Positions 1-64,000 of a DNA stretch of 64,000 nt are shown one piece after another; position 1 is the stretch's first letter, and every line of letters begins with the position of its first letter. The stretch spans positions 6,407,633-6,471,632 of the forward strand of contig NZ_CP061800.1 of the NCBI RefSeq assembly GCF_017377395.1, given 5' to 3'. The translations under genes were made by a program, and so were the position numbers. The notes beneath the pieces were generated by a model that saw only the letters and a program-made list of their open reading frames with translations, did no database searches and was not told where the DNA came from. The DNA comes from Desulfonema magnum. GTDB taxonomy: Bacteria; Desulfobacterota; Desulfobacteria; Desulfobacterales; 4be13.

Positions 1-40
1 TATCGAGTGACACTGACAATTGCCAAACAAAGGAATGAAG

Positions 41-844
41 ATGAACAATGCCCATCAGAAAATCATAGACAGCCATGTGCATCTGGACCACATTCACAAA
101 AGAACCCCCCAAAGAATCAGATGGATGCAGGAACTTGGGATTATTCCGATTTCCTGGGCATTTGCCATGCACATTGAAACCCGGAGCGATTTAAAAAAAT
201 ACCTCCGAACCCAGGCAGATACAATACAGGAACTTAGCCGGAACGGTTTCAAATGTTTCTTTCTTTCCGGTATTCATCCCCGGAACATCCCCTCGGATTT
301 GAAAGCAGAGGATGTGAAAACCCTTCTGGCTCCGTTCTTAGATGATCCCCTTTGTCTGGGAATCGGCGAAATCGGTCTTGAGACCGGAACGCAGAGGGAA
401 CAGGAAATTCTGGCGGCACAGTTGGATATGGAGAAAACACTCAGACACATGGGTAAAAAATTTGGCATTCATACCCCCCGAAACAACAAGCCGGAAATCA
501 CCAAAAAACTTCTGTCGGCCCTCAGTTTGTATCCGGGAATTGAAACATTCACGGTGATTGATCATTGCACACCGGAGACCATTGACAGTGTCCTGAAAAA
601 AGGATATTGGGCAGGTGTCACCCTCAGCCCTGTCAAGGCATCTTTGAAGGATTTGGAAAAGATCGTCAGCCATCATCCTGAAGATTTACAACGCATCTTA
701 TGTAACACAGATTCCGGAACGGTTTTCTACGAAGATATTTACATGCTTTACAGGTCAGATGCCTTTCTCCCAGACATGCGGAACAAACTTACTTTTGAAA
801 ACGCATTTTATTTTTTCACGCCTGAATCATCTGAAATTTTATAA
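41..844 (+). CDS. TatD-like metal-dependent hydrolase
   Basis: Amidohydrolase-fold protein of about 267 residues, close to the usual TatD length. It begins with a DSHVHLD (HxH) metal motif, has GEIGLET in the middle (bridging Glu position), then His in GIHTPR, His in VIDHC, and a late Asp in NTDSG: the TatD metal-ligand order. TatD proteins are cytoplasmic metal-dependent nucleases or phosphoesterases; the substrate here is not known. I chose the ATG at 41 because AGGA at 31-34 gives good spacing; in-frame starts at 20 (TTG) and 35 (ATG) are too far from or too close to that site. It stands alone, with repeats on both sides. Confidence 0.8.
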   Translation: MNNAHQKIIDSHVHLDHIHKRTPQRIRWMQELGIIPISWAFAMHIETRSDLKKYLRTQADTIQELSRNGFKCFFLSGIHPRNIPSDLKAEDVKTLLAPFLDDPLCLGIGEIGLETGTQREQEILAAQLDMEKTLRHMGKKFGIHTPRNNKPEITKKLLSALSLYPGIETFTVIDHCTPETIDSVLKKGYWAGVTLSPVKASLKDLEKIVSHHPEDLQRILCNTDSGTVFYEDIYMLYRSDAFLPDMRNKLTFENAFYFFTPESSEIL

Positions 845-964
845 AAGGGTGTTAAAACAATCGCACTATTTAAAATGATATCAGATAGTTGACTGAAATC
901 TTTGTTTTGTGTAACCGATTAATTTTATTGGTTATACTCACATTGTTTTAACACCCTTTATAAG
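840..964. repeat. Inverted-repeat element after the TatD-like gene
   Basis: GGGTGTTAAAACAAT at 847-861 is matched by its reverse complement at about 943-957, with an AT-rich core of about 80 bp. The left arm begins at the stop codon of the TatD-like gene, so the element could serve as a 3' hairpin. There is no coding potential. Confidence 0.6.
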
Positions 965-1190
965 TACCAAACCATAAATCTTTTGATATTTGTCCGGAAA
1001 AGAAACCCGGTTTTGTTCCCTTCGACAAGCTCAGGGAACGGGCGGGGGCGGGGTGTCTGGTCCTTGAGATAGTTGTTGAGCCGGTCGTTGAGCCGGTCGA
1101 AACGTCGTTCCGTTCCCTTCGACACAAGCTCAGGGAACGGGCGGCCTGTCGTCGAGATGGTCGTTGAGCCTGTCGAAACGCCTTTCGCAA
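958..1190. repeat. Block of short dispersed palindromes (TTCGACAAGCTCAGGGAACG type)
   Basis: Several copies of the palindrome-forming word CTTCGACAAGCTCAGGGAAC and of GTTGAGCCGGTCG/TGTCGAAACG. The same words occur at 9375-9500. The left end (958-1002) is the reverse complement of a motif seen at 2384, 2569, 2838 and 19607 (ACTTATGGTCTGGTACTTAT), so this is an assembly of repeat modules. Minus-strand reading frames across it are repeat translations, not genes. Confidence 0.6.
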
Positions 1191-1248
1191 ACACATTTGG
1201 TAAAAACCGACAGATGATCACTCATATCAGATTTAGGAGTTAAATAAT

Positions 1249-1611
1249 ATGGAAAATCAAAAAGTTGATGCAGAAAGAAGGCAATATCCGCGTATAAGCG
1301 CATATATGGAATTTGAACTTGAGACAGAGGATGATATTATCACGGCCGAGATGATAAATCTCAGTTGCAGCGGAGCATATTGCAAAGTGAATAAACAAGT
1401 TCCTCTTATGACGCATTTTCGTATTGTTTTTCCATTAATTTACGGCAATGAGGAGCATGATGTCGAATATGTTGAATGTTCCGGAACAGTAGTGAGAGCG
1501 GAGGAGATTTTGCCCGAAGAAAATATATATAACATTGCTATTTTCTTTAATGAAATTGAAGACTCCGAGAGAAACAAGATAATGACTTTTATTGAAAGAA
1601 TTGAGAATTAA
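1249..1611 (+). CDS. PilZ-domain protein (c-di-GMP binding)
   Basis: Single-domain protein of 120 residues. The N-terminal RRQYPR gives the RxxxR motif and INLSCSGAYC matches the (D/N)xSxxG motif; together these bind cyclic di-GMP. The rest is the PilZ beta barrel ending in an EDSERNKI helix. GGAG upstream of the ATG at 1249 supports the start. PilZ proteins link c-di-GMP to motility, surface or polysaccharide output; the partner cannot be told here. The gene stands alone. Asn replaces the usual Asp of DxSxxG, a common conservative change. Confidence 0.8.
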   Translation: MENQKVDAERRQYPRISAYMEFELETEDDIITAEMINLSCSGAYCKVNKQVPLMTHFRIVFPLIYGNEEHDVEYVECSGTVVRAEEILPEENIYNIAIFFNEIEDSERNKIMTFIERIEN

Positions 1612-1654
1612 AAATTGAAAATTGAGAAGTTTGACTTGCGGCTTTCGTTTTTTT

Positions 1655-1772
1655 TGATTATAAGAAATCTGGGGGAGGCCGACCAAGCCCTGTAAGGACA
1701 GTATCTTTGCAGCAGGTTTGCAAGTCCCTGTCAAGACCTCAGGGGCGGCATATTTACAGCATGATCTGCTAA
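1655..1772 (+). repeat. Dispersed repeat, copy 1 of about 120 bp
   Basis: This stretch (with GGGGGAGGCCGACCAA and GCAGCAGGTTTGCAAG) is clearly related to the reverse complement of 34365-34490. It starts just after the PilZ gene. No reading frame is conserved between the copies, so it looks like non-coding dispersed repeat DNA. Confidence 0.55.
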
Positions 1773-1815
1773 AAAAAATCTGAAGAAATAAAACAATTGA
1801 AAAGAAAGGACCGAC

Positions 1816-2172
1816 ATGAATAAATATTTTATAAAAAAAATGAAAGATGAGAAAAAAAGAACTGACAGAGATCGTTTTGAGCGCGTTGAATCATTTCAGA
1901 ATACAAACTCATTTGTCAGCTTCAGATATTCATATAAATCAGTGTCTTCCTCCGGTGGAAAAACACATATAAAGGCGAGGCAGGAACGATTTGAAAATGG
2001 CAGGTTTGAATCAGAGGAATTCGAGGGAACAACGGACGGAGATATGTGTAATAATGCGGTGAACGATATACAGAACAGGATTTTTAATCAGATTTCCAAT
2101 TTTTTTAAACCCATGTCCTTTTTTCTGCCGTTTGCCGGGACGGAAGATAAGAAAAAAAAGGGCAGGAAATAA
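1816..2172 (+). CDS. Hypothetical basic protein
   Basis: 118 residues, not recognised. The N-terminus is very Lys/Arg-rich (KKMKDEKKRTDRDRFER), the middle is rich in Ser, Phe and Tyr, and the C-terminus ends in a basic tail (KKKKGRK). No signal peptide or convincing membrane segment. AAAGGA about 8 nt before the ATG supports translation. It lies between two repeat-rich stretches and has no operon partner. A small DNA- or RNA-associated protein is possible from the charge alone, but I assign no function. Confidence 0.5.
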   Translation: MNKYFIKKMKDEKKRTDRDRFERVESFQNTNSFVSFRYSYKSVSSSGGKTHIKARQERFENGRFESEEFEGTTDGDMCNNAVNDIQNRIFNQISNFFKPMSFFLPFAGTEDKKKKGRK

Positions 2173-2591
2173 TCAGGTTGTTTCAGCGGAGAATTTTCAG
2201 AAACGCCATAAGTCACGGAACGGCCATTACCGGTAACGCCCTGCAGGGACGACATAAGTACCTGAGCAAAAGTTTTTTATACATCTTTTTTTCCGTGAAA
2301 GGGGGAGAAACCCGGGTTTTTCCGTCACGGGCCGCGGGTCATTCCGGGGAAAAAAAGCCGGGTTTCTTTACCGGGCAAATATCGAAAACTTATGGTTAGA
2401 TACTTATTTGCAGCATTGCCGGACCGAATTTGCAAGCCCATCCGGCAATAAATGCAGGGTGGACGGCAAAGCAAATTCTTCCTGCGAAGAACGGGAAACC
2501 CGGGTTTTTCCTACGAGGAAGTAATCATCATCCCGGGAAAAAACCGGGTTTCTTTTCCGGGCAGATATCAGAAAACTTATGGTCTGGTATC

Positions 2592-2765
2592 TATAAGGAC
2601 ACTCACCCTGGGATTATCACCAAGGTATAGCGATATCGCTATACCTTTAACGCACTGAAAAACCATCATAAAATAATGATCAGCGAAGTTGTCAGCAGAT
2701 TTGGTTGACAATTTTGAATATGTGGGAATGAAAGCCGCAAGGGGATTTCCCGAAAAGAACATACC
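2592..2765 (+). repeat. 174-bp direct duplication, copy 1
   Basis: Identical by eye to 3009-3182. It contains the perfect palindrome GGTATAGCGATATCGCTATA followed by CC, and an AT-rich tail with GTTGTCAGCAGATTTGG. The two copies flank a REP-hairpin element. Confidence 0.85.
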
Positions 2766-2861
2766 GGCTTTTTGCTACGGAGAGGAGACCATCATCCTGG
2801 GAAAAAATCCGGATTTTTTTTCCCCCGGGCAGATACCGGAGAACTTATGGTCTGGTACTTA

Positions 2862-3010
2862 TACTCGATGTTCAAATTTTTTTTGTCATTCCTGCGAAAG
2901 CAGGAATCCACAGCTTCCGGAACACCGAGTCGGCCAAAAACGGATTCCTGCTTTCGGAGGAATGACAGGCTTTTTGTCCGAATCGGGTCAAAAAACTTGA
3001 TCATCGAGTA
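2862..3010. repeat. Nested inverted repeat, family B (ACTCGAT ends), copy B1
   Basis: Outer arms ACTCGATGTTCAAATTTT and its mate ending TTGATCATCGAGT enclose an inner hairpin, TCATTCCTGCGAAAGCAGGA at 2886-2906 and the mate at 2945-2966. The element is about 149 bp. The same architecture recurs at 5844, 15473, 32667 and 35290. Confidence 0.75.
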
Positions 3011-3182
3011 TAAGGACACTCACCCTGGGATTATCACCAAGGTATAGCGATATCGCTATACCTTTAACGCACTGAAAAACCATCATAAAATAATGATCAG
3101 CGAAGTTGTCAGCAGATTTGGTTGACAATTTTGAATATGTGGGAATGAAAGCCGCAAGGGGATTTCCCGAAAAGAACATACC
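3009..3182 (+). repeat. 174-bp direct duplication, copy 2
   Basis: Second copy of 2592-2765, offset by 417 bp with no difference seen. The identity implies a recent duplication or gene conversion. Confidence 0.85.
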
Positions 3183-3395
3183 TGTTGCATTTCAGGTAAT
3201 TTATTTTTTGGACAATCCCTGATCAAAAAAAACATGAAAAAAGTCATCTCTGTTCTGCGTGAAAGCGTGGTCAGATTCAGACTGAGGTGAACCAAAGTAG
3301 GATATTCCCCCCCAAAAATACTCCTTCTGCCCCATTGACTTTTTCTTCTGCTCTGTGAAATTCATAACATAACATAAAATAAAAAAACAACACCA

Positions 3396-3518
3396 TCAGC
3401 AGATCGGAAATTCGTTTCTTGCCTGGTTCAGATTTGTTTCAGATTGACAAATCTGAAACATTTTCAAGGGAGTTTCCGATTTGGCAGGAACAGTTCGGAA
3501 AAATCTTTGATCTGCTGA
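3396..3518. repeat. Nested inverted repeat, family A (TCAGCAGATC ends), copy A1
   Basis: Left arm TCAGCAGATCGGAAATT, right arm ending TTTGATCTGCTGA. Inside is a second palindrome, CAGATTTGTTTCAGATTGAC with mate CAAATCTGAAAC. It lies just upstream of the receiver-GGDEF gene, so it may sit in its 5' untranslated region. Confidence 0.7.
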
Positions 3519-3572
3519 ATATTACTTTTCCGAAATTTCCTAAACTTAACAAACACCTTGAAGGAGGTCAGG

Positions 3573-4511
3573 ATGAGGAAAGAACATATACTGATTGCAG
3601 ATAATATCCCTGAAAACATAAAAACACTCAGACAAATATTAAAAACAGATTATAAAATCACTTCTGCTGCCAATGGAAAAGACGCACTGAAGCTTGCCTT
3701 GTCGCGAAAATCCTTTGATCTGATTCTTGTAAATACGGCAATGCCCGGAACAGACGGATATGAAGTATGCAGGAGGCTGAAAGCGGACCCGAGATATCAA
3801 AAGATTCCTGTAATCCTGACAGGGGATCCGCCAGAAGAACAAGACGAGTCCCGAGGATTTGAAATGGGTGCAGCGGATTATATGAGAAAACCCTTTGGCA
3901 AAGCCATCGTAAAAGCCAGAGTTCATCTCCATTTGGAACTTATGCGATGTTGTAATATGCTGGAGGAAGTTTCATGTCTCGACGCGTTAACAGGGATTAA
4001 AAATCGCTTCCATTTTGATGAAGTCATGGCATTGGAATGGCGTCTGGCAATACGTGAAACCCATTTGTTGTCAATAATGAAAATACAGATAGATCATTTT
4101 GAAGCATTTAATAAGGAATACTCACCCAGGGCCGGTAATGAATGTCTCAGACAGGTTGCAAAAACGCTAAGTGCCTCATTAAGACGGCCCATGGATTGTG
4201 CGGCACGATACAGTAAAAATGAATTTGCGGCAATTTTGCCCAGAACAAGTTCACGAGGAGTAACTGCTGTGGCAGAGATGATGCGAAGAAATGTCGAATT
4301 GCTGAATATCCCGCATGCCCGTTCTCCGGTCTCAGATCGCGTTACCATCAGTGTGGGGAATGCCACAGCCACTCCGTCAAAAAATTTCTCATCTGATCTT
4401 TTAATAAAAGCTGCTGACGAAGCCCTGGCAGATGCAAAAACACATGGAAATCAGGTGAAATCCGTGGATTTATCTCCAAGTCTGACACTTGTGGTTCCTG
4501 AGTTTTTATAA
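3573..4511 (+). CDS. Response regulator with degenerate receiver and degenerate GGDEF domain
   Basis: About 312 residues: receiver (about 1-120) then GGDEF-type domain (about 135-300). The start at 3573 is set by GAAGGAGG. The receiver has LILVNTAMPGTDG where active receivers read LxxDxxMPGxDG, so the phospho-acceptor Asp is Asn (codon AAT); the Lys in RKPF remains. In the second domain the GGDEF signature reads SKNEF (ARYSKNEFAAILP), so diguanylate cyclase activity is unlikely. The inhibitory-site RxxD (RPMD) is kept five residues before SKNEF. The protein could therefore bind c-di-GMP rather than make it; that is inference. Confidence 0.85.
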   Translation: MRKEHILIADNIPENIKTLRQILKTDYKITSAANGKDALKLALSRKSFDLILVNTAMPGTDGYEVCRRLKADPRYQKIPVILTGDPPEEQDESRGFEMGAADYMRKPFGKAIVKARVHLHLELMRCCNMLEEVSCLDALTGIKNRFHFDEVMALEWRLAIRETHLLSIMKIQIDHFEAFNKEYSPRAGNECLRQVAKTLSASLRRPMDCAARYSKNEFAAILPRTSSRGVTAVAEMMRRNVELLNIPHARSPVSDRVTISVGNATATPSKNFSSDLLIKAADEALADAKTHGNQVKSVDLSPSLTLVVPEFL

Positions 4512-4681
4512 CAGATGCGGGCTTTATCTGAAAGTGAGAAGTGAAACATTCCGATCTCATATTCAGGCCGGCCGGTCACGGCTGTTTAAGAAAAAGACTG
4601 TCCCCCGGATAAGCATTCGGAATTCCGCGTGAACGCGGAACTCCGAACAGGACACATTATTTTAAAACCAAGTTTTTAAAA

Positions 4682-5104
4682 TCATTTGTGATATAATTTT
4701 TTCCAGGGATTCTGCCTGATTTCCTGATGATTGGCCAGCGCCAGATAAAAAGCTCCCACTGCCAATTCCGAACAGTGCGTATGATCCTCCGGCAATGTTT
4801 CCAGATAATTTGTCACCTTTTCGGGTGTGATTTCCCATGCTTCTTCCAAAGTTTTTCCCTCTGCCAGATGAGCAATGGTATTGGCGCATGCATTGGTGTT
4901 CATGCAGCCGTTCACTTCAAATGCAACGGAATAGATACATCCGTCCCGGATGGTCAGAAAGAATTCTATAGTATCACCGCAAACGCCAGTTTTTTTTCCG
5001 TGTCCATCCGGATTATTTATCCGTTCTTGTTTGTCAGTGCGAAATGCCATTTCCAAATAATGCAAAGAATGGTCTTGCCAAAAGTTTGAACTGTTTTTTT
5101 CCAT
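4682..5104 (-). CDS. NifU/IscU-like iron-sulfur scaffold domain protein
   Basis: 140 residues. The core runs GVCGDTIEFFL...VNGCMNTNACANTIAHLAEGKTLEEA...HCSELAVGAF, which follows the NifU N-terminal (IscU) fold with Cys in GVCGD, in the NGC segment and in HCSELA. These are the cluster-ligand positions of the family, which assembles Fe-S clusters in the cytoplasm. The middle Cys is embedded in NGCMNTNACAN rather than the usual GCGSAIASSS, so this is a divergent member that may not be a general scaffold. AAGGAA precedes the ATG at 5104. No cysteine desulfurase gene is adjacent. Confidence 0.75.
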   Translation of the reverse strand: MEKNSSNFWQDHSLHYLEMAFRTDKQERINNPDGHGKKTGVCGDTIEFFLTIRDGCIYSVAFEVNGCMNTNACANTIAHLAEGKTLEEAWEITPEKVTNYLETLPEDHTHCSELAVGAFYLALANHQEIRQNPWKKLYHK

Positions 5105-5290
5105 TTTATTTTCCTTGTCACATGTTGCTTTTTAACGGTCTGAAGCCTGTAATAATAAGCAACGCTCTGCGTTCATATCAGCTAAACTGAGCGATCAGCT
5201 TTCAATTTTCAGCGATGCAGTTTCAGGATGTCATGACGCAACAGGGCCATGCCCCGCAGGCAGGAGCATGACAGGTGCGGAAACACACAT

Positions 5291-5521
5291 TCAGCAGATC
5301 GAAAACATTTTATAAAAGCCTTGAAAGGGCGTGTTTATAAAGCCCGGGGCAAGGCCCCGGGTCAGTATGCAAAACAACCTGTCCGGCAAGTCCCTGAAAG
5401 GATATGTTAAAATACACCCCTCCGGGTCTGTGTGCGTTATGTCGTATTTCGGCCGGGGTCTGATCCCGGGCTGTAAAAATTGTCTTTTCAGGGCTTTTCC
5501 TGAAAGTTTTTCGATCTGCTG
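5291..5521. repeat. Nested inverted repeat, family A, copy A2
   Basis: TCAGCAGATCGAAAACATTTT at the left pairs with AAGTTTTTCGATCTGCT at the right; inside lies a second pair built from AAAGCCTTGAAAGGGC and GGGCTTTTCCTG, and from GCCCGGGGCAAGGCCCCGGG. A further outer pair, GATCAGCTTTCA near 5192 and GCTGAAAGCTGATC near 5535, makes a third shell. No gene is visible in 5105-5750. Confidence 0.7.
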
Positions 5522-5843
5522 GCAGCTGGTAATCGCTGAAAGCTGATCACCCATATTCGGTTAAAGGTAAAAAATTAATTTTCTGCTGTTCCCAATTTGC
5601 CGTCCTGACAAGCACCCGTTTGTAATTTTTTCAGTATTTTTTTTTATTTTGGTTAGTTAAAATTTATTTCAGCCATCCGGATAAAAATACTGAAAAATTT
5701 TTGTCCGGGTACTTATAAAAAATAAGGATTCGGAAAGAATAATACAAGAGCTTAATGATGATGTAAAGTCAGAAAGCAAATTGGGAATAAAAACAGAATG
5801 TGCGGATATTGTGCCGTTTCAGCCAGGAAAAAGGATGCTGACG

Positions 5844-6190
5844 CCCGATAATCAGGTTTTCCTGATCCGATCCGGTTGCACAGTTTGTCATTCCGTTCGA
5901 CGATCTGACTGAATTTGCCGAAGTCTGAACCCACGCCGAAGCCTGCAAAAGCAGGAGTCCGTTTTTGACCGATGCAGCGCTTCCGGGAGCTGTGGATTCC
6001 TGCTTTCGCAGGAATGACAAAAAAATTTGATTATCGAGGGACACGTCCGGAGGAATTTCCTGCCGGTCATATTCCGGCATATTGGCTTCAGAGGGAGGCC
6101 GGGGTGGGACTTTGGCTTATGCCCCGGTTCCGGGAGCTGCGGATTCCTGCTTTCACAGGAATGACAAAAAAATTTGATTATCGAGTGACA
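5844..6190. repeat. REP-hairpin block, family B, copy B5 with duplicated right arm
   Basis: A degenerate left arm (CCGATAATCAGGTTTTCC at 5846) and two right arms (AAATTTGATTATCGAG at 6023 and 6171) enclose GGATTCCTGCTTTCGCAGGA-type hairpins. Nothing else is visible between 5522 and 6280 except AAAGCCGGGTTTTTTT at 6222 pairing with AAAAACCCGGCTTT at 6266. That last pair lies just downstream of the kinase gene on the minus strand and could end its transcript. Confidence 0.6.
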
Positions 6191-6280
6191 CCTATTTTTT
6201 ACCGTGAAAATACATTTTGAAAAGCCGGGTTTTTTTATCTGAAAATATTTTCATGACCGGGGGCGAAAAACCCGGCTTTC

Positions 6281-9200
6281 TCATGAGCGTTTATTCAGGA
6301 TATCATAAATGATTTTAACAAGATCAGACGCTGTGACAGGCTTCAGAACAACATGTTTAATGCCTATGGAAAGAGCTTGCTCTCTGTTGACGAACTCATC
6401 GGAGTCTGAGCATAATATTATGGGAATATCAGGGCGGACAGATAATATTTCCTTAGCCAATTCCAAGCCCGTCATTTCAGCCATGGTCTGGTCCGTGACA
6501 ACAAGATCAAATCGTTCAGGAGTCTGCCTGAATAAATGCAATGCTTCACTGCTGCGTGTTTCACTGCGTACATCATATCCGAAATTTTTTAATGCGTTTT
6601 CCAGGGACTCGGCCAGGGAAATTTCATCATCTACAAGCAGAAGCGTTCCGGTTCCGGTCCGAGGGGTATAGATATACTCAGACGCGGATATCTTTTCACT
6701 CTCAATTTTGGGAAGGAATACATCAAAAACAGTCCCTTTTCCGGGTTCACTCTTCACTTCGATTATCCCGCCGATGTCGCTTAAAATTCCGTGGACAACA
6801 GCCAGTCCCATGCCAGTCCCCTGGCCCGGGGCTTTTGAGGTAAAAAAAGGATCAAATATCCTGTCCATAATCTCAGGCCGTATCCCCTCACCTGTATCTT
6901 CCACTTTTAGCATGAGGTAAGAGCCAGGTTTGATAGTTGAACCGAGGCCCGGGTTGGTATCGGAATCAAAGACCTCTTCTGTCAGGCTGACAAAGAGTGT
7001 CCCGCCGTTTTTCCGCATGGCGTAAGCCGCGTTTGTACAGAGATTAAAGATAATCTGATGAATCTGATCGGGATCCGCAAAAATGGTATCTGACGTTATT
7101 TCGATCTCCTGACGAATTTTTATGGTCGCGGGCAATGACGACCCAAGCATTTCCAGAGATTCTTTAAGAATCGGAGACACCTCTAAAGGAATCATCTCCT
7201 TTTCAGCCTCACAGCTGAACGTAAGAACTTGCTCCACAAGGTCTTTGGCGCGACACGCGGCTTTCATGGATAACTCCAGACTTTCGCAAGCCGGGATATT
7301 TCCCTGCGTTTTTTTTAAGGCAAATTCAATATTAACCATAATAGACATTAAAATCGTATTGAAGTTATAAGCAATACCTCCGGCCAATGTTCCGATGGCC
7401 TCCATTTTCTGCGTCAGGCGCATATGATTTTCCAGATGAACCTCCCGGGTCACATTCCGCATGGCAATAATGACATGAGTCATGTCTCCGTTTTCATCTG
7501 CCAGGGGGGACATGAGGAGTTCTGTCCAGACATCGGAACCGTTATGCGCAATATCCTTATGACGGCAGGAGTAGGAATTCCCGGTATTGAATACATCACG
7601 CAGTTTCCGGTTTGGTCCTCGCCGCTCGAATAATTCATGGAAGCCCGGATAAATATTGAAACAATACCGCCCAAGGACCTCATCCCGGCGACGGCCGGCA
7701 GTCACCAGAAAATCTTTGTTCACATCTGTTATTTTATGGTTTCTGTCAACAACAATGATTTCATCATGCATACTGTAAAGCAGCAAACGACAATAATTCT
7801 CGCTCTCATGCAGGGCCTTCTCTGTCCGCAACTGATCCGTAATGTCATAAAGCGATCCCTGAATACAGGCGGGTTTCCCTGAATCATCGCACACGGTGCT
7901 AATGAACTGGTGAACCCATCGTACCTGTCCGTCTTTTCGAATGATACGGTATTCTTTTCTGTTTGAATAGTTGGGAATTGAAAATAATTTTTCCGTTACA
8001 TCCGCGAGTTCAGGCTGATCTTCCGGGTGAACCACCTCATCCCATTCCGGTGTTCCGGAAAGGAAATCATCTTCTGTGTAGCCAGTAATTTCTTCCACGG
8101 CTCCATGTAAAAACTGAGGGGCAAAATTCATATCTCTCCGAAAGGCAATTCCCTGGAAATTCTGGACAAATGAACGGTAACGTTCCTCACTTTCCCTGAG
8201 CGCCTCTTCTGTCTGCTCCCGCTCAATAATGTCTTTTTTTAAGGCTTTGTTCACATTTGCCAACTGATCCGTCTGTTCCTCAAGCTTTGTCACTATTCTG
8301 TCGAACCCTGTTGCAAGTGTGCCGATTTCATCCCTGCTGCTGATTGAGACACGCGCTGAAAGATCACCGGTTTCTCCCACAGAAAGAATGTTATTTGTCA
8401 GATGCTTTATGGGCCTGAGAATGATCTGATGGATCAGAAATATCAGCAAAATAATTAATGCGAACAGCATTCCTGTTTCCAAAATCAGCGCGTAATGCAC
8501 AGCCCCGAGCCCTTTCTCGGAAATGCTTTTGTGAATTCTTGACTGAACCAGAAAACCAGTCTCACCTCTGATATCAGGAAAGGTTGTGTAAACCAGTAAA
8601 TGAGCATCATCCTCATTTCGGATTAAATACGGAGATTCCTCCGTAATAAGTTTTGGTACATCTCTTACGGTCTCAGACATCGAACCCGCCTGAATTGGAA
8701 AAATCCGGAAATCCGCCCGGACCTGTTCGACGAGCATCTTGACAATGTTATCGTTCAGAAATCGCCCTGTTATAAGGGTTCCGGGAACGGGTCCTTCATT
8801 ATTCCTGGTAAGAAGGGGCCGGGACGCAACCATCATGATTCCTTTTTGGGTCATAAGCAGTCCGGAAACAGAGCGTTCTGCCGGCGATTTCTTTTCAGCA
8901 GGACAGAGTGAGAACAGAGGATGGTTTTCAGGGAAAAAATCTTTTGGAAAATCAGTAAGCTGTATGATTGTTTCTTTTTCCGAATCATACGCCTCTCCCC
9001 ACAGGACTTTGCCTTCCTTATTACAAATACAGATAAGGTTCACCTCATTGTCTGTAAATAATGTCAAAGGTAAGTTGTCCTCAGCATAATCACGGGACGG
9101 GGTCTCAGCAAACGTATGTATTTTATCCCACGCGGACCAGTCATGGCAAAGGGAATCAAGATGATGAATCTCTTTTTTGACGGCCCGCACGGCCCGCTCC

Positions 9201-9337
9201 GAATGCTTCTGAGCTTCATCACGTTCAATCTCCTGAAAATTCGGTAAGATAATGAAGTGGTCAAGGAGAACATTCATAATGCCATACAAAACAAAAAAAA
9301 GCATTAAAATTAGTATAAATTTTGATTTCAATGACAT
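6281..9337 (-). CDS. Hybrid sensor kinase with CHASE4, HAMP, two PAS, kinase core and receiver; His replaced by Tyr
   Basis: About 1018 residues. Start at 9337 chosen for TTAGGAT about 8 nt upstream. Order: N-terminal membrane segment, CHASE4-like extracytoplasmic domain (DSLCHDWSAWDKI...), second membrane segment (about 290-315), HAMP, two PAS domains (about 400-640), dimerisation helix, HATPase (N box NLCTNAAYAM, DTGEGI, GTGMGLAVVHG), then a C-terminal receiver with an intact phospho-acceptor (LVVTDQTM) and Lys (LKP). The dimerisation motif reads GTLAGGIAYNFNT where the family has GTLAGGIAHDFNN; the DNA shows TAT for the His codon. A canonical autokinase is therefore unlikely, although the ATP-binding site looks intact. 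Confidence 0.9.
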   Translation of the reverse strand: MSLKSKFILILMLFFVLYGIMNVLLDHFIILPNFQEIERDEAQKHSERAVRAVKKEIHHLDSLCHDWSAWDKIHTFAETPSRDYAEDNLPLTLFTDNEVNLICICNKEGKVLWGEAYDSEKETIIQLTDFPKDFFPENHPLFSLCPAEKKSPAERSVSGLLMTQKGIMMVASRPLLTRNNEGPVPGTLITGRFLNDNIVKMLVEQVRADFRIFPIQAGSMSETVRDVPKLITEESPYLIRNEDDAHLLVYTTFPDIRGETGFLVQSRIHKSISEKGLGAVHYALILETGMLFALIILLIFLIHQIILRPIKHLTNNILSVGETGDLSARVSISSRDEIGTLATGFDRIVTKLEEQTDQLANVNKALKKDIIEREQTEEALRESEERYRSFVQNFQGIAFRRDMNFAPQFLHGAVEEITGYTEDDFLSGTPEWDEVVHPEDQPELADVTEKLFSIPNYSNRKEYRIIRKDGQVRWVHQFISTVCDDSGKPACIQGSLYDITDQLRTEKALHESENYCRLLLYSMHDEIIVVDRNHKITDVNKDFLVTAGRRRDEVLGRYCFNIYPGFHELFERRGPNRKLRDVFNTGNSYSCRHKDIAHNGSDVWTELLMSPLADENGDMTHVIIAMRNVTREVHLENHMRLTQKMEAIGTLAGGIAYNFNTILMSIMVNIEFALKKTQGNIPACESLELSMKAACRAKDLVEQVLTFSCEAEKEMIPLEVSPILKESLEMLGSSLPATIKIRQEIEITSDTIFADPDQIHQIIFNLCTNAAYAMRKNGGTLFVSLTEEVFDSDTNPGLGSTIKPGSYLMLKVEDTGEGIRPEIMDRIFDPFFTSKAPGQGTGMGLAVVHGILSDIGGIIEVKSEPGKGTVFDVFLPKIESEKISASEYIYTPRTGTGTLLLVDDEISLAESLENALKNFGYDVRSETRSSEALHLFRQTPERFDLVVTDQTMAEMTGLELAKEILSVRPDIPIILCSDSDEFVNREQALSIGIKHVVLKPVTASDLVKIIYDILNKRS

Positions 9338-9374
9338 GAAGCAAATCCTAATATTCGGAGTCATGTAGTTATGT

Positions 9375-9500
9375 GGCTGTTCCCTTCGACAAGCTCAGGG
9401 AACGGAACACCCTGTCCGAGGGAACGCCGTGTCCGAGGAAACCCGTGTCCTGAGCCTGCCGGGGGAACGCTGTTCCCTTCGACAAGCTCAGGGAACGCCG
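9375..9500. repeat. Short palindromic repeats (TTCGACAAGCTCAGGGAACG)
   Basis: Copies of CTTCGACAAGCTCAGGGAAC at 9383 and 9477 with GTCCGAGGGAACGCC-type links between. Same family as 1016-1190. They fill the space between the kinase start and the end of the next minus-strand gene. Confidence 0.6.
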
Positions 9501-9525
9501 TGTCCGTCACCCCTTACATGGGTAA

Positions 9526-10758
9526 TTAAAACGCCTGATGAATTTCTGCTAAAACGGTTTCGAGCGTCGTGCCTGTCATATTTTCAAATCGTTGCTTTAT
9601 TCTGAGCGCATTGTCCAGCCTTTGTTTTATGGCCGCGATGATCTCCGGGTCATTGGCATAATGCGCCATCTTTTGTTCAAACCTTTTCGTTATCTCGGAA
9701 ACAATACGGTCTCCCTGAGTCAGCTTATCCGCCAGATAGAGTATCTCTTTGACACTGATCGTCTCCTCATCACCGAGGATGATATCCATATGCTCGCTCA
9801 CCACTTCCGCCACAGCACAATATCCCATTTCATTGAGAATTCTTGCCCCTTCGGCAGCGTGAGCCGGTTTTTCTCTGGCCAGATCATGCAATAAACCCGC
9901 AGCAGTGAGTAATTCCAAATCTATATGGCAGCCTGCCCTGTTCAATTCCTCCCCCAGACGCAACGCAACCCGGGCCACTGTCTGACAATGGCGAAACACC
10001 CGCTCTTTCACTGCAAATGTTTTCGTCATCAATGTTACGCACTCCTGAGACGTGGGAATTTCATATTTATCGTATCTTTTAAGCAGTTGCTGATAATCCG
10101 CAGGCGTATCCAGATCCAGCAACATACATTCATCCGCGACCTCCACATCCGCAGCATCTTTTTCATATTGCTCCAGAAAGGCCCGGAGTCCGCCCTGCCC
10201 GCTCCAGCGTATAATTTCATCAACATAAGCAGATGCAATCAGCGGCGGATGTCCGCGCTCACCCTGAAAATTCGGATAGAGGATGAAACTTGAAACTTGA
10301 AACTTGAAACTTGAAACTTGGGAAGCGATATCGGGTGCTGATTCTGAGTTGTATGCTTCAAGTTTTGAATTTCGAATTTCAAACGCTTTTAACAGGTCAA
10401 GTACGGTCTGTCGCCTTACCAGGGGAATATCCACAGGCAGAATGAAGAATGCCTCCCTGTCCGGTTCCAGACTTTTAATTCCCGCAAGTACCGAGGAGAA
10501 CATGCCTTCCGCATACTGTTCGTTAACAATTCCGCGTACATTCAGCGGCCCCAGCACATTTAAAATATCAGAAGATCGGTGTCCCGCGACCACCCGGATA
10601 TCCATGACACCCGCGGATTGAAAAAGCCTGATCTGCCGTTCCAGAATAGTCATTTCTCCCAGACGCATCAGGGGCTTAAAATCTCCCATACGGGAAGAAT
10701 AGCCAGCAGCCAAGATGATAGCAGTTATTTTGGTGAGTTGTGAGTTGTGATTTGTCAT
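9526..10758 (-). CDS. MobA/MocA-like nucleotidyltransferase fused to HD domain
   Basis: About 410 residues. The N-terminal half is a NTP-transferase (ITAIILAAGYSSRMGDFKPLM, then FILPVDIPLV and GHPPLIA), like MocA/MobA enzymes that attach CMP or GMP to molybdopterin. The C-terminal half is an HD phosphohydrolase (GLLHDLAREK). XdhC is immediately upstream on the same strand, pointing to maturation of a molybdenum hydroxylase. The start is uncertain: the upstream heptamer repeats create in-frame ATGs at 10800, 10779 and 10758, exactly seven codons apart, none with a clear ribosome binding site. Five further heptamers (10284-10320) lie inside the gene before the conserved FQGERGHPPL segment. Confidence 0.8.
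   Translation of the reverse strand: MTNHNSQLTKITAIILAAGYSSRMGDFKPLMRLGEMTILERQIRLFQSAGVMDIRVVAGHRSSDILNVLGPLNVRGIVNEQYAEGMFSSVLAGIKSLEPDREAFFILPVDIPLVRRQTVLDLLKAFEIRNSKLEAYNSESAPDIASQVSSFKFQVSSFILYPNFQGERGHPPLIASAYVDEIIRWSGQGGLRAFLEQYEKDAADVEVADECMLLDLDTPADYQQLLKRYDKYEIPTSQECVTLMTKTFAVKERVFRHCQTVARVALRLGEELNRAGCHIDLELLTAAGLLHDLAREKPAHAAEGARILNEMGYCAVAEVVSEHMDIILGDEETISVKEILYLADKLTQGDRIVSEITKRFEQKMAHYANDPEIIAAIKQRLDNALRIKQRFENMTGTTLETVLAEIHQAF
10284..10320. repeat. Heptamer tandem repeat inside the MobA-HD coding region
   Basis: Five copies of AAACTTG (period 7) read in frame as SSFKFQVSSF-type residues. A gain or loss of one 7-bp unit would shift the frame before the last part of the transferase and all of the HD domain. 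Confidence 0.85.
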
Positions 10759-10907
10759 TTGTGAGTTGTGAGTTGTCATTTGTGATTTGTGATTTGTCAT
10801 TTGAAACTTGAAACTGGATACTGAGAACAAGTTTCAAGTTTCAAGTTTCAAGTTTCAAGTTTCAAGTTTCAAGTTTCAAGTTTCAAGTTTCAAGTTTCAA
10901 GTTTCAA
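10731..10907. repeat. Heptamer repeat arrays between MobA-HD gene and xdhC
   Basis: Two arrays with period 7: GAGTTGT/GATTTGT/CATTTGT units (10731-10800) and about eleven copies of GTTTCAA (10831-10907). The second array supplies the xdhC stop codon (ACT TGA), and the first supplies candidate start codons of the next gene, so the whole intergenic space is repeat. Confidence 0.9.
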
Positions 10908-11949
10908 CCCCGGCGCGTGCGGCAATGAGTTCTGAGATAATGCTGATTGCAATTTCATGAGGGGTTTCCGCACCGATTGAGAGGCCAATGGGAGAATGTA
11001 CTCTTTTTAAGTCTTCGGATGTGAAGCCTTCGCTTAACAATGCTTTGTAAATGGTGTCTCGTTTTTGTCGGCTGCCAATCATGCCGATGTATCCCGCGTT
11101 TGTCCTGAGAGACTGCGCCAGCACGGTCTTGTCGTGATTGTGTCCTCTGGTGACAATGACCACATAACTATCTTTATCTATAGTCAGTTCTTTTAAAGCC
11201 TGTTCAAAGGAATCCAAAACAATAATTTCATCAGCGTCTTTGAATCGGTCCTGATTCGCAAATTCTTCCCGGTCATCCAGCACAACGGTTCGAAAATCAA
11301 CCATTTTGGAGAAAAATCCCACTTTCTGTGAGACATGACCGGCACCGAATAAAAAGACCGTTCCTGAAGTAAAATAAGGTTCCACAACGAACTTCTGATT
11401 TTCGAGCGTCACAGTGACTGGCGCACGTTCCTTTTCGGTTTCTTTTACTAAGGTTTCTGACAGAGACGGCGATAAACTGAGATCACCGTGAGTGATTCCG
11501 TGATCTGACAGCAGACATCGCTCAACTTTCTTCAGTTCGCCGCGTTCTGTTTTCAGAGCCGATACTATTAAAGTTTTTTGCCGTTTTTGCAGGAATGTGA
11601 GCAAATTTCCGAATATCTCAAGATTGACCGGATTGGGTTCAATCAGTTCAAGCAGGATTTCCAGACGGCCCCCGCAAATCATATCCACAGATTCAGCATT
11701 CTCGGACGCTGTGAGATCAAATATTCTGACCTGAGCGTTGGCTGATTTGAATATCTCAGGAGCAGTTTTCATTACCTGAGCTTCCACCAGCCCGCCGCCG
11801 ATGGTTCCGATGATTTTTCCATCCGAACGGATCAGCATTTTGGTTCCTGCTGTACGCGGTGTCGAACCGACGCGGCTGAGAATCGTCGCCAGGACAACGC
11901 TTTCTCCGTTCTCAATCATCTGATAAATGCTCTGTTCCAATCTACTCAT
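10897..11949 (-). CDS. XdhC/CoxI-family molybdenum enzyme maturation factor
   Basis: 350 residues with both usual halves: the N-terminal XdhC_CoxI domain (VLATILSRVGSTPRTAGTKML...GTIGGGLVEAQV) and the C-terminal Rossmann domain (FLFGAGHVSQKVGFFSKMVDF, VVLDDREEFAN, SYVVIVTRGHNHD, IGMIGSRQKR). XdhC proteins bind molybdenum cofactor, help its sulfuration and insert it into xanthine dehydrogenase-type enzymes. GAGAGGAAAA upstream of the ATG at 11949 supports the start. Its 3' end runs into a heptamer array, so the last two codons (Glu-Thr) and the stop are repeat-derived. No hydroxylase subunit gene is in the window. Confidence 0.88.
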   Translation of the reverse strand: MSRLEQSIYQMIENGESVVLATILSRVGSTPRTAGTKMLIRSDGKIIGTIGGGLVEAQVMKTAPEIFKSANAQVRIFDLTASENAESVDMICGGRLEILLELIEPNPVNLEIFGNLLTFLQKRQKTLIVSALKTERGELKKVERCLLSDHGITHGDLSLSPSLSETLVKETEKERAPVTVTLENQKFVVEPYFTSGTVFLFGAGHVSQKVGFFSKMVDFRTVVLDDREEFANQDRFKDADEIIVLDSFEQALKELTIDKDSYVVIVTRGHNHDKTVLAQSLRTNAGYIGMIGSRQKRDTIYKALLSEGFTSEDLKRVHSPIGLSIGAETPHEIAISIISELIAARAGVET

Positions 11950-12049
11950 AACAATTTTCCTCTCTGTCGTAATCTACAGGGATTCGTTTGGTAAGGATTT
12001 CCGTCCGATGACAATCCTTACCAAACGAATTTCTATAGATATCAAAATC

Positions 12050-12691
12050 TTATAATTCTCTAAACAAAAACAAAGACAGGTTCTTTATTATTTCTCGCTG
12101 AACCTGATTCTCATTTACAGAGGCATCTATGATCCTGAACCGTTCAGGCTCAAGACGTGCGAGCGCAAGATATCCCTCTCTTACTTTTTTATGAAACGCC
12201 AGTGTTTCCTTTTCAAACCGGGTCTCAAGCTTTGTCCGTATCCCGTTTTCGATCTGTTTCCAGGCACGGGAAAGACCGATTTCAGGCGGAAGATCAAGCA
12301 GGAAAGTCATATCCGGTTTCAGATCATCAAGGATCAGCCTGTGCAGTTTCTTTATTAACTCAATATTGATTCCCCTTGCAAATCCCTGATACACCAGCGT
12401 GGCATCAGAATAGCGGTCACATAGAACTGTTTTCCCCTCGGATAAGGAGGGGATCACCACTTTGTTTATATGCTGGACCCGGTCCGCCATGTAAAGAAGA
12501 AGTTCAGTCAGGGAATCCATATCATTATTATCAGGATCGAGCAAGATGGTCCGTATTTTTTTTCCGATTTTTGTACTGCCAGGCTCCCGCGTCATGACAC
12601 AGTGATATCCTTTGTTTTGCAGAAACTCAGAAATATGCCTGATCTGGGTTGTTTTGCCCGCGCCTTCTGTTCCTTCAAAGGTAATAAACAT
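12050..12691 (-). CDS. tmk: Thymidylate kinase
   Basis: 213 residues, normal length. P-loop GTEGAGKTT near the N-terminus, the DR(Y/F) motif in CDRYSDATLVYQGFARG, and LLDLPPEIGLSRA. It converts dTMP to dTDP with ATP in the cytoplasm, an essential step in dTTP synthesis. The LID region (ENGIRTKLETRFEKE) has few Arg residues, and Arg follows Glu in the P-loop region less clearly than in the E. coli type. AAAGG precedes the ATG. It is monocistronic here, followed on its strand by xdhC after about 100 bp. Confidence 0.92.
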   Translation of the reverse strand: MFITFEGTEGAGKTTQIRHISEFLQNKGYHCVMTREPGSTKIGKKIRTILLDPDNNDMDSLTELLLYMADRVQHINKVVIPSLSEGKTVLCDRYSDATLVYQGFARGINIELIKKLHRLILDDLKPDMTFLLDLPPEIGLSRAWKQIENGIRTKLETRFEKETLAFHKKVREGYLALARLEPERFRIIDASVNENQVQREIIKNLSLFLFREL

Positions 12692-12763
12692 AAATCAGAT
12701 GCCTTTTATGAAGGGTTTTAAACTAAAACCTGAAATTCGGCAAATTGAAAATCATTCTTTAAG

Positions 12764-12945
12764 TTCGTAGTTCCGCCTTTAGGCGGTCTGTTAAGTTAGT
12801 AGTTCCGCCTTTAGGCGGTCTGTTAAGTTCATAGTTCCGCCTTTAGGCGGTCTGTTAAGTTCATAGTTCCGCCTTTAGGCGGTCTGTTAAGTTCCGAGGC
12901 AGTATGTATCCCTTAAAGACCGCCTAAAGGCGGAACTACGAACTT
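12764..12945. repeat. Four tandem 32-bp hairpin repeats plus one inverted copy
   Basis: AGTTCCGCCTTTAGGCGGTC occurs four times in tandem (12768-12890, each followed by TGTTAAGTTC), and once in reverse (12917-12940). Each unit contains the self-complementary CCGCCTTTAGGCGG. Related single hairpins lie at 35193, 43430 and 55871. The 568-bp gap before hutU holds nothing but this and the next repeat. Confidence 0.85.
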
Positions 12946-13086
12946 TTTTTATTTGCAAAATTTTTCGGTCTGCTGAAATTAATATTTTCATTTTCATAAC
13001 CTGATATGCTATAATAAATTTTAAAACAAGTTTAAATTCATCTGAGCGTGACCTGGCCAGCATCAGCAGAGAGAAAATACTAACAA

Positions 13087-13180
13087 AATGCTCCCAAAAT
13101 GCTCGCTTGGGATTGACAAATCCCAAGCATTCCAATGCTCCCAAAATGCTCGCTTGGGATTGACAAATCCCAAGCATTTC
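13087..13180. repeat. Tandem hairpin repeats upstream of hutU
   Basis: Two direct copies of a unit containing GCTCGCTTGGGATTGACAAA with mate TCCCAAGC, so each forms a GCTTGGGATT/AATCCCAAGC hairpin. A related hairpin (15349-15375) follows the hutU stop codon, so the gene is bracketed by the same hairpin type. Confidence 0.7.
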
Positions 13181-13259
13181 CACCGGATTTGACAATCCTC
13201 CGGGAGCAAATCAGGGGCATTTCCGATCTTCTGCCATTTTTTGAAAGGAGGAATTTCAT

Positions 13260-15299
13260 ATGATTTGTAATACAGATATTTCAAAGGCAATGACAATTCA
13301 ATTGGAAGAAATATTTGGTAACTTACCCCAGATGCCTGATTTTGTCAAAGGTATCCGAAGAGCGCCCAAACGAAATTTTACCCTGTCAAAGGATGAAACT
13401 GCGCTCGCATTGAAAAACGCACTCAGATATGTCCCTGAAAAGTGGCACAGACAGCTCGCACCTGAATTTCTGAATGAGCTTTTCACAAGGGGCAGAATTT
13501 ACGGGTATCGGTTCAGGCCCCAAGGGAATATTAAGGGCAAACCCATTGATGAATACAAGGGCAAATGTATCGAGGGAAAAGCCTTTCAGGTGATGATTGA
13601 TAACAATCTGGATTTTGATATCGCGCTGTATCCCTATGAACTTGTCACTTACGGTGAAACCGGACAGGTCTGTCAGAACTGGATGCAGTACAGGCTTATC
13701 AGGCTGTATCTGGAACACCTGACGCGGGAACAAACCCTGGTGATGGAATCCGGCCATCCCCTCGGAGTGTTCAAATCCGGGCCTGAAGCCCCGAGAGTGA
13801 TCATCACAAATGCCCTGATGGTCGGCTGTTTTGATGACCTGGAAAACTGGCACAGGGCAATGGCGCTGGGGGTCGCAAATTACGGACAAATGACCGCGGG
13901 CGGCTGGATGTATATCGGTCCCCAGGGTATTGTACATGGGACATACAGCACCCTTTTAAACGCAGGCCGGTTACGGCTGAATATTTCTTCTGACAGCGAT
14001 CTGAGAGGCCATTTGTTTGTGTCTTCGGGCCTCGGGGGAATGAGCGGCGCCCAGGGGAAAGCTGTGGAGATTGCAAACGGTGTCGGCATTATCGCGGAGG
14101 TGGATGAGTCCAGAATTCAGACACGATATGATCAGGGATGGGTCGCCCGGGTTATTGATGATGCGGGAGAAGCTTTCAGGACGGCAAAAGCATATCAGGA
14201 TAAAAAAGAAAAAATAGCCATTGCGTTTCATGGAAACATTGTTGACCTGCTGGCCTATGCGGTTGAAAAAAATGTAAAAATTGATCTCTTGTCAGACCAG
14301 ACCTCCTGCCACGCGGTGTATGACGGGGGATATTGTCCCCAGGGGCTGACATTTCAGGAGCGCACGGCACTTTTAAACACGGATCATGCCAAATTCAGAC
14401 AATGTGTTGACACTTCTCTGAGACGCCACTATGCCCTCATCAGAACCCTTGGGAACAGGGGAACGTATTTTTTTGACTATGGAAACAGTTTTTTAAAGGC
14501 GGTATTTGACGCGGGGGTTAAAGCTGTCTGCAAAAACGGGGAAAATCCCATTGACGGTTTTGTTTTTCCGTCTTATGTCGAGGATATCATGGGGCCGCTG
14601 CTCTTTGATTTCGGATACGGGCCTTTCCGATGGGTCTGCCTGAGCGGAAAACATGAAGACCTGCTGAAGACTGACAACGCGGCAATGGCGTGTATTGCGC
14701 CTGAAAGAAGATTTCAGGACAGAGATAATTATGTGTGGATACGGGACGCGGATAAAAACAATCTTGTTGTGGGAACCCGGGCGAGAATATTATATCAGGA
14801 TGCCGCGGGACGGATGAATATTGCCCTGAAATTCAATGAGATGGTCAGGAACGGGGAGATTGGTCCGGTTATGCTGGGGAGAGATCACCACGACACCGGC
14901 GGCACAGATTCACCTTTTCGGGAAACAGCAAATATCAAAGACGGCAGTAATATCATGGCGGACATGGCAACCCAGTGTTTTGCCGGAAATGCGGCCAGAG
15001 GCATGAGTCTGGTGGCATTGCATAACGGCGGCGGCGTGGGCATTGGAAAAGCCATCAACGGTGGTTTCGGGCTGGTGCTTGACGGCAGCAAGAGAGCGGA
15101 TAACGTCATCCGGCAGGCCATTCCCTGGGATGTCATGGGAGGCGTGGCAAGACGGGCATGGGCAAGAAATGAAAATTCTGTTGAAACCAGTATGAAATAC
15201 AATCAGGTCAATAAAGGTACAGACCACATTACCCTTCCTTTTATCCCGGATGAGACGCTGGTGGAGGATTTGATTGAAGATGCGTTTGAAAGGATATGA
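13260..15299 (+). CDS. hutU: Urocanate hydratase
   Basis: 679 residues, matching the longer urocanase subfamily (about 670-680) rather than the 550-residue enterobacterial form. Recognisable segments: the NAD-binding GLGGMSGAQGKA, GGWMYIGPQGIVHGTY, RTLGNRGTYFFDYGNSFL, RDHHDTGGTDSPFRET and the Gly-rich LHNGGGVGIGKAINGGFG. It hydrates urocanate to imidazolonepropionate, the second step of histidine breakdown. A strong AAAGGAGG precedes the ATG. No hutH, hutI or hutG is adjacent, so the rest of the pathway must lie elsewhere or be absent. Confidence 0.93.
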   Translation: MICNTDISKAMTIQLEEIFGNLPQMPDFVKGIRRAPKRNFTLSKDETALALKNALRYVPEKWHRQLAPEFLNELFTRGRIYGYRFRPQGNIKGKPIDEYKGKCIEGKAFQVMIDNNLDFDIALYPYELVTYGETGQVCQNWMQYRLIRLYLEHLTREQTLVMESGHPLGVFKSGPEAPRVIITNALMVGCFDDLENWHRAMALGVANYGQMTAGGWMYIGPQGIVHGTYSTLLNAGRLRLNISSDSDLRGHLFVSSGLGGMSGAQGKAVEIANGVGIIAEVDESRIQTRYDQGWVARVIDDAGEAFRTAKAYQDKKEKIAIAFHGNIVDLLAYAVEKNVKIDLLSDQTSCHAVYDGGYCPQGLTFQERTALLNTDHAKFRQCVDTSLRRHYALIRTLGNRGTYFFDYGNSFLKAVFDAGVKAVCKNGENPIDGFVFPSYVEDIMGPLLFDFGYGPFRWVCLSGKHEDLLKTDNAAMACIAPERRFQDRDNYVWIRDADKNNLVVGTRARILYQDAAGRMNIALKFNEMVRNGEIGPVMLGRDHHDTGGTDSPFRETANIKDGSNIMADMATQCFAGNAARGMSLVALHNGGGVGIGKAINGGFGLVLDGSKRADNVIRQAIPWDVMGGVARRAWARNENSVETSMKYNQVNKGTDHITLPFIPDETLVEDLIEDAFERI

Positions 15300-15472
15300 T
15301 ACTCGGTCGTCAAAAAAACGCCTCGGATGCCCCATCAGCGATTCAGGCTCGCTTGGGATTAATAAATCCCAAGCTTTTCCGAGAGGTTCTCCAATCTTCC
15401 TACCCATTCTCTTCCGAGTAAGAATATTGGTAGTCTTGCAAAGGTAGTGATGCATTACATTTAATTATTGAA

Positions 15473-15623
15473 CACTCGATGTTCAAGTTTTCTGACCCGG
15501 TTCGAGTAAAAAGCCTGTCATTCCTGCGAAAGCAGGAATCCATTTTGGGCATATACGGCGCTTCCGGGAGCAGTGGATTCCTGCTTTCGCAGGAATGACA
15601 GAAAAAAACTTGAACATCGAGTG
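15473..15623. repeat. Nested inverted repeat, family B, copy B2
   Basis: Outer arms CACTCGATGTTCAAGTTTT and AACTTGAACATCGAGTG; inner REP hairpin TGTCATTCCTGCGAAAGCAG at 15518 and its mate ending at 15602. It is the most regular example of the family. The rest of 15300-15733 shows only the hairpin at 15349-15375. Confidence 0.85.
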
Positions 15624-15733
15624 AACAGTAATTGTTTTTTTGTGCATATTCCCATTTCTTTATCCGGCCTGACTGACGGAGTGACATTTTTGCCGCTTTT
15701 TTTCTCCGAATTTTTTCGCATTTCCGATTGGGA

Positions 15734-15997
15734 TTACCCCCGCTGCTGACCGGCTCTTTCAAATGCTGCCGGCATAAAGTGAAAATTCACGCCGTAATCT
15801 AATAATGCATCGGTTCCCAGTTCTCCCTGTAAGGTCTCCAGTGCGATCTGCCGCTCCTCATCAGCAGGCTCGGTCAGTGTCACCCAGAACTCGAACGGGT
15901 TCAGTTCCTCAATTCCCACCAACCGGACCTCCGGAAATTTTTTCTGTAATCCCGCAATGATGTTTTCAAGAACCTCTTTCTGCTTAAAGTTCATCAT
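15734..15997 (-). CDS. Small HEPN-partner protein, unknown
   Basis: About 87 residues starting at MMNFKQKEV; GGAGG about 10 nt upstream of the ATG at 15997 supports this over the longer frame. Sequence pattern: an amphipathic helix (KQKEVLENIIAGLQKKF), a beta hairpin (VRLVGIEELNPFEFWVTL) and a Glu-rich helix. It overlaps the 3' end of the HEPN gene by about 14 bp, so the two are translated together. By position it may be the antitoxin or minimal nucleotidyltransferase-like partner of the HEPN protein, but no GSxxxGxxxxxSDxD motif is present. Function unknown. Confidence 0.6.
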   Translation of the reverse strand: MMNFKQKEVLENIIAGLQKKFPEVRLVGIEELNPFEFWVTLTEPADEERQIALETLQGELGTDALLDYGVNFHFMPAAFERAGQQRG

Positions 15998-16376
15998 GGC
16001 TCCGTAACCTCCGTAATATAGCCTGAACAAATTCTCCTGCCCGGCCGAGCTGCCGTTTGGCCTTGTTCCGGTTTAACGATTCAGGTCTGTAATCAGCCAG
16101 ATCCCTTATCTTCTGGGCATCCTGCAAATAAGTTCTGAATTTCGGAAAAATTTTGTTTCTGTTGCAAAAATGGGTCACAAACTGAGTCTGCACCCATCCA
16201 TGATCAATATGAGTCTGTGAGGGGGTGATATGTTTGCTTGCCAGCACAGCGATCGCCGCGTGATACATGGCATAATATGCCCGGTTACAGCACGCGTCGT
16301 AATGTCCGTTCTCGTGACACCATTCCGCCACAGCCAGATTTTGTCGGGCTTTCTCTATGAAATCAGTGAAACTCAT
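15984..16376 (-). CDS. HEPN-domain protein
   Basis: 130 residues, four-helix HEPN pattern: FIEKARQNLAVAEWCHENGHYDACCNRAYYAMYHAAIAVLASKH. The motif R-x6-H (RAYYAMYH) fits the HEPN RNase signature Rx4-6H, so toxin-like RNase activity is plausible. It is followed by an overlapping small gene, the usual two-gene HEPN toxin-antitoxin layout. It sits directly outside the trailer end of the CRISPR array. GGAAG precedes the ATG. Functional assignment beyond the domain is inference. Confidence 0.75.
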   Translation of the reverse strand: MSFTDFIEKARQNLAVAEWCHENGHYDACCNRAYYAMYHAAIAVLASKHITPSQTHIDHGWVQTQFVTHFCNRNKIFPKFRTYLQDAQKIRDLADYRPESLNRNKAKRQLGRAGEFVQAILRRLRSHDEL

Positions 16377-16409
16377 AAGGCGTTCTTCCGCATCTCATCT
16401 CCGCTCTGA

Positions 16410-16545
16410 TCAGTCCTCTTCTCTGTTGTGCCAGCATTCCGAAAAATCTCTGAAATCATCCTCGTTAAAATCAGACAGCAATCCCGCCAGACGGTCTTTT
16501 TTAACAAACGGCCTATCCCCTGTTTCCAGGAAAAGTGATAATCAC
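16410..16545 (-). pseudogene. Relic of an antitoxin gene
   Basis: Translating the minus strand gives ETGDRPFVKKDRLAGLL followed by SDFNEDDFRDFSEC and a stop at 16410-16412, preceded in another frame by VIITFPGN. The pattern VI(I/V)TF...SDxxEDDxRDFxE matches the intact antitoxin at 31564-31905 (VIVTFLEDTGE and SDLIEDDLRDFLES). A frameshift separates the two parts and no start codon is available. It lies between the HEPN gene and the CRISPR array. Confidence 0.4.
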
Positions 16546-16644
16546 ATTAATCCTTCTTTTGTTCCAGAATAAGCTTTTATGCCATATTTGTCAATACTTT
16601 TTCATCAGAATAACACGCAACTATATGAAAAAAGTCCCTCGCCT

Positions 16645-18872
16645 CCTCCAATCCCTTTCATCTCCCGAAGGAGCAGGGAACCTCTGGGATACAGTGTTTC
16701 CCGCTAATGCCTGTATATGTTTCAATCCCTTTCATCTCCCGAAGGAGCAGGGAACCAAATTGAAAAAGAGGCAGATAGGGAATACTCGAAGTTTCAATCC
16801 CTTTCATCTCCCGAAGGAGCAGGGAACATGAGATGCAAAAAAAAGACCTTTTTTATCCATGTTCTGTTTCAATCCCTTTCATCTCCCGAAGGAGCAGGGA
16901 ACCATAGGACAGACCCAGAAGGGAAGCCGGGAATCATCGGTTTCAATCCCTTTCATCTCCCGAAGGAGCAGGGAACTATGGTTGCGGTTACAACGGGTAT
17001 GGTCACTTAGGGTCGCAATCCCTTTCATCTCCCGAAGGAGCAGGGAACTACACGGATTTTATATGTACATGTACATATCGTAGATGGTTTCAATCCCTTT
17101 CATCTCCCGAAGGAGCAGGGAACAATCCTCACGAATGGATACAAGCTTCGTACTATTCAAGTTTCAATCCCTTTCATCTCCCGAAGGAGCAGGGAACGAT
17201 GACAGAAATTCCCCAGGAAACATTTTCCAGGGGGTCACAATCCCTTTCATCTCCCGAAGGAGCAGGGAACCAATACAGGAGTGGCAAAGGCATATTATCC
17301 CGCCAGTCACAATCCCTTTCATCTCCCGAAGGAGCAGGGAACGGAAAAAATGACGCTGAGATCAATCAAATCCTCGGGTTTCAATCCCTTTCATCTCCCG
17401 AAGGAGCAGGGAACGATTCTCTACATGACCAGATCAGGAGCGCAGCAGCTGTTTCAATCCCTTTCATCTCCCGAAGGAGCAGGGAACCAGTTTCCCTTTG
17501 TGCATGTATTTTTTGACGAGATCAAGTTTCAATCCCTTTCATCTCCCGAAGGAGCAGGGAACCTGAGACTCCGGCCATTACCAAAATCAGACTCGGATAG
17601 TTTCAATCCCTTTCATCTCCCGAAGGAGCAGGGAACTGCCGTTAGGAGAATGATATGGCGAACAAAGATTAGTTTCAATCCCTTTCATCTCCCGAAGGAG
17701 CAGGGAACCTGACGACTGAAGAAATTCTGCGTCTTGAACCCAAAGGGTTTCAATCCCTTTCATCTCCCGAAGGAGCAGGGAACATTTATATGATATAAAT
17801 CTCGATGTCCGTCTGACGAGTTTCAATCCCTTTCATCTCCCGAAGGAGCAGGGAACGAACACATAGCCAGTTTCCGGATATCATGTAGGGTTTCAATCCC
17901 TTTCATCTCCCGAAGGAGCAGGGAACCAAAAACAAGTCCACAAATCTGCTCAGGCGCATCTGTTTCAATCCCTTTCATCTCCCGAAGGAGCAGGGAACAT
18001 GTATTCTGGAAAGATAATTTTTCGATGCAGATAAGTTTCAATCCCTTTCATCTCCCGAAGGAGCAGGGAACTCCAATGCCTCTTTTGACAGGGGAATTCT
18101 TTTTTGTTTCAATCCCTTTCATCTCCCGAAGGAGCAGGGAACGTTCGGGAAGGATGAAAGCAGAATGGACGCTGTTTTGTTTCAATCCCTTTCATCTCCC
18201 GAAGGAGCAGGGAACATCATGCAGAAAGGCGGCCGGGCCATCGTGCTTTGTTTCAATCCCTTTCATCTCCCGAAGGAGCAGGGAACGTTCTTTGCCTTCG
18301 TAGACAATACAGCCATTATCATGTTTCAATCCCTTTCATCTCCCGAAGGAGCAGGGAACTCTCGCTGGATTAACGGACACTTATACAAAATTTGGCTGTT
18401 TCAATCCCTTTCATCTCCCGAAGGAGCAGGGAACCTTCATTTTATATGTCTTGAATATTCCGTAAGGATGTTTCAATCCCTTTCATCTCCCGAAGGAGCA
18501 GGGAACAATTCTGTACATCCCCCTAAGAAAGAATGGTTCGCCGTTTCAATCCCTTTCATCTCCCGAAGGAGCAGGGAACTGCCGTTAGGAGAATGATATG
18601 GCGAACAAAGATTAGTTTCAATCCCTTTCATCTCCCGAAGGAGCAGGGAACTCCGAAAAATTACAGTGGATCGAATGGCGGCGTAGGAAGTTTCAATCCC
18701 TTTCATCTCCCGAAGGAGCAGGGAACAAAACGGCATCTCCCTCGAAGATTTGAAATATATGCTGTTTCAATCCCTTTCATCTCCCGAAGGAGCAGGGAAC
18801 AGAACTTCCAAAGGTTGTTGATTTTGCTGAAATTGGTTTCAATCCCTTTCATCTCCCGAAGGAGCAGGGAAC
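16645..18872 (-). CRISPR. CRISPR array 1: 31 repeats, 30 spacers
   Basis: 37-bp repeats, on the + strand starting GTTTCAATCCCTTTCATC and ending GGAGCAGGGAAC, spaced by 34-39 bp. The first repeat (16645-16681) is degenerate at its left end, marking the trailer; the right end (18836-18872) is perfect, so the leader is on the right and transcription is on the minus strand. On that strand the repeat ends ATTGAAAC, the usual 8-nt crRNA 5' handle, and contains CTCC-TTCG-GGAG, a UUCG-capped hairpin for Cas6. Three repeats (17012, 17234, 17306) have changed handles (ATTGCGAC, ATTGTGAC). The spacers at 17637-17671 and 18580-18614 are identical. Confidence 0.98.
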
Positions 18873-19162
18873 CGCATTTTGGAACTATCACGTTTAATAT
18901 CAGAAAATTACATTTTTTTTCAAACAGTCATATTTTGCCATTTTTCATCCTGTAATACCAGTTTTATGCCTGATTTCACAGTATCAGAGTCCGGTTAACA
19001 TTCTGAAATCAGGAAATAAATTTAAAAAATCGGCCTTTTGCCCCATAATTTTGTATCAGAGTATAATATCAGGGAACGAGCCAAATCAGAATTTGCCAGA
19101 TTCAACCTCTTTTGTCAAGACCTGATTTTCAGTTCTGTAACTGCTGAAAAAAATGCAGTTTG
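18873..19162 (-). promoter_or_regulatory. Leader region of CRISPR array 1
   Basis: About 290 bp of AT-rich DNA without a gene between the perfect terminal repeat and the cas6 relic. By repeat orientation and the decayed far end of the array, this is the leader side and should carry the promoter for pre-crRNA on the minus strand. An inverted pair, CTGATTTCA near 18970 and TGAAATCAG near 19004, is visible. I could not identify a confident -35/-10 pair. Confidence 0.55.
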
Positions 19163-19486
19163 TCAGCCAAGAACATACTGCCCCGGCCCGAAAGATGTCT
19201 TCTTTCTCACATGCACCCACTCCCCCGGCAGCAGAAAAGGCCGGAAAGGTGTCATATCCCCCTCGAAAGTGATCTCTCCCGGCATCCCCCCGAAAGGCAT
19301 CCGCCGCTTCTGGCGGTTGGAGTATCTCACAGCGTCTTCCCGGTACAAATTTGACGACACCGTTTTCACCTCCTCGGCCGCGTAGTTCAGTCCCCTGAAA
19401 TCAATCTCCCCGCATTTGTCAATCCCGCCATGGTGATAGGCCAGCGTGGTGCCCCGTCTCAGCAGACTGCGGAACAGCAGCCCGAA
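19163..19486 (-). pseudogene. Truncated second copy of cas6 (C-terminal part)
   Basis: Encodes about 107 residues matching the C-terminus of the intact cas6 at 20933-21895, from FGLLFRSL through GGIDKC, RYSNRQK and FEGDM to the final GQYVLG, with scattered differences. The first two thirds are missing. Just upstream is a long perfect hairpin (19527-19590), then the tail of a repeat module, then the first codons of a CARF gene. It lacks the N-terminal RAMP fold, so it cannot process crRNA by itself. Confidence 0.85.
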
Positions 19487-19526
19487 ATTAAGTACCCGGA
19501 CAAAAATTTTCCAAGATTTCCGACGA

Positions 19527-19590
19527 CCCCGATGTAGAACAATTTTCCAAATTGTTCCGAACAATTTGGAAAATTGTTCTACATCGGGGA
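19527..19590. repeat. Long perfect hairpin at the cas6 breakpoint
   Basis: CCCCGATGTAGAACAATTTT and onward is mirrored by the reverse complement ending at 19590; each arm is about 29 bp. Related AACAATTTGAAAAATTGTT..TACATCC hairpins are at 36288-36352. It marks the break between the cas6 relic and the DNA to its right, so an element insertion may have caused the truncation. Confidence 0.8.
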
Positions 19591-19639
19591 GAATGGGCAA
19601 AATGCCGGAAAACTTATGTCTGGATACTTAATCTCAAAA

Positions 19640-19658
19640 TATTTCTGTTTTCAAACAT
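19640..19658 (-). pseudogene. Remnant 5' end of a second CARF (csm6-like) gene
   Basis: Reading the minus strand from 19658 gives ATG TTT GAA AAC AGA (MFENR), the same first codons as the intact CARF gene at 23426, preceded by the same CAGAAATCAG spacer. The similarity stops at about 19640, where a dispersed repeat module (ACTTATGTCTGGATACTTA at 19611) begins. This shows that the duplicated block once included the CARF gene. Confidence 0.7.
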
Positions 19659-19681
19659 GACTTGTTTCCCTGATTTCTGAT

Positions 19682-20890
19682 TTATTTAAACAGACAAACC
19701 AACACCTGAAACGCATCTGCCACAAATTCAGGTTCTGTCCCGTTATGTCTTCTCATTCCCGCGATGATCTTGTTTCTTACGCCCATGCCCATATGCTCCA
19801 CATATCCGTAATCTTTGAGTGTCTGAATCAGGATGGGATTTCGGGGAATGCGAAGCCCCAGCTTCATGCGTTCCACCGTGACATGGTTGGGAAGAGGCCC
19901 CGGGCTGATGACCTCCATGCGGTCCGAATATAACGAAATTTCGACATCCGCGGGTCTTGTCCAGTCCCGATGGACAAAAGCGTTGATGACAGCTTCCCGG
20001 ACTGCCTCAGGCGCAAAATCCCACTCAATCATTCTTGTCAACTGATTCTCCGCCAGTTTTTCCCGGGAAGCGTGTTGTCTGACTTTGCTCATCAGCAATT
20101 CCAGAAGACCCTGCTCGGTCTGCTCCCCGTGTTCGTCCCACAGTGCGACCAGAGGGCCGTCCAAGCTGGCCCTGTCCCGGGTATCATAATCTTTTTCTGT
20201 TCCCGGAAACACCACCCATTCCAGCCCGGCCTGCCGGAGAAAGCGTCCGGGTCGGTGTCCGAACAGGAGGAGTCCGGCAATGGTGCATAAGGGATCCGAA
20301 CCCTCATGAACAGTCATGTATTCCATGTTGATCAGTAGCCGAACCCATTCCTCATCCTCACGGGGCAGATTCTCCAATTTCCTCACCCGTCCGAAATAAT
20401 CCCTCAGACGCCTCGGATCAAGATGTGCGAAACAGGTTCCGGGGACAGGCAGAATCTCCACATGCAGAAACCCGCCCTCCTGAAAAAGACGCATTTGTTC
20501 CTCTCTGCTGGCCAATCGGGAGGTCAAACCCACACGAATGTAGATATTCTCCCCCTGACCGTGACGCATCACATAGGGCTTTGAGATGCCCATGTCCACG
20601 GAGATCACCGCAATCCGTTTCTCTCCCATCTGAATTTCCTCATAATACGGAATAATTCTGGGATGAACAATATCGGAACAGACATTCATAACCCATTCCT
20701 CAAGAGCGGCTCGGGTAATTCCGGACAGAGTTCCGTCATCCTCCACGCCCAGCAGTATTTTGCCGCCCTTAAAATTCAGAAGTGCGACAATCTCCTTTGC
20801 CAACTGTTCGGGCCGGATATCATCCCGTTTGAATTCCATTCCGGAATTCTCACCGTTCTGAATCCATCTCAGAATATCTTCCTGATTCAT
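19682..20890 (-). CDS. AlbA_2 (Schlafen-like) / HATPase_c_4 protein, intact copy
   Basis: 402 residues. N-terminal AlbA_2 domain (NGENSGMEFKRDDIRPEQLAKEIVALLNFKGGKILLGVEDDG) and C-terminal GHKL-type domain (AVREAVINAFVHRDWTRPADVEISLYSDRMEVISPGPLP, HMGMGVRNKI). This is the architecture of the COG2865 'putative DNA-binding/transcriptional regulator' group; AlbA_2 is related to Schlafen domains, some of which bind or cut RNA. GAGGAGAGGATGCA precedes the ATG. It lies 40 bp downstream of cas6 on the same strand and upstream of the CRISPR leader, so it is part of the cas operon. Its activity in immunity is not established. Confidence 0.85.
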   Translation of the reverse strand: MNQEDILRWIQNGENSGMEFKRDDIRPEQLAKEIVALLNFKGGKILLGVEDDGTLSGITRAALEEWVMNVCSDIVHPRIIPYYEEIQMGEKRIAVISVDMGISKPYVMRHGQGENIYIRVGLTSRLASREEQMRLFQEGGFLHVEILPVPGTCFAHLDPRRLRDYFGRVRKLENLPREDEEWVRLLINMEYMTVHEGSDPLCTIAGLLLFGHRPGRFLRQAGLEWVVFPGTEKDYDTRDRASLDGPLVALWDEHGEQTEQGLLELLMSKVRQHASREKLAENQLTRMIEWDFAPEAVREAVINAFVHRDWTRPADVEISLYSDRMEVISPGPLPNHVTVERMKLGLRIPRNPILIQTLKDYGYVEHMGMGVRNKIIAGMRRHNGTEPEFVADAFQVLVCLFK

Positions 20891-20932
20891 TGCATCCTCT
20901 CCTCTATGCCCATATCTTCCATTCTCTTTTTC

Positions 20933-21895
20933 TCAGTCAAGAACATACTGCCCCAGCCCAAAAGATGTCTTTTTTCCCACATGAACCCACTCCCCCGGCA
21001 GCAGAAAAGGCCAGAAAGGTGACATATCTCCCTCGAAAGTGATCTCTCCCAGCATCCCCCCGAAGGGCATCCGCTGTTTCTGGCGGTTGGAGTATCTTAC
21101 AGCGTCCTCCCGGTACAGATCTGACGACACGGTTCTAATCTCCTCGGCAGCGTGGCTCAGTCCCCTGAAGTCAATCTCCCTGCATTTGTCAATCCCGCCG
21201 TGGAGATAGGCCAGCGTGGTGATCCGTCTCATAAGACTTCGGAACAGCAGCCCGAAGGTGATCTCAGGATACTTCCCCTTTGCCTTTATTTCAAGACGGG
21301 TCACAAACCGGAATGTACATTGGTCAGGCGGGGGACGGCGTTCCAAGAGTTCTCCGCAGGAAATATGGATGGTCTCATTTCTCAGGAGCTGGTCCGCATC
21401 CAGATAAACTGGTGTCAAAGTCCCATTCATATCCAGGCTGTCAATCCGCTTCAAAAAGAACTGTCCCCGGCCCCGGCCCAGCCCTCTTTTTCCGGCATGG
21501 ATGAAAGTGTATGCAAAATAGGGCAGATACTCAACAGCCCTGCCCACCAGCACAAGCTCAAACATCAGTTCCTCACCCGGTTCATATTCCTCCTTCCCGT
21601 CCAACGGAGGCCGGAGGATATACGGATGTGATGCCTGATCTTTATTTCGGATAAAAGGGTCATCTTTGGGCGGAAAGGTTTCAAAAATATATGAATAAAC
21701 GCATTCCTCTGAAAGATGGCAGTCTCCGCATTCGGTCCGCGTGAGCGGACAGACCACCCGGCGAAACATAAGCCCGAAACTGCCCCGGATGGCCGAGCCT
21801 TTGAACGGAGGCAAATGCAGAGGCTCAATAGCCTCAATCGTCAGGCGGAAAACAGCGAATGAAAAAGGGGAAAGGATTGCAGATGTCTGATCCAT
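20933..21895 (-). CDS. cas6: Cas6 pre-crRNA endoribonuclease
   Basis: About 320 residues. The N-terminal RAMP half has PPFKGSAIRGSFGLMFRRVVC with a Cys cluster (CGDCHLSEEC); the C-terminal half has GGIDKCREIDFRGL, RYSNRQKQRMPFGG and the terminal LLPGEWVHVGKKTSFGLGQY glycine-rich loop. It matches the Cas6 family with conserved C-terminal domain. It cuts the repeat RNA 3' of the hairpin to leave the ATTGAAAC handle. I chose the ATG at 21895, 13 bp after the CARF stop codon, because the longer frame begins inside that gene with no ribosome binding site. A truncated duplicate lies at 19163. Confidence 0.9.
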   Translation of the reverse strand: MDQTSAILSPFSFAVFRLTIEAIEPLHLPPFKGSAIRGSFGLMFRRVVCPLTRTECGDCHLSEECVYSYIFETFPPKDDPFIRNKDQASHPYILRPPLDGKEEYEPGEELMFELVLVGRAVEYLPYFAYTFIHAGKRGLGRGRGQFFLKRIDSLDMNGTLTPVYLDADQLLRNETIHISCGELLERRPPPDQCTFRFVTRLEIKAKGKYPEITFGLLFRSLMRRITTLAYLHGGIDKCREIDFRGLSHAAEEIRTVSSDLYREDAVRYSNRQKQRMPFGGMLGEITFEGDMSPFWPFLLPGEWVHVGKKTSFGLGQYVLD

Positions 21896-21908
21896 AGCAG
21901 TATTTCTC

Positions 21909-23426
21909 TCACGAAACCAGTTCATTAAATTTTTTGAATTCCAAAGCCTGTCTCACAGCCTTAATCTTGTCCTCATTAACACCTTTCATCTTCAGCAGAT
22001 TTTGGATAATTTTTTCAGCATACTCCTCGGCTCTTTTCAGATCATTCATATCATCAACGACCTTAATGCTGTGTATCAGGACATGATTATTTCGAATGTT
22101 CTTCAGTTTTTTCAGTTCCTTCACATTGACATCCTCAGCAATGACAGAACCGTTGTTCTCCAACCAGTTCAAAACATTCGTGAATCCGATATGTGACGCA
22201 CTGCTCTGGGTTTGGCTGTCATGCGTATTCAAAGGGAAAACATTCTCCTTTTCAGCCCATAATATTAAGACAAATTCAGTCAATGTGATAAAGCGCAGAA
22301 AAGTCCCCTGAAGCTGGCTCTGAGATTTTCTCCTTCGGGCATTTTTAAGTCTGTCCAGGAGATAAAAAGAGAGCCACTCATTATTGGAACAGATTTTGCT
22401 TTTGGTCTCCCTGATCGCTTCCTCGTTTGCTTCCGGAAACGAATTTGCGGTCTTTTTATGGAATCTCAGCTTATCGCCATAATACTCTTCAATCTTTCCC
22501 AGAACTTTAAGAGCAGGCTCGTCCGGCAGATGATCGAGAGCTTCTTTATAGCGGTAATCGTCCCAGCACTCATATCCGCAGGCATAAGTTGTGATCTTCT
22601 TTATTCCCTCCTTTGTTTCCTCATCAAAATAGGCTTCATGCTTCCTGATGTTTTTCTCTATCCTGCTCAGCTCATTTTTGACTCGGCCAAACTGATAGCG
22701 GTCAAACAACGACTTGATACGCTCCCAGTCAACAATGCTGAATATCTCGGACGGATTGGGAAGTTTTGCCAGAAACTCCGTGCCATAGCATGGCTCCCGT
22801 CTTTGTAAGTCATACTCCTCGAAATCCACATAAAAAATGTCACAGGTTTGGCTGTGAGCCGAGGCCATGAATGATCCCGCGACCATGGTTTTCTTTCCGC
22901 CGGTGATATCAATAGCGATTTTCCTGCCCTCATTTTCAAGGATCAGGGCATTGATCGTCTTGAAAATTCTGGCCGGATCAGAAAGTTCCTCAAGGCGTTC
23001 CAGCCTGATATCGGCTTTTATTTTTTCATAATATTCCGCATCAATCACCTCAATCCCTTCCATGATCTCATCAACCAGATCCTCAGTATCCTCAGTGACA
23101 ACAAAAATGACATGCCCGGGCCTGATCTCTGCCAAACTGAGGATAATCGGCATGATCGAATACCCCACCAGAAAAATCCCAATATCATAGTGAGCTTCAT
23201 CAAAATCAGGAAGATACCCTTCTTTAACATGTTTCCGGTTTATCAGATGGATGACATTGAAATACTCGGGCAGAAGTTTCTTAAAAACATCAGTTGCATT
23301 ACCAAAATCCCTGTCATGATAAAGTTCCTGATATTCCAAATAGTTCAAATAATTGTTATCGAGGACCTCTTCCCAGTTCTCATCATCATCAATTTTTTCA
23401 AGTAGTTCAATTCTGTTTTCAAACAT
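21909..23426 (-). CDS. CARF-HEPN protein (TIGR02710/Csm6-like cyclic-oligoadenylate effector)
   Basis: 505 residues. A CARF-type Rossmann domain is marked by FLVGYS (84-90) and AIDITGGKKTMVAGSFMAS (171-189), the D-x-T-G-G-x-K ligand-loop signature. The C-terminal helical part has IRNNHVLIHS with R445 and H452 as a possible HEPN R-x6-H site. Known relatives bind cyclic oligoadenylate made by Cas10 and then cut RNA. Position between csm5/albA2 and cas6 fits that role. A remnant of its 5' end exists at 19640-19658. The exact family (Csm6 against other CARF-HEPN groups) cannot be fixed by eye. Confidence 0.82.
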   Translation of the reverse strand: MFENRIELLEKIDDDENWEEVLDNNYLNYLEYQELYHDRDFGNATDVFKKLLPEYFNVIHLINRKHVKEGYLPDFDEAHYDIGIFLVGYSIMPIILSLAEIRPGHVIFVVTEDTEDLVDEIMEGIEVIDAEYYEKIKADIRLERLEELSDPARIFKTINALILENEGRKIAIDITGGKKTMVAGSFMASAHSQTCDIFYVDFEEYDLQRREPCYGTEFLAKLPNPSEIFSIVDWERIKSLFDRYQFGRVKNELSRIEKNIRKHEAYFDEETKEGIKKITTYACGYECWDDYRYKEALDHLPDEPALKVLGKIEEYYGDKLRFHKKTANSFPEANEEAIRETKSKICSNNEWLSFYLLDRLKNARRRKSQSQLQGTFLRFITLTEFVLILWAEKENVFPLNTHDSQTQSSASHIGFTNVLNWLENNGSVIAEDVNVKELKKLKNIRNNHVLIHSIKVVDDMNDLKRAEEYAEKIIQNLLKMKGVNEDKIKAVRQALEFKKFNELVS

Positions 23427-23491
23427 GGCTTCTTCCTCTGATTTCTGACTTATTTAAACAGACGAACCAGTACTGAAACTCAAATTCCGGT
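23427..23491 (-). pseudogene. Residual 3' end of the truncated AlbA_2 gene
   Basis: The minus strand here reads CCGGAATTTGAG then TGGTTCGTCTGTTTAAATAA, which aligns with the last codons of the intact AlbA_2 gene (CCTGAATTTGTG ... TGGTTTGTCTGTTTAAATAA at 19682-19735). It shows that the copy at 23492-24001 lost its middle by internal deletion rather than by simple end truncation. Confidence 0.75.
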
Positions 23492-24001
23492 TCATTCAAT
23501 AGCTGCTGCTCCGCTATCCTCATCGCTTATTGCATCTTCTTCTTCAACATCAAGACTTCTGTTCTCATCGCTTAATGTATTTACTCCAATCTGGAGGAGA
23601 TGGATATGCTCCTCTCTGCTGGCCAATCGGGAGGTCGAACCCACACGGATGTAGATATTCTCTCCCTGATCGTGACGCATCACATACGGCTTTGAGATGC
23701 CCATGTCCACGGAGATCACCGCGATCCGTTTCTCTCCCATCTGAATTTCCTCATAATACGGAATGATTCCGGGATGAAGCATGTCGGAACAGATATTTAT
23801 CACCCATTCCTCAAGAGCGGGCCGGGTGATTCCGGACAGGGTTCCGTCATCCTCCACGCCCAGCAGGATTTTGCCGCCCTTGAAATTCAAAAACGCGACA
23901 ATTTCCTTTGCCAACTGTTCGGGCCGGATGTCATCCCGTTTGAATTCCATTCCGGAATTCTCACCGTTCTGAATCCATCTCAGGATATCTTCCTGGTTCA
24001 T
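23492..24001 (-). CDS. AlbA_2 domain protein, internally deleted copy coupled to csm5
   Basis: 169 residues. Residues 1-135 are nearly identical to the N-terminus of the protein at 19682-20890 and hold the full AlbA_2 domain (GMEFKRDDIRPEQLAKEIVAF, KGGKILLGVEDDG). After SRLASREE it diverges to a new acidic tail (DVEEEDAISDEDSG). The HATPase part is gone. Start codon and csm5 stop overlap as TGATG, so translation is coupled and the protein is made in step with Csm5. It may be a functional stand-alone domain or a decaying duplicate; the intact frame and coupling keep the first option open. Confidence 0.75.
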   Translation of the reverse strand: MNQEDILRWIQNGENSGMEFKRDDIRPEQLAKEIVAFLNFKGGKILLGVEDDGTLSGITRPALEEWVINICSDMLHPGIIPYYEEIQMGEKRIAVISVDMGISKPYVMRHDQGENIYIRVGSTSRLASREEHIHLLQIGVNTLSDENRSLDVEEEDAISDEDSGAAAIE

Positions 24002-25569
24002 CACAATCTTTCCAACCTGACCCACCCCAGGGGATATTCACCTTCGCCCTTATCATTACAGATGATCTTTGCGGATTTGGGTACCTCATCCCCGTGTTTT
24101 CGAGGTTTTCCGCCGTCGTAAGAGATGATTTTGTCCCTCAGTTCCACCAGTTTCTCTTTCAAGTTCGGACTCTCCCTGAACAACAGGGCAAAGCTCGTCC
24201 CCAGGAGGCCGCTTCCCCAGCCGATTTTTATGGCGTTCTCAACCGGCTTTTTGTAGAACTCAATCAGGGGGTTTATGTTGACAGCATTTCCTTTGCCGCC
24301 AATTTCAATGGTGTTGTCAACTTTCACATCCGTCGCATTCAGACCTTTATTTGTCTTCTTCGTGTTGAAGGAGACTTTATCTTTTTCTCTGATCGTATCC
24401 CTGTCTTTTATCTGAACCTCATTGATATGAAAAAACAAGTCTTTTTGAAGCCTCGGACACTGAATAAATCCGAAGCCCCTGTCGTAAAAGAATCGTTGAA
24501 CAACACCCTGCTGACGTCCGTCAGGGGAAAACTCGCTTCTCTTCTGATAAAACTGGGAATGAAAGGCACCGAGTTCTTCCCATACTGCCTCAGAAAACTC
24601 AAACACGATAGCCATAAGCTGATCCAAATTTTGAAAAGGGATGGTGTAATCTCCCCAGCGGGATCTTGTTCTCTGAGAATTTGAAAACTTTTTAAGCAGA
24701 TCGGTATCAAGGGAAATATCAAAGCTGACAGAACCGCCTGGATCAGGGCAAAAATAGGTTTCCGTATTAAATTCTATGAAGCTGTTCCCCCGGTGTTTCA
24801 TCTTGAAATAGGGCGCATGATTTCTGTCCAGACTTAAAATCCGAGCCTTTTTTTCGCTGATGCGACGGGTGTCAATAAAAGATGAATCCTTGATCTTCAC
24901 GGTCCGGAAAACATCGGTAAAATGGGAAGAGGATTTTATTTTCTGCTTTGGCGATATGTTTTTCGCGGTCAGATGAAAGCCCTGAAGAATATCCTCCACA
25001 ATCGCGGCGGCAACTCTCCACTTAAATCTGTTCTTTTGATGGCGGGGTTGTCTGTCAAATTCTTTAATTTTTCCATTTATGTATGCTGTCATTTCAGCGT
25101 CAAACTGTGTTGGATTGTTACTGCGGATTTCCCTCAGAATCTTCCACAAAACCGCTGTTCGGATAACCCCTTTGACAGATGACCCCGGAATATAGGCCCT
25201 GTCCATGCCATTGCGAATAAAGTACAGTCTGTTATAGCCTTTTTTCACCTTGGCATAGACCTTGCCTCTTGCAACATCACGGGTTTTGGTGAAATCGAAT
25301 TTGTTATCTCTCAAAAACTCGGAAATCCCCTTGTCTTTGGGTGCATCTTCCAGCCAGTTTGCAAACTTGATGATGATATCAAGTCCCCCATGATGTTCAA
25401 ACAGATAATTTTGCAGCTTCATGGTGTCCACAAGATAGATGAACTTATTATCATGAGGGCTGCGGATAAAGCACTGGCCGTAATTTGCGCTCCCGTCGCT
25501 GCCTTGAATATGAACAGGGGAGATCGGGGTCAGCCGGTATGTTCCGGTCTCAAGATAAGACGGCGTCAT
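24001..25569 (-). CDS. csm5: Csm5 with an internal cold-shock domain
   Basis: 522 residues, longer than the usual 350-420. RAMP features: LTPISPVHIQG near the N-terminus, AYIPGSSVKGVIRTAV (126-140), and the C-terminal IGWGSGLLGTSFALLF (449-464) with PLGWVRLE. Between them, residues about 352-418 form a cold-shock domain: QGVVQRFFYDRGFGFIQ carries RNP1 (RGFGFI) and KDLFFHINEV carries RNP2, followed by KDKVSF and GLNATDV. Csm5 caps the 3' end of the crRNA in the Csm complex; cold-shock domains bind single-stranded RNA or DNA. AGGAG 7 nt upstream sets the start at 25569, overlapping csm4 by 20 bp. Confidence 0.9.
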   Translation of the reverse strand: MTPSYLETGTYRLTPISPVHIQGSDGSANYGQCFIRSPHDNKFIYLVDTMKLQNYLFEHHGGLDIIIKFANWLEDAPKDKGISEFLRDNKFDFTKTRDVARGKVYAKVKKGYNRLYFIRNGMDRAYIPGSSVKGVIRTAVLWKILREIRSNNPTQFDAEMTAYINGKIKEFDRQPRHQKNRFKWRVAAAIVEDILQGFHLTAKNISPKQKIKSSSHFTDVFRTVKIKDSSFIDTRRISEKKARILSLDRNHAPYFKMKHRGNSFIEFNTETYFCPDPGGSVSFDISLDTDLLKKFSNSQRTRSRWGDYTIPFQNLDQLMAIVFEFSEAVWEELGAFHSQFYQKRSEFSPDGRQQGVVQRFFYDRGFGFIQCPRLQKDLFFHINEVQIKDRDTIREKDKVSFNTKKTNKGLNATDVKVDNTIEIGGKGNAVNINPLIEFYKKPVENAIKIGWGSGLLGTSFALLFRESPNLKEKLVELRDKIISYDGGKPRKHGDEVPKSAKIICNDKGEGEYPLGWVRLERL

Positions 25570-26536
25570 CTTCTGTCTCCTGAACTGTGCAGGGGAATGC
25601 CAGGGCCTTGCCGAATCGGTAAACCGGGTGAGCGGAGAAAATTGCTTTCGGGGCCACATTCACCAGTCCCCCTGCGGGTTTGTTCGCAAAAATCGAGCCT
25701 TCGCCGAACATTCGGCATGTCTCCCGCTTGAATTGTCCCAGGGCCACAGAGGAGAAGGTCCAGCCTTTGCGTAGAACCAGGGAATAGGCCATGGGAGATA
25801 AGGCGTTCAGGTTCATGGGATAGTAGAGGGAAACAATGATGAAGTTGTCTCCGCTGCCTTCAAACAACGGCTTCCATTTATCATCAGGCGGTTCAATCTC
25901 AAAGTCAAACACACCATACCCCAGACTCCTTCTGCCCCCGAGTCCCTTCATGGCCGCGTTATCCAAAATTTTCTTCAGAATTCCTTGTTCCACGCCGTCA
26001 ATGAGGAAATAGATGCCCGCGGTCTTGTCGAAAAACATCTCTCCGGCATGATAGATATTCGAGGCATTTGTCAGCCGGTCTCTTGCGTGTTGCGGTCTGA
26101 TGTTGATGGTGAACAATTCCTGATACCCCTGGTTCTTAAATTTCACCAGAGAAATTTTCTCCCCCCTGATCCATTTGGAAAAATTATCTCTGTCAATATA
26201 CAGACATCGCTTCAACTCCTTGTGCCATCTGAGTTTGTTTTCCTTCCCGTGCTTGCCGGAGAAATTCACAGGATCGGTCAGGGGGCGGGGAAGATAGTAT
26301 TCAAATTGTTTGCGACGGTATTCACAAAAGAGAAATCCTGAAGAAAGGGTCTCTATGGAATCAATGAGGGACGCGATCTTTTCCGCATTTCCTGAGACAA
26401 TATCCGCATACGAATTGACCAGCATACTGAAAAGCGTGTCAGAATGAACGATCTCCTGAACCTTTTCCCGGCCGATACCGCCCCGGTCGGCCCCGAGATG
26501 AAGGCCGGTCTTAAACCTCAGCCTGACGAGTCTCAT
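25550..26536 (-). CDS. csm4: Csm4, type III-A RAMP subunit
   Basis: About 328 residues. Starts MRLVRLRFKTGLHLGADRGGIG, the typical Csm4 opening, with HSDTLFSML, then GLGGRRSLGYGVFDFE as the glycine-rich loop and a C-terminal RAMP-like half. Csm4 binds the 5' handle of crRNA and docks Cas10. The ATG at 26536 was chosen over upstream in-frame starts because GGGGGCAGGA precedes it. It overlaps the 3' end of csm3 by about 26 bp, and csm5 overlaps its own end, so the set is tightly coupled. Confidence 0.9.
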   Translation of the reverse strand: MRLVRLRFKTGLHLGADRGGIGREKVQEIVHSDTLFSMLVNSYADIVSGNAEKIASLIDSIETLSSGFLFCEYRRKQFEYYLPRPLTDPVNFSGKHGKENKLRWHKELKRCLYIDRDNFSKWIRGEKISLVKFKNQGYQELFTINIRPQHARDRLTNASNIYHAGEMFFDKTAGIYFLIDGVEQGILKKILDNAAMKGLGGRRSLGYGVFDFEIEPPDDKWKPLFEGSGDNFIIVSLYYPMNLNALSPMAYSLVLRKGWTFSSVALGQFKRETCRMFGEGSIFANKPAGGLVNVAPKAIFSAHPVYRFGKALAFPCTVQETEDDAVLS

Positions 26537-27410
26537 TCCTGCCCCCATTTTTATAATTATCGGCAAATCCCTTGGCAAAATCCGGAAGTAGTTGAATTCC
26601 TTGACCGACTTTGACAGGTTCCTCTGGTTCGGGTTTCTCTATTTTCACTATCTCAGACCCGTCAGAACGAAGCCCTTTGATAAAATCTATGTCAAACTGT
26701 ATCTGTCCATATCCCCGGGAGATGTTTCCTCCCAAGCCGTCATGTTCGAGGATGCTCATGGCTTTCAGGATGTTGGAGATATCTTCCTGAAGATTCGGAA
26801 ATACAGGAGATTTCAATTTTTCCGCAGTGTCCTCCCCGACCTTTCCAAGCATCTCCACCCGATAGACCATCTCAAAGTCAAATTCCGCGCCTGCCGGCAC
26901 CCTTTCGATGGTGCGGGGATGAGCTGCGGAGGTAAGCCTGTCCAGGGTGTTCTCTGTTTTAGCCTCGAATATCGGCATCCCTTCATCCTTCAATTTCTCC
27001 GGGTTGGCCAGTTTCCCGTCCCGGAACAGGAGCGCGGTCGGGTAGTTGTTGTTTTTGGACTCTTTCCCGGATGCGCCGAAAATACGGCATAGCGGACAGT
27101 CTTTCGCATTTGTGAAATCATCACATTCGTGCCGCCATACTTTCCCGTCTTTGTCGCTCTTCCGGTTTGCCATTAACGGCACACCGTCAACAGTGACAAT
27201 TTTCTCCACCGTACTCCTGAGTTTCCCTTTGAGCGAGCTTCCGGGAATGTACGGCTCGTTGGTCACGGGATTGCGGATCACAAAGCTGTCTATGCCGCCG
27301 ATTTCAAGCACATCGGATGATCCGCCGATATGAAGTCCGCTTTTGCACACTATTTTTCCGCGGAAAAAGACGTTCCCGAACAGATATCTGAAATGCGTTC
27401 CCTGTTGCAT
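26511..27410 (-). CDS. csm3: Csm3, backbone subunit and target-RNA nuclease
   Basis: 299 residues, longer than the common 210-250. N-terminal SGLHIGGSSDVLEIGGIDSFVIRNP and EPYIPGSSLKGKLRS are the Csm3 signature. Asp41 (in GGID) aligns with the catalytic Asp33 of Streptococcus Csm3, so target-RNA cleavage every 6 nt should be active. A CDDF...CPLCRIFG segment (Cys/His cluster) follows, then GLGGNISRGYGQIQF. AGGGGGA before the ATG supports the start. Extra length lies in the C-terminal tail (EKPEPEEPVKVGQG onward). Confidence 0.92.
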   Translation of the reverse strand: MQQGTHFRYLFGNVFFRGKIVCKSGLHIGGSSDVLEIGGIDSFVIRNPVTNEPYIPGSSLKGKLRSTVEKIVTVDGVPLMANRKSDKDGKVWRHECDDFTNAKDCPLCRIFGASGKESKNNNYPTALLFRDGKLANPEKLKDEGMPIFEAKTENTLDRLTSAAHPRTIERVPAGAEFDFEMVYRVEMLGKVGEDTAEKLKSPVFPNLQEDISNILKAMSILEHDGLGGNISRGYGQIQFDIDFIKGLRSDGSEIVKIEKPEPEEPVKVGQGIQLLPDFAKGFADNYKNGGRNETRQAEV

Positions 27411-27422
27411 GATTCCCCCTGT

Positions 27423-27818
27423 TTATTCAGCATATTGTATAATAGCCTCGAAAAATTTGACAAACTTGTACATGTCCTTTTTCTTCTTAACCTTTTGGAT
27501 GGACTGGTCCATAATCTCTTTGAATGCCGGAGGAATTTTGTTCTTCCTGACCGCGCCAGCGAAAGCCGGTCTCAGAAAAATCAGCCGGGCCAGAAACATC
27601 TCCTCCAGTTTGTCCCCGTCAGCCATGTTCTTCATCTTGGGATCATCCCATACGCCTCTGATTGCGTCGTAAAATCTTCTCATCTGGGTCGGTGTCAGTT
27701 GTCTTTCTTTGAATTTGCAGCTTTCCGCCCATTTCACAATCGTTGAGGCAGGAACATCTCCGAACTGATGATTCTTGTTTTTGTCGAAATGTGCTTTTAT
27801 CTCGTCAGCCACACGCAT
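27423..27818 (-). CDS. csm2: Csm2, small subunit
   Basis: About 131 residues, helical and basic: TPTQMRRFYDAIRGVW matches the conserved Csm2 segment (LTxxQLRxFY), and the C-terminal KFFEAIIQY helix is also typical. Csm2 lines the target RNA in the complex. The ATG at 27818 follows GGTGG and lies 4 nt after the csm1 stop; the longer frame reaching 27851 would begin inside csm1. Confidence 0.88.
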   Translation of the reverse strand: MRVADEIKAHFDKNKNHQFGDVPASTIVKWAESCKFKERQLTPTQMRRFYDAIRGVWDDPKMKNMADGDKLEEMFLARLIFLRPAFAGAVRKNKIPPAFKEIMDQSIQKVKKKKDMYKFVKFFEAIIQYAE

Positions 27819-27822
27819 TTGA

Positions 27823-30189
27823 TTATCCACCTTTCCTGTGCAAATATTCAACCCATGTCAGAGGGGCCAGCAGCTTGGGCATCTGCTCTGTTCTCAGATT
27901 GAAGAACAGTTTCGCACTGTCGTCGCCCAGGTTTTTCCTGCTCTTTTTGATCACATAATGAAGCGCAGGCATACACAACACCCCGTCCTTCTGCCATATT
28001 TCCACGACCATGAACAGCTTGTGCATCAGCGCGTGAGAGACTTTGGACCAGTCAATCTTATTTGTCATATCCCGCGCCATGGCGAATACGTCCTGGTCCG
28101 CATCATCCCAGAAGCTGGCCTGGGAAATGATCTTTTTGGGAGGACTCGTATCCCAGCCGCGTCTCTCCTTTTTCAACCTGTCATGGAGAAACCTGTCCTT
28201 TGCCTTCCACGATTCATTATAAAACAGACAGAGGCTGTCCTTTTCTCTGAAATTGATCTCACTGTTGTCCTTGGCTTCGCTCTCCCCTTTTTTGGACATC
28301 TCCGCAATCTGATAGACCGGATAATTGGGCTTGTGCAGCGTAACCCCCGCGCTCAGTGTGACGCTTTTGTTGTTTCCGGTATATTCCCGGAAGGCCCTGC
28401 GGATATCAAAGGCGATTTCAGCGACCTGGTCCCATGCTCCGAGGATAAAGAGGTCATCACCTCCGGAATAGATAATGTCAACAGGTCTTGCTTTGTTGCC
28501 GGACCCATCCGATTTGATCTGATACGCATCAAACCCGAGCCGGCCTTCACAGACAAAATTGATGTAATATTTGAAAAAAAGCGTCAGATGGCGGGATAAT
28601 GATGCCATTCGGGGCATTGACTTATCTGAAAGCCCTTCAAGAAACACTCGTCCGAGGTTGTCCACATCCATCCGCAGCGCGGCGATGAAGTGCTTGCCCC
28701 GGGATTCTTTTGCAAGCTCCTCCAGTTCCTCACATCCTGATGTATAGGTGCCGATGAGCAACTGGGTCCCATGCCTGTCCACCCAGTCCTTTGCGTCCCA
28801 GGAATTGATAATGTAGGTGAACATGCCTTTTTGGGGTGTTTTTGAAAATGTGTAGAATGAGTCCGCGATCTTAAAATCATATTTTCCCGTACCAGGTGTT
28901 TTGGTTGTCTGGACAAACCGGTAAGTTTCGCCTTTTTTCAACCGGCCTGAGATTCTGTTAAAATCATAACAGGAGCGGCAGGTGCTGATGCCTTTTGTTT
29001 CATCATAAGTGATGGGCTTGTTGTCGGTATGGCATATCGCACACGATTCATCAAGGTTCTGAGGCAGTTGTGTTTTGAAAATCTGATCTAACAGGCCCGC
29101 AAATTTCCTCTTTTTTGAATCTTCTATCTTTTGCGACAGCTTATACCAGACATCGGCAAAAGGATATTCTGAATTTTCCCTGGAACCTGAAATCAGATCA
29201 TTTCCGCAGAATTCTGTAAATTCAATGTGGAAACAAAGTGTTCCCTCAAACTCATCCAAGAGCCATTTGTTGATATGGCTTCTGATCCCCTTGATGTTAT
29301 CCCTGGCAGACTCGGTATTCTGAGCCATGAGATAGAATCCGCCTCCGCCGGAATAAATGAGGTTTGCAAATGAGACATTCAGGCTTTCTATCAAGTCCAG
29401 GACCACTTTCTCTGTGAGCATCTCCAGGTAAAATGAGCGGCCCCTCAGACTTTTCAGCGCATTGGCCGAGGAGATGGTGTAGATGAAATCCTGAACCCCT
29501 GATATGTCCCCGCCAATGAGCAGGTGTTTGTTCTCGACCCGGTCCGAAATAGCCGCGTTCAAATCGGTGTTTTCCAGGTATTCCCCGTGAGTTTCTGACA
29601 AATGGTTGAAAATATTGGCTGCAAGTGCTCCTGATATTTTGGCGTGCTGATACAGGGAGATGTCGCTGATGAGGGTTTCCGAACCGGGTTGAAAAGGGAC
29701 AAAGGAAAAATATTTTTCCAGCAACATCAAGGCTGCGCTGATGCTGAGATGGGACTTTATTTCAAGGATATCCTGTTCAAAATCCTGCCACAAGCTTTGA
29801 ATATCAGGTGGTGAGTCTGGTGGTGTGAACAGGGGATAAAGGATTTCATCACCGATTCTGGCAGGCATGAAAAATGACGGGGAGGCTTTTTCTTTTTTGC
29901 CGAGTCGGATATTGCTGAAAGCATTGAGTAATCCGTGTTTGTGGGTCTTGGTGTCTTCCGCTGCTTTTTCCTCAGAACCGGCTCCTGCTTTTGCCAACTC
30001 GTTTGCCTGGGAGAGAATGGAAAGAGAGTTCAGGTGCAGATTGCTGATTTCAGCATCATGGGAAGGATGGGAGGTAAAGGAAATCACATCATCAAGACCG
30101 GTTTCCTTTATCCATTGACTGATCTCCGTGAACTGATCCAGGGGGTTGAACAACGCACTTAAAATCACATTTCTGAAGTGACTGTCCAT
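27823..30189 (-). CDS. cas10: Cas10/Csm1, cyclic-oligoadenylate synthase subunit
   Basis: 788 residues. First Palm begins at LLIGGDISGVQDFIYTIS (223-240) and has YSGGGGFYLM; a zinc ribbon uses C383, C386, C404 and C407; the second Palm has the catalytic GGDD at 576-579 (DIIYSGGDDLFILG). So cOA synthesis should be active, matching the CARF-HEPN gene downstream. The N-terminal 170 residues lack a recognisable LLHDIGK-type HD motif; only SHD at 43-45 is seen, in the wrong context, so the DNase site seems lost. GGAG about 10 nt before the ATG supports the start. It is the first gene of the operon. Confidence 0.93.
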   Translation of the reverse strand: MDSHFRNVILSALFNPLDQFTEISQWIKETGLDDVISFTSHPSHDAEISNLHLNSLSILSQANELAKAGAGSEEKAAEDTKTHKHGLLNAFSNIRLGKKEKASPSFFMPARIGDEILYPLFTPPDSPPDIQSLWQDFEQDILEIKSHLSISAALMLLEKYFSFVPFQPGSETLISDISLYQHAKISGALAANIFNHLSETHGEYLENTDLNAAISDRVENKHLLIGGDISGVQDFIYTISSANALKSLRGRSFYLEMLTEKVVLDLIESLNVSFANLIYSGGGGFYLMAQNTESARDNIKGIRSHINKWLLDEFEGTLCFHIEFTEFCGNDLISGSRENSEYPFADVWYKLSQKIEDSKKRKFAGLLDQIFKTQLPQNLDESCAICHTDNKPITYDETKGISTCRSCYDFNRISGRLKKGETYRFVQTTKTPGTGKYDFKIADSFYTFSKTPQKGMFTYIINSWDAKDWVDRHGTQLLIGTYTSGCEELEELAKESRGKHFIAALRMDVDNLGRVFLEGLSDKSMPRMASLSRHLTLFFKYYINFVCEGRLGFDAYQIKSDGSGNKARPVDIIYSGGDDLFILGAWDQVAEIAFDIRRAFREYTGNNKSVTLSAGVTLHKPNYPVYQIAEMSKKGESEAKDNSEINFREKDSLCLFYNESWKAKDRFLHDRLKKERRGWDTSPPKKIISQASFWDDADQDVFAMARDMTNKIDWSKVSHALMHKLFMVVEIWQKDGVLCMPALHYVIKKSRKNLGDDSAKLFFNLRTEQMPKLLAPLTWVEYLHRKGG

Positions 30190-30368
30190 ATTGACCGGTC
30201 TCCGAAGATGTTTTGTTTGATAATCCTGTATCTACTCCGAATTTTGTCCCCGTATGGCACACTTCCATGGATTTTTCAAGCCTTTTTTCATTTTTTTCAA
30301 ATTCTGATTTGTATTTCATAAAGCTGAAGGTCGGTCAATGGGGGGAGGGAGTATTTTGGGGGGAAATA

Positions 30369-30547
30369 TCAGTAGATCGAAAAGATTTTTAACCTGTTGT
30401 TTCAGATGGCAATTCTCCGGAGTGCGGAAATGGAGCGAAGCGGAATTTTCGCAAAAAGTTTCGCACCCGCTCCGAAAAATTGCGAAAATTCCGCTTCGCT
30501 CCATTTCCGCACGCCCTTTTGTCCGAAAAACTTTTCGATTTACTGAA
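30369..30547. repeat. Nested inverted repeat, family A, copy A3
   Basis: Outer arms ATCAGTAGATCGAAAAG and CTTTTCGATTTACTGA. The inner palindrome is GTGCGGAAATGGAGCGAAGC with a reverse-complement mate at 30492-30512 and a second GCGAAA pair. It lies between csm1 and CRISPR array 2. The rest of 30190-30627 shows no gene; the csm1 promoter should be in 30190-30330. Confidence 0.75.
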
Positions 30548-30659
30548 TATTGCACACCTCTCTGATGCTGGTCTTTTGTCAAACTGCTCCGTTGCAGTCC
30601 TTTTCGTCTTCCGAAAAACAAATACTGGTCGTAATCCCTTTCATCTCCTGACACCCCAT

Positions 30660-30735
30660 CTACACGGATTAGCGATAAGAAAAGGATTTCGGGAAGAAGG
30701 TTTATTAATCCTTTGCTTATCGCTAATCCGTGTAG
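30660..30735. repeat. Hairpin element inserted among CRISPR repeats (family C)
   Basis: CTACACGGATTAGCGATAAG at 30660 pairs with its reverse complement ending at 30735. It separates a broken repeat (30628-30648) from the first whole repeat of array 2a. Its end resembles the outer shell at 32632 (CTACAGGGATTTTATATAAG). Confidence 0.8.
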
Positions 30736-30749
30736 ATAAACGAGGGCAG

Positions 30750-31096
30750 GGAATAATCCCTTTCATCTCCCGAGGGAGCAGGGAACTGGCATGAAACCCT
30801 CTCAAAAGGAGGGGATCGAGTATGAGTTGTCCCAATCCCTTTCATCTCCCGAAAGAGCAGGGAACTACATGGGCGACGAAAAGCAAAGCATCTATGCTTT
30901 CCGGGGAGCGATAGAGTCACAATCCCTTTCATCTCCCGAAGGAGCAGGGAACAATAGGGACTTCCATAGTCGCCGCTGACCGGGATGTGTCTTAATCCCT
31001 TTCATCTCCCGATGGAGCAGGGAACGTCTATAAAGTCCTCATCGGCGGAAGTTCATGGCATCTCAATCCCTTTCATCTCCCGAAGGAGCAGGGAAC
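30750..31096 (-). CRISPR. CRISPR array 2a: five variant repeats plus one broken repeat
   Basis: Repeats at 30750-30786, 30829-30865, 30916-30952, 30989-31025 and 31060-31096, same type as array 1 but variable at the central hairpin (CGAGGGAG, CGAAAGAG, CGATGGAG) and at the handle (ATTGTGAC, ATTAAGAC, ATTGAGAT on the minus strand). A truncated repeat at 30628-30648 shows the array was once longer. Spacers are 35-50 bp. The decay suggests an old, slowly used locus or relaxed selection. Confidence 0.9.
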
Positions 31097-31129
31097 TCAG
31101 TTTTGCCCGACCAAGAAGCAACTCCGACT

Positions 31130-31591
31130 TTATCTTTCCAAAAATTCCTCCGGTGTGAGGATAGTGCCCGGAAATTTATTTTTGAAATGTCCGCTGTCCC
31201 ATGTGACCATTGTCGGAACAAAGGGCAGATACTTTTTTGCGAGAGCAATCATCAGAGCATCCCCGAATGAAGTCCTTTTTTTAAGCAGTTCAAATATCTC
31301 ATTAACTTTCAGATTCGGAAAGTCACTTCTTATATCAGCGCCGGGGAACACCGTGATGTTATATTTGTCCGCAAAGCAGAACCACAGTTCATACAACTGC
31401 CTCTCACTGAGATTAAAAGAGAGAATTCCGCAAAGTTCCAACAGGTTGACAACGGTGGTAAGACCTTTTCCGTTCTGTGCCATGAGTGTCAGAAACTCAC
31501 TGTTTTTATTGTAATGAACATCTCTTTTGTAACGAAGGTCTATTACAAATATGTTCGTGTCGATCAGAACGAATTCCGATTGCGAACCCAC
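31130..31591 (-). CDS. PIN-domain toxin (VapC-like)
   Basis: About 153 residues. PIN acidic residues: VLIDTNIFVID (first Asp), LLELCG (Glu), FGDALMIALA (Asp) and TWDSGHF (Asp/His). PIN toxins are metal-dependent RNases that cut tRNA or rRNA. I place the start at a GTG at 31591 because AGGAGG lies 7 nt upstream of it, inside the antitoxin gene; the ATG at 31609 lacks one. The start overlaps the antitoxin's end by 28 bp, the usual coupling. Its 3' end comes within 35 bp of CRISPR array 2a. Confidence 0.82.
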   Translation of the reverse strand: MGSQSEFVLIDTNIFVIDLRYKRDVHYNKNSEFLTLMAQNGKGLTTVVNLLELCGILSFNLSERQLYELWFCFADKYNITVFPGADIRSDFPNLKVNEIFELLKKRTSFGDALMIALAKKYLPFVPTMVTWDSGHFKNKFPGTILTPEEFLER

Positions 31592-31905
31592 GCTGTCGCC
31601 TCCTGCCATGTTTCAAATTCGGGTTTTGTTTTTTCCAGTGATTCCTCAATACCTTTCCATGCCTCGTCAGATGAATACAGCTTTTCCGAGACTTCTCTTT
31701 CCTTTTTCCTGTCATAAGATTCCAGAAAATCTCTGAGATCGTCCTCAATAAGATCGGACTGCGGATTCCGCAGAGGATTTTTCTTAACAGACGCCTCTCC
31801 GGTGTCTTCAAGAAAGGTGACTATCACATCAGCTCTTCCCTGTATGGGAACATCTTGCGAAACACTGACCTTTCCGTCTTCATATATGCCCGGAACAGAT
31901 AACAT
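31564..31905 (-). CDS. Antitoxin partner of the PIN toxin
   Basis: About 113 residues. N-terminal beta-rich segment GIYEDGKVSVSQDVPIQGRADVIVTFLED resembles the small beta-barrel 'DGK..L..PxP' antitoxin-like proteins; the C-terminal part is charged and helical (EDDLRDFLESYDRKKERE, then WQEATAWVRNR), suited to wrapping a toxin. Start at 31905 chosen for GGGGGTGGG upstream. A frameshifted relative is at 16410-16545, next to array 1. Assignment as antitoxin rests on gene order and overlap. Confidence 0.7.
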   Translation of the reverse strand: MLSVPGIYEDGKVSVSQDVPIQGRADVIVTFLEDTGEASVKKNPLRNPQSDLIEDDLRDFLESYDRKKEREVSEKLYSSDEAWKGIEESLEKTKPEFETWQEATAWVRNRNSF

Positions 31906-32054
31906 TGTCCCACCCCCTTTCACTGTCAATGATAACCCCCCATTTCATTTTTGTCAACATTTTATAAGCGGGGGCGAGGGGCAAGGGGCGAGAGGCAAGA
32001 GGATCCGGGCAACTCCCAAAATCCCCTCGCCTCCCGCCTCTGGCCCCTCGCCCC

Positions 32055-32245
32055 CTCCCAATCCCTTTCATCTCCCGAGGGAGCAGGGAACTCTACCTCT
32101 GGACCCATAGCTTATTTTAGTGGCACCCCGAGTAAGTCTTAATCCCTTTCATCTCCCGAGGGAGCAGGGAACTCTCAGAGGGTGTACAGGTCTGACAAGC
32201 CTTCCTGAGTCTTAATCCCTTTCATCTCCCGAGGGAGCAGGGAAC
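32055..32245 (-). CRISPR. CRISPR array 2b: three repeats
   Basis: Repeats at 32055-32091, 32136-32172 and 32209-32245, all with the CGAGGGAG hairpin variant, two with the ATTAAGAC handle. Separated from array 2a by 958 bp holding the PIN toxin-antitoxin pair and a GGGGCGAGGGGCAAGGGGCG-type repeat (31973-32056). The shared GAGGGAG and ATTAAGAC variants with 2a suggest one array split by insertion. Confidence 0.88.
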
Positions 32246-32631
32246 AGCAAGTTTTACGGGGGGGGGCGGGGTTCCGGCATTTGCCGGATATCCGCCTTTC
32301 AGATGCTTTCTCAATATTTTCAGGAGGTTGATCCGATCCCGAAAAAAGTTTGAAGATGCTCCTTTTTCACCCCCCCCGACTTTGCAGAATTTTACCCCCT
32401 GATTCGGGATAACCTTCTGAAATCATAAGAACCGGACGGTGAAAAAAAGTTTGAATATGCTCTCTGAAATTTCGGATTAGATAGCATCTTCAAACTTTTT
32501 TGTCAATAACTGTTTTTCACCTTTTTAACTATTTGAAAATATAAGCTTTTTTAATGGAGGTATGTGCCATAACACAAAAGTTTGAATATGCTCCGTTTGA
32601 GAATTGAGAATTGAGAATTGCGCCCCTTGTT
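32246..32631. other. Gene-free stretch, possible leader of array 2 with AAGTTTGAATATGCTC motifs
   Basis: Contains four copies of AAGTTTGAA(T/G)ATGCTC (32344, 32447, 32575 and the inverse at 32484), of which 32447-32462 and 32484-32501 form an inverted repeat. By repeat orientation the leader of array 2 should lie here. Three GAATTGA heptamers occur at 32599-32620. No gene seen. Confidence 0.45.
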
Positions 32632-32825
32632 CGCTACAGGGATTTTATATAAGAAAAGGGATTAAAACTCGATAATCAAGTTTTTTGACCCGGATCGAAC
32701 AAAAAGTCTGTCATTCCTGCTTTCGCAGGAATGACAAGGGACCCTGCCGGATCGGATCAAAAAAAGTTGATTATCGAGTAAAAGCCTTTGCATAAATCCT
32801 TTTCTTATATAAAATCCCTGTAGCG
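32632..32825. repeat. Three-shell nested inverted repeat (families C and B plus REP core)
   Basis: Outer shell: CGCTACAGGGATTTTATATA at 32632 and its mate ending at 32825. Middle shell: ACTCGATAATCAAGTTTTTT at 32667 and its mate ending at 32779. Core: TGTCATTCCTGCTTTCGCAG hairpin at 32709-32740. Each shell also occurs alone or in other combinations elsewhere in the window. A separate hairpin, GGCTCGGATTTGTCAATCCG, follows at 32853. Confidence 0.85.
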
Positions 32826-33188
32826 GAAAGCAGACATTAAAAAAACAAAAAAGGCTCGGATTTGTCAATCCGAGCCGGGGAGAACAAACGCTATAATTAT
32901 ACTAAGTAGGTTGCAAAAAGTTCTTTGACAAACTGTCATGCCTTATCTGAAAGCAGTTTCCGGCAATCTCTGATCCTGTCAAATCTGTTTTTCATTTATA
33001 TTCAGGAAAGATTCCGAATTTCTTCGCGTTACGGACGAACCGGCAATCTGATGCCGACTCGCTCCGACCGGGAATGCGGTTAATCATGAGTGCTGAAATT
33101 CCGAGTTTTCCGCATAGAAATATCTGTCCGTATAAATACAATCCTAAATATGTAATATCAATATGTTGAATAGTTTTTTTCCTCAGTT

Positions 33189-33480
33189 TTATGAGTATTC
33201 GGCCAGCCGGAAGTTGTCCGACAACACTCCGGCCGCCTTCAGTCTCTGATGACGGGACATCCCGATAATGTGGTGACATGCCTCATCCGCGGAGATGTCG
33301 ATGTTCTCCGTGGGACGGTTTGCCAAAGCACGACCTTTGACACTTTTCCACAGATGATCCATGGCGTTCAGTTCCGGCGTTGCCGTGGGCAGAAGTCTGA
33401 TCTCAATTTTTAATTTATCAGCCAGTATGAGAGTGTCTTCCGCAGTATGCGGTGTTCCGCGATCCTCGAACAGAATTACT
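33189..33480 (-). pseudogene. IS630-type transposase remnant (C-terminal)
   Basis: The minus strand from 33480 reads VILFEDRGTPHTAEDTL, then LLPTATPELNAMDHLWKSVKGRAL and a tail ending DNFRLAEYS before TAA. LPxxxPELNxxDHLWK is the hallmark around the last acidic residue of IS630/DDE-superfamily transposases, and FEDRG matches the middle Asp/Glu region. A stop lies just upstream (TAA near 33482), and the N-terminal part is missing, so it is dead. No inverted ends were found. Confidence 0.7.
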
Positions 33481-33661
33481 TAAAGGTTTCCCGAAATTTT
33501 ATTTCTGCGCTGTAATCTGTTTTAAAATAAGAGATCACAATATCTCCTTTATATAAGTACCGAATTTTAAACCGCTTTTTATCGCAATCCGCTTTTTTGT
33601 TTACATTTTCTGACAGTTGTCATACAAATCCTTCAAATTTAAAAATTCGGGAGGTCAGGTT

Positions 33662-33817
33662 ATGAGATTTCATAAATTCAGAGACGCCGTACTGAATAAA
33701 ATCAGTATGAAATTCAGATTGCGGATTGTCTGTCTGTGGTATCTGATATCACTCATGGCTGAAACCCGGAAACATTCTCTGACTTTCGCATCCGAACTGT
33801 CGGGGACGGAAGAGTGA
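33662..33817 (+). CDS. Short unknown ORF, possibly the start of a truncated transposase
   Basis: 51 residues: basic N-terminus (MRFHKFRDAVLNKISMKFRLR) and a helical continuation (AETRKHSLTFASELSG). GGGAGG 7 nt before the ATG is strong. The style resembles N-termini of IS transposases, and the next DNA holds repeats, so it may be a truncated element gene. Otherwise 33481-34000 shows no gene; AAAAATGGGATC at about 33917 mirrors GATCCCATTTTT at 33849. Confidence 0.3.
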   Translation: MRFHKFRDAVLNKISMKFRLRIVCLWYLISLMAETRKHSLTFASELSGTEE

Positions 33818-33956
33818 TGAAAATGTTTCCAAGACTCTGAAAAAGCTGATCCCATTTTTGTTCCCCGCATTTTTTAACTGGCTGATTTTTAAGTCATAAA
33901 AAAAATACGGAATAAAAATGGGATCGCAATTGTCAGCCCGGTTTGTGACATTTTCA

Positions 33957-34256
33957 TCACCCCAGCCCTGAGCCATGTCTGGCTATAATTTGGCGCAATG
34001 TCATCAAATAATTCCCGGGGCAGCAGATAACCCGTGCGCGGCTGTCTGTCAGCCCTTTTATCACCTCAGCGAAATAATGATGCCATAGGATCATGGGTAT
34101 CCTGAAAGCCTTATCCTCAAAGGTTCGGTCATCAATTTCCACCATGGCAATCGGAGCGTTGAGGCGGGTCTCCGGTATTTTTGCTCTGATATAAAACAGG
34201 GCATCATAGGCTTTGAGGTTTAAAGGGGCAAACAGGTTTCCCAAATCCGTCAGCAA
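33957..34256 (-). pseudogene. CHASE2-domain fragment
   Basis: Encodes up to 99 residues, of which KAYDALFYIRAKIPETRLNA, IAMVEIDDRTF and the WHHYFAEVIKGLTDSRARVI stretch match the beginning of CHASE2 sensor domains (usual pattern DxxFxLR...IVIVxIDDxS...WPWxR...LxxxGARVI). No N-terminal membrane segment, no proper start codon with ribosome binding site, and no cyclase or kinase part follows. It is a relic of a membrane sensor gene. Confidence 0.55.
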
Positions 34257-34280
34257 AATTTGTGTAAAATTTTTTAATAC

Positions 34281-34510
34281 TTAATGATTAAGTTTTTTTC
34301 CGGCCGTCTGAATTTACTGATAATGAACGGAGTCAGGGGCGGCCGGGAAAGCCCCTCGCATCATATTTGTAGCAAATCATGTTGCGAGTATGCCGCCCTT
34401 ACGGGGCTTGGCGGGGAGGCTGCAAACCTGCTCCCACAAATATGCTGCCCCCACGGGGTCTGGTCGGCCCTCCCCTAAATCTGTTATAATCAGAAAACTT
34501 GATCATCGAG
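34281..34510. repeat. Family B shell carrying a copy of the 120-bp dispersed repeat
   Basis: TTAATGATTAAGTTTTTTTC at 34279 is the imperfect mate of AAACTTGATCATCGAGTAA ending near 34512. Inside, 34365-34490 is the reverse complement of the repeat at 1655-1772. So a non-REP repeat can also fill a family B shell. Confidence 0.55.
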
Positions 34511-34515
34511 TAATA

Positions 34516-34552
34516 AAAAGATAAACCCTGTCCGCAATTTGCAGACAGGGTT
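34516..34552 (-). terminator. Rho-independent terminator after pgpA
   Basis: On the minus strand AACCCTGTCTGCAAATTGCG pairs with GACAGGGTT, followed by TATCTTTTTATT. It lies about 70 bp downstream of the pgpA stop codon. Confidence 0.65.
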
Positions 34553-34621
34553 CATTGATTTTATTTGTTGTATTGATACAGGTTCAGAGAACCGGAGACA
34601 GAAAAACCTGATCGTTGAATA

Positions 34622-35131
34622 TCAGGAATCACTTATCAGCCAGCTCGGTCCCAGCCAATAGATCAGATACATCACCAGCACGGCATATCCTGCGCTGACC
34701 AGATCATCCAGAAGGATGCCCCAGGCTCCGTGCATATTCTGATCAATCTGCCTGGCAGGGGGGATCAGTTTAAAAATATCAAAAACTCTGAATAAAAGAA
34801 ATCCCCACAGGACAACTTTCCAGAGCTGTCCGTATCGGAAAAGTATCGGTATCAGCAAATAACCCGCGACCTCATCCAAAACAAAATATTTGGGGTCCTT
34901 GCATCCCCAGTAATCTTCGGCCCATGGCGTTAATACATGGTTTGCCGAACACACCAGTATAAATACAAACACAAGCGCGGCCCACTGTATTTTAACCGGA
35001 AGAAAAAACACAATTAAAACATGAAATAAAACCCCCGCGGATGCGCCGAAAGTTCCCGGAAAAAACGGAGACAGGCCAAGCCCCAGGGCTGACCCGATGG
35101 CAATGTAAACAAAATTTTTTATTTTCATCAT
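34622..35131 (-). CDS. pgpA: Phosphatidylglycerophosphatase A
   Basis: 169 residues, normal for PgpA. Signature segments: SPFFPGTFGASAG near the N-terminus, DPKYFVLDEVAGYLLIP (with conserved Asp-Glu), LFRVFDIFKLIPPARQID and GAWGILLDDLVSAGYA. Several hydrophobic helices place it in the inner membrane. It removes phosphate from phosphatidylglycerol phosphate to make phosphatidylglycerol. Two adjacent ATGs (35131, 35128) are possible starts and neither has a strong ribosome binding site. It is alone in its transcription unit. Confidence 0.9.
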   Translation of the reverse strand: MMKIKNFVYIAIGSALGLGLSPFFPGTFGASAGVLFHVLIVFFLPVKIQWAALVFVFILVCSANHVLTPWAEDYWGCKDPKYFVLDEVAGYLLIPILFRYGQLWKVVLWGFLLFRVFDIFKLIPPARQIDQNMHGAWGILLDDLVSAGYAVLVMYLIYWLGPSWLISDS

Positions 35132-35184
35132 ATCAGGAATATTGTAAGATAAGTAGTGAAAAACTTATGGACAGGTATTTCTCA

Positions 35185-35485
35185 ATTCATAGTTCCGAGT
35201 TCAGGCGGTGCGACACCGCCTGAACGCGGAACTACAGACTGGGAGATTCATTCTTGGAAGTCGCCTTAGTTCCTCTTTTTTTTTCTGATACTCGATGATC
35301 AAATTTTCTGAGCCGATTTTGACAGAAGCCTGTCATTCCGTCCGACAACCCGACAAAACTCGCCCAAGTCTGAACTCACGCCGAAACCCTTGAAAACAGG
35401 AATCCGTTTTGTTCACACCTGCTGACAAAAAGATACCGGATTCCTGATTTCACAGGAATGACATTAAAAAATTCGATCATCGAAT
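35185..35485. repeat. Hairpin and family B element B4
   Basis: AGTTCCGAGTTCAGGCGGTG with mate CACCGCCTGAACGCGGAACT (35190-35236) is a long hairpin of the type seen at 55871. ACTCGATGATCAAATTTTCT (35290) pairs with the arm ending CGATCATCGAATTTT (35485) around degenerate REP hairpins. No gene in 35132-35514. Confidence 0.65.
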
Positions 35486-35514
35486 TTTAGGGTATTGCTT
35501 TGAGGGAGAATCAG

Positions 35515-36246
35515 CTAACGATATTTTTTCATAATCTTCTGAAGCATTCCGTCTTCGCGCATCTGGCGAAGCATTTTGCCGAATTTATCTGCCAGTTCTC
35601 TGCCTTTTTTACCCATGGTTTTGGAGAAAGGCGTATATGATGGTTTTTCATTGATAACATACGCCACTTCAAATTTGTCTTTCAGCCCATATCGTTCTGA
35701 TGCAATAAAAAGAAAAACAGCCTCCTTGGCCACGGCCGCATTCACACGCCCCATGTCCAGTATCCTCACCAATTCCTCTTCTTCTCTGCATAAGGTTTTC
35801 TTCAATCCCTGATGGTTATCAAATTCGGGTCCGTATGAATATTTGTCAATAACCCCCACCCGCAACCCTTTCAGATCATCAAGGTTTACGACCTTCATCT
35901 GATCGGATTTCCGAACAAATACGACATTTCGCTGAAGCCGTGTGGGTTCGGGCGGATAATACAGAAAAGATTCCCGTTCCCTGACGTAAGATGAGGACAG
36001 AAGACCCGAAGCCTTTCCGGTCTTAACCTTTTCCAGACATCTTTTCCACGGCATCAGTCTGATCTCCAACTCAATACCAAGGTGTTCAAAAATATAGCGG
36101 GCCACCTCGACATTGTAACCTTTGATTTTTCCATCTTGTTTGTAGTGATGAGGGGGATAATCTTCAATGGCAGCCAGCATAACCTTTTCAGCCAGAACAT
36201 CTGTCGGCAACAACAAAAAAATAAAGATTATAAAAATTTTTTTCAT
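35515..36246 (-). CDS. Periplasmic solute-binding protein, family 3
   Basis: 243 residues. Signal peptide MKKIFIIFIFLLLPTDVLA, then a family 3 binding-protein pattern: EDYPPHHYKQDGKIKGYNVEVARYIFEHLGIELEIRLMPWKRCLEKVKTGKA and LKGLRVGVIDKYSYG. Such proteins bind amino acids or similar solutes in the periplasm; the transport partner is not adjacent, so it may instead act as a stand-alone sensor-like binding protein. AAGGAGG 9 nt before the ATG gives a strong start. The phrase PWKRC(L)xxV is common in this orphan subgroup. Ligand unknown. Confidence 0.85.
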   Translation of the reverse strand: MKKIFIIFIFLLLPTDVLAEKVMLAAIEDYPPHHYKQDGKIKGYNVEVARYIFEHLGIELEIRLMPWKRCLEKVKTGKASGLLSSSYVRERESFLYYPPEPTRLQRNVVFVRKSDQMKVVNLDDLKGLRVGVIDKYSYGPEFDNHQGLKKTLCREEEELVRILDMGRVNAAVAKEAVFLFIASERYGLKDKFEVAYVINEKPSYTPFSKTMGKKGRELADKFGKMLRQMREDGMLQKIMKKYR

Positions 36247-36284
36247 CTTGCTACACCTCCTTATGTTTTTGGTTAGGACATTAT

Positions 36285-36500
36285 AAGAAACAATTTGAAA
36301 AATTGTCTTACATCCGAAGAAACAATTTGAAAAATTGTTTTACATCCGAACAGCCCATCATAATCAGTGCAGTCGGGCATTAGTTTTTGTTTTTGCATAG
36401 AAAATTATAAAATTGAAAGTTAAAGTCAGGAATTGAAAATCGCAAACTTCCCAAGTTTCGAGTTTCAAGTTTCAAGTTTCAAGTTTCAAGTTTTCCCCAG
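36285..36500. repeat. Tandem AACAATTTGAAAAATTGTT hairpins and a GTTTCAA heptamer array
   Basis: Two direct copies of GAAACAATTTGAAAAATTGT with TTACATCCGAA (36289-36352), each self-complementary and related to the hairpin at 19527. A GTTTCAA heptamer run (about five copies) occupies 36458-36493, the same unit as at 10831. Nothing else in 36247-36563. Confidence 0.8.
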
Positions 36501-36563
36501 TCTGTTCCAAAGATAAAAAATACCTTAATTTATAAAAATAAAACCAAAGTGTCAACAAGCCAT

Positions 36564-37592
36564 TCACAATTTCAACCCCAAAATTTCTTTCTTAAAATTT
36601 ATATTTGGCTCCTGTTGTTTTTTCTCAACCCGTTCAATAATCCATTTTAACAATTTTTTATCATTCCTGTAATCCACAATATCCTTTAATTTTGTAATCG
36701 GAATTTCAGCCCGGGCCATGCTTTTATGTCCGCCTGCGGACCCCATATGACCAAAGCCTGATTTCGCTGTTTTTCCGGCATGTTTGCGGAGTCCGTCATT
36801 TCTGAATATAAGGATCAGCTTGTTATCGTATAAGCCGGAAACAATGCTCCATTTTACAGAAGATATCCTCATAAAAAAATCAGCGAGAAGCACACAGACA
36901 TCCGGGTTGGAAACCGTGCCAATATGCACAAACGCTTTTGCTCTGCGCATACGCATGTTCTCAAATGCAACCTGAAAATATTTCAGAAAATCAAGCCGCA
37001 GATCCGCCTGTTCCATTTTCCGTGCAAGATGAATATTCGCATATCGGAAAAGAAACTGAAACGCGCTGATATCCTCAGACAGAGCCTGTCTTTCAAAATT
37101 TTTTGTATCTGTTTTGATGGCATGAAACAGGGCTGTTGCCAGCTTGGCAGACGGTTTGATTTTTGCGGCTCTGAGGTACTCCGTCATAATTGTGGCCGTG
37201 GCACCGTACTCAGGGCGAATATCTGAAAAAGGTGATTCAACCCTGGTTATCGGATGATGATCTATGACAACATCAAACTGAAACCTTGCAAAATTTTCAT
37301 GGTGATCCGGCTGGGAATCAACAATGACAATACGGTCAAACGCGTGTTCATCTATCTCATCTATATAAATAAGGTTTACCCCCAGAAGGCGGGTCATGGC
37401 AATATTGTCAGGACGCTTGATAACATTGATATTGGATATGGCAACAGAAGACACTTTGCGCCATAACAGCCTTTTTATGGCCATGGCGCTGGCAATGGCG
37501 TCCGGATCCGCATTAATTAAAATGAGAACCCGATCATTGCCTGAAAACAGACTGTAAAAACGACGTAGTTTTTCAGATGTGGAAAGTTTCAT
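36564..37592 (-). CDS. DHH-family phosphoesterase (NrnA/oligoribonuclease-like)
   Basis: 342 residues. N-terminal DHH domain: VLILINADPDAIASAMAIKRLL, IVIVDSQPDHH and FDVVIDHHPITR (the DHH motif). C-terminal DHHA1 domain with GFGHMGSAGGHKSMARAEIP. Proteins of this type remove mononucleotides from short oligoribonucleotides or dephosphorylate pAp, using Mn. The first motif reads NADPDAIAS rather than HxxPDxDAxGS, so two metal ligands differ from the standard and activity may be altered. Alone in its unit, with a weak GGGAT upstream of the ATG. Confidence 0.82.
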   Translation of the reverse strand: MKLSTSEKLRRFYSLFSGNDRVLILINADPDAIASAMAIKRLLWRKVSSVAISNINVIKRPDNIAMTRLLGVNLIYIDEIDEHAFDRIVIVDSQPDHHENFARFQFDVVIDHHPITRVESPFSDIRPEYGATATIMTEYLRAAKIKPSAKLATALFHAIKTDTKNFERQALSEDISAFQFLFRYANIHLARKMEQADLRLDFLKYFQVAFENMRMRRAKAFVHIGTVSNPDVCVLLADFFMRISSVKWSIVSGLYDNKLILIFRNDGLRKHAGKTAKSGFGHMGSAGGHKSMARAEIPITKLKDIVDYRNDKKLLKWIIERVEKKQQEPNINFKKEILGLKL

Positions 37593-38101
37593 AGTAATAA
37601 ATCCCGAGTGTCTGATATGGAATGATCTGAGTTATAACTGAGCCTGAACATGCAGGCTGATTTTATCCCTCCGCTGTCCCTTCCTGGTCAGACAGATAAT
37701 CCTTCTTTGTGTTTTAGTTATACTTAAATTATTTCATAATTTTAAGTTTCATTTAAATAAAAACTGTAACCTTCTTTTTTAATGTGGTATTTCTGATTTA
37801 ACATCAAATGGATATTCTTTAGCACACATAATTTTTTATAACAAAAATACGGGAGTGATCCCAAATCAGATATGACCTATGTAATATCTTGAATCAATTT
37901 GATAAATATCATATTGTATCTGATTTTGGAAGAACGCTTTGATACAAATTACAAATATTTTTTCAGCACTTGCAACTATAATATGTGACAGATAAATATA
38001 TCTTCTTGACAGGGTGGGTTATTATTTGTTATCTACCCCCATAATTTATATGGAGATTGTTATAAAGTTATTTTATTTTACTATTTTAGCGGGTAACTGT
38101 A
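37593..38101. other. AT-rich intergenic region upstream of the Fo operon
   Basis: 509 bp between divergent genes with no ORF or repeat seen. It must contain the Fo operon promoter. TTGACA at 38006-38011 is the only clear -35-like hexamer; the 17-18 bp downstream give only weak -10 matches (TATCTA), so I do not call a promoter. Confidence 0.5.
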
Positions 38102-38395
38102 TTGAAACAGCGTTCCAGGTCACAAAAAAAATTTTTCAATTATAAAAAAAACAGCGCCTGGACTGAAAACCTGACCATTGTCATGCAGCTCGGTCTTACA
38201 ATGGCCGGGTGTATCCTTTTTTGCTTTTTTGTCGGGTGGTACATTGACAAATGGGTGGGAACAAAAGGGATCTTCGTAACAATCTTTATTATTCTGGGGA
38301 TTATCGGCGGTGGGAATGTGGTTTACCGTCAAATTTTCGAAATAATGGAAGATAAGGAGGAAGAGAAAAGGGATTTGGGAAATGGAGGCAGTTAG
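38102..38395 (+). CDS. AtpZ/AtpI-like membrane protein, first gene of the Fo operon
   Basis: 97 residues with two hydrophobic helices (IVMQLGLTMAGCILFCFFVGWYID and IFVTIFIILGIIGGG). Matches the small F0F1-ATPase assembly proteins found at the start of atp operons (AtpZ-type), where the second helix and GxxxD(K/R)W turn are typical. A TTG at 38102 is the only start that keeps the basic N-terminus, and it has no clear ribosome binding site, so the start is uncertain. The next gene begins within its last codons. Confidence 0.7.
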   Translation: MKQRSRSQKKFFNYKKNSAWTENLTIVMQLGLTMAGCILFCFFVGWYIDKWVGTKGIFVTIFIILGIIGGGNVVYRQIFEIMEDKEEEKRDLGNGGS

Positions 38396-38765
38396 ACAGA
38401 CAGAAAAAAAATATTGTTCCAGAGCAATGACAGTGTCAATTTTTGTGGCATTTTTTTTTATTCTGGCCGGTCAGAAACCTATGGGTAAGGGATTGATACT
38501 GGGGATGCTTTTCAGTGTGGTGAATTTTGTTCTGATGGGTGAAACGCTTCCCATGAGAGTTGGCAAACCGAAAAATAAAACTTTTTTTCTGTCCCTGGGC
38601 TCAATATTTGCAAGATACTGTTTAATTGCCATACCGCTTATCCTGGCGATTAAAATGGAAAAATTTGATATTTTTGCCGTTATTGTCGGAATCTTCTCTG
38701 TTCAACTGATGATCTTTTCAGATCACTTTTTCAATTTTGTATTAACCCGCAGGAAAAAAAATTAG
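38382..38765 (+). CDS. atpI: ATP synthase protein I-like
   Basis: 127 residues, four hydrophobic helices (VSIFVAFFFILAG, LILGMLFSVVNFVLMG, RYCLIAIPLILAI, FAVIVGIFSVQLMIF) typical of AtpI, a membrane helper for c-ring assembly. It overlaps the preceding gene by 14 bp, indicating coupled translation. Its place directly before atpB matches atp operons of other bacteria. Confidence 0.75.
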   Translation: MEAVRQTEKKYCSRAMTVSIFVAFFFILAGQKPMGKGLILGMLFSVVNFVLMGETLPMRVGKPKNKTFFLSLGSIFARYCLIAIPLILAIKMEKFDIFAVIVGIFSVQLMIFSDHFFNFVLTRRKKN

Positions 38766-38864
38766 AACTGGCAGGCGAAAGCCCTTGCTGAAAACAACTG
38801 ATACCAAGTTTTTTTGTAAAAAAACTTGGTAGGTTACGAAAAAAAATGTTAGGGTAGGTATGTT

Positions 38865-39539
38865 ATGGATGAGCTAGGTAAGGTACACCAATTAATTATT
38901 CCCTTGCTGGGACACGACATGACATTCAACTTGGATGTCATTCTGATGACATGGGTCGTCATTGCAGTGCTGATTGTCTTTGGCTTTTTTGCCAGCAGAA
39001 AGAAAAGTCTGTTGCCAGGCCCCTTACAGGTACTGGGGGAATTATTTGTGTCCCAGCTGTACGATCTGACCGAGGACGCAATGGATAAGGAAAGAGCGGA
39101 AAAATACGGGCCTATGATATGCGCCTTGTTCATGTTCCTGCTTCTTTCCAACTGGATCGGCATGTTTCCCCATCTTCATGAGCCGACAAAGGACCTGAAC
39201 ACGCCGCTGAGTCTGGGGATTATGGGATTTGTCATTGCCCATTACGCGGGCATAAAGACAAAGGGGTTCAAAAAATATGCAAAAGAATATTGCGAGCCGG
39301 TTTTTTTCATGATGCCGCTGAACGTGATCGGCGAGCTGGCAAAGATCGTTTCTATTTCCTTTCGTTTGTTCGGAAACATCATGGGGGGTTCGATAATTAT
39401 TCTTGTTGTCTCCTATCTGACATACAGCGTTATTTTTCCACCTTTTCTCAATGCGTTTTTCGGACTTTTCGTGGGGGCCATTCAGGCATTTGTTTTTACA
39501 ATGCTTACAGTTGTTTATATCTCAGTGCAGGTGAAATAA
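38865..39539 (+). CDS. atpB: ATP synthase subunit a
   Basis: 224 residues. The essential Arg of the ion half-channels is in SISFRLFGNIMGGSIIILV, and GLFVGAIQAFVFTMLTVVYI is the conserved last helix. PTKDLNTPLSLG and SNWIGMFP are further family segments. It forms the stator channel next to the c ring in the inner membrane. The c3 gene begins 3 bp after its stop codon. Confidence 0.93.
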   Translation: MDELGKVHQLIIPLLGHDMTFNLDVILMTWVVIAVLIVFGFFASRKKSLLPGPLQVLGELFVSQLYDLTEDAMDKERAEKYGPMICALFMFLLLSNWIGMFPHLHEPTKDLNTPLSLGIMGFVIAHYAGIKTKGFKKYAKEYCEPVFFMMPLNVIGELAKIVSISFRLFGNIMGGSIIILVVSYLTYSVIFPPFLNAFFGLFVGAIQAFVFTMLTVVYISVQVK

Positions 39540-39542
39540 ACG

Positions 39543-40274
39543 ATGGATTTTGACATTCAAACTTGGGTAAGTGTGGCTGCCTTTATGGGCGGCGGTCTTT
39601 CTATGGGACTTGGCGCCATGGGTGCCGCAATCGGCGAGGGATATACGGCCGCCAAAGCCAATGCGGTCATGTTGAGAAACCCGGAAATGGGCGGGGATAT
39701 TTTTAAAACCATGCTGGTGGGTCAGGCCATAGCGGAATCTGCTTCGATTTTTGCTCTGGTTGTCGCCATTATACTGCTGTTTACACATTTTGAGTCAGGC
39801 TCTCTTCTGACAATATCGGCCTTACTCGGGGCAGGTTTGTCAATGGGGTTCAGTGCGATTGGCTCAGGTGTCGGCTCAGGATTCCCTTCGGCCGAAGCCT
39901 GCGAAGGCATCGCACGGCAGCCTGAGACGATAAGAAATGTGACAAATGTCATGCTGATCGGCCAGGCTGTTACTCAGACACCCGCCACACTCGGACTTCT
40001 CATCAGTTGTATTCTTATATTCAAAGAATTTCCTGCAACAGACTCTGTTGTATCTGCCGCGGCATTGCTCGGATCCGGCCTGTGCATGGGACTCGGGGCC
40101 ATTGGTCCTGGGATCGGCGAAGGGCTTGCGTCCAGCGGCGGCGTAAAATGGGTCGCGAGAAACCAGACATACACAGCCAATATCACCCGACTGATGCTGA
40201 TCGGTATGGCTGTGGCTGAATCAACTGCCATATATTCACTGGTTGTTGCTTTATTGTTGATTTTTGTGGTTTGA
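39543..40274 (+). CDS. Three-hairpin ATP synthase c subunit
   Basis: 243 residues made of three c-type hairpins in tandem (six membrane helices). Hairpin 1: LSMGLGAMGAAIGEGYTAAK and VGQAIAESASIFALV. Hairpin 2: LSMGFSAIGSGVGSGFPSAE and IGQAVTQTPATLGLL. Hairpin 3: LCMGLGAIGPGIGEGLAS and IGMAVAESTAIYSLV. The outer-helix carboxylate is Glu, Gln, Glu, so the middle hairpin has no ion-carrying acid; the inner-helix G-x-G-E-G acid is also lost there (Ser). Bacterial F-type c subunits normally have one hairpin. It lies directly between atpB and a normal atpE, so both should enter one mixed ring. Confidence 0.93.
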   Translation: MDFDIQTWVSVAAFMGGGLSMGLGAMGAAIGEGYTAAKANAVMLRNPEMGGDIFKTMLVGQAIAESASIFALVVAIILLFTHFESGSLLTISALLGAGLSMGFSAIGSGVGSGFPSAEACEGIARQPETIRNVTNVMLIGQAVTQTPATLGLLISCILIFKEFPATDSVVSAAALLGSGLCMGLGAIGPGIGEGLASSGGVKWVARNQTYTANITRLMLIGMAVAESTAIYSLVVALLLIFVV

Positions 40275-40335
40275 CAAAGGAAGTTCATACTACTGAGCTT
40301 TATTAAAATTTCCAATTAGTTTAGGAGGATAGAAA

Positions 40336-40584
40336 ATGGCAATCGAAGGTACGGATATTATCCAGGCAGCGGCTTTTCTGGGTGCTGGTATCTCTATGGG
40401 ACTTGGCGCAATCGGCCCCGGTGTCGGCGAGGGCATGGCCGCGGCAAAAGCATGTGAGGCAATCGGAAGAAATCCCAAAGAAGCAGGTCTGCTGACTCGG
40501 ACAATGCTTGTCGGACAGGCTGTTTCAGAATCAACAGGAATCTATTCGCTTGTTATTGCGTTATTGCTTTTATTTGTTGTTTGA
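40336..40584 (+). CDS. atpE: ATP synthase c subunit, one hairpin
   Basis: 82 residues: MGLGAIGPGVGEGMAAAKACEAIGRNP and VGQAVSESTGIYSLVIALLL. Loop RNP is intact. Both an inner-helix Glu (GVGEG) and an outer-helix Glu (SESTGIY) are present; this two-carboxylate pattern with E-S-T-x-x-Y has been described for a sodium-driven ring in Fusobacterium nucleatum, so sodium coupling is possible here. AGGAGG precedes the ATG. Very similar to hairpin 3 of the upstream gene. Confidence 0.93.
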   Translation: MAIEGTDIIQAAAFLGAGISMGLGAIGPGVGEGMAAAKACEAIGRNPKEAGLLTRTMLVGQAVSESTGIYSLVIALLLLFVV

Positions 40585-40587
40585 TTC

Positions 40588-40664
40588 TTGGAAATTAGAA
40601 ATTGGAAATGAGAAACTCGAATTTCCAATTTCCAATTTCTAATTTCTGATTTCTAATTTCTAAG
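40588..40664. repeat. Heptamer repeats in both orientations between atpE and the b genes
   Basis: Units GGAAATT/AGAAATT (40592-40612) and then their reverse-complement form AATTTCC/AATTTCT/GATTTCT (40619-40662), period 7. The two blocks could pair as a long imperfect hairpin and so affect the ratio of c to b message. Confidence 0.8.
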
Positions 40665-40680
40665 TTATGGAAGGCAGGCA

Positions 40681-41136
40681 ATGCAAATTATCAGCAACAT
40701 CGCTCTTATCAGCATAAACGAAACCCTGATTATTGAGCTGATCTCTTTTCTGATCTTTATGTTCATTATGACTCGCATCATGTTTCGTCCTTTACGAAAT
40801 GTAATGCAGGAACGAGACGGCTATATCAGCAAAATAGAATCGGAAATCGATGATGCGGAAAAAGAGCTTGATAACGTTACCGATCAACTGAAAAAAACGG
40901 AAATAGCAGTAAGACAGGAAGCTTTCGGCCTCAAAGAAGAATTGGAAGAATCAGGAAGCCGCCAGGCAAAAGAGATATTCGATGCCGCAAGCAAAGAAAT
41001 TGCGACATTAAAAGAGAAAACTCAGAAGGATGTTGACACTCAGATATCCCAGGCAAGAAAGCATTTCAAAGCGGAATCTGAGGCCCTGTCCGTTTATATC
41101 ATGGAGAAGATTCTGGAACGGAGGCTGGTTTCATGA
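40681..41136 (+). CDS. atpF: ATP synthase subunit b or b' (first of pair)
   Basis: 151 residues: one N-terminal membrane helix (LIIELISFLIFMFIMTRIMF) and a long charged helix with heptad character, the stator stalk pattern. GGAAGGCAGGCA precedes the ATG. The next gene starts within its stop codon (ATGA overlap), so the two are a b/b' heterodimer pair as in cyanobacteria and many Desulfobacterota. Confidence 0.85.
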   Translation: MQIISNIALISINETLIIELISFLIFMFIMTRIMFRPLRNVMQERDGYISKIESEIDDAEKELDNVTDQLKKTEIAVRQEAFGLKEELEESGSRQAKEIFDAASKEIATLKEKTQKDVDTQISQARKHFKAESEALSVYIMEKILERRLVS

Positions 41137-41717
41137 AAAAATTCAATAAAACAGGCATACTGTTTTTCTATACGGTGGTGATATGCCTCCACATTTTGGG
41201 AACCGAAGCCTTGGCCGCCGAAGAAGCAGGTAGTAGTTGGCGGGGGACCTATGATCTTATCATGCTGTGGCTCAATTTCGGGATCCTGGCTTTTGTATGC
41301 GTCAAATTCGGCAAAAAACCCCTCATGGACTTCCTGCATGGCAGAAAAAAGGAAGTGGCTGATGAAATCAGTCAGGTCGAAAAAGAGAAGGAACAGCTTG
41401 TTAATAAAATAAAAGAGACCTACAAAGTGCTGGATGAGAGCGAAGTCCAATTTTCAGAGCTGAAACAAAAGATTGTTAGTCAGGGTGAAAAGAAAAGGCA
41501 GAATATTATAGAAGATGCCCAGCGCCAGAGTCAGATTATGCTGGAAACATCAAAACAAAAAATAGGCAGCCAGATATTACAGGCAAAAAGTAAGTTCAGG
41601 TCAGAAATGATAGACGAGGCTGTTGCTTTGGCAACAGAAAGGCTGCCAAAAGAAATGAGTGACGAAGACGATCAGAAATTTGTGGAAGAATATATCACCA
41701 GTGCTTTCATGAAATAA
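41133..41717 (+). CDS. atpF: ATP synthase subunit b (second of pair)
   Basis: 194 residues. N-terminal signal-like segment ending ALAAEEAG, then a membrane helix (YDLIMLWLNFGILAFVCVKF) followed by KKPLMDFLHGRKKEVADEI and a long coiled-coil. The N-terminal signal-like region is common in b subunits of this lineage. It overlaps the preceding gene by 4 bp. It is the last gene of the operon: no delta, alpha, gamma, beta or epsilon gene follows before the terminator. Confidence 0.85.
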   Translation: MKKFNKTGILFFYTVVICLHILGTEALAAEEAGSSWRGTYDLIMLWLNFGILAFVCVKFGKKPLMDFLHGRKKEVADEISQVEKEKEQLVNKIKETYKVLDESEVQFSELKQKIVSQGEKKRQNIIEDAQRQSQIMLETSKQKIGSQILQAKSKFRSEMIDEAVALATERLPKEMSDEDDQKFVEEYITSAFMK

Positions 41718-41756
41718 CACTTTTATTTTATTGAAATTGAAAATGATGACAAACAA

Positions 41757-41790
41757 AAACCCGGCTGAATCAGAAGCCGGGTTTTTTTAT
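41757..41790 (+). terminator. Rho-independent terminator of the Fo operon
   Basis: AACCCGGCTGAATCAGAAGC closes on CCGGGTT followed by TTTTTATTTTT. Stem of AACCCGGCT/AGCCGGGTT about 40 bp after the last stop codon. Confidence 0.9.
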
Positions 41791-41831
41791 TTTTGAACAG
41801 ATACACTCGGGTTCCCTTTCTTTCGTGAGAA

Positions 41832-42104
41832 TTAATGAATGGAAATTCGTGATTCAAAGACAGACCCCCACAAACACAACATGCCTCCCAGTTCTTCTGA
41901 TGTCAGTTCCTGTTTTTCAGCCCGGACAAATTTCCGACATCCCTCACAGCCAAAAACGGTATTGGCCTGAGCCGCTTTATTCAGGCAGATATCGTAATTC
42001 CGGCAAAGATAATTTCTCATGGGAAGTTCAGCCATTTCGGAGAGTTCATTGGAAATAACCACATTGTCTGCTTCTTTTTTTGAAGTATATTGTCTTTTTC
42101 TCAT
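41832..42104 (-). CDS. Small Cys-rich hypothetical protein
   Basis: 90 residues, basic N-terminus (MRKRQYTSKKEAD) then PMRNYLCRNYDICLNKAAQ and NTVFGCEGCRKF. The C-x6-C and C-x2-C spacing suggests a metal-binding (zinc-ribbon-like) site. AGGGGAT precedes the ATG at 42104. The gene is convergent with the Fo operon, just past its terminator. Not recognised as a named family. Confidence 0.6.
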   Translation of the reverse strand: MRKRQYTSKKEADNVVISNELSEMAELPMRNYLCRNYDICLNKAAQANTVFGCEGCRKFVRAEKQELTSEELGGMLCLWGSVFESRISIH

Positions 42105-42406
42105 AATATCCCCTTTTTTTTACACACTGAAAAATTTATTTTTGATCATTCTGAAATGCTTTCCCCTTTTTGTTAACTTAATTTATAAAACAAAGGAATA
42201 ATATCGTCAATAAGGGAAAGCCGTATTCAGGGGGTGGGAATTTTCTACTTCAGGGTAAGCCTTTTTTGTATGGGTTATGACTTGGTGAATATCACCTGAA
42301 AGGGTGTGTTAAGCTGTTGCTTTTATTGGCTAATGCTTTGCAGAACAGAGTTTGCAATCCATAGAGACATCAAACTAAGAAATGAACCTTCTGATTTTAT
42401 ATGAAA

Positions 42407-42467
42407 GTGTCAGGTGTTAAGTGTTAGGTGTTAGGTGTTAGGTGTTAGGTGTTAGGTGTTAAGTATT
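42407..42467. repeat. GTTAGGT heptamer array
   Basis: About eight copies of GTGTTAG/GTTAGGT (period 7). Shorter runs of the same unit occur at 42536-42562 and 42777-42803, with the phrase CGTTGTGACCGGCAGGTCAT repeated at 42494 and 42736. The rest of 42105-42875 holds family A element A4 and no gene. Confidence 0.85.
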
Positions 42468-42576
42468 AGGAAAAACTATAAAACTTTCATGGTTCGTTGT
42501 GACCGGCAGGTCATGTCCGTTTATATGAAAAAGGTGTTAGGTGTTAAGTGTCAGGTGTTAGGAAAAATTACAAATT

Positions 42577-42725
42577 TTCAATGGATCGAAAAGTTTCCGG
42601 GACAAAAGGAGTGCAAAAATGAAGCGAACGCGGAATTTTTGCAAAAATTTCGCCTTCGCTTCATTTTTGCACTCCTCACAGTTGTTTTAAAACAGTATGT
42701 TACAAATTCTTTTCGATCTACTGAT
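42577..42725. repeat. Nested inverted repeat, family A, copy A4
   Basis: Outer arms ATGGATCGAAAAGTTT and TTCTTTTCGATCTACTGA. Inner palindrome GTGCAAAAATGAAGCGAACG with mate CGCTTCATTTTTGCAC and a central GCAAAAATTTCGCC. The inner part parallels copy A3 with different bases, so only the design is conserved. Confidence 0.75.
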
Positions 42726-42875
42726 TTTTCATCATTCGTTGTGACCGGCAGGTCATGTCCGTTTATATGAAAGTGTTATAGGTGTCAGGTGTTAGGTGTT
42801 AGGAAATGACGGCGATCAAACCGTTGAATGCGCTTTGCCCGCCCTGCATGGATCAGATGGCTGGTTTTTGAGGGG

Positions 42876-43361
42876 TCAGTCTTTGATAAGCGATTGTATA
42901 TCAGGATGATTTTTTATTGCTTTCAGAAATTGCATGGTCCGGTGATCAAGCCGTGATTTCACCAGTCTGAGGAGCCGTTGCGTAAAGATATATCCCATGG
43001 CGGGATCCTCGTCTAAAAGTTTCATGATTTTTTTACCTCTCACCGAAAAAATTTCGCAGGGTTCGGCACAAACTGCATCAGAAGTATAAAGGGGTTCATC
43101 AGCGAATACGGCTGACCAGCCAAAGGCATACCCCGGCTTTATTGATCCTACTGAAATAGCGATTTTATCAGACACTCTTTTTTCGAGAACTATTTTTCCC
43201 CTTCTCAGCATGTAAAATCTGTCTGCGTCTTCCTTTTCCCGGAACACCGTCTCTCCTTCGTCAAAGGTCAGCAGGTCTGTAATCGGAATCAGTTTCTCCA
43301 CCATATCATCTTTAAGATAACTTAACATGACAATTTTTTTTAAATCTTCTTTGAATAGCAT
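42876..43361 (-). CDS. Cyclic-nucleotide-binding domain protein
   Basis: About 161 residues. CNB fold: LLTFDEGETVFREKEDADRFYMLRRGKIVLEK, then SIKPGYAFGWSAVFADEPLYTSDAVCAEPCEIFSV. The phosphate-binding cassette (usual GExxxxxxxxR(S/T)) reads GWSAVFADEPLYTSD, so the Glu and Arg contacts are absent or moved and cAMP binding is doubtful. No DNA-binding domain follows. GGGGGG six nt upstream sets the ATG at 43361. Alone in its unit. Confidence 0.8.
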   Translation of the reverse strand: MLFKEDLKKIVMLSYLKDDMVEKLIPITDLLTFDEGETVFREKEDADRFYMLRRGKIVLEKRVSDKIAISVGSIKPGYAFGWSAVFADEPLYTSDAVCAEPCEIFSVRGKKIMKLLDEDPAMGYIFTQRLLRLVKSRLDHRTMQFLKAIKNHPDIQSLIKD

Positions 43362-44155
43362 ATATAACCCCCCAATTTTTATTAAGTCTATGCCTCCCAT
43401 AATCAGCAGATCAAAAAGGTTCGCAGTTCCGCGTTCAGGTGGTTCTTTTATATAAGCGGAAGTGTCTGTTTTTGGAACCGGTTCCGTGCAAAAGGAAACT
43501 TTTTACTGATGCTGACAAATTTTGCTGACAGGCAGGCCCGGATGACAGCGGTCCGTATCGCCGACAGTCCGGCAGAATCAGATGGCAGTGTTTGTCCGCC
43601 GAGAAATCCGAAAATTTTCTGATTTTTCAAATAAATTCAGATGATTTTTCCCCAAAATTCCATTGATCAGAACGCTTGCTGATTACTGACGTAGCACAGA
43701 TTTCAGAAAATGTCCAGCTTTAGAACATCTCCATGATTGTTTTCACCATCACCTTTCATTCGTGACTTGGCGAGTCGGCACAGCCTTTCAATGCAGAACA
43801 CCCGGATTACCTTAATTTCCACGGCAACCCGGCCGTCTTTTTGTTAAGAGCTGTGGCTTTCCGTCCGACAGGTTTGGCTTTGTCTTGTGATCTTGAATTA
43901 TCAAGGACAGTCGTGGCAAATTCAAAAAATTCGAGGTTTATGAAATCACTGTCTGGCAATTTAAAAAAATCCCTTTTCAATTGCAATAAAATAGGTTAGA
44001 TTCAGCAGATGGAAAAAAGCTTCAGTGATCTTGTTCCCACGCAAAGCGTGGGAACGAGAAAAAGGAATGAGGTCGTGTGTGAATTTTCCATCTGCTGAGA
44101 TTCATTCAGATGATATGCTTTAACACATAAATTAAAAACTCGGAATATAACTCCC
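43362..44155. other. Gene-free stretch with family A element A6
   Basis: About 800 bp with no convincing gene. 44001-44099 is a family A nested repeat: TTCAGCAGATGGAAAA and TTTTCCATCTGCTGA around TTCCCACGCAAAGCGTGGGA. TCAGCAGATCAAAAAGG at 43404 is a lone left arm. The minus strand at 43800-43960 has a short open stretch with KPVGRKATAL and TAGLPWKLR before a stop, perhaps an old transposase end, but I cannot name it. Confidence 0.55.
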
Positions 44156-46822
44156 ATGAAAAAAATATTATATCTCATTGACGGAACAGCCTATATTCAC
44201 CGGGCCTACCACGCCATCCGGGGGCTTACAAATTCAAGCGGACTTCCCACAAATGCGGTTCTCGGTTTCACCAAGATGCTTGTAAGGCTCATGGAAGATA
44301 AAAAGCCTGAATATATTGCCATGTTTTTTGACGCAAAAGGCAAGACGTTTCGCCATGATATTTATAACGATTACAAAGCCAACCGCCCTGCCATGCCGGA
44401 AGACATGGCCGTTCAGATCCCGTATATCAGGGAAATCGCCCAGGGCTTTAACATGCCGGTGATTGAAATGCCAGGATACGAAGCAGACGATCTTATCGGC
44501 ACCGTCGCAGACATGGCGGAAAAAGCCGGGTTTTCCGTGGTCATGGTCACAGGTGACAAGGATTTCCTTCAACTCGTAACAGATGCGGCGATTATCTGGG
44601 ACCCCCTGAAGGAAAAAATCAACGACATAAATACCATCCGGGAAACATTTGGCGTGGACCCGCAGCAGATGACTGATGTCATGGGGCTTTCCGGAGACAC
44701 ATCCGATAATATTCCCGGTGTTCCCGGGATTGGTCAGAAGACCGCACTTTCTCTGATTCAGAAGTTTGGGAGCATGGAAAAACTCTATGAACGAATCAGT
44801 GAAATTACAAAGAAAAAACAGCATGAGAATCTTGTGAAATACAAAGACCAGGCATTTCTCAGCCGAAAACTTGTGAAGATAGACAAAGCAGTTCCGCTGG
44901 CATTCGAACCGGAGAAGTTTAAGCGAAAAGACCCGGATGCGGCCAGACTGTCTGATTTGTTTAAGACATTAGAATTCAGCCAGTTTCTGAAAATCTTTCC
45001 GCAACCCTCTGATCTTTCCCAAAAGCGCTACAAGGGGATTTATGATATGGAGGCGCTGTCCGAACTCATCGCACAGCTTGAGGCCTCGGAAGTGTTCGCA
45101 CTTGACACGGAAACCACCTCGCAATATCCTATGAAAGCAAAATTGGTGGGCTTGTCATTCTCTCTGAAACCAAATGAGGCCTTTTATATTCCCTGCGCTC
45201 ATGATTACTTAGGTGTTCCTCTTCAACTGAGGCTTTCAGATGTTTTGGAACATCTGAGACCGCTGCTTGAAAATCCCAATATCGGAAAAATTGGGCAGAA
45301 CATCAAATATGACTGGATGGTGCTTGCCCGCCACGGAATACATCTCCGCGGGGTTGTGTCTGACACCATGATCGCATCCTATCTTCTGAATCCTTCAAAA
45401 CGGGCACATAATCTGGATCGGATCGCGCTGGATTTTCTGGATCACAAAAAAATCTCGTATGAGGAAGTTGTCGGGAAAAAAACATTTCCGTTCAGTCAGG
45501 TTCCTGTGGAAAAAGCGGTTCCATATGCGTGCGAAGATGCGGATATCACCCTTATGGCGCATCATGTTCTCAGACCTCAGTTGGAAACACTGGGTCTCAC
45601 ATCGCTTCTGGAAAAAGTGGAGATGCCTCTTGTTCCTGTTCTCATGAAAATGGAAATGCAGGGTATCTGTGTTGACAGACAACGGCTCCGTGATCTTTCA
45701 AAATCCTTTGAACACCAGTTGGAGAAGCTTGAGGATAAAATATATGCCATTGCCGGAGAAAAGTTCAACATCAAGTCCTCCCAGCAACTGGGACATATTC
45801 TTTTTGAAAAGCTGAAACTGCCGGTACAGAAAAAGACCAAAAAAAAGACCGGCTATTCCACAGATGTTGACGTTCTGACAACGCTCGCGGAAAACCATGA
45901 ACTCCCCGCGTTCATATTAAGACACCGCACTTTGGCAAAACTGAAATCCACTTATACAGATGCCCTGGTCAAGCTTGTCAATCCGGAGACCGGGCGTATC
46001 CACACCTCGTACAATCAGACGGTCACTGCAACGGGCCGCCTGAGCAGTTCTGATCCGAACCTTCAGAATATTCCCATCCGTGATGAGGAGGGGAGGGCCA
46101 TACGCAGCGCATTTGTTCCCCGGGAGGGATGGTCACTTCTTGCCGCAGATTATTCTCAGATTGAACTCCGCATTCTGGCCCATTGTTCAGATGATAAGAT
46201 ACTTTTACAATCTTTTAATGAGAATGAGGATATTCACACCCGCACTGCCACCGAGGTGTTTCAAATTTCTCATGACGCTGTCACTCCTGAACTCAGGCGA
46301 CAGGCCAAAGCCATAAATTTTGGCATCATTTATGGCATGGGCGCATACAGCCTTTCCAAGGAACTCGGTATCACCCGGAAAATGGCGAAAACCTATATTG
46401 AGAACTATTTTTCAAAATACAAAGGGGTGAAACAATTTACAGATCAGACCATCGAAGATGCCAAGAAAACCAGACAGACAAGCACGCTTTTAGGCAGAAT
46501 CCGCCTCCTGCCGGATATTAACAGCGCGAACAGAAATATACGCGGGTTTGCCGAGCGGATCGCAATTAATACGCCAATTCAGGGAACGGCCGCGGATCTC
46601 ATAAAAGTTGCCATGATTAATGTCAATGCCGCATTTGAAGAAAAAAAACTCAAATCCGCAATGCTTCTCTCCGTACATGACGAACTTGTGTTTGAAGTAC
46701 CGCCCGATGAACTCGACATGGTAAAAAAACTGGTGAGAGACATCATGGAAGGGGTCTGGGAACTGAATGTGCCACTCAAAGTGAATATGGAATGCGGGGA
46801 AAACTGGGCAGAGGCGCATTAG
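44156..46822 (+). CDS. polA: DNA polymerase I
   Basis: 888 residues, three domains: 5' nuclease (about 1-290; DGTAYIHRAYHA, GYEADDLIGT, VTGDKDFLQL), 3'-5' exonuclease (about 300-490; ALDTETTSQYP, IGQNIKYDWMVL, YACEDADIT, so proofreading residues are kept) and polymerase (about 500-888; motif A LAADYSQIELRILAH, motif B RRQAKAINFGIIYGM, motif C LLSVHDELVFEVP). It fills gaps and removes RNA primers. The stop codon is followed at once by a heptamer array. Confidence 0.96.
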   Translation: MKKILYLIDGTAYIHRAYHAIRGLTNSSGLPTNAVLGFTKMLVRLMEDKKPEYIAMFFDAKGKTFRHDIYNDYKANRPAMPEDMAVQIPYIREIAQGFNMPVIEMPGYEADDLIGTVADMAEKAGFSVVMVTGDKDFLQLVTDAAIIWDPLKEKINDINTIRETFGVDPQQMTDVMGLSGDTSDNIPGVPGIGQKTALSLIQKFGSMEKLYERISEITKKKQHENLVKYKDQAFLSRKLVKIDKAVPLAFEPEKFKRKDPDAARLSDLFKTLEFSQFLKIFPQPSDLSQKRYKGIYDMEALSELIAQLEASEVFALDTETTSQYPMKAKLVGLSFSLKPNEAFYIPCAHDYLGVPLQLRLSDVLEHLRPLLENPNIGKIGQNIKYDWMVLARHGIHLRGVVSDTMIASYLLNPSKRAHNLDRIALDFLDHKKISYEEVVGKKTFPFSQVPVEKAVPYACEDADITLMAHHVLRPQLETLGLTSLLEKVEMPLVPVLMKMEMQGICVDRQRLRDLSKSFEHQLEKLEDKIYAIAGEKFNIKSSQQLGHILFEKLKLPVQKKTKKKTGYSTDVDVLTTLAENHELPAFILRHRTLAKLKSTYTDALVKLVNPETGRIHTSYNQTVTATGRLSSSDPNLQNIPIRDEEGRAIRSAFVPREGWSLLAADYSQIELRILAHCSDDKILLQSFNENEDIHTRTATEVFQISHDAVTPELRRQAKAINFGIIYGMGAYSLSKELGITRKMAKTYIENYFSKYKGVKQFTDQTIEDAKKTRQTSTLLGRIRLLPDINSANRNIRGFAERIAINTPIQGTAADLIKVAMINVNAAFEEKKLKSAMLLSVHDELVFEVPPDELDMVKKLVRDIMEGVWELNVPLKVNMECGENWAEAH

Positions 46823-46980
46823 GAATTGATAATTGATAATTGATAATTGGTAATTGGTAATTGGTAATTGGTAATTGGTAATTGGTAATTGGTAATTGGT
46901 AATTGGTAATTGGTAATTGGTAATTGGTAATTGATAATTGGTAATTGGTAATTGATAATTGATAATTGATAATTGATAAT
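46822..46980. repeat. TTGGTAA/TTGATAA heptamer array after polA
   Basis: About 22 copies with period 7, alternating only between G and A at one position, starting one base into the polA stop codon (TAG GAATTGATAATTG). It fills most of the 236-bp gap to the protease gene. The units read as minus-strand ITNYQLP peptide repeats, which are not genes. Confidence 0.95.
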
Positions 46981-47058
46981 GTGGTGCAATCAGTAAAGGT
47001 TTCGGACGGGGTTGCAAACCCCGTCCGGCAAAGGACGCTGAAATCGGAGAGAAAAAAT

Positions 47059-47754
47059 ATGTGGAAACGATTCTGGGCAATTCTGGGCTTACTCATCATG
47101 GGAGGAATGGTATTAAACCGGTATGTGCCGGAACCTGTGACTTTAAAAGATGATATGCCAACGATTTCGCATGCATTTGTATTGCTGCTTTTACTCAGCT
47201 ATTTAGGGGCCAGATCATGGGCGTATTTCAGCGGTTCGGAAATGCGGCGAATCATCAAATATGCGGTGATATGGCTCGGCATTTTTTTAGCGGTCGCGGT
47301 TGCCCACAGCTATCGCTTTGAACTGGCTCAGGTAAAAAACAAAGTTCTCGCAAATTTGTTTCCGGGAACAAGTTTGGAGAAGAGCCCGGGCACCCTGAGT
47401 TTTCAAATCTCGCCGAACGGACATTTTTATATCAGAGCCTTTGTTAATGGCATCCCCGTCCGATTCCTCGCAGACACCGGTGCAAGCGACATTGTGATCA
47501 CCCGAAAAGCAGCCAGACGACTGGGGTTCAATACAGATGAGCTTACTTTTGACCGCATTTATCAGACAGCAAACGGCATGGGGCGGGGAGCGTCTGTCCG
47601 GCTGAGAGATATGAAAGTCGGCGAACTCCGGCTTACAAACATCAGGGCATCCGTCAACGAAGCACCGATGAACACCTCTCTTTTAGGGATGCGTTTTTTT
47701 AATCGTCTCAAGGGGTACAAAGTGAATAGCGGAGTGCTGACGTTGTATTATTAA
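47059..47754 (+). CDS. Membrane-anchored retropepsin-like aspartic protease
   Basis: 231 residues. Three hydrophobic segments (FWAILGLLIMGGMVL, HAFVLLLLLSYLG, AVIWLGIFLAVAVA) then a clan AA protease domain: GHFYIRAFVNGIPVRFLADTGASDIVI with the catalytic DTGAS, then a substrate-flap-like region and NTSLLGMRFFNRLKGYKV. It matches the TIGR02281 type of bacterial single-domain aspartic proteases, which would dimerise with the active site in the periplasm. Start at 47059 chosen for GGAGAG upstream; the longer frame begins inside the heptamers. Confidence 0.82.
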   Translation: MWKRFWAILGLLIMGGMVLNRYVPEPVTLKDDMPTISHAFVLLLLLSYLGARSWAYFSGSEMRRIIKYAVIWLGIFLAVAVAHSYRFELAQVKNKVLANLFPGTSLEKSPGTLSFQISPNGHFYIRAFVNGIPVRFLADTGASDIVITRKAARRLGFNTDELTFDRIYQTANGMGRGASVRLRDMKVGELRLTNIRASVNEAPMNTSLLGMRFFNRLKGYKVNSGVLTLYY

Positions 47755-47815
47755 CGCCATGAAAACAGTCTCAAACCAGCTATTCACAGTGCGCTTGAAC
47801 GCACTTTGGCTATCG

Positions 47816-47845
47816 GCCGGGAGATTGATCTCCCGGGTTTTATTT
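47816..47845 (+). terminator. Rho-independent terminator after the protease gene
   Basis: CCGGGAGATTGATCTCCCGG followed by GTTTTATTT. It lies at the convergent junction with the HD-GYP gene. Confidence 0.75.
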
Positions 47846-48842
47846 AATCTTTGAATTTTTCGTAAATCTGAATAAATTTTTTCTCACAGGACAAAAAAGC
47901 ATCCACCACCACTGGATCAAAATGTGTCCCGCTGTCCCCTGTTATTATGGATTTGCTCTTATCGTGGGAAAAAGCGTCTTTATATACCCTTTTGCTGACA
48001 AGTGCGTCATACACATCTGCAAGAGCCACGATGCGTGCGGAAAGCGGAATATTTTCTCCGCTGAGACCGTCAGGATATCCTTTTCCATCAAATCGTTCAT
48101 GATGTGACCGGGCAATTTCAGCACTCATCCGCAGATATTCTGCTTTGGGATATTTATTCAGAGCATCATTCAGGGTCTCAAATCCGATAATCGTATGGCT
48201 TTTCATGGCCTCAAATTCTTCATCAGTCAGACGCCCCGGTTTAAGCAGGATATGGTCACGTATGCCCACTTTGCCAATATCATGCAAAGGACTGGTCAGG
48301 AAAATATTTTCTATAAATAAATTGTCAATCTTATGAGAGCCATTATCTGATAGGGCTAAGGCTTCTGCCACAGTCTTTGAATAAAAACGCACCCGTTCCA
48401 GATGATTTCCTGTCTCGGAATCACGGGACTCGGCAAGTTTGGCTAAGGAAAAGATGACGATATCTCTTGTCTCAAATCCTAATATTCTTTGTCCTGATCT
48501 GATCCTTACGGCCAGTTCCTCCTTTACAAAAGGTTTTGAAATAAAATCATCTGCCCCCGCGTCCATGCCGGTCACCATGTCATTTACTTCCTGTTTTGCT
48601 GTCACCATGATCAGATAGGTGTAGCGGCTTCCCTCAGACTCTCTTATTTTCCTGCACAAATCCGGCCCGTCCATTCCCGGCATCATCCAATCTGTAATAA
48701 CCATCCGGGTTCTCTCGTTTTTCCAGATTTCCCATGCCTCTGTTCCGTGTTTGGCGACAAGGATTTCATGCCCCAGACTCCTGAGCAGTTTTTCCATCTT
48801 TTTTCGGCTTACCAGTTCGTCTTCTGCTATCAAGATTTTCAT
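47844..48842 (-). CDS. HD-GYP response regulator (c-di-GMP phosphodiesterase)
   Basis: About 332 residues. Receiver 1-120 with intact acids (ILIAEDE), phospho-acceptor in MVITDWMMPGMDG, Thr in VTAKQ and Lys in ISKPF. HD-GYP domain follows: SPLHDIGKVGIRDHILLKPGRL (HD and GxxxHDxGK), HHERFDGKGYPDGLSG (GYP) and DVYDALVSKRVYK. All expected metal ligands are present, so it should cleave cyclic di-GMP when activated. The start at 48842 follows AAAGGATG. It lies downstream of, and on the same strand as, the giant hybrid kinase, with 31 bp between: a likely pair. Confidence 0.92.
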   Translation of the reverse strand: MKILIAEDELVSRKKMEKLLRSLGHEILVAKHGTEAWEIWKNERTRMVITDWMMPGMDGPDLCRKIRESEGSRYTYLIMVTAKQEVNDMVTGMDAGADDFISKPFVKEELAVRIRSGQRILGFETRDIVIFSLAKLAESRDSETGNHLERVRFYSKTVAEALALSDNGSHKIDNLFIENIFLTSPLHDIGKVGIRDHILLKPGRLTDEEFEAMKSHTIIGFETLNDALNKYPKAEYLRMSAEIARSHHERFDGKGYPDGLSGENIPLSARIVALADVYDALVSKRVYKDAFSHDKSKSIITGDSGTHFDPVVVDAFLSCEKKFIQIYEKFKD

Positions 48843-48873
48843 AGAAATCACATCCTTTGTCTGTTATCAGGTA

Positions 48874-51800
48874 TCAGATTGTATGATACTTATTTTCTTT
48901 TATATAAGCCTCTAAACGATAAAATTTTTTTTCAAGTCTTTCAAGAATATCAACGGCTTGTCCCAATTCGCCTGATTTTCCGATGTGTTCAAGATCAGAA
49001 GCGGTTTTGGAAAGGCTGTCCGCAGTCAGGTTTGCGGATCCTCCTTTTATGGAATGTGCTTCCCTGCTGACCAGTTCGGCATCTCCGAGAGATATGGCCT
49101 GGCGTATGGTTTCAATTTGCCCCCTGATATTCCTCACAAATCCGTCCAAAACCTCTGCCAAAAATTCCGTATCCCCCTCAAATTCCGCCAAAGCCTTTTC
49201 AAAATTCATTGGTGACGCGTCTTCAGATTCAGGAGACAATACACACGGAACAGGGACTAATTTCACATCCCGTATTCCGCATTCCTCATCTGGCTGAATC
49301 CATTTTTGCACCATGTCAAGAAGCGCTTTCCGTTTTAAAGGCTTGGCAATATAATCGTCCATTCCCGCGTCCATGCACATCGCTTTGCATCCCTTTATCG
49401 CGTGGGCTGTCATGGCGATAATGGGAATCCGGCCCGGGTTATAAACATGAGCAGCTTCTCTTTTATCCTGCATCTCAAATTCCAAATCCCGAATGCGTCT
49501 TACCGCCTCATAGCCGTCCACCAGCGGCATCTGCACATCCATCAGGATAAGGTCATAATGCTGTCGCTTATAGGCTTCGACCGCCTCCCTGCCGTTCTTT
49601 GCCAGATCAACACTGTACCCTGCCTTACTCAGATTCTTTATGGCGATCTGCTGATTGGTGGGGTAGTCCTCGGCCAGAAGGATCCGGCCTTTTTTAATAG
49701 CATCCCTGGCAGAAATATCATCTGATGAACCATTATCATTGAAACTCATGCCCGGGCCCCTCTCTTCATCTGAATCCATATCCGGGCCAAAACCTGAAAC
49801 AGACTTCATTGTCTTGTACAGTTCATTCCATCTGACTGGTCTGGCGAGACATCCCTCAATTCCCATTTTATCACAACACTTACGGTTTTCTTTTTTATTT
49901 CCGGCGGATGTGAGTATTATAACCGGGACATTTGCGAGTTCAGGTAAGGTTCTGATCTTCCTGGCCAGATCAAAACCGTTCATATCAGGCAGTCGCAGAC
50001 CAGTAAAAATCAGGTCAAAAGGCTCTCCGGATGAAACAGATGCTTCTGAAACTGCCAAAGCTTCTTTCCCATCAGAGACTTCCGCAGGTTTGCAGCCCCA
50101 GTATTGAAAATATTCCCTGAGAATAAAACGGCTGGTCCGGGCATTATCCGCTATCAGTACCTTTAAGTCATACAAATCAGGGTCATGCCCTGCCGAGGGA
50201 GTTCCTGCCACATTGTTCAGCCCTGTTTGTTTGGTAAAAACAATGGTAAACCAGAAGAGGCTGCCCTTTCCCTCCTCGCTTTCCATACCAATTTCTCCTC
50301 CCATGAATTCTGCCAATTGTCTGGATATGGTGGTTCCCAACCCGATGCCTCCGTATTTTCGGGTTGTTGAACTGTCTGACTGGGTGAAACTGTTAAAAAT
50401 CAGCGGTTGTTTGTTTTTTGGTATTCCGATCCCTGTGTCTTTTATGGAAAAGCGGATTCTGATCTTATCGTCAGAATCTTCAGCTAGTTCCGTTCTTATG
50501 GAAACTTCACCTTTTTGTGTAAATTTTAAGGCGTTGCCCGCAAGTTTTCTCAGTATTTGCTCCACCCGTTCCGGGTCGCCGATTAACCGGGACGGAATAT
50601 CAGGAGAAAAAAAGGAAAAGAACTCCAGTTCTTTTTGTTCTGCTTCCATGGCAAACCTGTCAGCCAAATTTTCAACCAGGTCTCTCAGATCAAAAGGGAC
50701 ATCCTCAAGTTCAAGCATCCCGGCCTCTGTTCTGGAAAAATCGAAAATATCATTGACAAGACCGAGCAGGGATTCAGCTTCTGTGATAATTGTATGGAAG
50801 ATATGTTTCTGATTGTCAGACAGATTGTTGTCCAAACCCAGCTCTGACATGCCGATGATTCCGTTCAGCGGTGTTTTTATTTCATGGCTTATGGTTGCAA
50901 CAAATTCGCTCTTTGCAATTGAAACCATTTCCGCTTTTGTTGCGATTTCATTGGCTCTGGCAATGGCAAATTCGAGGTTTTTATTCACTTCCATCAGTTC
51001 CTGATTAACGGTCTCAGCCGCTTTTTTTGCGGTTTGCAGTCTTTCCTCAACTGTTTCTTTCTGGTGAATTTCTTCCAAAAGCCGGCTGATGGCTTTTCTG
51101 AGTTCCAGCGTGTGTTCCTCGACCAGTTCTTCCAGATGGTTCCTGTGCTTTTGTAACTCCTCTTCCTGGGAGGCTGCCACCTTAATCTTGTCTTCAAGGC
51201 TTGTCTGAAACGTTACAAGCTGCTGATTGTTCTTTTCAAGGGTGTCCAGCATCTCATTGAATGTCTTTCCCAACTGAATCATCTCATCTTCTTTGTCACC
51301 GGGAAAATCAAAACGTGCGTCCGTGTTTCCTGTTTTAATTTCCTGTGTCACGACAAACAGCGCGTTTGCGGGCCGGATGATTTTACGCATTATCAGAAAA
51401 AGGACAGCCATAAGAACCATGATACTCAGACTCATGGAAATCAGAAAAAACTGAAACATAAGATGCCAGCCGTCTTTCGCGGCCCTGAATTCATCTGTTA
51501 AAAGCGATTCGGTATTTTGAGAAATATCTGAAAAAAGGTCTGTGATCCGCGTACTGATATCATGAAATTGTTCGTCCGTATTTCGGATGGTTTTTTCAAG
51601 CGAAAAGTCCTGCTTAACTAACTCTTTGTAAGTGTTCATACATTCTTTCATACGGGTATCTGTCATATTTGTCCGGAAGAACTCGTGATCCAGGTCCCCC
51701 ATGATTTTTTTGACGGACTGATATTCTGAGGCTCCGGGAGTATCCAGGTAACTTGTATGGAAATGGGTCAGATCAAAAAGAAGTTTTAAAAGATTTGTCT

Positions 51801-52254
51801 TATTACTTTTGAGAATGATGGAAATCATCGTCTGATAGTTTGAAATGATAAAGATATGTTTCAGCCGTTGCTCTGAATGAAGCTTCATAAGATGATTAAA
51901 CGTTTTTTCATAATTCGTTAAACGCTCCGAAACTTCCTGAATTTTTTTTTCAATTCCATACGATTTTTTACTCAGAGTCTCCAGACGGCCTTTGATTTCC
52001 TTCCTAAGTGTCCTGATCTGTTTGTCTGTTTCCGGCTGACTCTGGGAAATATTCACCCTGTCCTGAAAATACATTTCAGAAAACAAATCCCGGACTGAAC
52101 GGATTTCTTTTTCGATAAAAGCAACTTTCTGTCCCTGTATGATGAACTGAGATTGCTGATGAAGAAAAAAAGCAAACTGGACATATCCGAGGCCAAACAG
52201 GATCATCAGGATTCCTGCGATGGTATAGAATTTCCGGCTGAGAGTTCGGAACAT
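48874..52254 (-). CDS. Hybrid histidine kinase with HAMP, two receivers and HPt
   Basis: 1126 residues. Membrane segments at about 12-34 and 275-297 bracket a helical periplasmic sensor; HAMP and coiled coil (about 300-470); HisKA with intact His ([15 protein letters not shown]); HATPase ([33 protein letters not shown]). Receiver 1 has [13 protein letters not shown], the phospho-acceptor Asp changed to Gly, and Arg in place of the Lys (LARPV); receiver 2 is intact ([18 protein letters not shown]). A C-terminal HPt domain has [20 protein letters not shown] before the ATG supports the start. The HPt likely passes phosphate to the HD-GYP regulator downstream. Confidence 0.93.
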
Positions 52255-52301
52255 GACTAAATCCTTACGATTAGGAATAATATTAAAAAATAAGTTTTAC
52301 A

Positions 52302-52459
52302 ATCAGCAGATTGAAAAGTTTCCGGACTGAGCGCCGGACAGCAGAGAAACCCGAGTTTTTTTCCCGGACGGGATGCCTCCCTCGCCGGAAAAAACCGGGT
52401 TTCTTCCCCGCCTGTCGTGTCCGCGCTGTGAGAGCCTGAAAACTTTTCGATCTGCTGAC
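52302..52459. repeat. Nested inverted repeat, family A, copy A7
   Basis: Outer arms ATCAGCAGATTGAAAAGTTT and AAACTTTTCGATCTGCTGA; inner module AGAAACCCGAGTTTTTTTCC and AAAAACCGGGTTTCTT, the palindrome also seen alone at 2300-2560. The rest of 52255-52724 has no gene. Confidence 0.85.
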
Positions 52460-52724
52460 AATGCTTGTAATAAAAACAGCCGCATAATTTTTCTATAAAT
52501 ATAAGATTTGATGTGTAAACTCAAGAACAAATATTTTCCCTTTATGAACAGACAGGCTGTTTTAATTGATTTGCATCATATAAAATATATAAATATTAAA
52601 AAGTTAAATGTTATAACCTTTTTCGCAGTGACTCTGAAAAATGATTTTCGCTTGTAATTAGAAAAAAAGAATTCATTCATGGAGGCTGGTTATCAGGCGG
52701 GGAAAGCATTTCATCAAATCTATT

Positions 52725-53732
52725 TTATCCTCCCAAGTTATACAGGAACTCAATCTCTTCGGGCGACAGCGCACGGTTGTAAATACGCAGGTCATCAATC
52801 CTGCCCTGAAAAATATAGGTGTCACTTGCTGTTCGGTCACCACCGATGTTCAGGTGTCCGTTGCCAGATTTCGGATTGACACTCCAAGTATCAGACTTTT
52901 CCCGGATGCCGTCAATATAGCTGGTTTGCGTGGTACCGCTGCGGACAATAGCCACATGATGCCAATCTCCCTTGACATGGTCAAGCGTGATGCCAGTATC
53001 CCATTCGTTGTCCCCGCTATGCATGACAATCAGTTTTTTGGGGGCATCGTCGTTAAACTGCAAGTTCCAATGATTTTCTTTCCCGTCAGGACTCACTTTG
53101 GTGTAAATTCCTGCCCAGTTATTTTGAGACGGATGAGCCCTGATCCAAACCGAGGAGGTGTAATCACCTGAAAGCTGAAGCTTATCATCGTTGTCAGGAG
53201 TTTGGATCAGGTCGTCAGTACCGTCAAAATCCAGACATCTGTCCAGTTTGCCTGGCAGAGAATCGCCGTCAAAAGAAAATTCGTTCTGAAGGGTTCCGTC
53301 ATTGCCGTAGGGAGATGAATCCGCAGCAGTTGTCCCGCTGGTCTCATCAAGTTTCCAATGACCAATCAGGCCATTCTTAATAAGATCAGAAAGATATGAA
53401 TTATCAAAAATTCTTCTTCTGGCTTCAAACGATGAGCCTTCATTTACAATACCGACCGACTCGATTGTATTGCCGGTTCTGGTGATATGAAATGTACCGC
53501 CATTATCTGACAATGTATAAGTTTTCTTATCACCATCTTCCATGCCTCTGAGTTTGGCATATCTGATACCTGATTCGGCGAGATACAAGGCTTTTTGGGA
53601 ATTGTTAAAATTTAACTCATTATATGATGATGTTTTATTCATGGACAGAATGGCCGCGCCTGCTGCTGTCACCAGCAGCATGGCGGCAACTAGGGCGAAT
53701 AATATTGATCCCTTGTGATTTGAATTCTGCAT
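52725..53732 (-). CDS. PilX-like pilus protein with C-terminal LamG domain
   Basis: 335 residues. N-terminal NHKGSILFALVAAMLLVTAAGAAIL is a class III prepilin-like signal with membrane helix but no Glu at +5, as in PilX/GspK minor pilins; ALYLAESGIRYAK is the usual PilX follow-up. From about residue 120 it is a laminin-G/concanavalin-like domain (LIGHWKLDETSGTTAADSSPYGNDG, CLDFDGTDD, WHHVAIVRSGTTQTSYIDG, IDDLRIYNRALS). This would place a sugar- or protein-binding lectin fold on the pilus tip. Last gene of the minor-pilin operon; start at 53732 set by GGAG. Confidence 0.85.
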   Translation of the reverse strand: MQNSNHKGSILFALVAAMLLVTAAGAAILSMNKTSSYNELNFNNSQKALYLAESGIRYAKLRGMEDGDKKTYTLSDNGGTFHITRTGNTIESVGIVNEGSSFEARRRIFDNSYLSDLIKNGLIGHWKLDETSGTTAADSSPYGNDGTLQNEFSFDGDSLPGKLDRCLDFDGTDDLIQTPDNDDKLQLSGDYTSSVWIRAHPSQNNWAGIYTKVSPDGKENHWNLQFNDDAPKKLIVMHSGDNEWDTGITLDHVKGDWHHVAIVRSGTTQTSYIDGIREKSDTWSVNPKSGNGHLNIGGDRTASDTYIFQGRIDDLRIYNRALSPEEIEFLYNLGG

Positions 53733-53736
53733 AAAT

Positions 53737-54255
53737 TTACTCCAGATTCCTGAGAAACACCCGTTTTGTAAATGTTGAATCCGTTTCATCTGTAATTTTT
53801 AAACTTAATGTAATCTCAATCATAGCCAGGGACGGGGCGGAAGAGACGGGCGGATATGTTTCCAAAGCCGTGGAACCGTAATACGATCTCAGATATGTTA
53901 AATTAAATGATTCTACAGCGTCACTGTCAATCAGAATATCATCGTCAATCTTTAGCGGATGGCCTTTCCCTGCCCAGGAAACAGTATGTTCATCATCGTC
54001 ACGCCTGAATTTTACGGATTCCGGATCATCCGGAAGGGATGAGGCAGAGATGACTGATGAGGCAGCACCAAATTCTCTTGCAAGCCTGGACATGGCCAGC
54101 CCGGCTTTTTGAACAGTTTCCGCATTCTTTTTTGAATATATAAAACCATCCGCAATCTGAACCAGCCCCAGCCCTGCGATGGCCCCCGCAATCCCTATAA
54201 GTATCAGAGATGCGATTAATTCAACAAAAGTAAAACCGCTGTCTTTAATTTTCAT
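53737..54255 (-). CDS. Minor pseudopilin, PilW-like
   Basis: 172 residues. Prepilin cleavage site G-FTFVEL with Glu at +5, then a hydrophobic helix (IASLILIGIAGAIAGLGLVQIA), and a C-terminal beta region. Third gene of a fimT/pilV/pilW/pilX-like set. Its first 19 codons are duplicated downstream of the next gene (113-bp tandem duplication). Confidence 0.75.
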   Translation of the reverse strand: MKIKDSGFTFVELIASLILIGIAGAIAGLGLVQIADGFIYSKKNAETVQKAGLAMSRLAREFGAASSVISASSLPDDPESVKFRRDDDEHTVSWAGKGHPLKIDDDILIDSDAVESFNLTYLRSYYGSTALETYPPVSSAPSLAMIEITLSLKITDETDSTFTKRVFLRNLE

Positions 54256-54421
54256 TAGAAATCCCTAATCTGCCACAGTGAATAAGGCGGTTAAGGTTCC
54301 GCCGTCATTATAAGTATCAGAGATGCGATTAATTCAACAAAAGTAAAACCGCTGTCTTTAATTTTCATTAGAAATCCCTAATCTGCCACAGTGAATAAGG
54401 CGGTTAAGGTTCCGCCGTCAT
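54196..54421. repeat. 113-bp perfect tandem duplication across a pilin gene junction
   Basis: Copies at 54196-54308 and 54309-54421. Each contains the start of the PilW-like gene and the end of the PilV-like gene. The second copy keeps the PilV-like reading frame intact to its normal stop, while the first copy makes the PilW-like start. The extra half-genes between them are non-functional. Confidence 0.9.
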
Positions 54422-54989
54422 TTTTTATTGTCACTCTGAGAATATCCTTGGAATCACCACCTGAAATTTCCACCTCAGAAAAATTAATAAATTTAATAAA
54501 CTTGTTTTCTTTTACATAATATTTTCCATAGGTCTTTTCTTTCATATTGTTCGGATCCGCTGCCCCGATTTTATCCGCTAAGATGCTAAGTTCGTTCCCC
54601 TTCCCATTTTCAGTCCAGGTTACAGTGCCGTCACTGACTGTCCCACTGGCAGGCCAGATAGGTTCAGAACTGTCGCTTGTTCCGGCATTTGTACATTTAT
54701 ACACCCGTCCGTTATCTGTAAGGGGAATGATCATTGCATCAGCGGAATAGTCTGTCTCCTTACGCCATTGTACCGACTCCCGCCATTTTAAAGGACTCAC
54801 ATAATCTGCCATAATATTTTCCATAACCGTATGAAGTGCAAGCGTTTTTTTTAATGTGACAAGCGGAATGGTGCTATGAATGACAGATGAGGCAAAAAAT
54901 GAATACATCATGCTCCCCAGAACAGACGCGACAATCAGTGTGGTAATAAATTCCAGCAGGGTAAAACCGCGTTGGGCAAATGATTTCAT
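54378..54989 (-). CDS. Minor pseudopilin, PilV-like
   Basis: 203 residues. RG-FTLLEF prepilin motif with Glu at +5 and hydrophobic helix (ITTLIVASVLGSMMYSFFASS), followed by a globular domain with DSSEPIWPASGTVSDGTVTW, a segment found in carbohydrate-binding and phage-tail-like modules. Overlaps the preceding gene by 4 bp (ATGA). Confidence 0.75.
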   Translation of the reverse strand: MKSFAQRGFTLLEFITTLIVASVLGSMMYSFFASSVIHSTIPLVTLKKTLALHTVMENIMADYVSPLKWRESVQWRKETDYSADAMIIPLTDNGRVYKCTNAGTSDSSEPIWPASGTVSDGTVTWTENGKGNELSILADKIGAADPNNMKEKTYGKYYVKENKFIKFINFSEVEISGGDSKDILRVTIKNDGGTLTALFTVAD

Positions 54990-55453
54990 GGAATGACCCC
55001 CGTGTTTTTTTTTATGGTGATAATTGTTGTCAAATCAGTAAGCGTGATGATTTTATCAGCAGGAAGCGGGCTTCCTGATTCGTCAACCGGTGTCCCCCAT
55101 TTATTAAAGGTGACAACAGCGGGATCAACTGAAATTCCCAGAATATGGGTGGCAGAATTCTCGAATGGAAGATTGACCGGTATCACAGTGCCTGCCTCAC
55201 TTATTTTTGACAGCGTATATGAATCAGAGGGAGATGATGAAAAAGAAATTCTCCAAAGATAAACATCATCGGACAAGGCTCTGAGTTGAGCATAACGAAG
55301 ATGATTCTTAATTGTATCAATTTTGCTGATGATGGGATTCGGAGGGAACCACATGCTGCTGAATGCAAAAGCACTGACAATTCCAATCAGCATCACAACC
55401 GCCATCATTTCAATTATCGTGAATCCGTTGTTATTTCTGAGATAAATATTCAT
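54986..55453 (-). CDS. FimT/GspH-like minor pseudopilin
   Basis: 155 residues. NNG-FTIIEM prepilin motif, hydrophobic helix (MAVVMLIGIVSAFAFSS), then a GspH-like beta domain. First gene of the four-gene operon. The ATG at 55453 directly follows a long heptamer array with no ribosome binding site visible, so its translation signal has been replaced or lies within the repeat. Confidence 0.75.
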   Translation of the reverse strand: MNIYLRNNNGFTIIEMMAVVMLIGIVSAFAFSSMWFPPNPIISKIDTIKNHLRYAQLRALSDDVYLWRISFSSSPSDSYTLSKISEAGTVIPVNLPFENSATHILGISVDPAVVTFNKWGTPVDESGSPLPADKIITLTDLTTIITIKKNTGVIP

Positions 55454-55687
55454 TTGTGATTTGTGATTTGTGGTTTGTGATTTGTGATTTGTAATTTGTA
55501 ATTTGTAATTTGTAATTTGTGATTTGTAATTTGTAATTTGTGATTTGTAATTTGTGATTTGTGATTTGTGATTTGTAATTTGTAATTTGTGATTTGTGAT
55601 TTGTGATTTGTAATTTGTAATTTGTAATTTGTAATTTGTGATTTGTGATTTGTGATTTGTAATTTGTAATTTGTAATTTGTAATTTA
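55452..55687. repeat. ATTTGTG/ATTTGTA heptamer array upstream of the minor-pilin operon
   Basis: About 33 copies of (G/A)ATTTGT with period 7; variation is almost only G against A at one position. It occupies the leader of the minor-pilin operon right up to the start codon. The frame reading LQITNHKSQ repeats is a repeat translation. Confidence 0.95.
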
Positions 55688-56267
55688 TTTGTATTCGGCA
55701 ACTTCAAAGAAGCAACCCCGGTCGGGTCTGCGCTGATGAAAATCCGATTTTGTTGGCTCACCTCTGCACGGATTTTGTATAAGAATAGGGATTCATAAGA
55801 AAAAGATTAAATTTTCTCTTATCATTCTCTTTTTATAAAAAATCCTTGTGAATTGTCAATCAGAAAATTCAGTTCGTAGTTCCGCGTTTAGGCGGTGCGA
55901 CACCGCCTAAACGCGGAACTACGAACGAACGGGTATGTTCATTCTTGGGAATTGCCTGACCCCGTCTGGCAGAAAAAATTATCTGAAAGCAGGTGTTTGC
56001 TACCTTAACATACTGTTTTTACCCCATTGATTTTTTGCGCTGTTCTGTGAAAAAATTCAGGGATTAGGAATTTATAATTTTCAATATATTAAAACAAAGT
56101 TGTGCTTACATAAAAAAGATGTTAATTTAAAAAGATATGACAGTGTTTTTTTCTATAAGTCATACGCAATTTATGTAGGCGTGTTGACATTCAGTCAGAT
56201 TTTTCTTACATCTTTTTGGTTAAAGTTCCTTTTCTTCGGGCATTAAAAACAAAGCTGGAGACACACA
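55688..56267. other. Gene-free region with hairpins before the cyclase gene
   Basis: CTGCACGGATTTTGTATAAG at 55765, with a weaker mate to about 55850, is a degenerate family C element. CGTAGTTCCGCGTTTAGGCG with mate ending at 55924 is a long perfect hairpin of the type at 35190. The remainder is AT-rich and should hold the cyclase promoter. Confidence 0.6.
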
Positions 56268-57554
56268 TTGAAGAATAAAATCCGACAATATACCTATAAA
56301 CAAGTTCGTATCTGGGATCAGATGGTATTAATCGGTATCGGACTTGCAGCAATTTACTGGGTGCTTGACTCTTTTATGCTGATGCTTGACACGGGCAATT
56401 TTAACCTTTTTCAGTTATTGTTCGGAACAAGTTTGGATGACAGTTGGACACGCCTGGTGGTGTTATGTCTTTTCATCATTTTTGGCTCCCATGTCCAATT
56501 CACGATGAATGCCCGAAAGCACGCTGAAGAGGAGCATCAAAAGACTGAAGAACAATATCACACTCTTGTGAATAACATATCTGTTGGGATTTTTCGAGCC
56601 ACGCCGGGACTTAATGGGAAATTTCTCATGGCAAATCCGGCTTTTCTCAAAATCATCGGTGTTGAGTCGGAAGATGAACTCAGAAAAATGAATGTTGCTG
56701 ATATATATGAAAAACCTGATGAGGGGAAGATTATTTTGGATAATATTCTTCCCCGGGGAGAAGTTCCATGGGCAGAGATACGGCTGAAACGCAAGGACGG
56801 AACTCCTTGCTGGGCGATGTTCACCGCTAAAATGGCACATGGAAAGGACAGCAAAGGTTTCAGATATTTTGATACAATAATTGAAGATATCAGCGAATAT
56901 AAGCAGTCGGCAGCAGCCCATGAACACTTCCAAAAACTGCTCTCGCCTGATGTGGCTGAAATGCTGGCTTCGGGCCGGCTAAAGACGGAGAAAGGCGGTC
57001 AGAAACGAGTCGCCAGCGTATTATTCGCCAATATCCGGGGATTCACTGCCATGAGCGAAAGAATGAAACCCACGGAAGTCCTCAGAATGCTTAATGAATA
57101 TTATGAAGGAATGGTGAATATCGTATTCCGCCACGGGGGAACGGTTGACAAGTTCATTGGTGACGAAATCATGGTGATCTGGGGCGCACCGGTGGCCCAC
57201 GATAATGATCCTGTCCGCTCGGTTCATGCAGCCATTGACATGCAATCCATGCTTGCTCAATTAAATGAAGACTGTCCCGCGAACAGGCAGATTCGGATTG
57301 GTATCGGCATCAACACCGGAAGTCTGGTGGCCGGATACATCGGGTCCACTTGTCTGATGAGCTACTCAGTCATTGGTGACACAGTCAATACCGCATCCAG
57401 GCTCTGTTCAGCAGCCAAGCCGGGGCAGATCATCATTTCCGAAGAGACTTATAATCATGTGAAAAGTGTTTTTGATATTGCCGAACTCAAGCCGATTTTG
57501 GCAAAAGGCAAGGCCGAACCCATTCGAATCTTTTCAGTGAACAATGAGCAGTAG
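56268..57554 (+). CDS. PAS-class III nucleotide cyclase homologue, first metal Asp replaced
   Basis: 428 residues. Two N-terminal membrane helices (about 20-80), a PAS domain (about 95-210; NNISVGIFRATPGLNGKFL), then a class III cyclase domain (about 240-425). The first metal-binding motif reads SVLFANIRGFTAMSE; active cyclases have FADIRGFT, so the metal Asp is Asn (AAT). The second is kept (VDKFIGDEIMVIWGAP), as are VIGDTVNTASRLC Asn and Arg. Catalysis may therefore be weak or lost. TTG start at 56268 is supported by GGAG 7 nt upstream. The stop codon falls inside the first unit of a tandem repeat array. Confidence 0.88.
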   Translation: MKNKIRQYTYKQVRIWDQMVLIGIGLAAIYWVLDSFMLMLDTGNFNLFQLLFGTSLDDSWTRLVVLCLFIIFGSHVQFTMNARKHAEEEHQKTEEQYHTLVNNISVGIFRATPGLNGKFLMANPAFLKIIGVESEDELRKMNVADIYEKPDEGKIILDNILPRGEVPWAEIRLKRKDGTPCWAMFTAKMAHGKDSKGFRYFDTIIEDISEYKQSAAAHEHFQKLLSPDVAEMLASGRLKTEKGGQKRVASVLFANIRGFTAMSERMKPTEVLRMLNEYYEGMVNIVFRHGGTVDKFIGDEIMVIWGAPVAHDNDPVRSVHAAIDMQSMLAQLNEDCPANRQIRIGIGINTGSLVAGYIGSTCLMSYSVIGDTVNTASRLCSAAKPGQIIISEETYNHVKSVFDIAELKPILAKGKAEPIRIFSVNNEQ

Positions 57555-58183
57555 TAACCAGCTACTCGTTCCCAGGCTCTGCCTGGGAATGCGTACTCGA
57601 GGCTCTGCCTCGCCTGGCATATCACATGAGTGATCAGCAGTGTGATGAACACACGAGGCAGAGCCTCGGTTATGCGTTCCCAGGCGGAGCCTGGGAACGA
57701 GAAAAACAATGAGCAGTCGTAACCAGCTACTCGTTCCCAGGCGGAGCCTGGGAATGCGTACTCCGAGGCTCTGCCTCGCCTGGCATATCACATGAGTGAT
57801 CAGCAGTGTGATGAACACACGAGGCGGAGCCTCGGGTATGCGTTCCCAGGCGGAGCCTGGGAACGAGAAAAACAATGAGCAGTAGTAACCAGCTACTCGT
57901 TCCCAGGCTCTGCCTGGGAATGCGTACTCCGAGGCTCTGCCTCGCCTGGCATATCACATGAGTGATCAGCAGTGTGATGAACACACGAGGCAGAGCCTCG
58001 GGTATGCGTTCCCAGGCGGAGCCTGGGAACGAGAAAAACAATGAGCAGTAGTAACCAGCTACTCGTTCCCAGGCGGAGCCTGGGAATGCGTACTCCGAGG
58101 CTCTGCCTCGCCTGGCATATCACATGAGTGATCAGCAGTGTGATGAACACACGAGGCAGAGCCTCGGGTATGCGTTCCCAGGC
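57540..58183. repeat. 166-bp tandem repeat array, left part
   Basis: Units of 165-166 bp starting AACAATGAGCAGTAGTAACC at 57540, 57705, 57871 and 58037; the last is cut by the IS element at 58183. Each contains GTTCCCAGGCTCTGCCTGGG and GAGGCTCTGCCTC palindromes. The array begins within the last codons of the cyclase gene. Confidence 0.95.
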
Positions 58184-59597
58184 TTCACTACCGTACACTT
58201 TTTTTAACTATTTTTAATTATTATATAAAGACGACCATAGTTGGTTTGAAATTTAAATAACTGTTTGTTTTTTAAATTTTTTTAAGATTCACCATCGGCT
58301 GTTTTTTCTGAGTAAATATTACTCATCTGAGATTATGACACAAAAAAATCTTAACAGAAAAATATAATAATGGTATGACAGCTTTCAGAAAATAACAGAT
58401 AACAGGGAGGCTGTCATGAGCGACAATGTGAACAGATATCGTGAGATCAGAAAGGCTTTGGACAATATGTATCCGAAACAGCCGAAGGGAAACGAGGCCC
58501 GGCGCCTGAACACGCTGGCCGCGATAATCAGCGGCATCACGGGGAGCGGGAGCTGCCAGCTTCCGAAAATTGCAGGCAAAGTTCCGGATGAGAACGCCGC
58601 GCCGGCGAGTGTGGAAAAGCGTATAAAACGTTGGATTTCCAATGACAGCATTGAATCTGAAACATTTTTTCTGCCGTTCGCACAGGCGCTGCTGATCAGT
58701 CTGGGACTTTCCGAAATTGTGCTGGCAATGGACGGAAGCACGGTCGGCCGGGGATGCGTAACCCTGATGATCAGTGTGATTTATAAAAAACGTGCCCTGC
58801 CCCTTGCTTACACGGTGGTCAGAGGTAAGAAAGGTCATTTCCCGGAAGAAAGCCATGTCGGACTGGTCGGGGAGGTTGCCAACGTGATACCGGAATCCGC
58901 GCAGAAGGTTATTTTTCTTGGTGACGGAGAGTTCGACGGTGTCGGTTTGCAAAAAAATCTGGCCGAACGGGGATGGCTGTATGTGTGCCGAACGGCATAT
59001 AATACCAAAATTTTTTGGGACGGAGAGGAGCATCGTCTTAATGTTCTCGGTGTGTTCACGGTTCCGGACAGCTATCGGTACATACGCAATGTTTTGTTCA
59101 CAAATAAAAAATACGGACCGGTGACGGTTGTCGTCTGGTGGGCGAAAGGAAATAAGGAACCGATATATCTGGTTACGAATATGAGATCGCCCTGGGAAGC
59201 CTGCCAATATTATTCCAAACGGTTTCGTATCGAAACATTTTTTTCCGACCAGAAAAGCCGGGGGTTTAATATTCATAAAAGTCATATTTCCGACCCTGAC
59301 CGGTTGCGCCGCCTTATGATCGGAGCGTGTCTTGCCTACATCTGGATTGTGTTCCTGGGAACACTGGCAACGGAACAGGGCTGGGACAGAATTATTCACC
59401 GTGCCGACCGATGTGATCTGAGTCTCTTTCAATTAGGTCTGAGCCTGTTGGAATATTTTTTAAATTACGACATACCTGTTCCGGTTGCCTTTCAAATGTT
59501 CAATCCGACTCTCTAGTCATCAATCATAAACGGAACCTGTGTCACATACAATTTATAAAATAAAATCAGATTATTATAAAAAGTGTACGGTAGTGAA
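58184..59597 (+). mobile_element. IS4-type insertion sequence
   Basis: 1414 bp with 20-bp terminal inverted repeats TTCACTACCGTACACTTTTT (58184-58203 and 59578-59597) and one transposase gene. It is flanked by an 8-bp target duplication TCCCAGGC (58176-58183 and 59598-59605), and removing the element restores one intact 166-bp unit. The insertion is therefore complete, recent and in a palindrome of the repeat. Confidence 0.95.
58416..59516 (+). CDS. IS4-family transposase
   Basis: 366 residues, intact. DDE residues: Asp106 (LAMDGST), Asp170 (FLGDGEFDG) and Glu273 in Y266-x2-R269-x3-E273-x6-K280, the YREK signature of IS4-type enzymes. GGGAGG precedes the ATG at 58416. The protein should be active, moving its own element by cut-and-paste. 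Confidence 0.93.
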   Translation: MSDNVNRYREIRKALDNMYPKQPKGNEARRLNTLAAIISGITGSGSCQLPKIAGKVPDENAAPASVEKRIKRWISNDSIESETFFLPFAQALLISLGLSEIVLAMDGSTVGRGCVTLMISVIYKKRALPLAYTVVRGKKGHFPEESHVGLVGEVANVIPESAQKVIFLGDGEFDGVGLQKNLAERGWLYVCRTAYNTKIFWDGEEHRLNVLGVFTVPDSYRYIRNVLFTNKKYGPVTVVVWWAKGNKEPIYLVTNMRSPWEACQYYSKRFRIETFFSDQKSRGFNIHKSHISDPDRLRRLMIGACLAYIWIVFLGTLATEQGWDRIIHRADRCDLSLFQLGLSLLEYFLNYDIPVPVAFQMFNPTL

Positions 59598-60489
59598 TCC
59601 CAGGCGGAGCCTGGGAACGAGAAAAACAATGAGCAGTAGTAACCAGCTACTCGTTCCCAGGCTCTGCCTGGGAATGCGTACTCCGAGGCTCTGCCTCGCC
59701 TGGCATATCACATGAGTGATCAGCAGTGTGATGAACACACGAGGCAGAGCCTCGGGTATGCGTTCCCAGGCGGAGCCTGGGAACGAGAAAAACAATGAGC
59801 AGTAGTAACCAGCTACTCGTTCCCAGGCTCTGCCTGGGAATGCGTACTCGAGGCTCTGCCTCGCCTGGCATATCACATGAGTGATCAGCAGTGTGATGAA
59901 CACACGAGGCAGAGCCTCGGGTATGCGTTCCCAGGCGGAGCCTGGGAACGAGAGAAAAGGCAAGGCCGAACCCATTCGAATCTTTTCAGTGAACAATGAG
60001 CAGTAGTAACCAGCTACTCGTTCCCAGGCTCTGCCTGGGAATGCGTACTCCGAGGCTCTGCCTCGCCTGGCATATCACATGAGTGATCAGCAGTGTGATG
60101 AACACACGAGGCAGAGCCTCGGTTATGCGTTCCCAGGCGGAGCCTGGGAACGAGAAAAACAATGAGCAGTAGTAACCAGCTACTCGTTCCCAGGCTCTGC
60201 CTGGGAATGCGTACTCCGAGGCTCTGCCTCGCCTGGCATATCACATGAGTGATCAGCAGTGTGATGAATACACGAGGCAGAGCCTCGGGTATGCGTTCCC
60301 AGGCGGAGCCTGGGAACGAGAAAAACAATGAGCAGTAATAACCAGCTACTCGTTCCCAGGCTCTGCCTGGGAATGCGTACTCCGAGGCTCTGCCTCGCCT
60401 GGCATATCCCATGAGTGATCAGCAGTGTGATGAACACACGAGGCAGAGCCTCGGGTATGCGTTCCCAGGCGGAGCCTGGGAACGAGAAA
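59598..60489. repeat. 166-bp tandem repeat array, right part, with captured cyclase gene end
   Basis: Units resume after the IS and start at 59625, 59791, 59992, 60158 and 60324; about nine units in all. At 59955-59996 the array contains AAAAGGCAAGGCCGAACCCA through TTTTCAGTG, an exact copy of the cyclase gene's last codons (57503-57540). The array ends directly at the start codon of the next gene. Confidence 0.93.
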
Positions 60490-62601
60490 ATGATTAATAA
60501 AGAAGACGGCTTTGACCTGCACATCAATTGGCATTTCCCAGAGGCAAAAAGGTATGGTTTCACTTTCATTATTCTCTTTGTCTCACTCATCATCATATAT
60601 GGAAACAGCTTCCATTGCGAGTTTCATTTTGATGATTTCCCCAATATTGTGGATAATCCCAATATTCATCTGAAATCGCTGTCCTGGGAAAATATAAGAA
60701 AAACCTTTTATGGAACATATTACAATCAGGAAAAAATTCTTCGGCCATTTTCCTTCCTGACTTTGGCGTTCAATTATTATATTGGCGGCCATAATGTCTT
60801 TGGATATCATGTGGTCAATTTTGCCATACATTATGTTGCATCTGTCTTTTTGTTTCTGTTCATTTACAACACATTGAAGCTTCCGCTGATCAGGGGGGAA
60901 TACGAAAAAAGTGCATATGCCACAGCTCTGCTCGCTGTTTTTATCTGGGCCACTCATCCCATACAACTCACTGCTGTAACATATATTGTCCAGAGAATGG
61001 CGAGCCTGGCAGGGGTGTTTTATATCATGGCAATGTATTTTTATCTCAAAGGACGGATATGTGATAACAGAAACAGAAAAATTAAGTTTCTGATACTCTG
61101 CGGGGTTGCGGCCCTGCTAGCATGCGCCAGCAAAGAAAATGCAGCCATGCTCCCGGTGAGTTTGTTTTTATATGATTTATTTCTTATCCAGGGTGTTACA
61201 AAGGAAAAACTGAAGCGTAATCTCAGAGTGATGCTTGTTTCTGTCCTGATATTCGTTTTAGCAGGTGTTCTTTACTCTGATTTTTCATCACTTTTAAATC
61301 TCTATGAAAACCGACAGTTCACTTTCATAGAAAGGCTGCTCACAGAACCGAGAGTAATCCTTTTTTATATAACACTGCTGTTTTATCCTATTGATTCCCG
61401 TCTGACCCTGCTCCATGATATTGAAATTTCCAAATCTGTTTTTGTTCCCTGGACCACCCTGCCGGCGATAACAATCATTCTTATTCTTATTGGAACGGCT
61501 TTGTGCATTTCCCGAAAAAAGCCCTTTATCGCCTATTGTATTCTCTTTTTTTTCCTGAACCACCTTATCGAAGGATCAGTCATCCCCCTGGAACTGATAT
61601 ATGAGCATCGGAATTATCTGCCATCCATGCTCTTTATCGTTCCTCTGGCAATATTCATGATCAGGGTGCTTGATTATTTTTCATACAAAAAAAGCATTCA
61701 GTTCTTAATGGCATTCGGATTTACCTTTGTTTTGTTCTCCCAGGCGCATACCACATACAGCCGTAACATGATTTTTCAAAATGAGTTTACCCTCTGGACC
61801 GATAATATAGCCAAATCACCTGAACTGAGCCGTCCGTATAATAATCTTGGAACCGAATATTGGAAACTCGGACTTCATTCTAAAGCCTTTGAGGAAATGC
61901 AAAAAGCACTTGAAATGAAGAATGTTTCAAATATAAAAGCAACTGCGATTTATCATGAAAATATCGGAATGTATTATTTAAAAAAGAAAGATTATGATCA
62001 GGCAAAGCATCATTTTCTGACAGGCACTGAAATTTGTAAAGGGAATCCACATCCACGAACCCTTTACGGGCTTGCAATGGTATATTATAAAGAGGGCAAT
62101 TTAGCTGAATCACAAAAATTGATAGAAAAAGCAATCTTGAGCAAGCCTTCCGAACTGCAATACCATCTGATTCTGAGCCTGCTTTTACTGAAATCCGGCG
62201 ATGTTGGTGAGGCTGTGACGGGGGCCAACTACATACTCAGAATGGATCCTGATTATGCGTTTTCTCTGATGATACTCGCAGAAGCTATGAAGATAAAAGG
62301 GAGATATGATGCGGCGATTCTTTACTGGGAGCGGTTTTTGAAAAAATATCCCCGCTATCTCACAGGTCATTTGGCCCTGATTGAACTGCTTTCCATGACA
62401 GGAGAAAAAGAAAAACTCAATATTGTTCTGGGGCGGATAATGTATTTAAAAGGAAAAAAAAGCTATCTTGAGATCATATACGAGGGAACTGATGATGATA
62501 TCGTCGTGTATGAGCCTGAACCGGATATTTTACTGCCCATTATCAGTAAAGGTCTTGCTGATCAGAGTAATGAAATAACGAACTCGAACTCAGACGGATA
62601 A
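60490..62601 (+). CDS. TMTC-like membrane glycosyltransferase/TPR protein
   Basis: 703 residues. About ten membrane helices (1-400), with HCEFHFDDFPNIVDNPNIH in the first periplasmic loop. This Asp-Asp loop and the NPxIH motif resemble eukaryotic TMTC O-mannosyltransferases and bacterial relatives (GT-C fold). The C-terminal part has tetratricopeptide repeats (RPYNNLGTEYWKLGLHSKAFEEMQKALE, NPHPRTLYGLAMVYYKEGNLAESQKLIEKAI). It may glycosylate exported proteins such as the pilin encoded next to it (inference). The start at 60490 is preceded only by the repeat tail GGGAACGAGAAA; longer frames read into the repeat. Confidence 0.75.
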   Translation: MINKEDGFDLHINWHFPEAKRYGFTFIILFVSLIIIYGNSFHCEFHFDDFPNIVDNPNIHLKSLSWENIRKTFYGTYYNQEKILRPFSFLTLAFNYYIGGHNVFGYHVVNFAIHYVASVFLFLFIYNTLKLPLIRGEYEKSAYATALLAVFIWATHPIQLTAVTYIVQRMASLAGVFYIMAMYFYLKGRICDNRNRKIKFLILCGVAALLACASKENAAMLPVSLFLYDLFLIQGVTKEKLKRNLRVMLVSVLIFVLAGVLYSDFSSLLNLYENRQFTFIERLLTEPRVILFYITLLFYPIDSRLTLLHDIEISKSVFVPWTTLPAITIILILIGTALCISRKKPFIAYCILFFFLNHLIEGSVIPLELIYEHRNYLPSMLFIVPLAIFMIRVLDYFSYKKSIQFLMAFGFTFVLFSQAHTTYSRNMIFQNEFTLWTDNIAKSPELSRPYNNLGTEYWKLGLHSKAFEEMQKALEMKNVSNIKATAIYHENIGMYYLKKKDYDQAKHHFLTGTEICKGNPHPRTLYGLAMVYYKEGNLAESQKLIEKAILSKPSELQYHLILSLLLLKSGDVGEAVTGANYILRMDPDYAFSLMILAEAMKIKGRYDAAILYWERFLKKYPRYLTGHLALIELLSMTGEKEKLNIVLGRIMYLKGKKSYLEIIYEGTDDDIVVYEPEPDILLPIISKGLADQSNEITNSNSDG

Positions 62602-62630
62602 AAATATAAGATGGATTTGCTTTGCCTTGG

Positions 62631-63005
62631 CTACAGACCCGGCCTTTTCCAAAAATAGGTTGCAGTCTTTTCTTCTCTTGTTACTGTTATCAAAATACCA
62701 GTTGTTCCCGAGGCTTCGAAAGTGAAAGTAAAATCTCCTCCGACCTGATTGCTGGCGTATTTGGCAAGGGTCGTCATATCTGGTTCAGCATCATTTGATA
62801 ATGATAATCTGGCATATTGCATAGAAACGGATGACTGGCCTGCGGAGAGCGCACCATCAACAGCCTTTTGTTTTGCCGTTTCAGTTAGACTCATAAACTT
62901 GGGAACGGCAACAGCCGCCAGAATACCCAAAATAACCAGAACCGCTATAATTTCAATAAGAGTAAAACCCTTCTGGTTTTTGATAATTTTTTTCATATGT
63001 TTCAT
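62631..63005 (-). CDS. Type IV pilin-like protein
   Basis: 124 residues. QKG-FTLIEIIAVLVILGILAAVAVPKF is a classic type IV prepilin start with Glu at +5; the C-terminal domain is short (about 85 residues) and ends TYFWKRPGL, as in small major pilins or pseudopilins. GGGAGGAG six nt before the ATG at 63005 is strong, suggesting high expression. Convergent with the TMTC-like gene. Confidence 0.88.
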   Translation of the reverse strand: MKHMKKIIKNQKGFTLIEIIAVLVILGILAAVAVPKFMSLTETAKQKAVDGALSAGQSSVSMQYARLSLSNDAEPDMTTLAKYASNQVGGDFTFTFEASGTTGILITVTREEKTATYFWKRPGL

Positions 63006-63645
63006 TTTAAACTCCTCCCTGTATCACTATAAAAATATTGCATAAAATATGCCAATATTTGGTCAATCTGGAAATTATCAGAGAATTTTAAAAATAAGTC
63101 ACTAACTTCATATAATTATATACAACTATATATTTTAGTTTTTTTTATCAAATTTGTCAAACCCAAATAAAAACCACAGAAACTTACAAAAATTGTAGAA
63201 AAAGTATCACAATTTGCTAACAGAACAGGAACGTAGGGTGGGTTGCGCTTCGCTCCACCCACCCTACATTGTTTGTAATCGGGTATGTTATTTATTTCGA
63301 ATTCCCTAAGACATACTCTTTGTATTTTATAGTTGATCTGTGTGGTCTGCACAGGATATGAAAAACATTTTTATACTCAGTATCAGTTAAATCGAAAAAT
63401 TTTTGGGCTGTCGCAGGGCGGACGCTAGGGACGGGGGAGAAACCCGGCTTTTTCCGGCCGGGGAGACACTTCGTCCGGGAAAAAAGCCGGGTTTCTTAGC
63501 TCCCGCATACAGCTTGGAAACTTTTCGATCTGCTGAATATAACATTTCTTCTGAAATGATCCGAGTTTATTTTTATCCATTTCATAAAACAGAGGGAAAA
63601 GTCAATAGGGCAGAGAGAGTATTTTGAGGAGACTGGTAAAGCATA
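63006..63645. other. Gene-free region with two inverted repeats
   Basis: GTAGGGTGGGTTGCGCTTCG with mate CCACCCACCCTAC (63234-63269) is a strong hairpin. 63382-63537 is family A element A8: TATCAGTTAAATCGAAAAAT and TTTTCGATCTGCTGA around GAGAAACCCGGCTTTTTCC and GGAAAAAAGCCGGGTTTCTT, the same inner module as in A7. No gene seen. Confidence 0.75.
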
Positions 63646-64000
63646 ATGTATAAAGACAAAACCATATGTGTGGTAATTCCGGCATATAATGAAGCAACAC
63701 AGATTGGCAGGGTTCTTGAAACCATGCCGGCCTGTGTGGACAAAATTGTGGTTATTGATGATGCCAGCGAAGATGGAACCGCTGATATCGTAAAAAAATA
63801 TCTGCAAGATGGCAGACAGATCACACTGATACAGCATGAAACAAATCAGGGCGTGGGCGGGGCTGTTGCAACCGGTTATAAATGGGTGAGAGATAAGGAA
63901 TTTGATATAGCTGTCAGAATGGATGGTGATGGTCAGATGAATCCGGAAGATATGCAGGCATTGCTTGACCCGGTGGCAGAAGACAGAGCCGATTATTCCA
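63646..64000 (+). CDS. Glycosyltransferase family 2 (partial)
   Basis: First 118 residues of a GT2 enzyme; the rest lies past the window. ICVVIPAYNEATQIGRVLETMP, VVIDDASEDGTADI, QGVGGAVATGYKW and the metal-binding MDGDGQMNPEDM follow the DPM1/GT2 order, as in dolichol/undecaprenyl-phosphate mannose or glucose synthases. If it makes a lipid-linked sugar it could feed the GT-C-like protein upstream (inference). GAGGAG lies about 14 nt before the ATG, a longer spacing than ideal. Confidence 0.85.
   Translation, partial: MYKDKTICVVIPAYNEATQIGRVLETMPACVDKIVVIDDASEDGTADIVKKYLQDGRQITLIQHETNQGVGGAVATGYKWVRDKEFDIAVRMDGDGQMNPEDMQALLDPVAEDRADYS

Follow-up and report, generated by a model that had tools for sequence, protein, structure and literature searches.

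Csm5 is the type III-A subunit that caps the 3' end of the crRNA and influences target-RNA affinity; its β3'-loop and helix α1 grip crRNA positions +17 to +21 at that end, and its homologue in type III-B systems is Cmr6 (PMC10289348). In S. epidermidis, a disordered C-terminal segment of Csm5 (residues 310-320) recruits PNPase, and an unmapped site on the same protein recruits RNase R (PMC9762709). A cold-shock domain (CSD) fused to the 3'-cap RAMP subunit is already present in the PDB on the III-B side, where entries 9arw, 9z7q, 9z7v and 9z7x contain a “CSD domain-containing protein Cmr6”; in 9arw (chain H) the CSD is N-terminal, covering residues 3-61 of 376. CSDs also occur as predicted RNA-binding parts of the CoCoNuT systems, in which CnuB and CnuC carry CSD-like OB folds and, in type I-A, the CSD is inserted within another domain; these systems likewise target RNA in defence, but they are of the McrBC type, without crRNA or RAMP proteins (PMC11090510). 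The Csm5 described here differs from the Cmr6 of 9arw in that it belongs to a type III-A system and its CSD is internal.

The window, meaning the whole stretch of DNA that was analysed, comprises 64,000 nt of the Desulfonema magnum genome (assembly GCF_017377395.1, contig NZ_CP061800.1, positions 6,407,633-6,471,632), and all coordinates below refer to it. Its type III-A locus has the gene order cas10-csm2-csm3-csm4-csm5, followed by a truncated AlbA_2 ORF, a CARF-HEPN effector, cas6 and a CRISPR array. The features are as follows.

16640-19040, plus strand (not a call of the transcribed strand): CRISPR array of at least 30 units of about 73 bases, repeat GTTTCAATCCCTTTCATCTCCCGAAGGAGCAGGGAAC; the right end is approximate
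20933-21925, minus strand: cas6 (PF10040, E 5e-18; PADLOC Cas6, E 8.5e-101)
21909-23426, minus strand: CARF-HEPN effector of the Csm6/Csx1 kind (PADLOC CARF1-CARF_HEPN, E 9.5e-44)
24001-25569, minus strand: csm5 with the CSD, 522 aa (TIGR01899, E 3.7e-27; PF03787 RAMPs, E 1.4e-7)
24190-24225, minus strand: glycine-rich loop IGWGSGLLGTSF, Csm5 residues 449-460, its glycines invariant in the homologue alignment
24274-24534, minus strand: whole insert with linkers, Csm5 residues ~346-432, delimited by Csm5 homologue alignments
24319-24513, minus strand: cold-shock domain, residues 353-417 (Pfam 354-416), from PF00313 and the OB-fold model
24424-24438, minus strand: RNP2, LFFHI, Csm5 residues 378-382
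24463-24480, minus strand: RNP1, RGFGFI, Csm5 residues 364-369
25550-26578, minus strand: csm4 (TIGR01903, E 5.7e-64; Csm4_C, PF17953)
26511-27410, minus strand: csm3 (TIGR02582, E 2.2e-58), with the aspartate present in GLHIGGSSDVLEIGGIDS
27423-27851, minus strand: csm2 (PF03750, E 1.9e-18)
27823-30189, minus strand: cas10/csm1 (TIGR02578, E 1.1e-160), the match starting at model position 64

All csm genes of the operon are uninterrupted. By comparison with known Csm3 proteins, GLHIGGSSDVLEIGGIDS would be the target-cleavage loop. Cas10 keeps the GGDD palm motif at residue 576; because it reads LFNPLDQ in the region where the canonical LLHDIGK is expected, its N-terminal HD nuclease motif has probably been lost. 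In the CARF-HEPN effector, RNNHVLIH fits the HEPN R-x(4-6)-H motif. Taken together, these motifs make a working III-A system, capable of target cleavage and cyclic-oligoadenylate signalling, plausible.

The csm5 gene reads as one uninterrupted minus-strand frame, whereas the plus-strand reading contains stops, and it adjoins csm4 in the operon, its start overlapping the csm4 end by 20 bases. The NCBIfam Csm5 model TIGR01899 scores 95.8 bits against a cut-off of 38.3, in a match that splits into two stretches flanking the CSD, the second of which covers model positions 291-364. The PGSSxKG, GxGxG loop, PKS and PLGW motifs are all present, and most of their columns are invariant in an alignment with eight homologues. 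On this sequence evidence, the product is a genuine Csm5. The Csm5 proteins of T. onnurineus (6mur_F) and S. epidermidis (7uzz_E) have the same RAMP core, PGSSxKG, GWGSG loop, PKS, PLGW and gene order; the solved Csm5 proteins listed lack a CSD, and our protein differs from them by the CSD placed in a hinge that is short in nearly all relatives. A chimeric assembly was also considered: in the assembled sequence, the genome is a single contig, the frame continuous, the composition similar and the borders free of repeats.

This hinge lies after a conserved helix and before the strand that leads into the GWGSG (GxGxG) loop, and alignments with other Csm5 proteins show the conserved core resuming on both sides of the insert. 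The stretch between the helix end and the glycine loop, compared across 81 distinct Csm5 ORFs, spans 10-52 residues in nearly all and 113 in the protein studied here; it reaches 107 residues in the other Csm5 that this genome encodes, where the insert has no Pfam match, and one truncated ORF gave a length of 0. The hinge is thus variable in length across Csm5 proteins, and it is this site that the CSD occupies. The glycine loop itself is conserved by alignment to the solved Csm5 proteins and presumably corresponds to the β3'-loop that grips the crRNA.

PF00313 matches residues 354-416 over 63 of its 66 model positions (2-64), scoring 52.6 bits where the cut-off is 27 (E 4.2e-14); a chance match is excluded. 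Both RNA-binding motifs are intact, and F366, F368, F379 and H381 are retained; by CspB numbering, these correspond to the base-stacking residues F15, F17, F27 and H29. The alignment with cold-shock proteins places R359, I382 and R390 where CspB has W8, F30 and F38, which also stack bases. Free CspA and CspB are single-domain proteins that share the fold, RNP1 and RNP2; the Csm5 domain differs from them at those three positions. It is also basic (pI 9.7, net charge +5), whereas four free cold-shock proteins of the genome are acidic (pI 5.5-6.1). Its identity to the host's free cold-shock proteins is 27-33%, the closest relative seen being a phage match at 47%. The GC content of the CSD resembles that of the remaining first part of the gene; no direct repeats of at least 8 bases are shared by the two borders of the insert, and the frame is unbroken. 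The retention of the motifs on a domain so diverged argues against decay, but much of this divergence may predate the capture of the domain. Binding of single-stranded nucleic acid is predicted from the intact RNP motifs, with the W8, F30 and F38 positions changed.

These results agree with the first-pass annotation of this DNA, which had given the gene correctly as 24001-25569 and 522 residues (leaving out the strand, which is minus), had placed a CSD with RGFGFI and LFFHI at about residues 352-418, and had put it before the conserved C-terminal loop, a position borne out by IGWGSGLLGTSF at residues 449-460. An OB fold at residues 352-418 had been set beforehand as a test of that reading, and in the AlphaFold2 model, made for residues 346-434 alone, five strands form an OB-fold barrel in which the pLDDT block means lie at 88-93. 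Compared with E. coli CspA (1mjc), the model gave a VIA-align Z of 12.1 and an rmsd of 1.4 over 68 aligned residues; all the top matches among solved structures are cold-shock domains, led by 1mjc, and Foldseek agrees. Of the 32 aligned sequences behind the model, 31 were cold-shock proteins of phages and bacteria, so it tests whether the sequence is compatible with the fold and does not discover the fold independently. The whole Csm5, modelled from its single sequence, reached a mean pLDDT of 33, which says nothing about the placement of the CSD in the complex.

Our Csm5 does not share the architecture of the CSD-bearing Cmr6 (an N-terminal CSD followed by the Cmr6 RAMP), as its CSD is internal and its core scores as Csm5. 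Against 9arw chain H, the alignment is confined to the two CSDs (E 6e-5), and this chain is absent among the best 50 structural matches listed for the CSD model. The presence of a CSD on the 9arw Cmr6 nevertheless means that a cap subunit combining RAMP and CSD is not unprecedented.

The distribution of the fusion was assessed at several levels. A profile HMM derived from the CSD alignment found no CSD in 86 other Csm5 ORFs, whereas the protein studied here matched with E 1e-23. TIGR01899 scored above its cut-off in 77 of 395 genomes of the host's phylum. Protein searches across the host's order, class and phylum (1,627 genome searches in overlapping samples, with the family and the host's own genome included) returned no second Csm5 with a CSD. 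At the DNA level, a pattern combining the CSD motifs and GWG at near-native spacing had a single occurrence in the window and none in shuffled sequences. Across genome contigs of 84,980 species it gave three matches, all of them free cold-shock proteins whose downstream match arose by chance and none a fusion; the pattern demanded an isoleucine before GWG and near-fixed spacing, so it would miss fusions of other geometry. No Csm5 was found in the viral contigs scanned, and the plasmid search yielded only an ordinary cyanobacterial Csm5. A 334-aa ORF with a CSD elsewhere in the genome (L051) is a CSD protein in its own right that has hydrophobic segments and is not a RAMP. Within these searches, the Csm5 with the CSD is a singleton: the same fusion, which a conserved subfamily would show in other genomes, was found nowhere else, and no insert-bearing orthologue was found that would show conservation of the fusion.

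The literature search found no paper that connects a cold-shock domain to either Csm5 or Cmr6; in two genome papers the terms co-occur without such a link. The first-pass annotation knew of no described Csm5 with this insertion, and none was found in the 86 other Csm5 ORFs, the protein searches, the pattern scan or the papers searched; its novelty is narrowed by the CSD on the III-B counterpart Cmr6, already in the PDB. The same annotation had said that its reading would be undermined by an insertion unique to this genome with broken motifs in close relatives; the insertion is unique in our searches, and no insert-bearing relative was found in which the motifs could be compared. Csm5 with a CSD is a real and rare domain architecture, with a similar fusion already known in the sister III-B system.

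As to its role, we slightly favour an accessory single-stranded-RNA clamp at the crRNA-3'/target-5' end. In the proposed course of events, a CSD would have been captured into a permissive loop of the subunit that caps the crRNA 3' end and kept as a clamp; there it would bind single-stranded RNA that emerges at this end of the complex, most likely the 5' flank of the target transcript, the untrimmed 3' tail of the crRNA, or both, and so stabilise target capture and set the extent of crRNA trimming by host nucleases. That the domain binds one or other of these two RNAs we consider likely; taken singly, the target flank is a tentative choice, a little short of even, and the crRNA tail a more doubtful one. 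This reading draws on the CSD match, the OB fold, the retained F366, F368, F379 and H381, the basic charge, the variable hinge and the neighbouring csm, cas10, cas6 and CARF-HEPN genes with their CRISPR array, together with the reported effect of Csm5 on target affinity, the CSD of Cmr6 in 9arw and the CSDs of CoCoNuT systems. Counted against it are the lack of an orthologue in the searches and the changes at the W8, F30 and F38 positions.

The first-pass annotation had suggested, as possible roles, an extended crRNA or target-RNA path, protection of the crRNA 3' end and recruitment of trimming nucleases. The same observations bear on three other explanations. The CSD could serve mainly in crRNA maturation, by docking or guiding host 3'-5' exonucleases (PNPase and RNase R, with S1/CSD-type OB folds) or by holding the 3' tail for them, in place of, or alongside, the disordered PNPase-binding segment of other Csm5 proteins. 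Both the recruitment of these nucleases by S. epidermidis Csm5 (PMC9762709) and the alignment, which puts the insert in the C-terminal part of the protein, ahead of the GxGxG loop, speak for such a role. The PNPase-binding segment, however, follows the glycine loop while the CSD precedes it and is thus not its replacement, and the RNP motifs are kept although protein docking would need none of them intact; we regard this explanation as unlikely. Less likely still is that the CSD is a passenger, a recent insertion that a permissive loop tolerates and that does nothing for the complex. Its singleton status and the variable length of the loop, which holds a different large insert in the genome's second Csm5, speak for this, but the RNP motifs are intact despite an identity of 27-33% to the host's cold-shock proteins and at most 47% to any relative seen, and the distinct basic charge, the matching GC content, the clean borders and the unbroken frame also argue against it. 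Finally, the domain might bind something else, such as the single-stranded DNA of the transcription bubble or a host mRNA for localisation. CSDs can bind single-stranded DNA (PMC11090510), and the apparent loss of the Cas10 HD nuclease motif could mean that the complex acts differently on DNA; since the known contacts of Csm5 are with crRNA and target RNA and nothing positive points to another ligand, we hold this to be highly improbable.

If the CSD is an RNA clamp at the 3'-cap end, a further step, which is possible but which we doubt, is that it adds a single-stranded-RNA contact that reads or holds the target 5' flank outside the guide pairing, altering discrimination or dwell time and hence cyclic-oligoadenylate output, with CSDs recruited independently to Csm5 and Cmr6. 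In type III complexes, crRNA length and target affinity are under the control of the 3'-cap subunit, whose variable parts are little understood; the CSD of this Csm5 and the comparable one of Cmr6 suggest that RNA-binding domains have been recruited there more than once. The Csm5 loop also tolerates a whole folded domain, a property useful for engineering RNA-detection complexes.

Further observations concern the surroundings of the locus. Part of it is duplicated (19160-19460 versus 20929-21228, and 20480-20779 versus 23591-23890), with the partial copies, a C-terminal cas6 fragment and the truncated AlbA_2 (Schlafen) ORF, sharing 90-91% identity with the nearby full-length cas6 and AlbA_2-ATPase genes. 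At 31130-31929, a 159-aa ORF with a weak PIN-domain match adjoins a 121-aa ORF; together, next to the CRISPR locus, the two look like a toxin-antitoxin pair of the VapBC type. A second III-A locus of the same genome, about 70 kb away (L021, genome positions 6495000-6512000), has a PIN-like ORF of 141 aa between csm4 and csm5; its Csm5, 653 aa long, is extended at the C terminus and carries a large insert of another kind in the same hinge. Many Csm5 proteins in the host's phylum (L002, L029, L025 and L021) carry such C-terminal extensions, of about 80-200 aa, which are poorly described and have no confident Pfam match.
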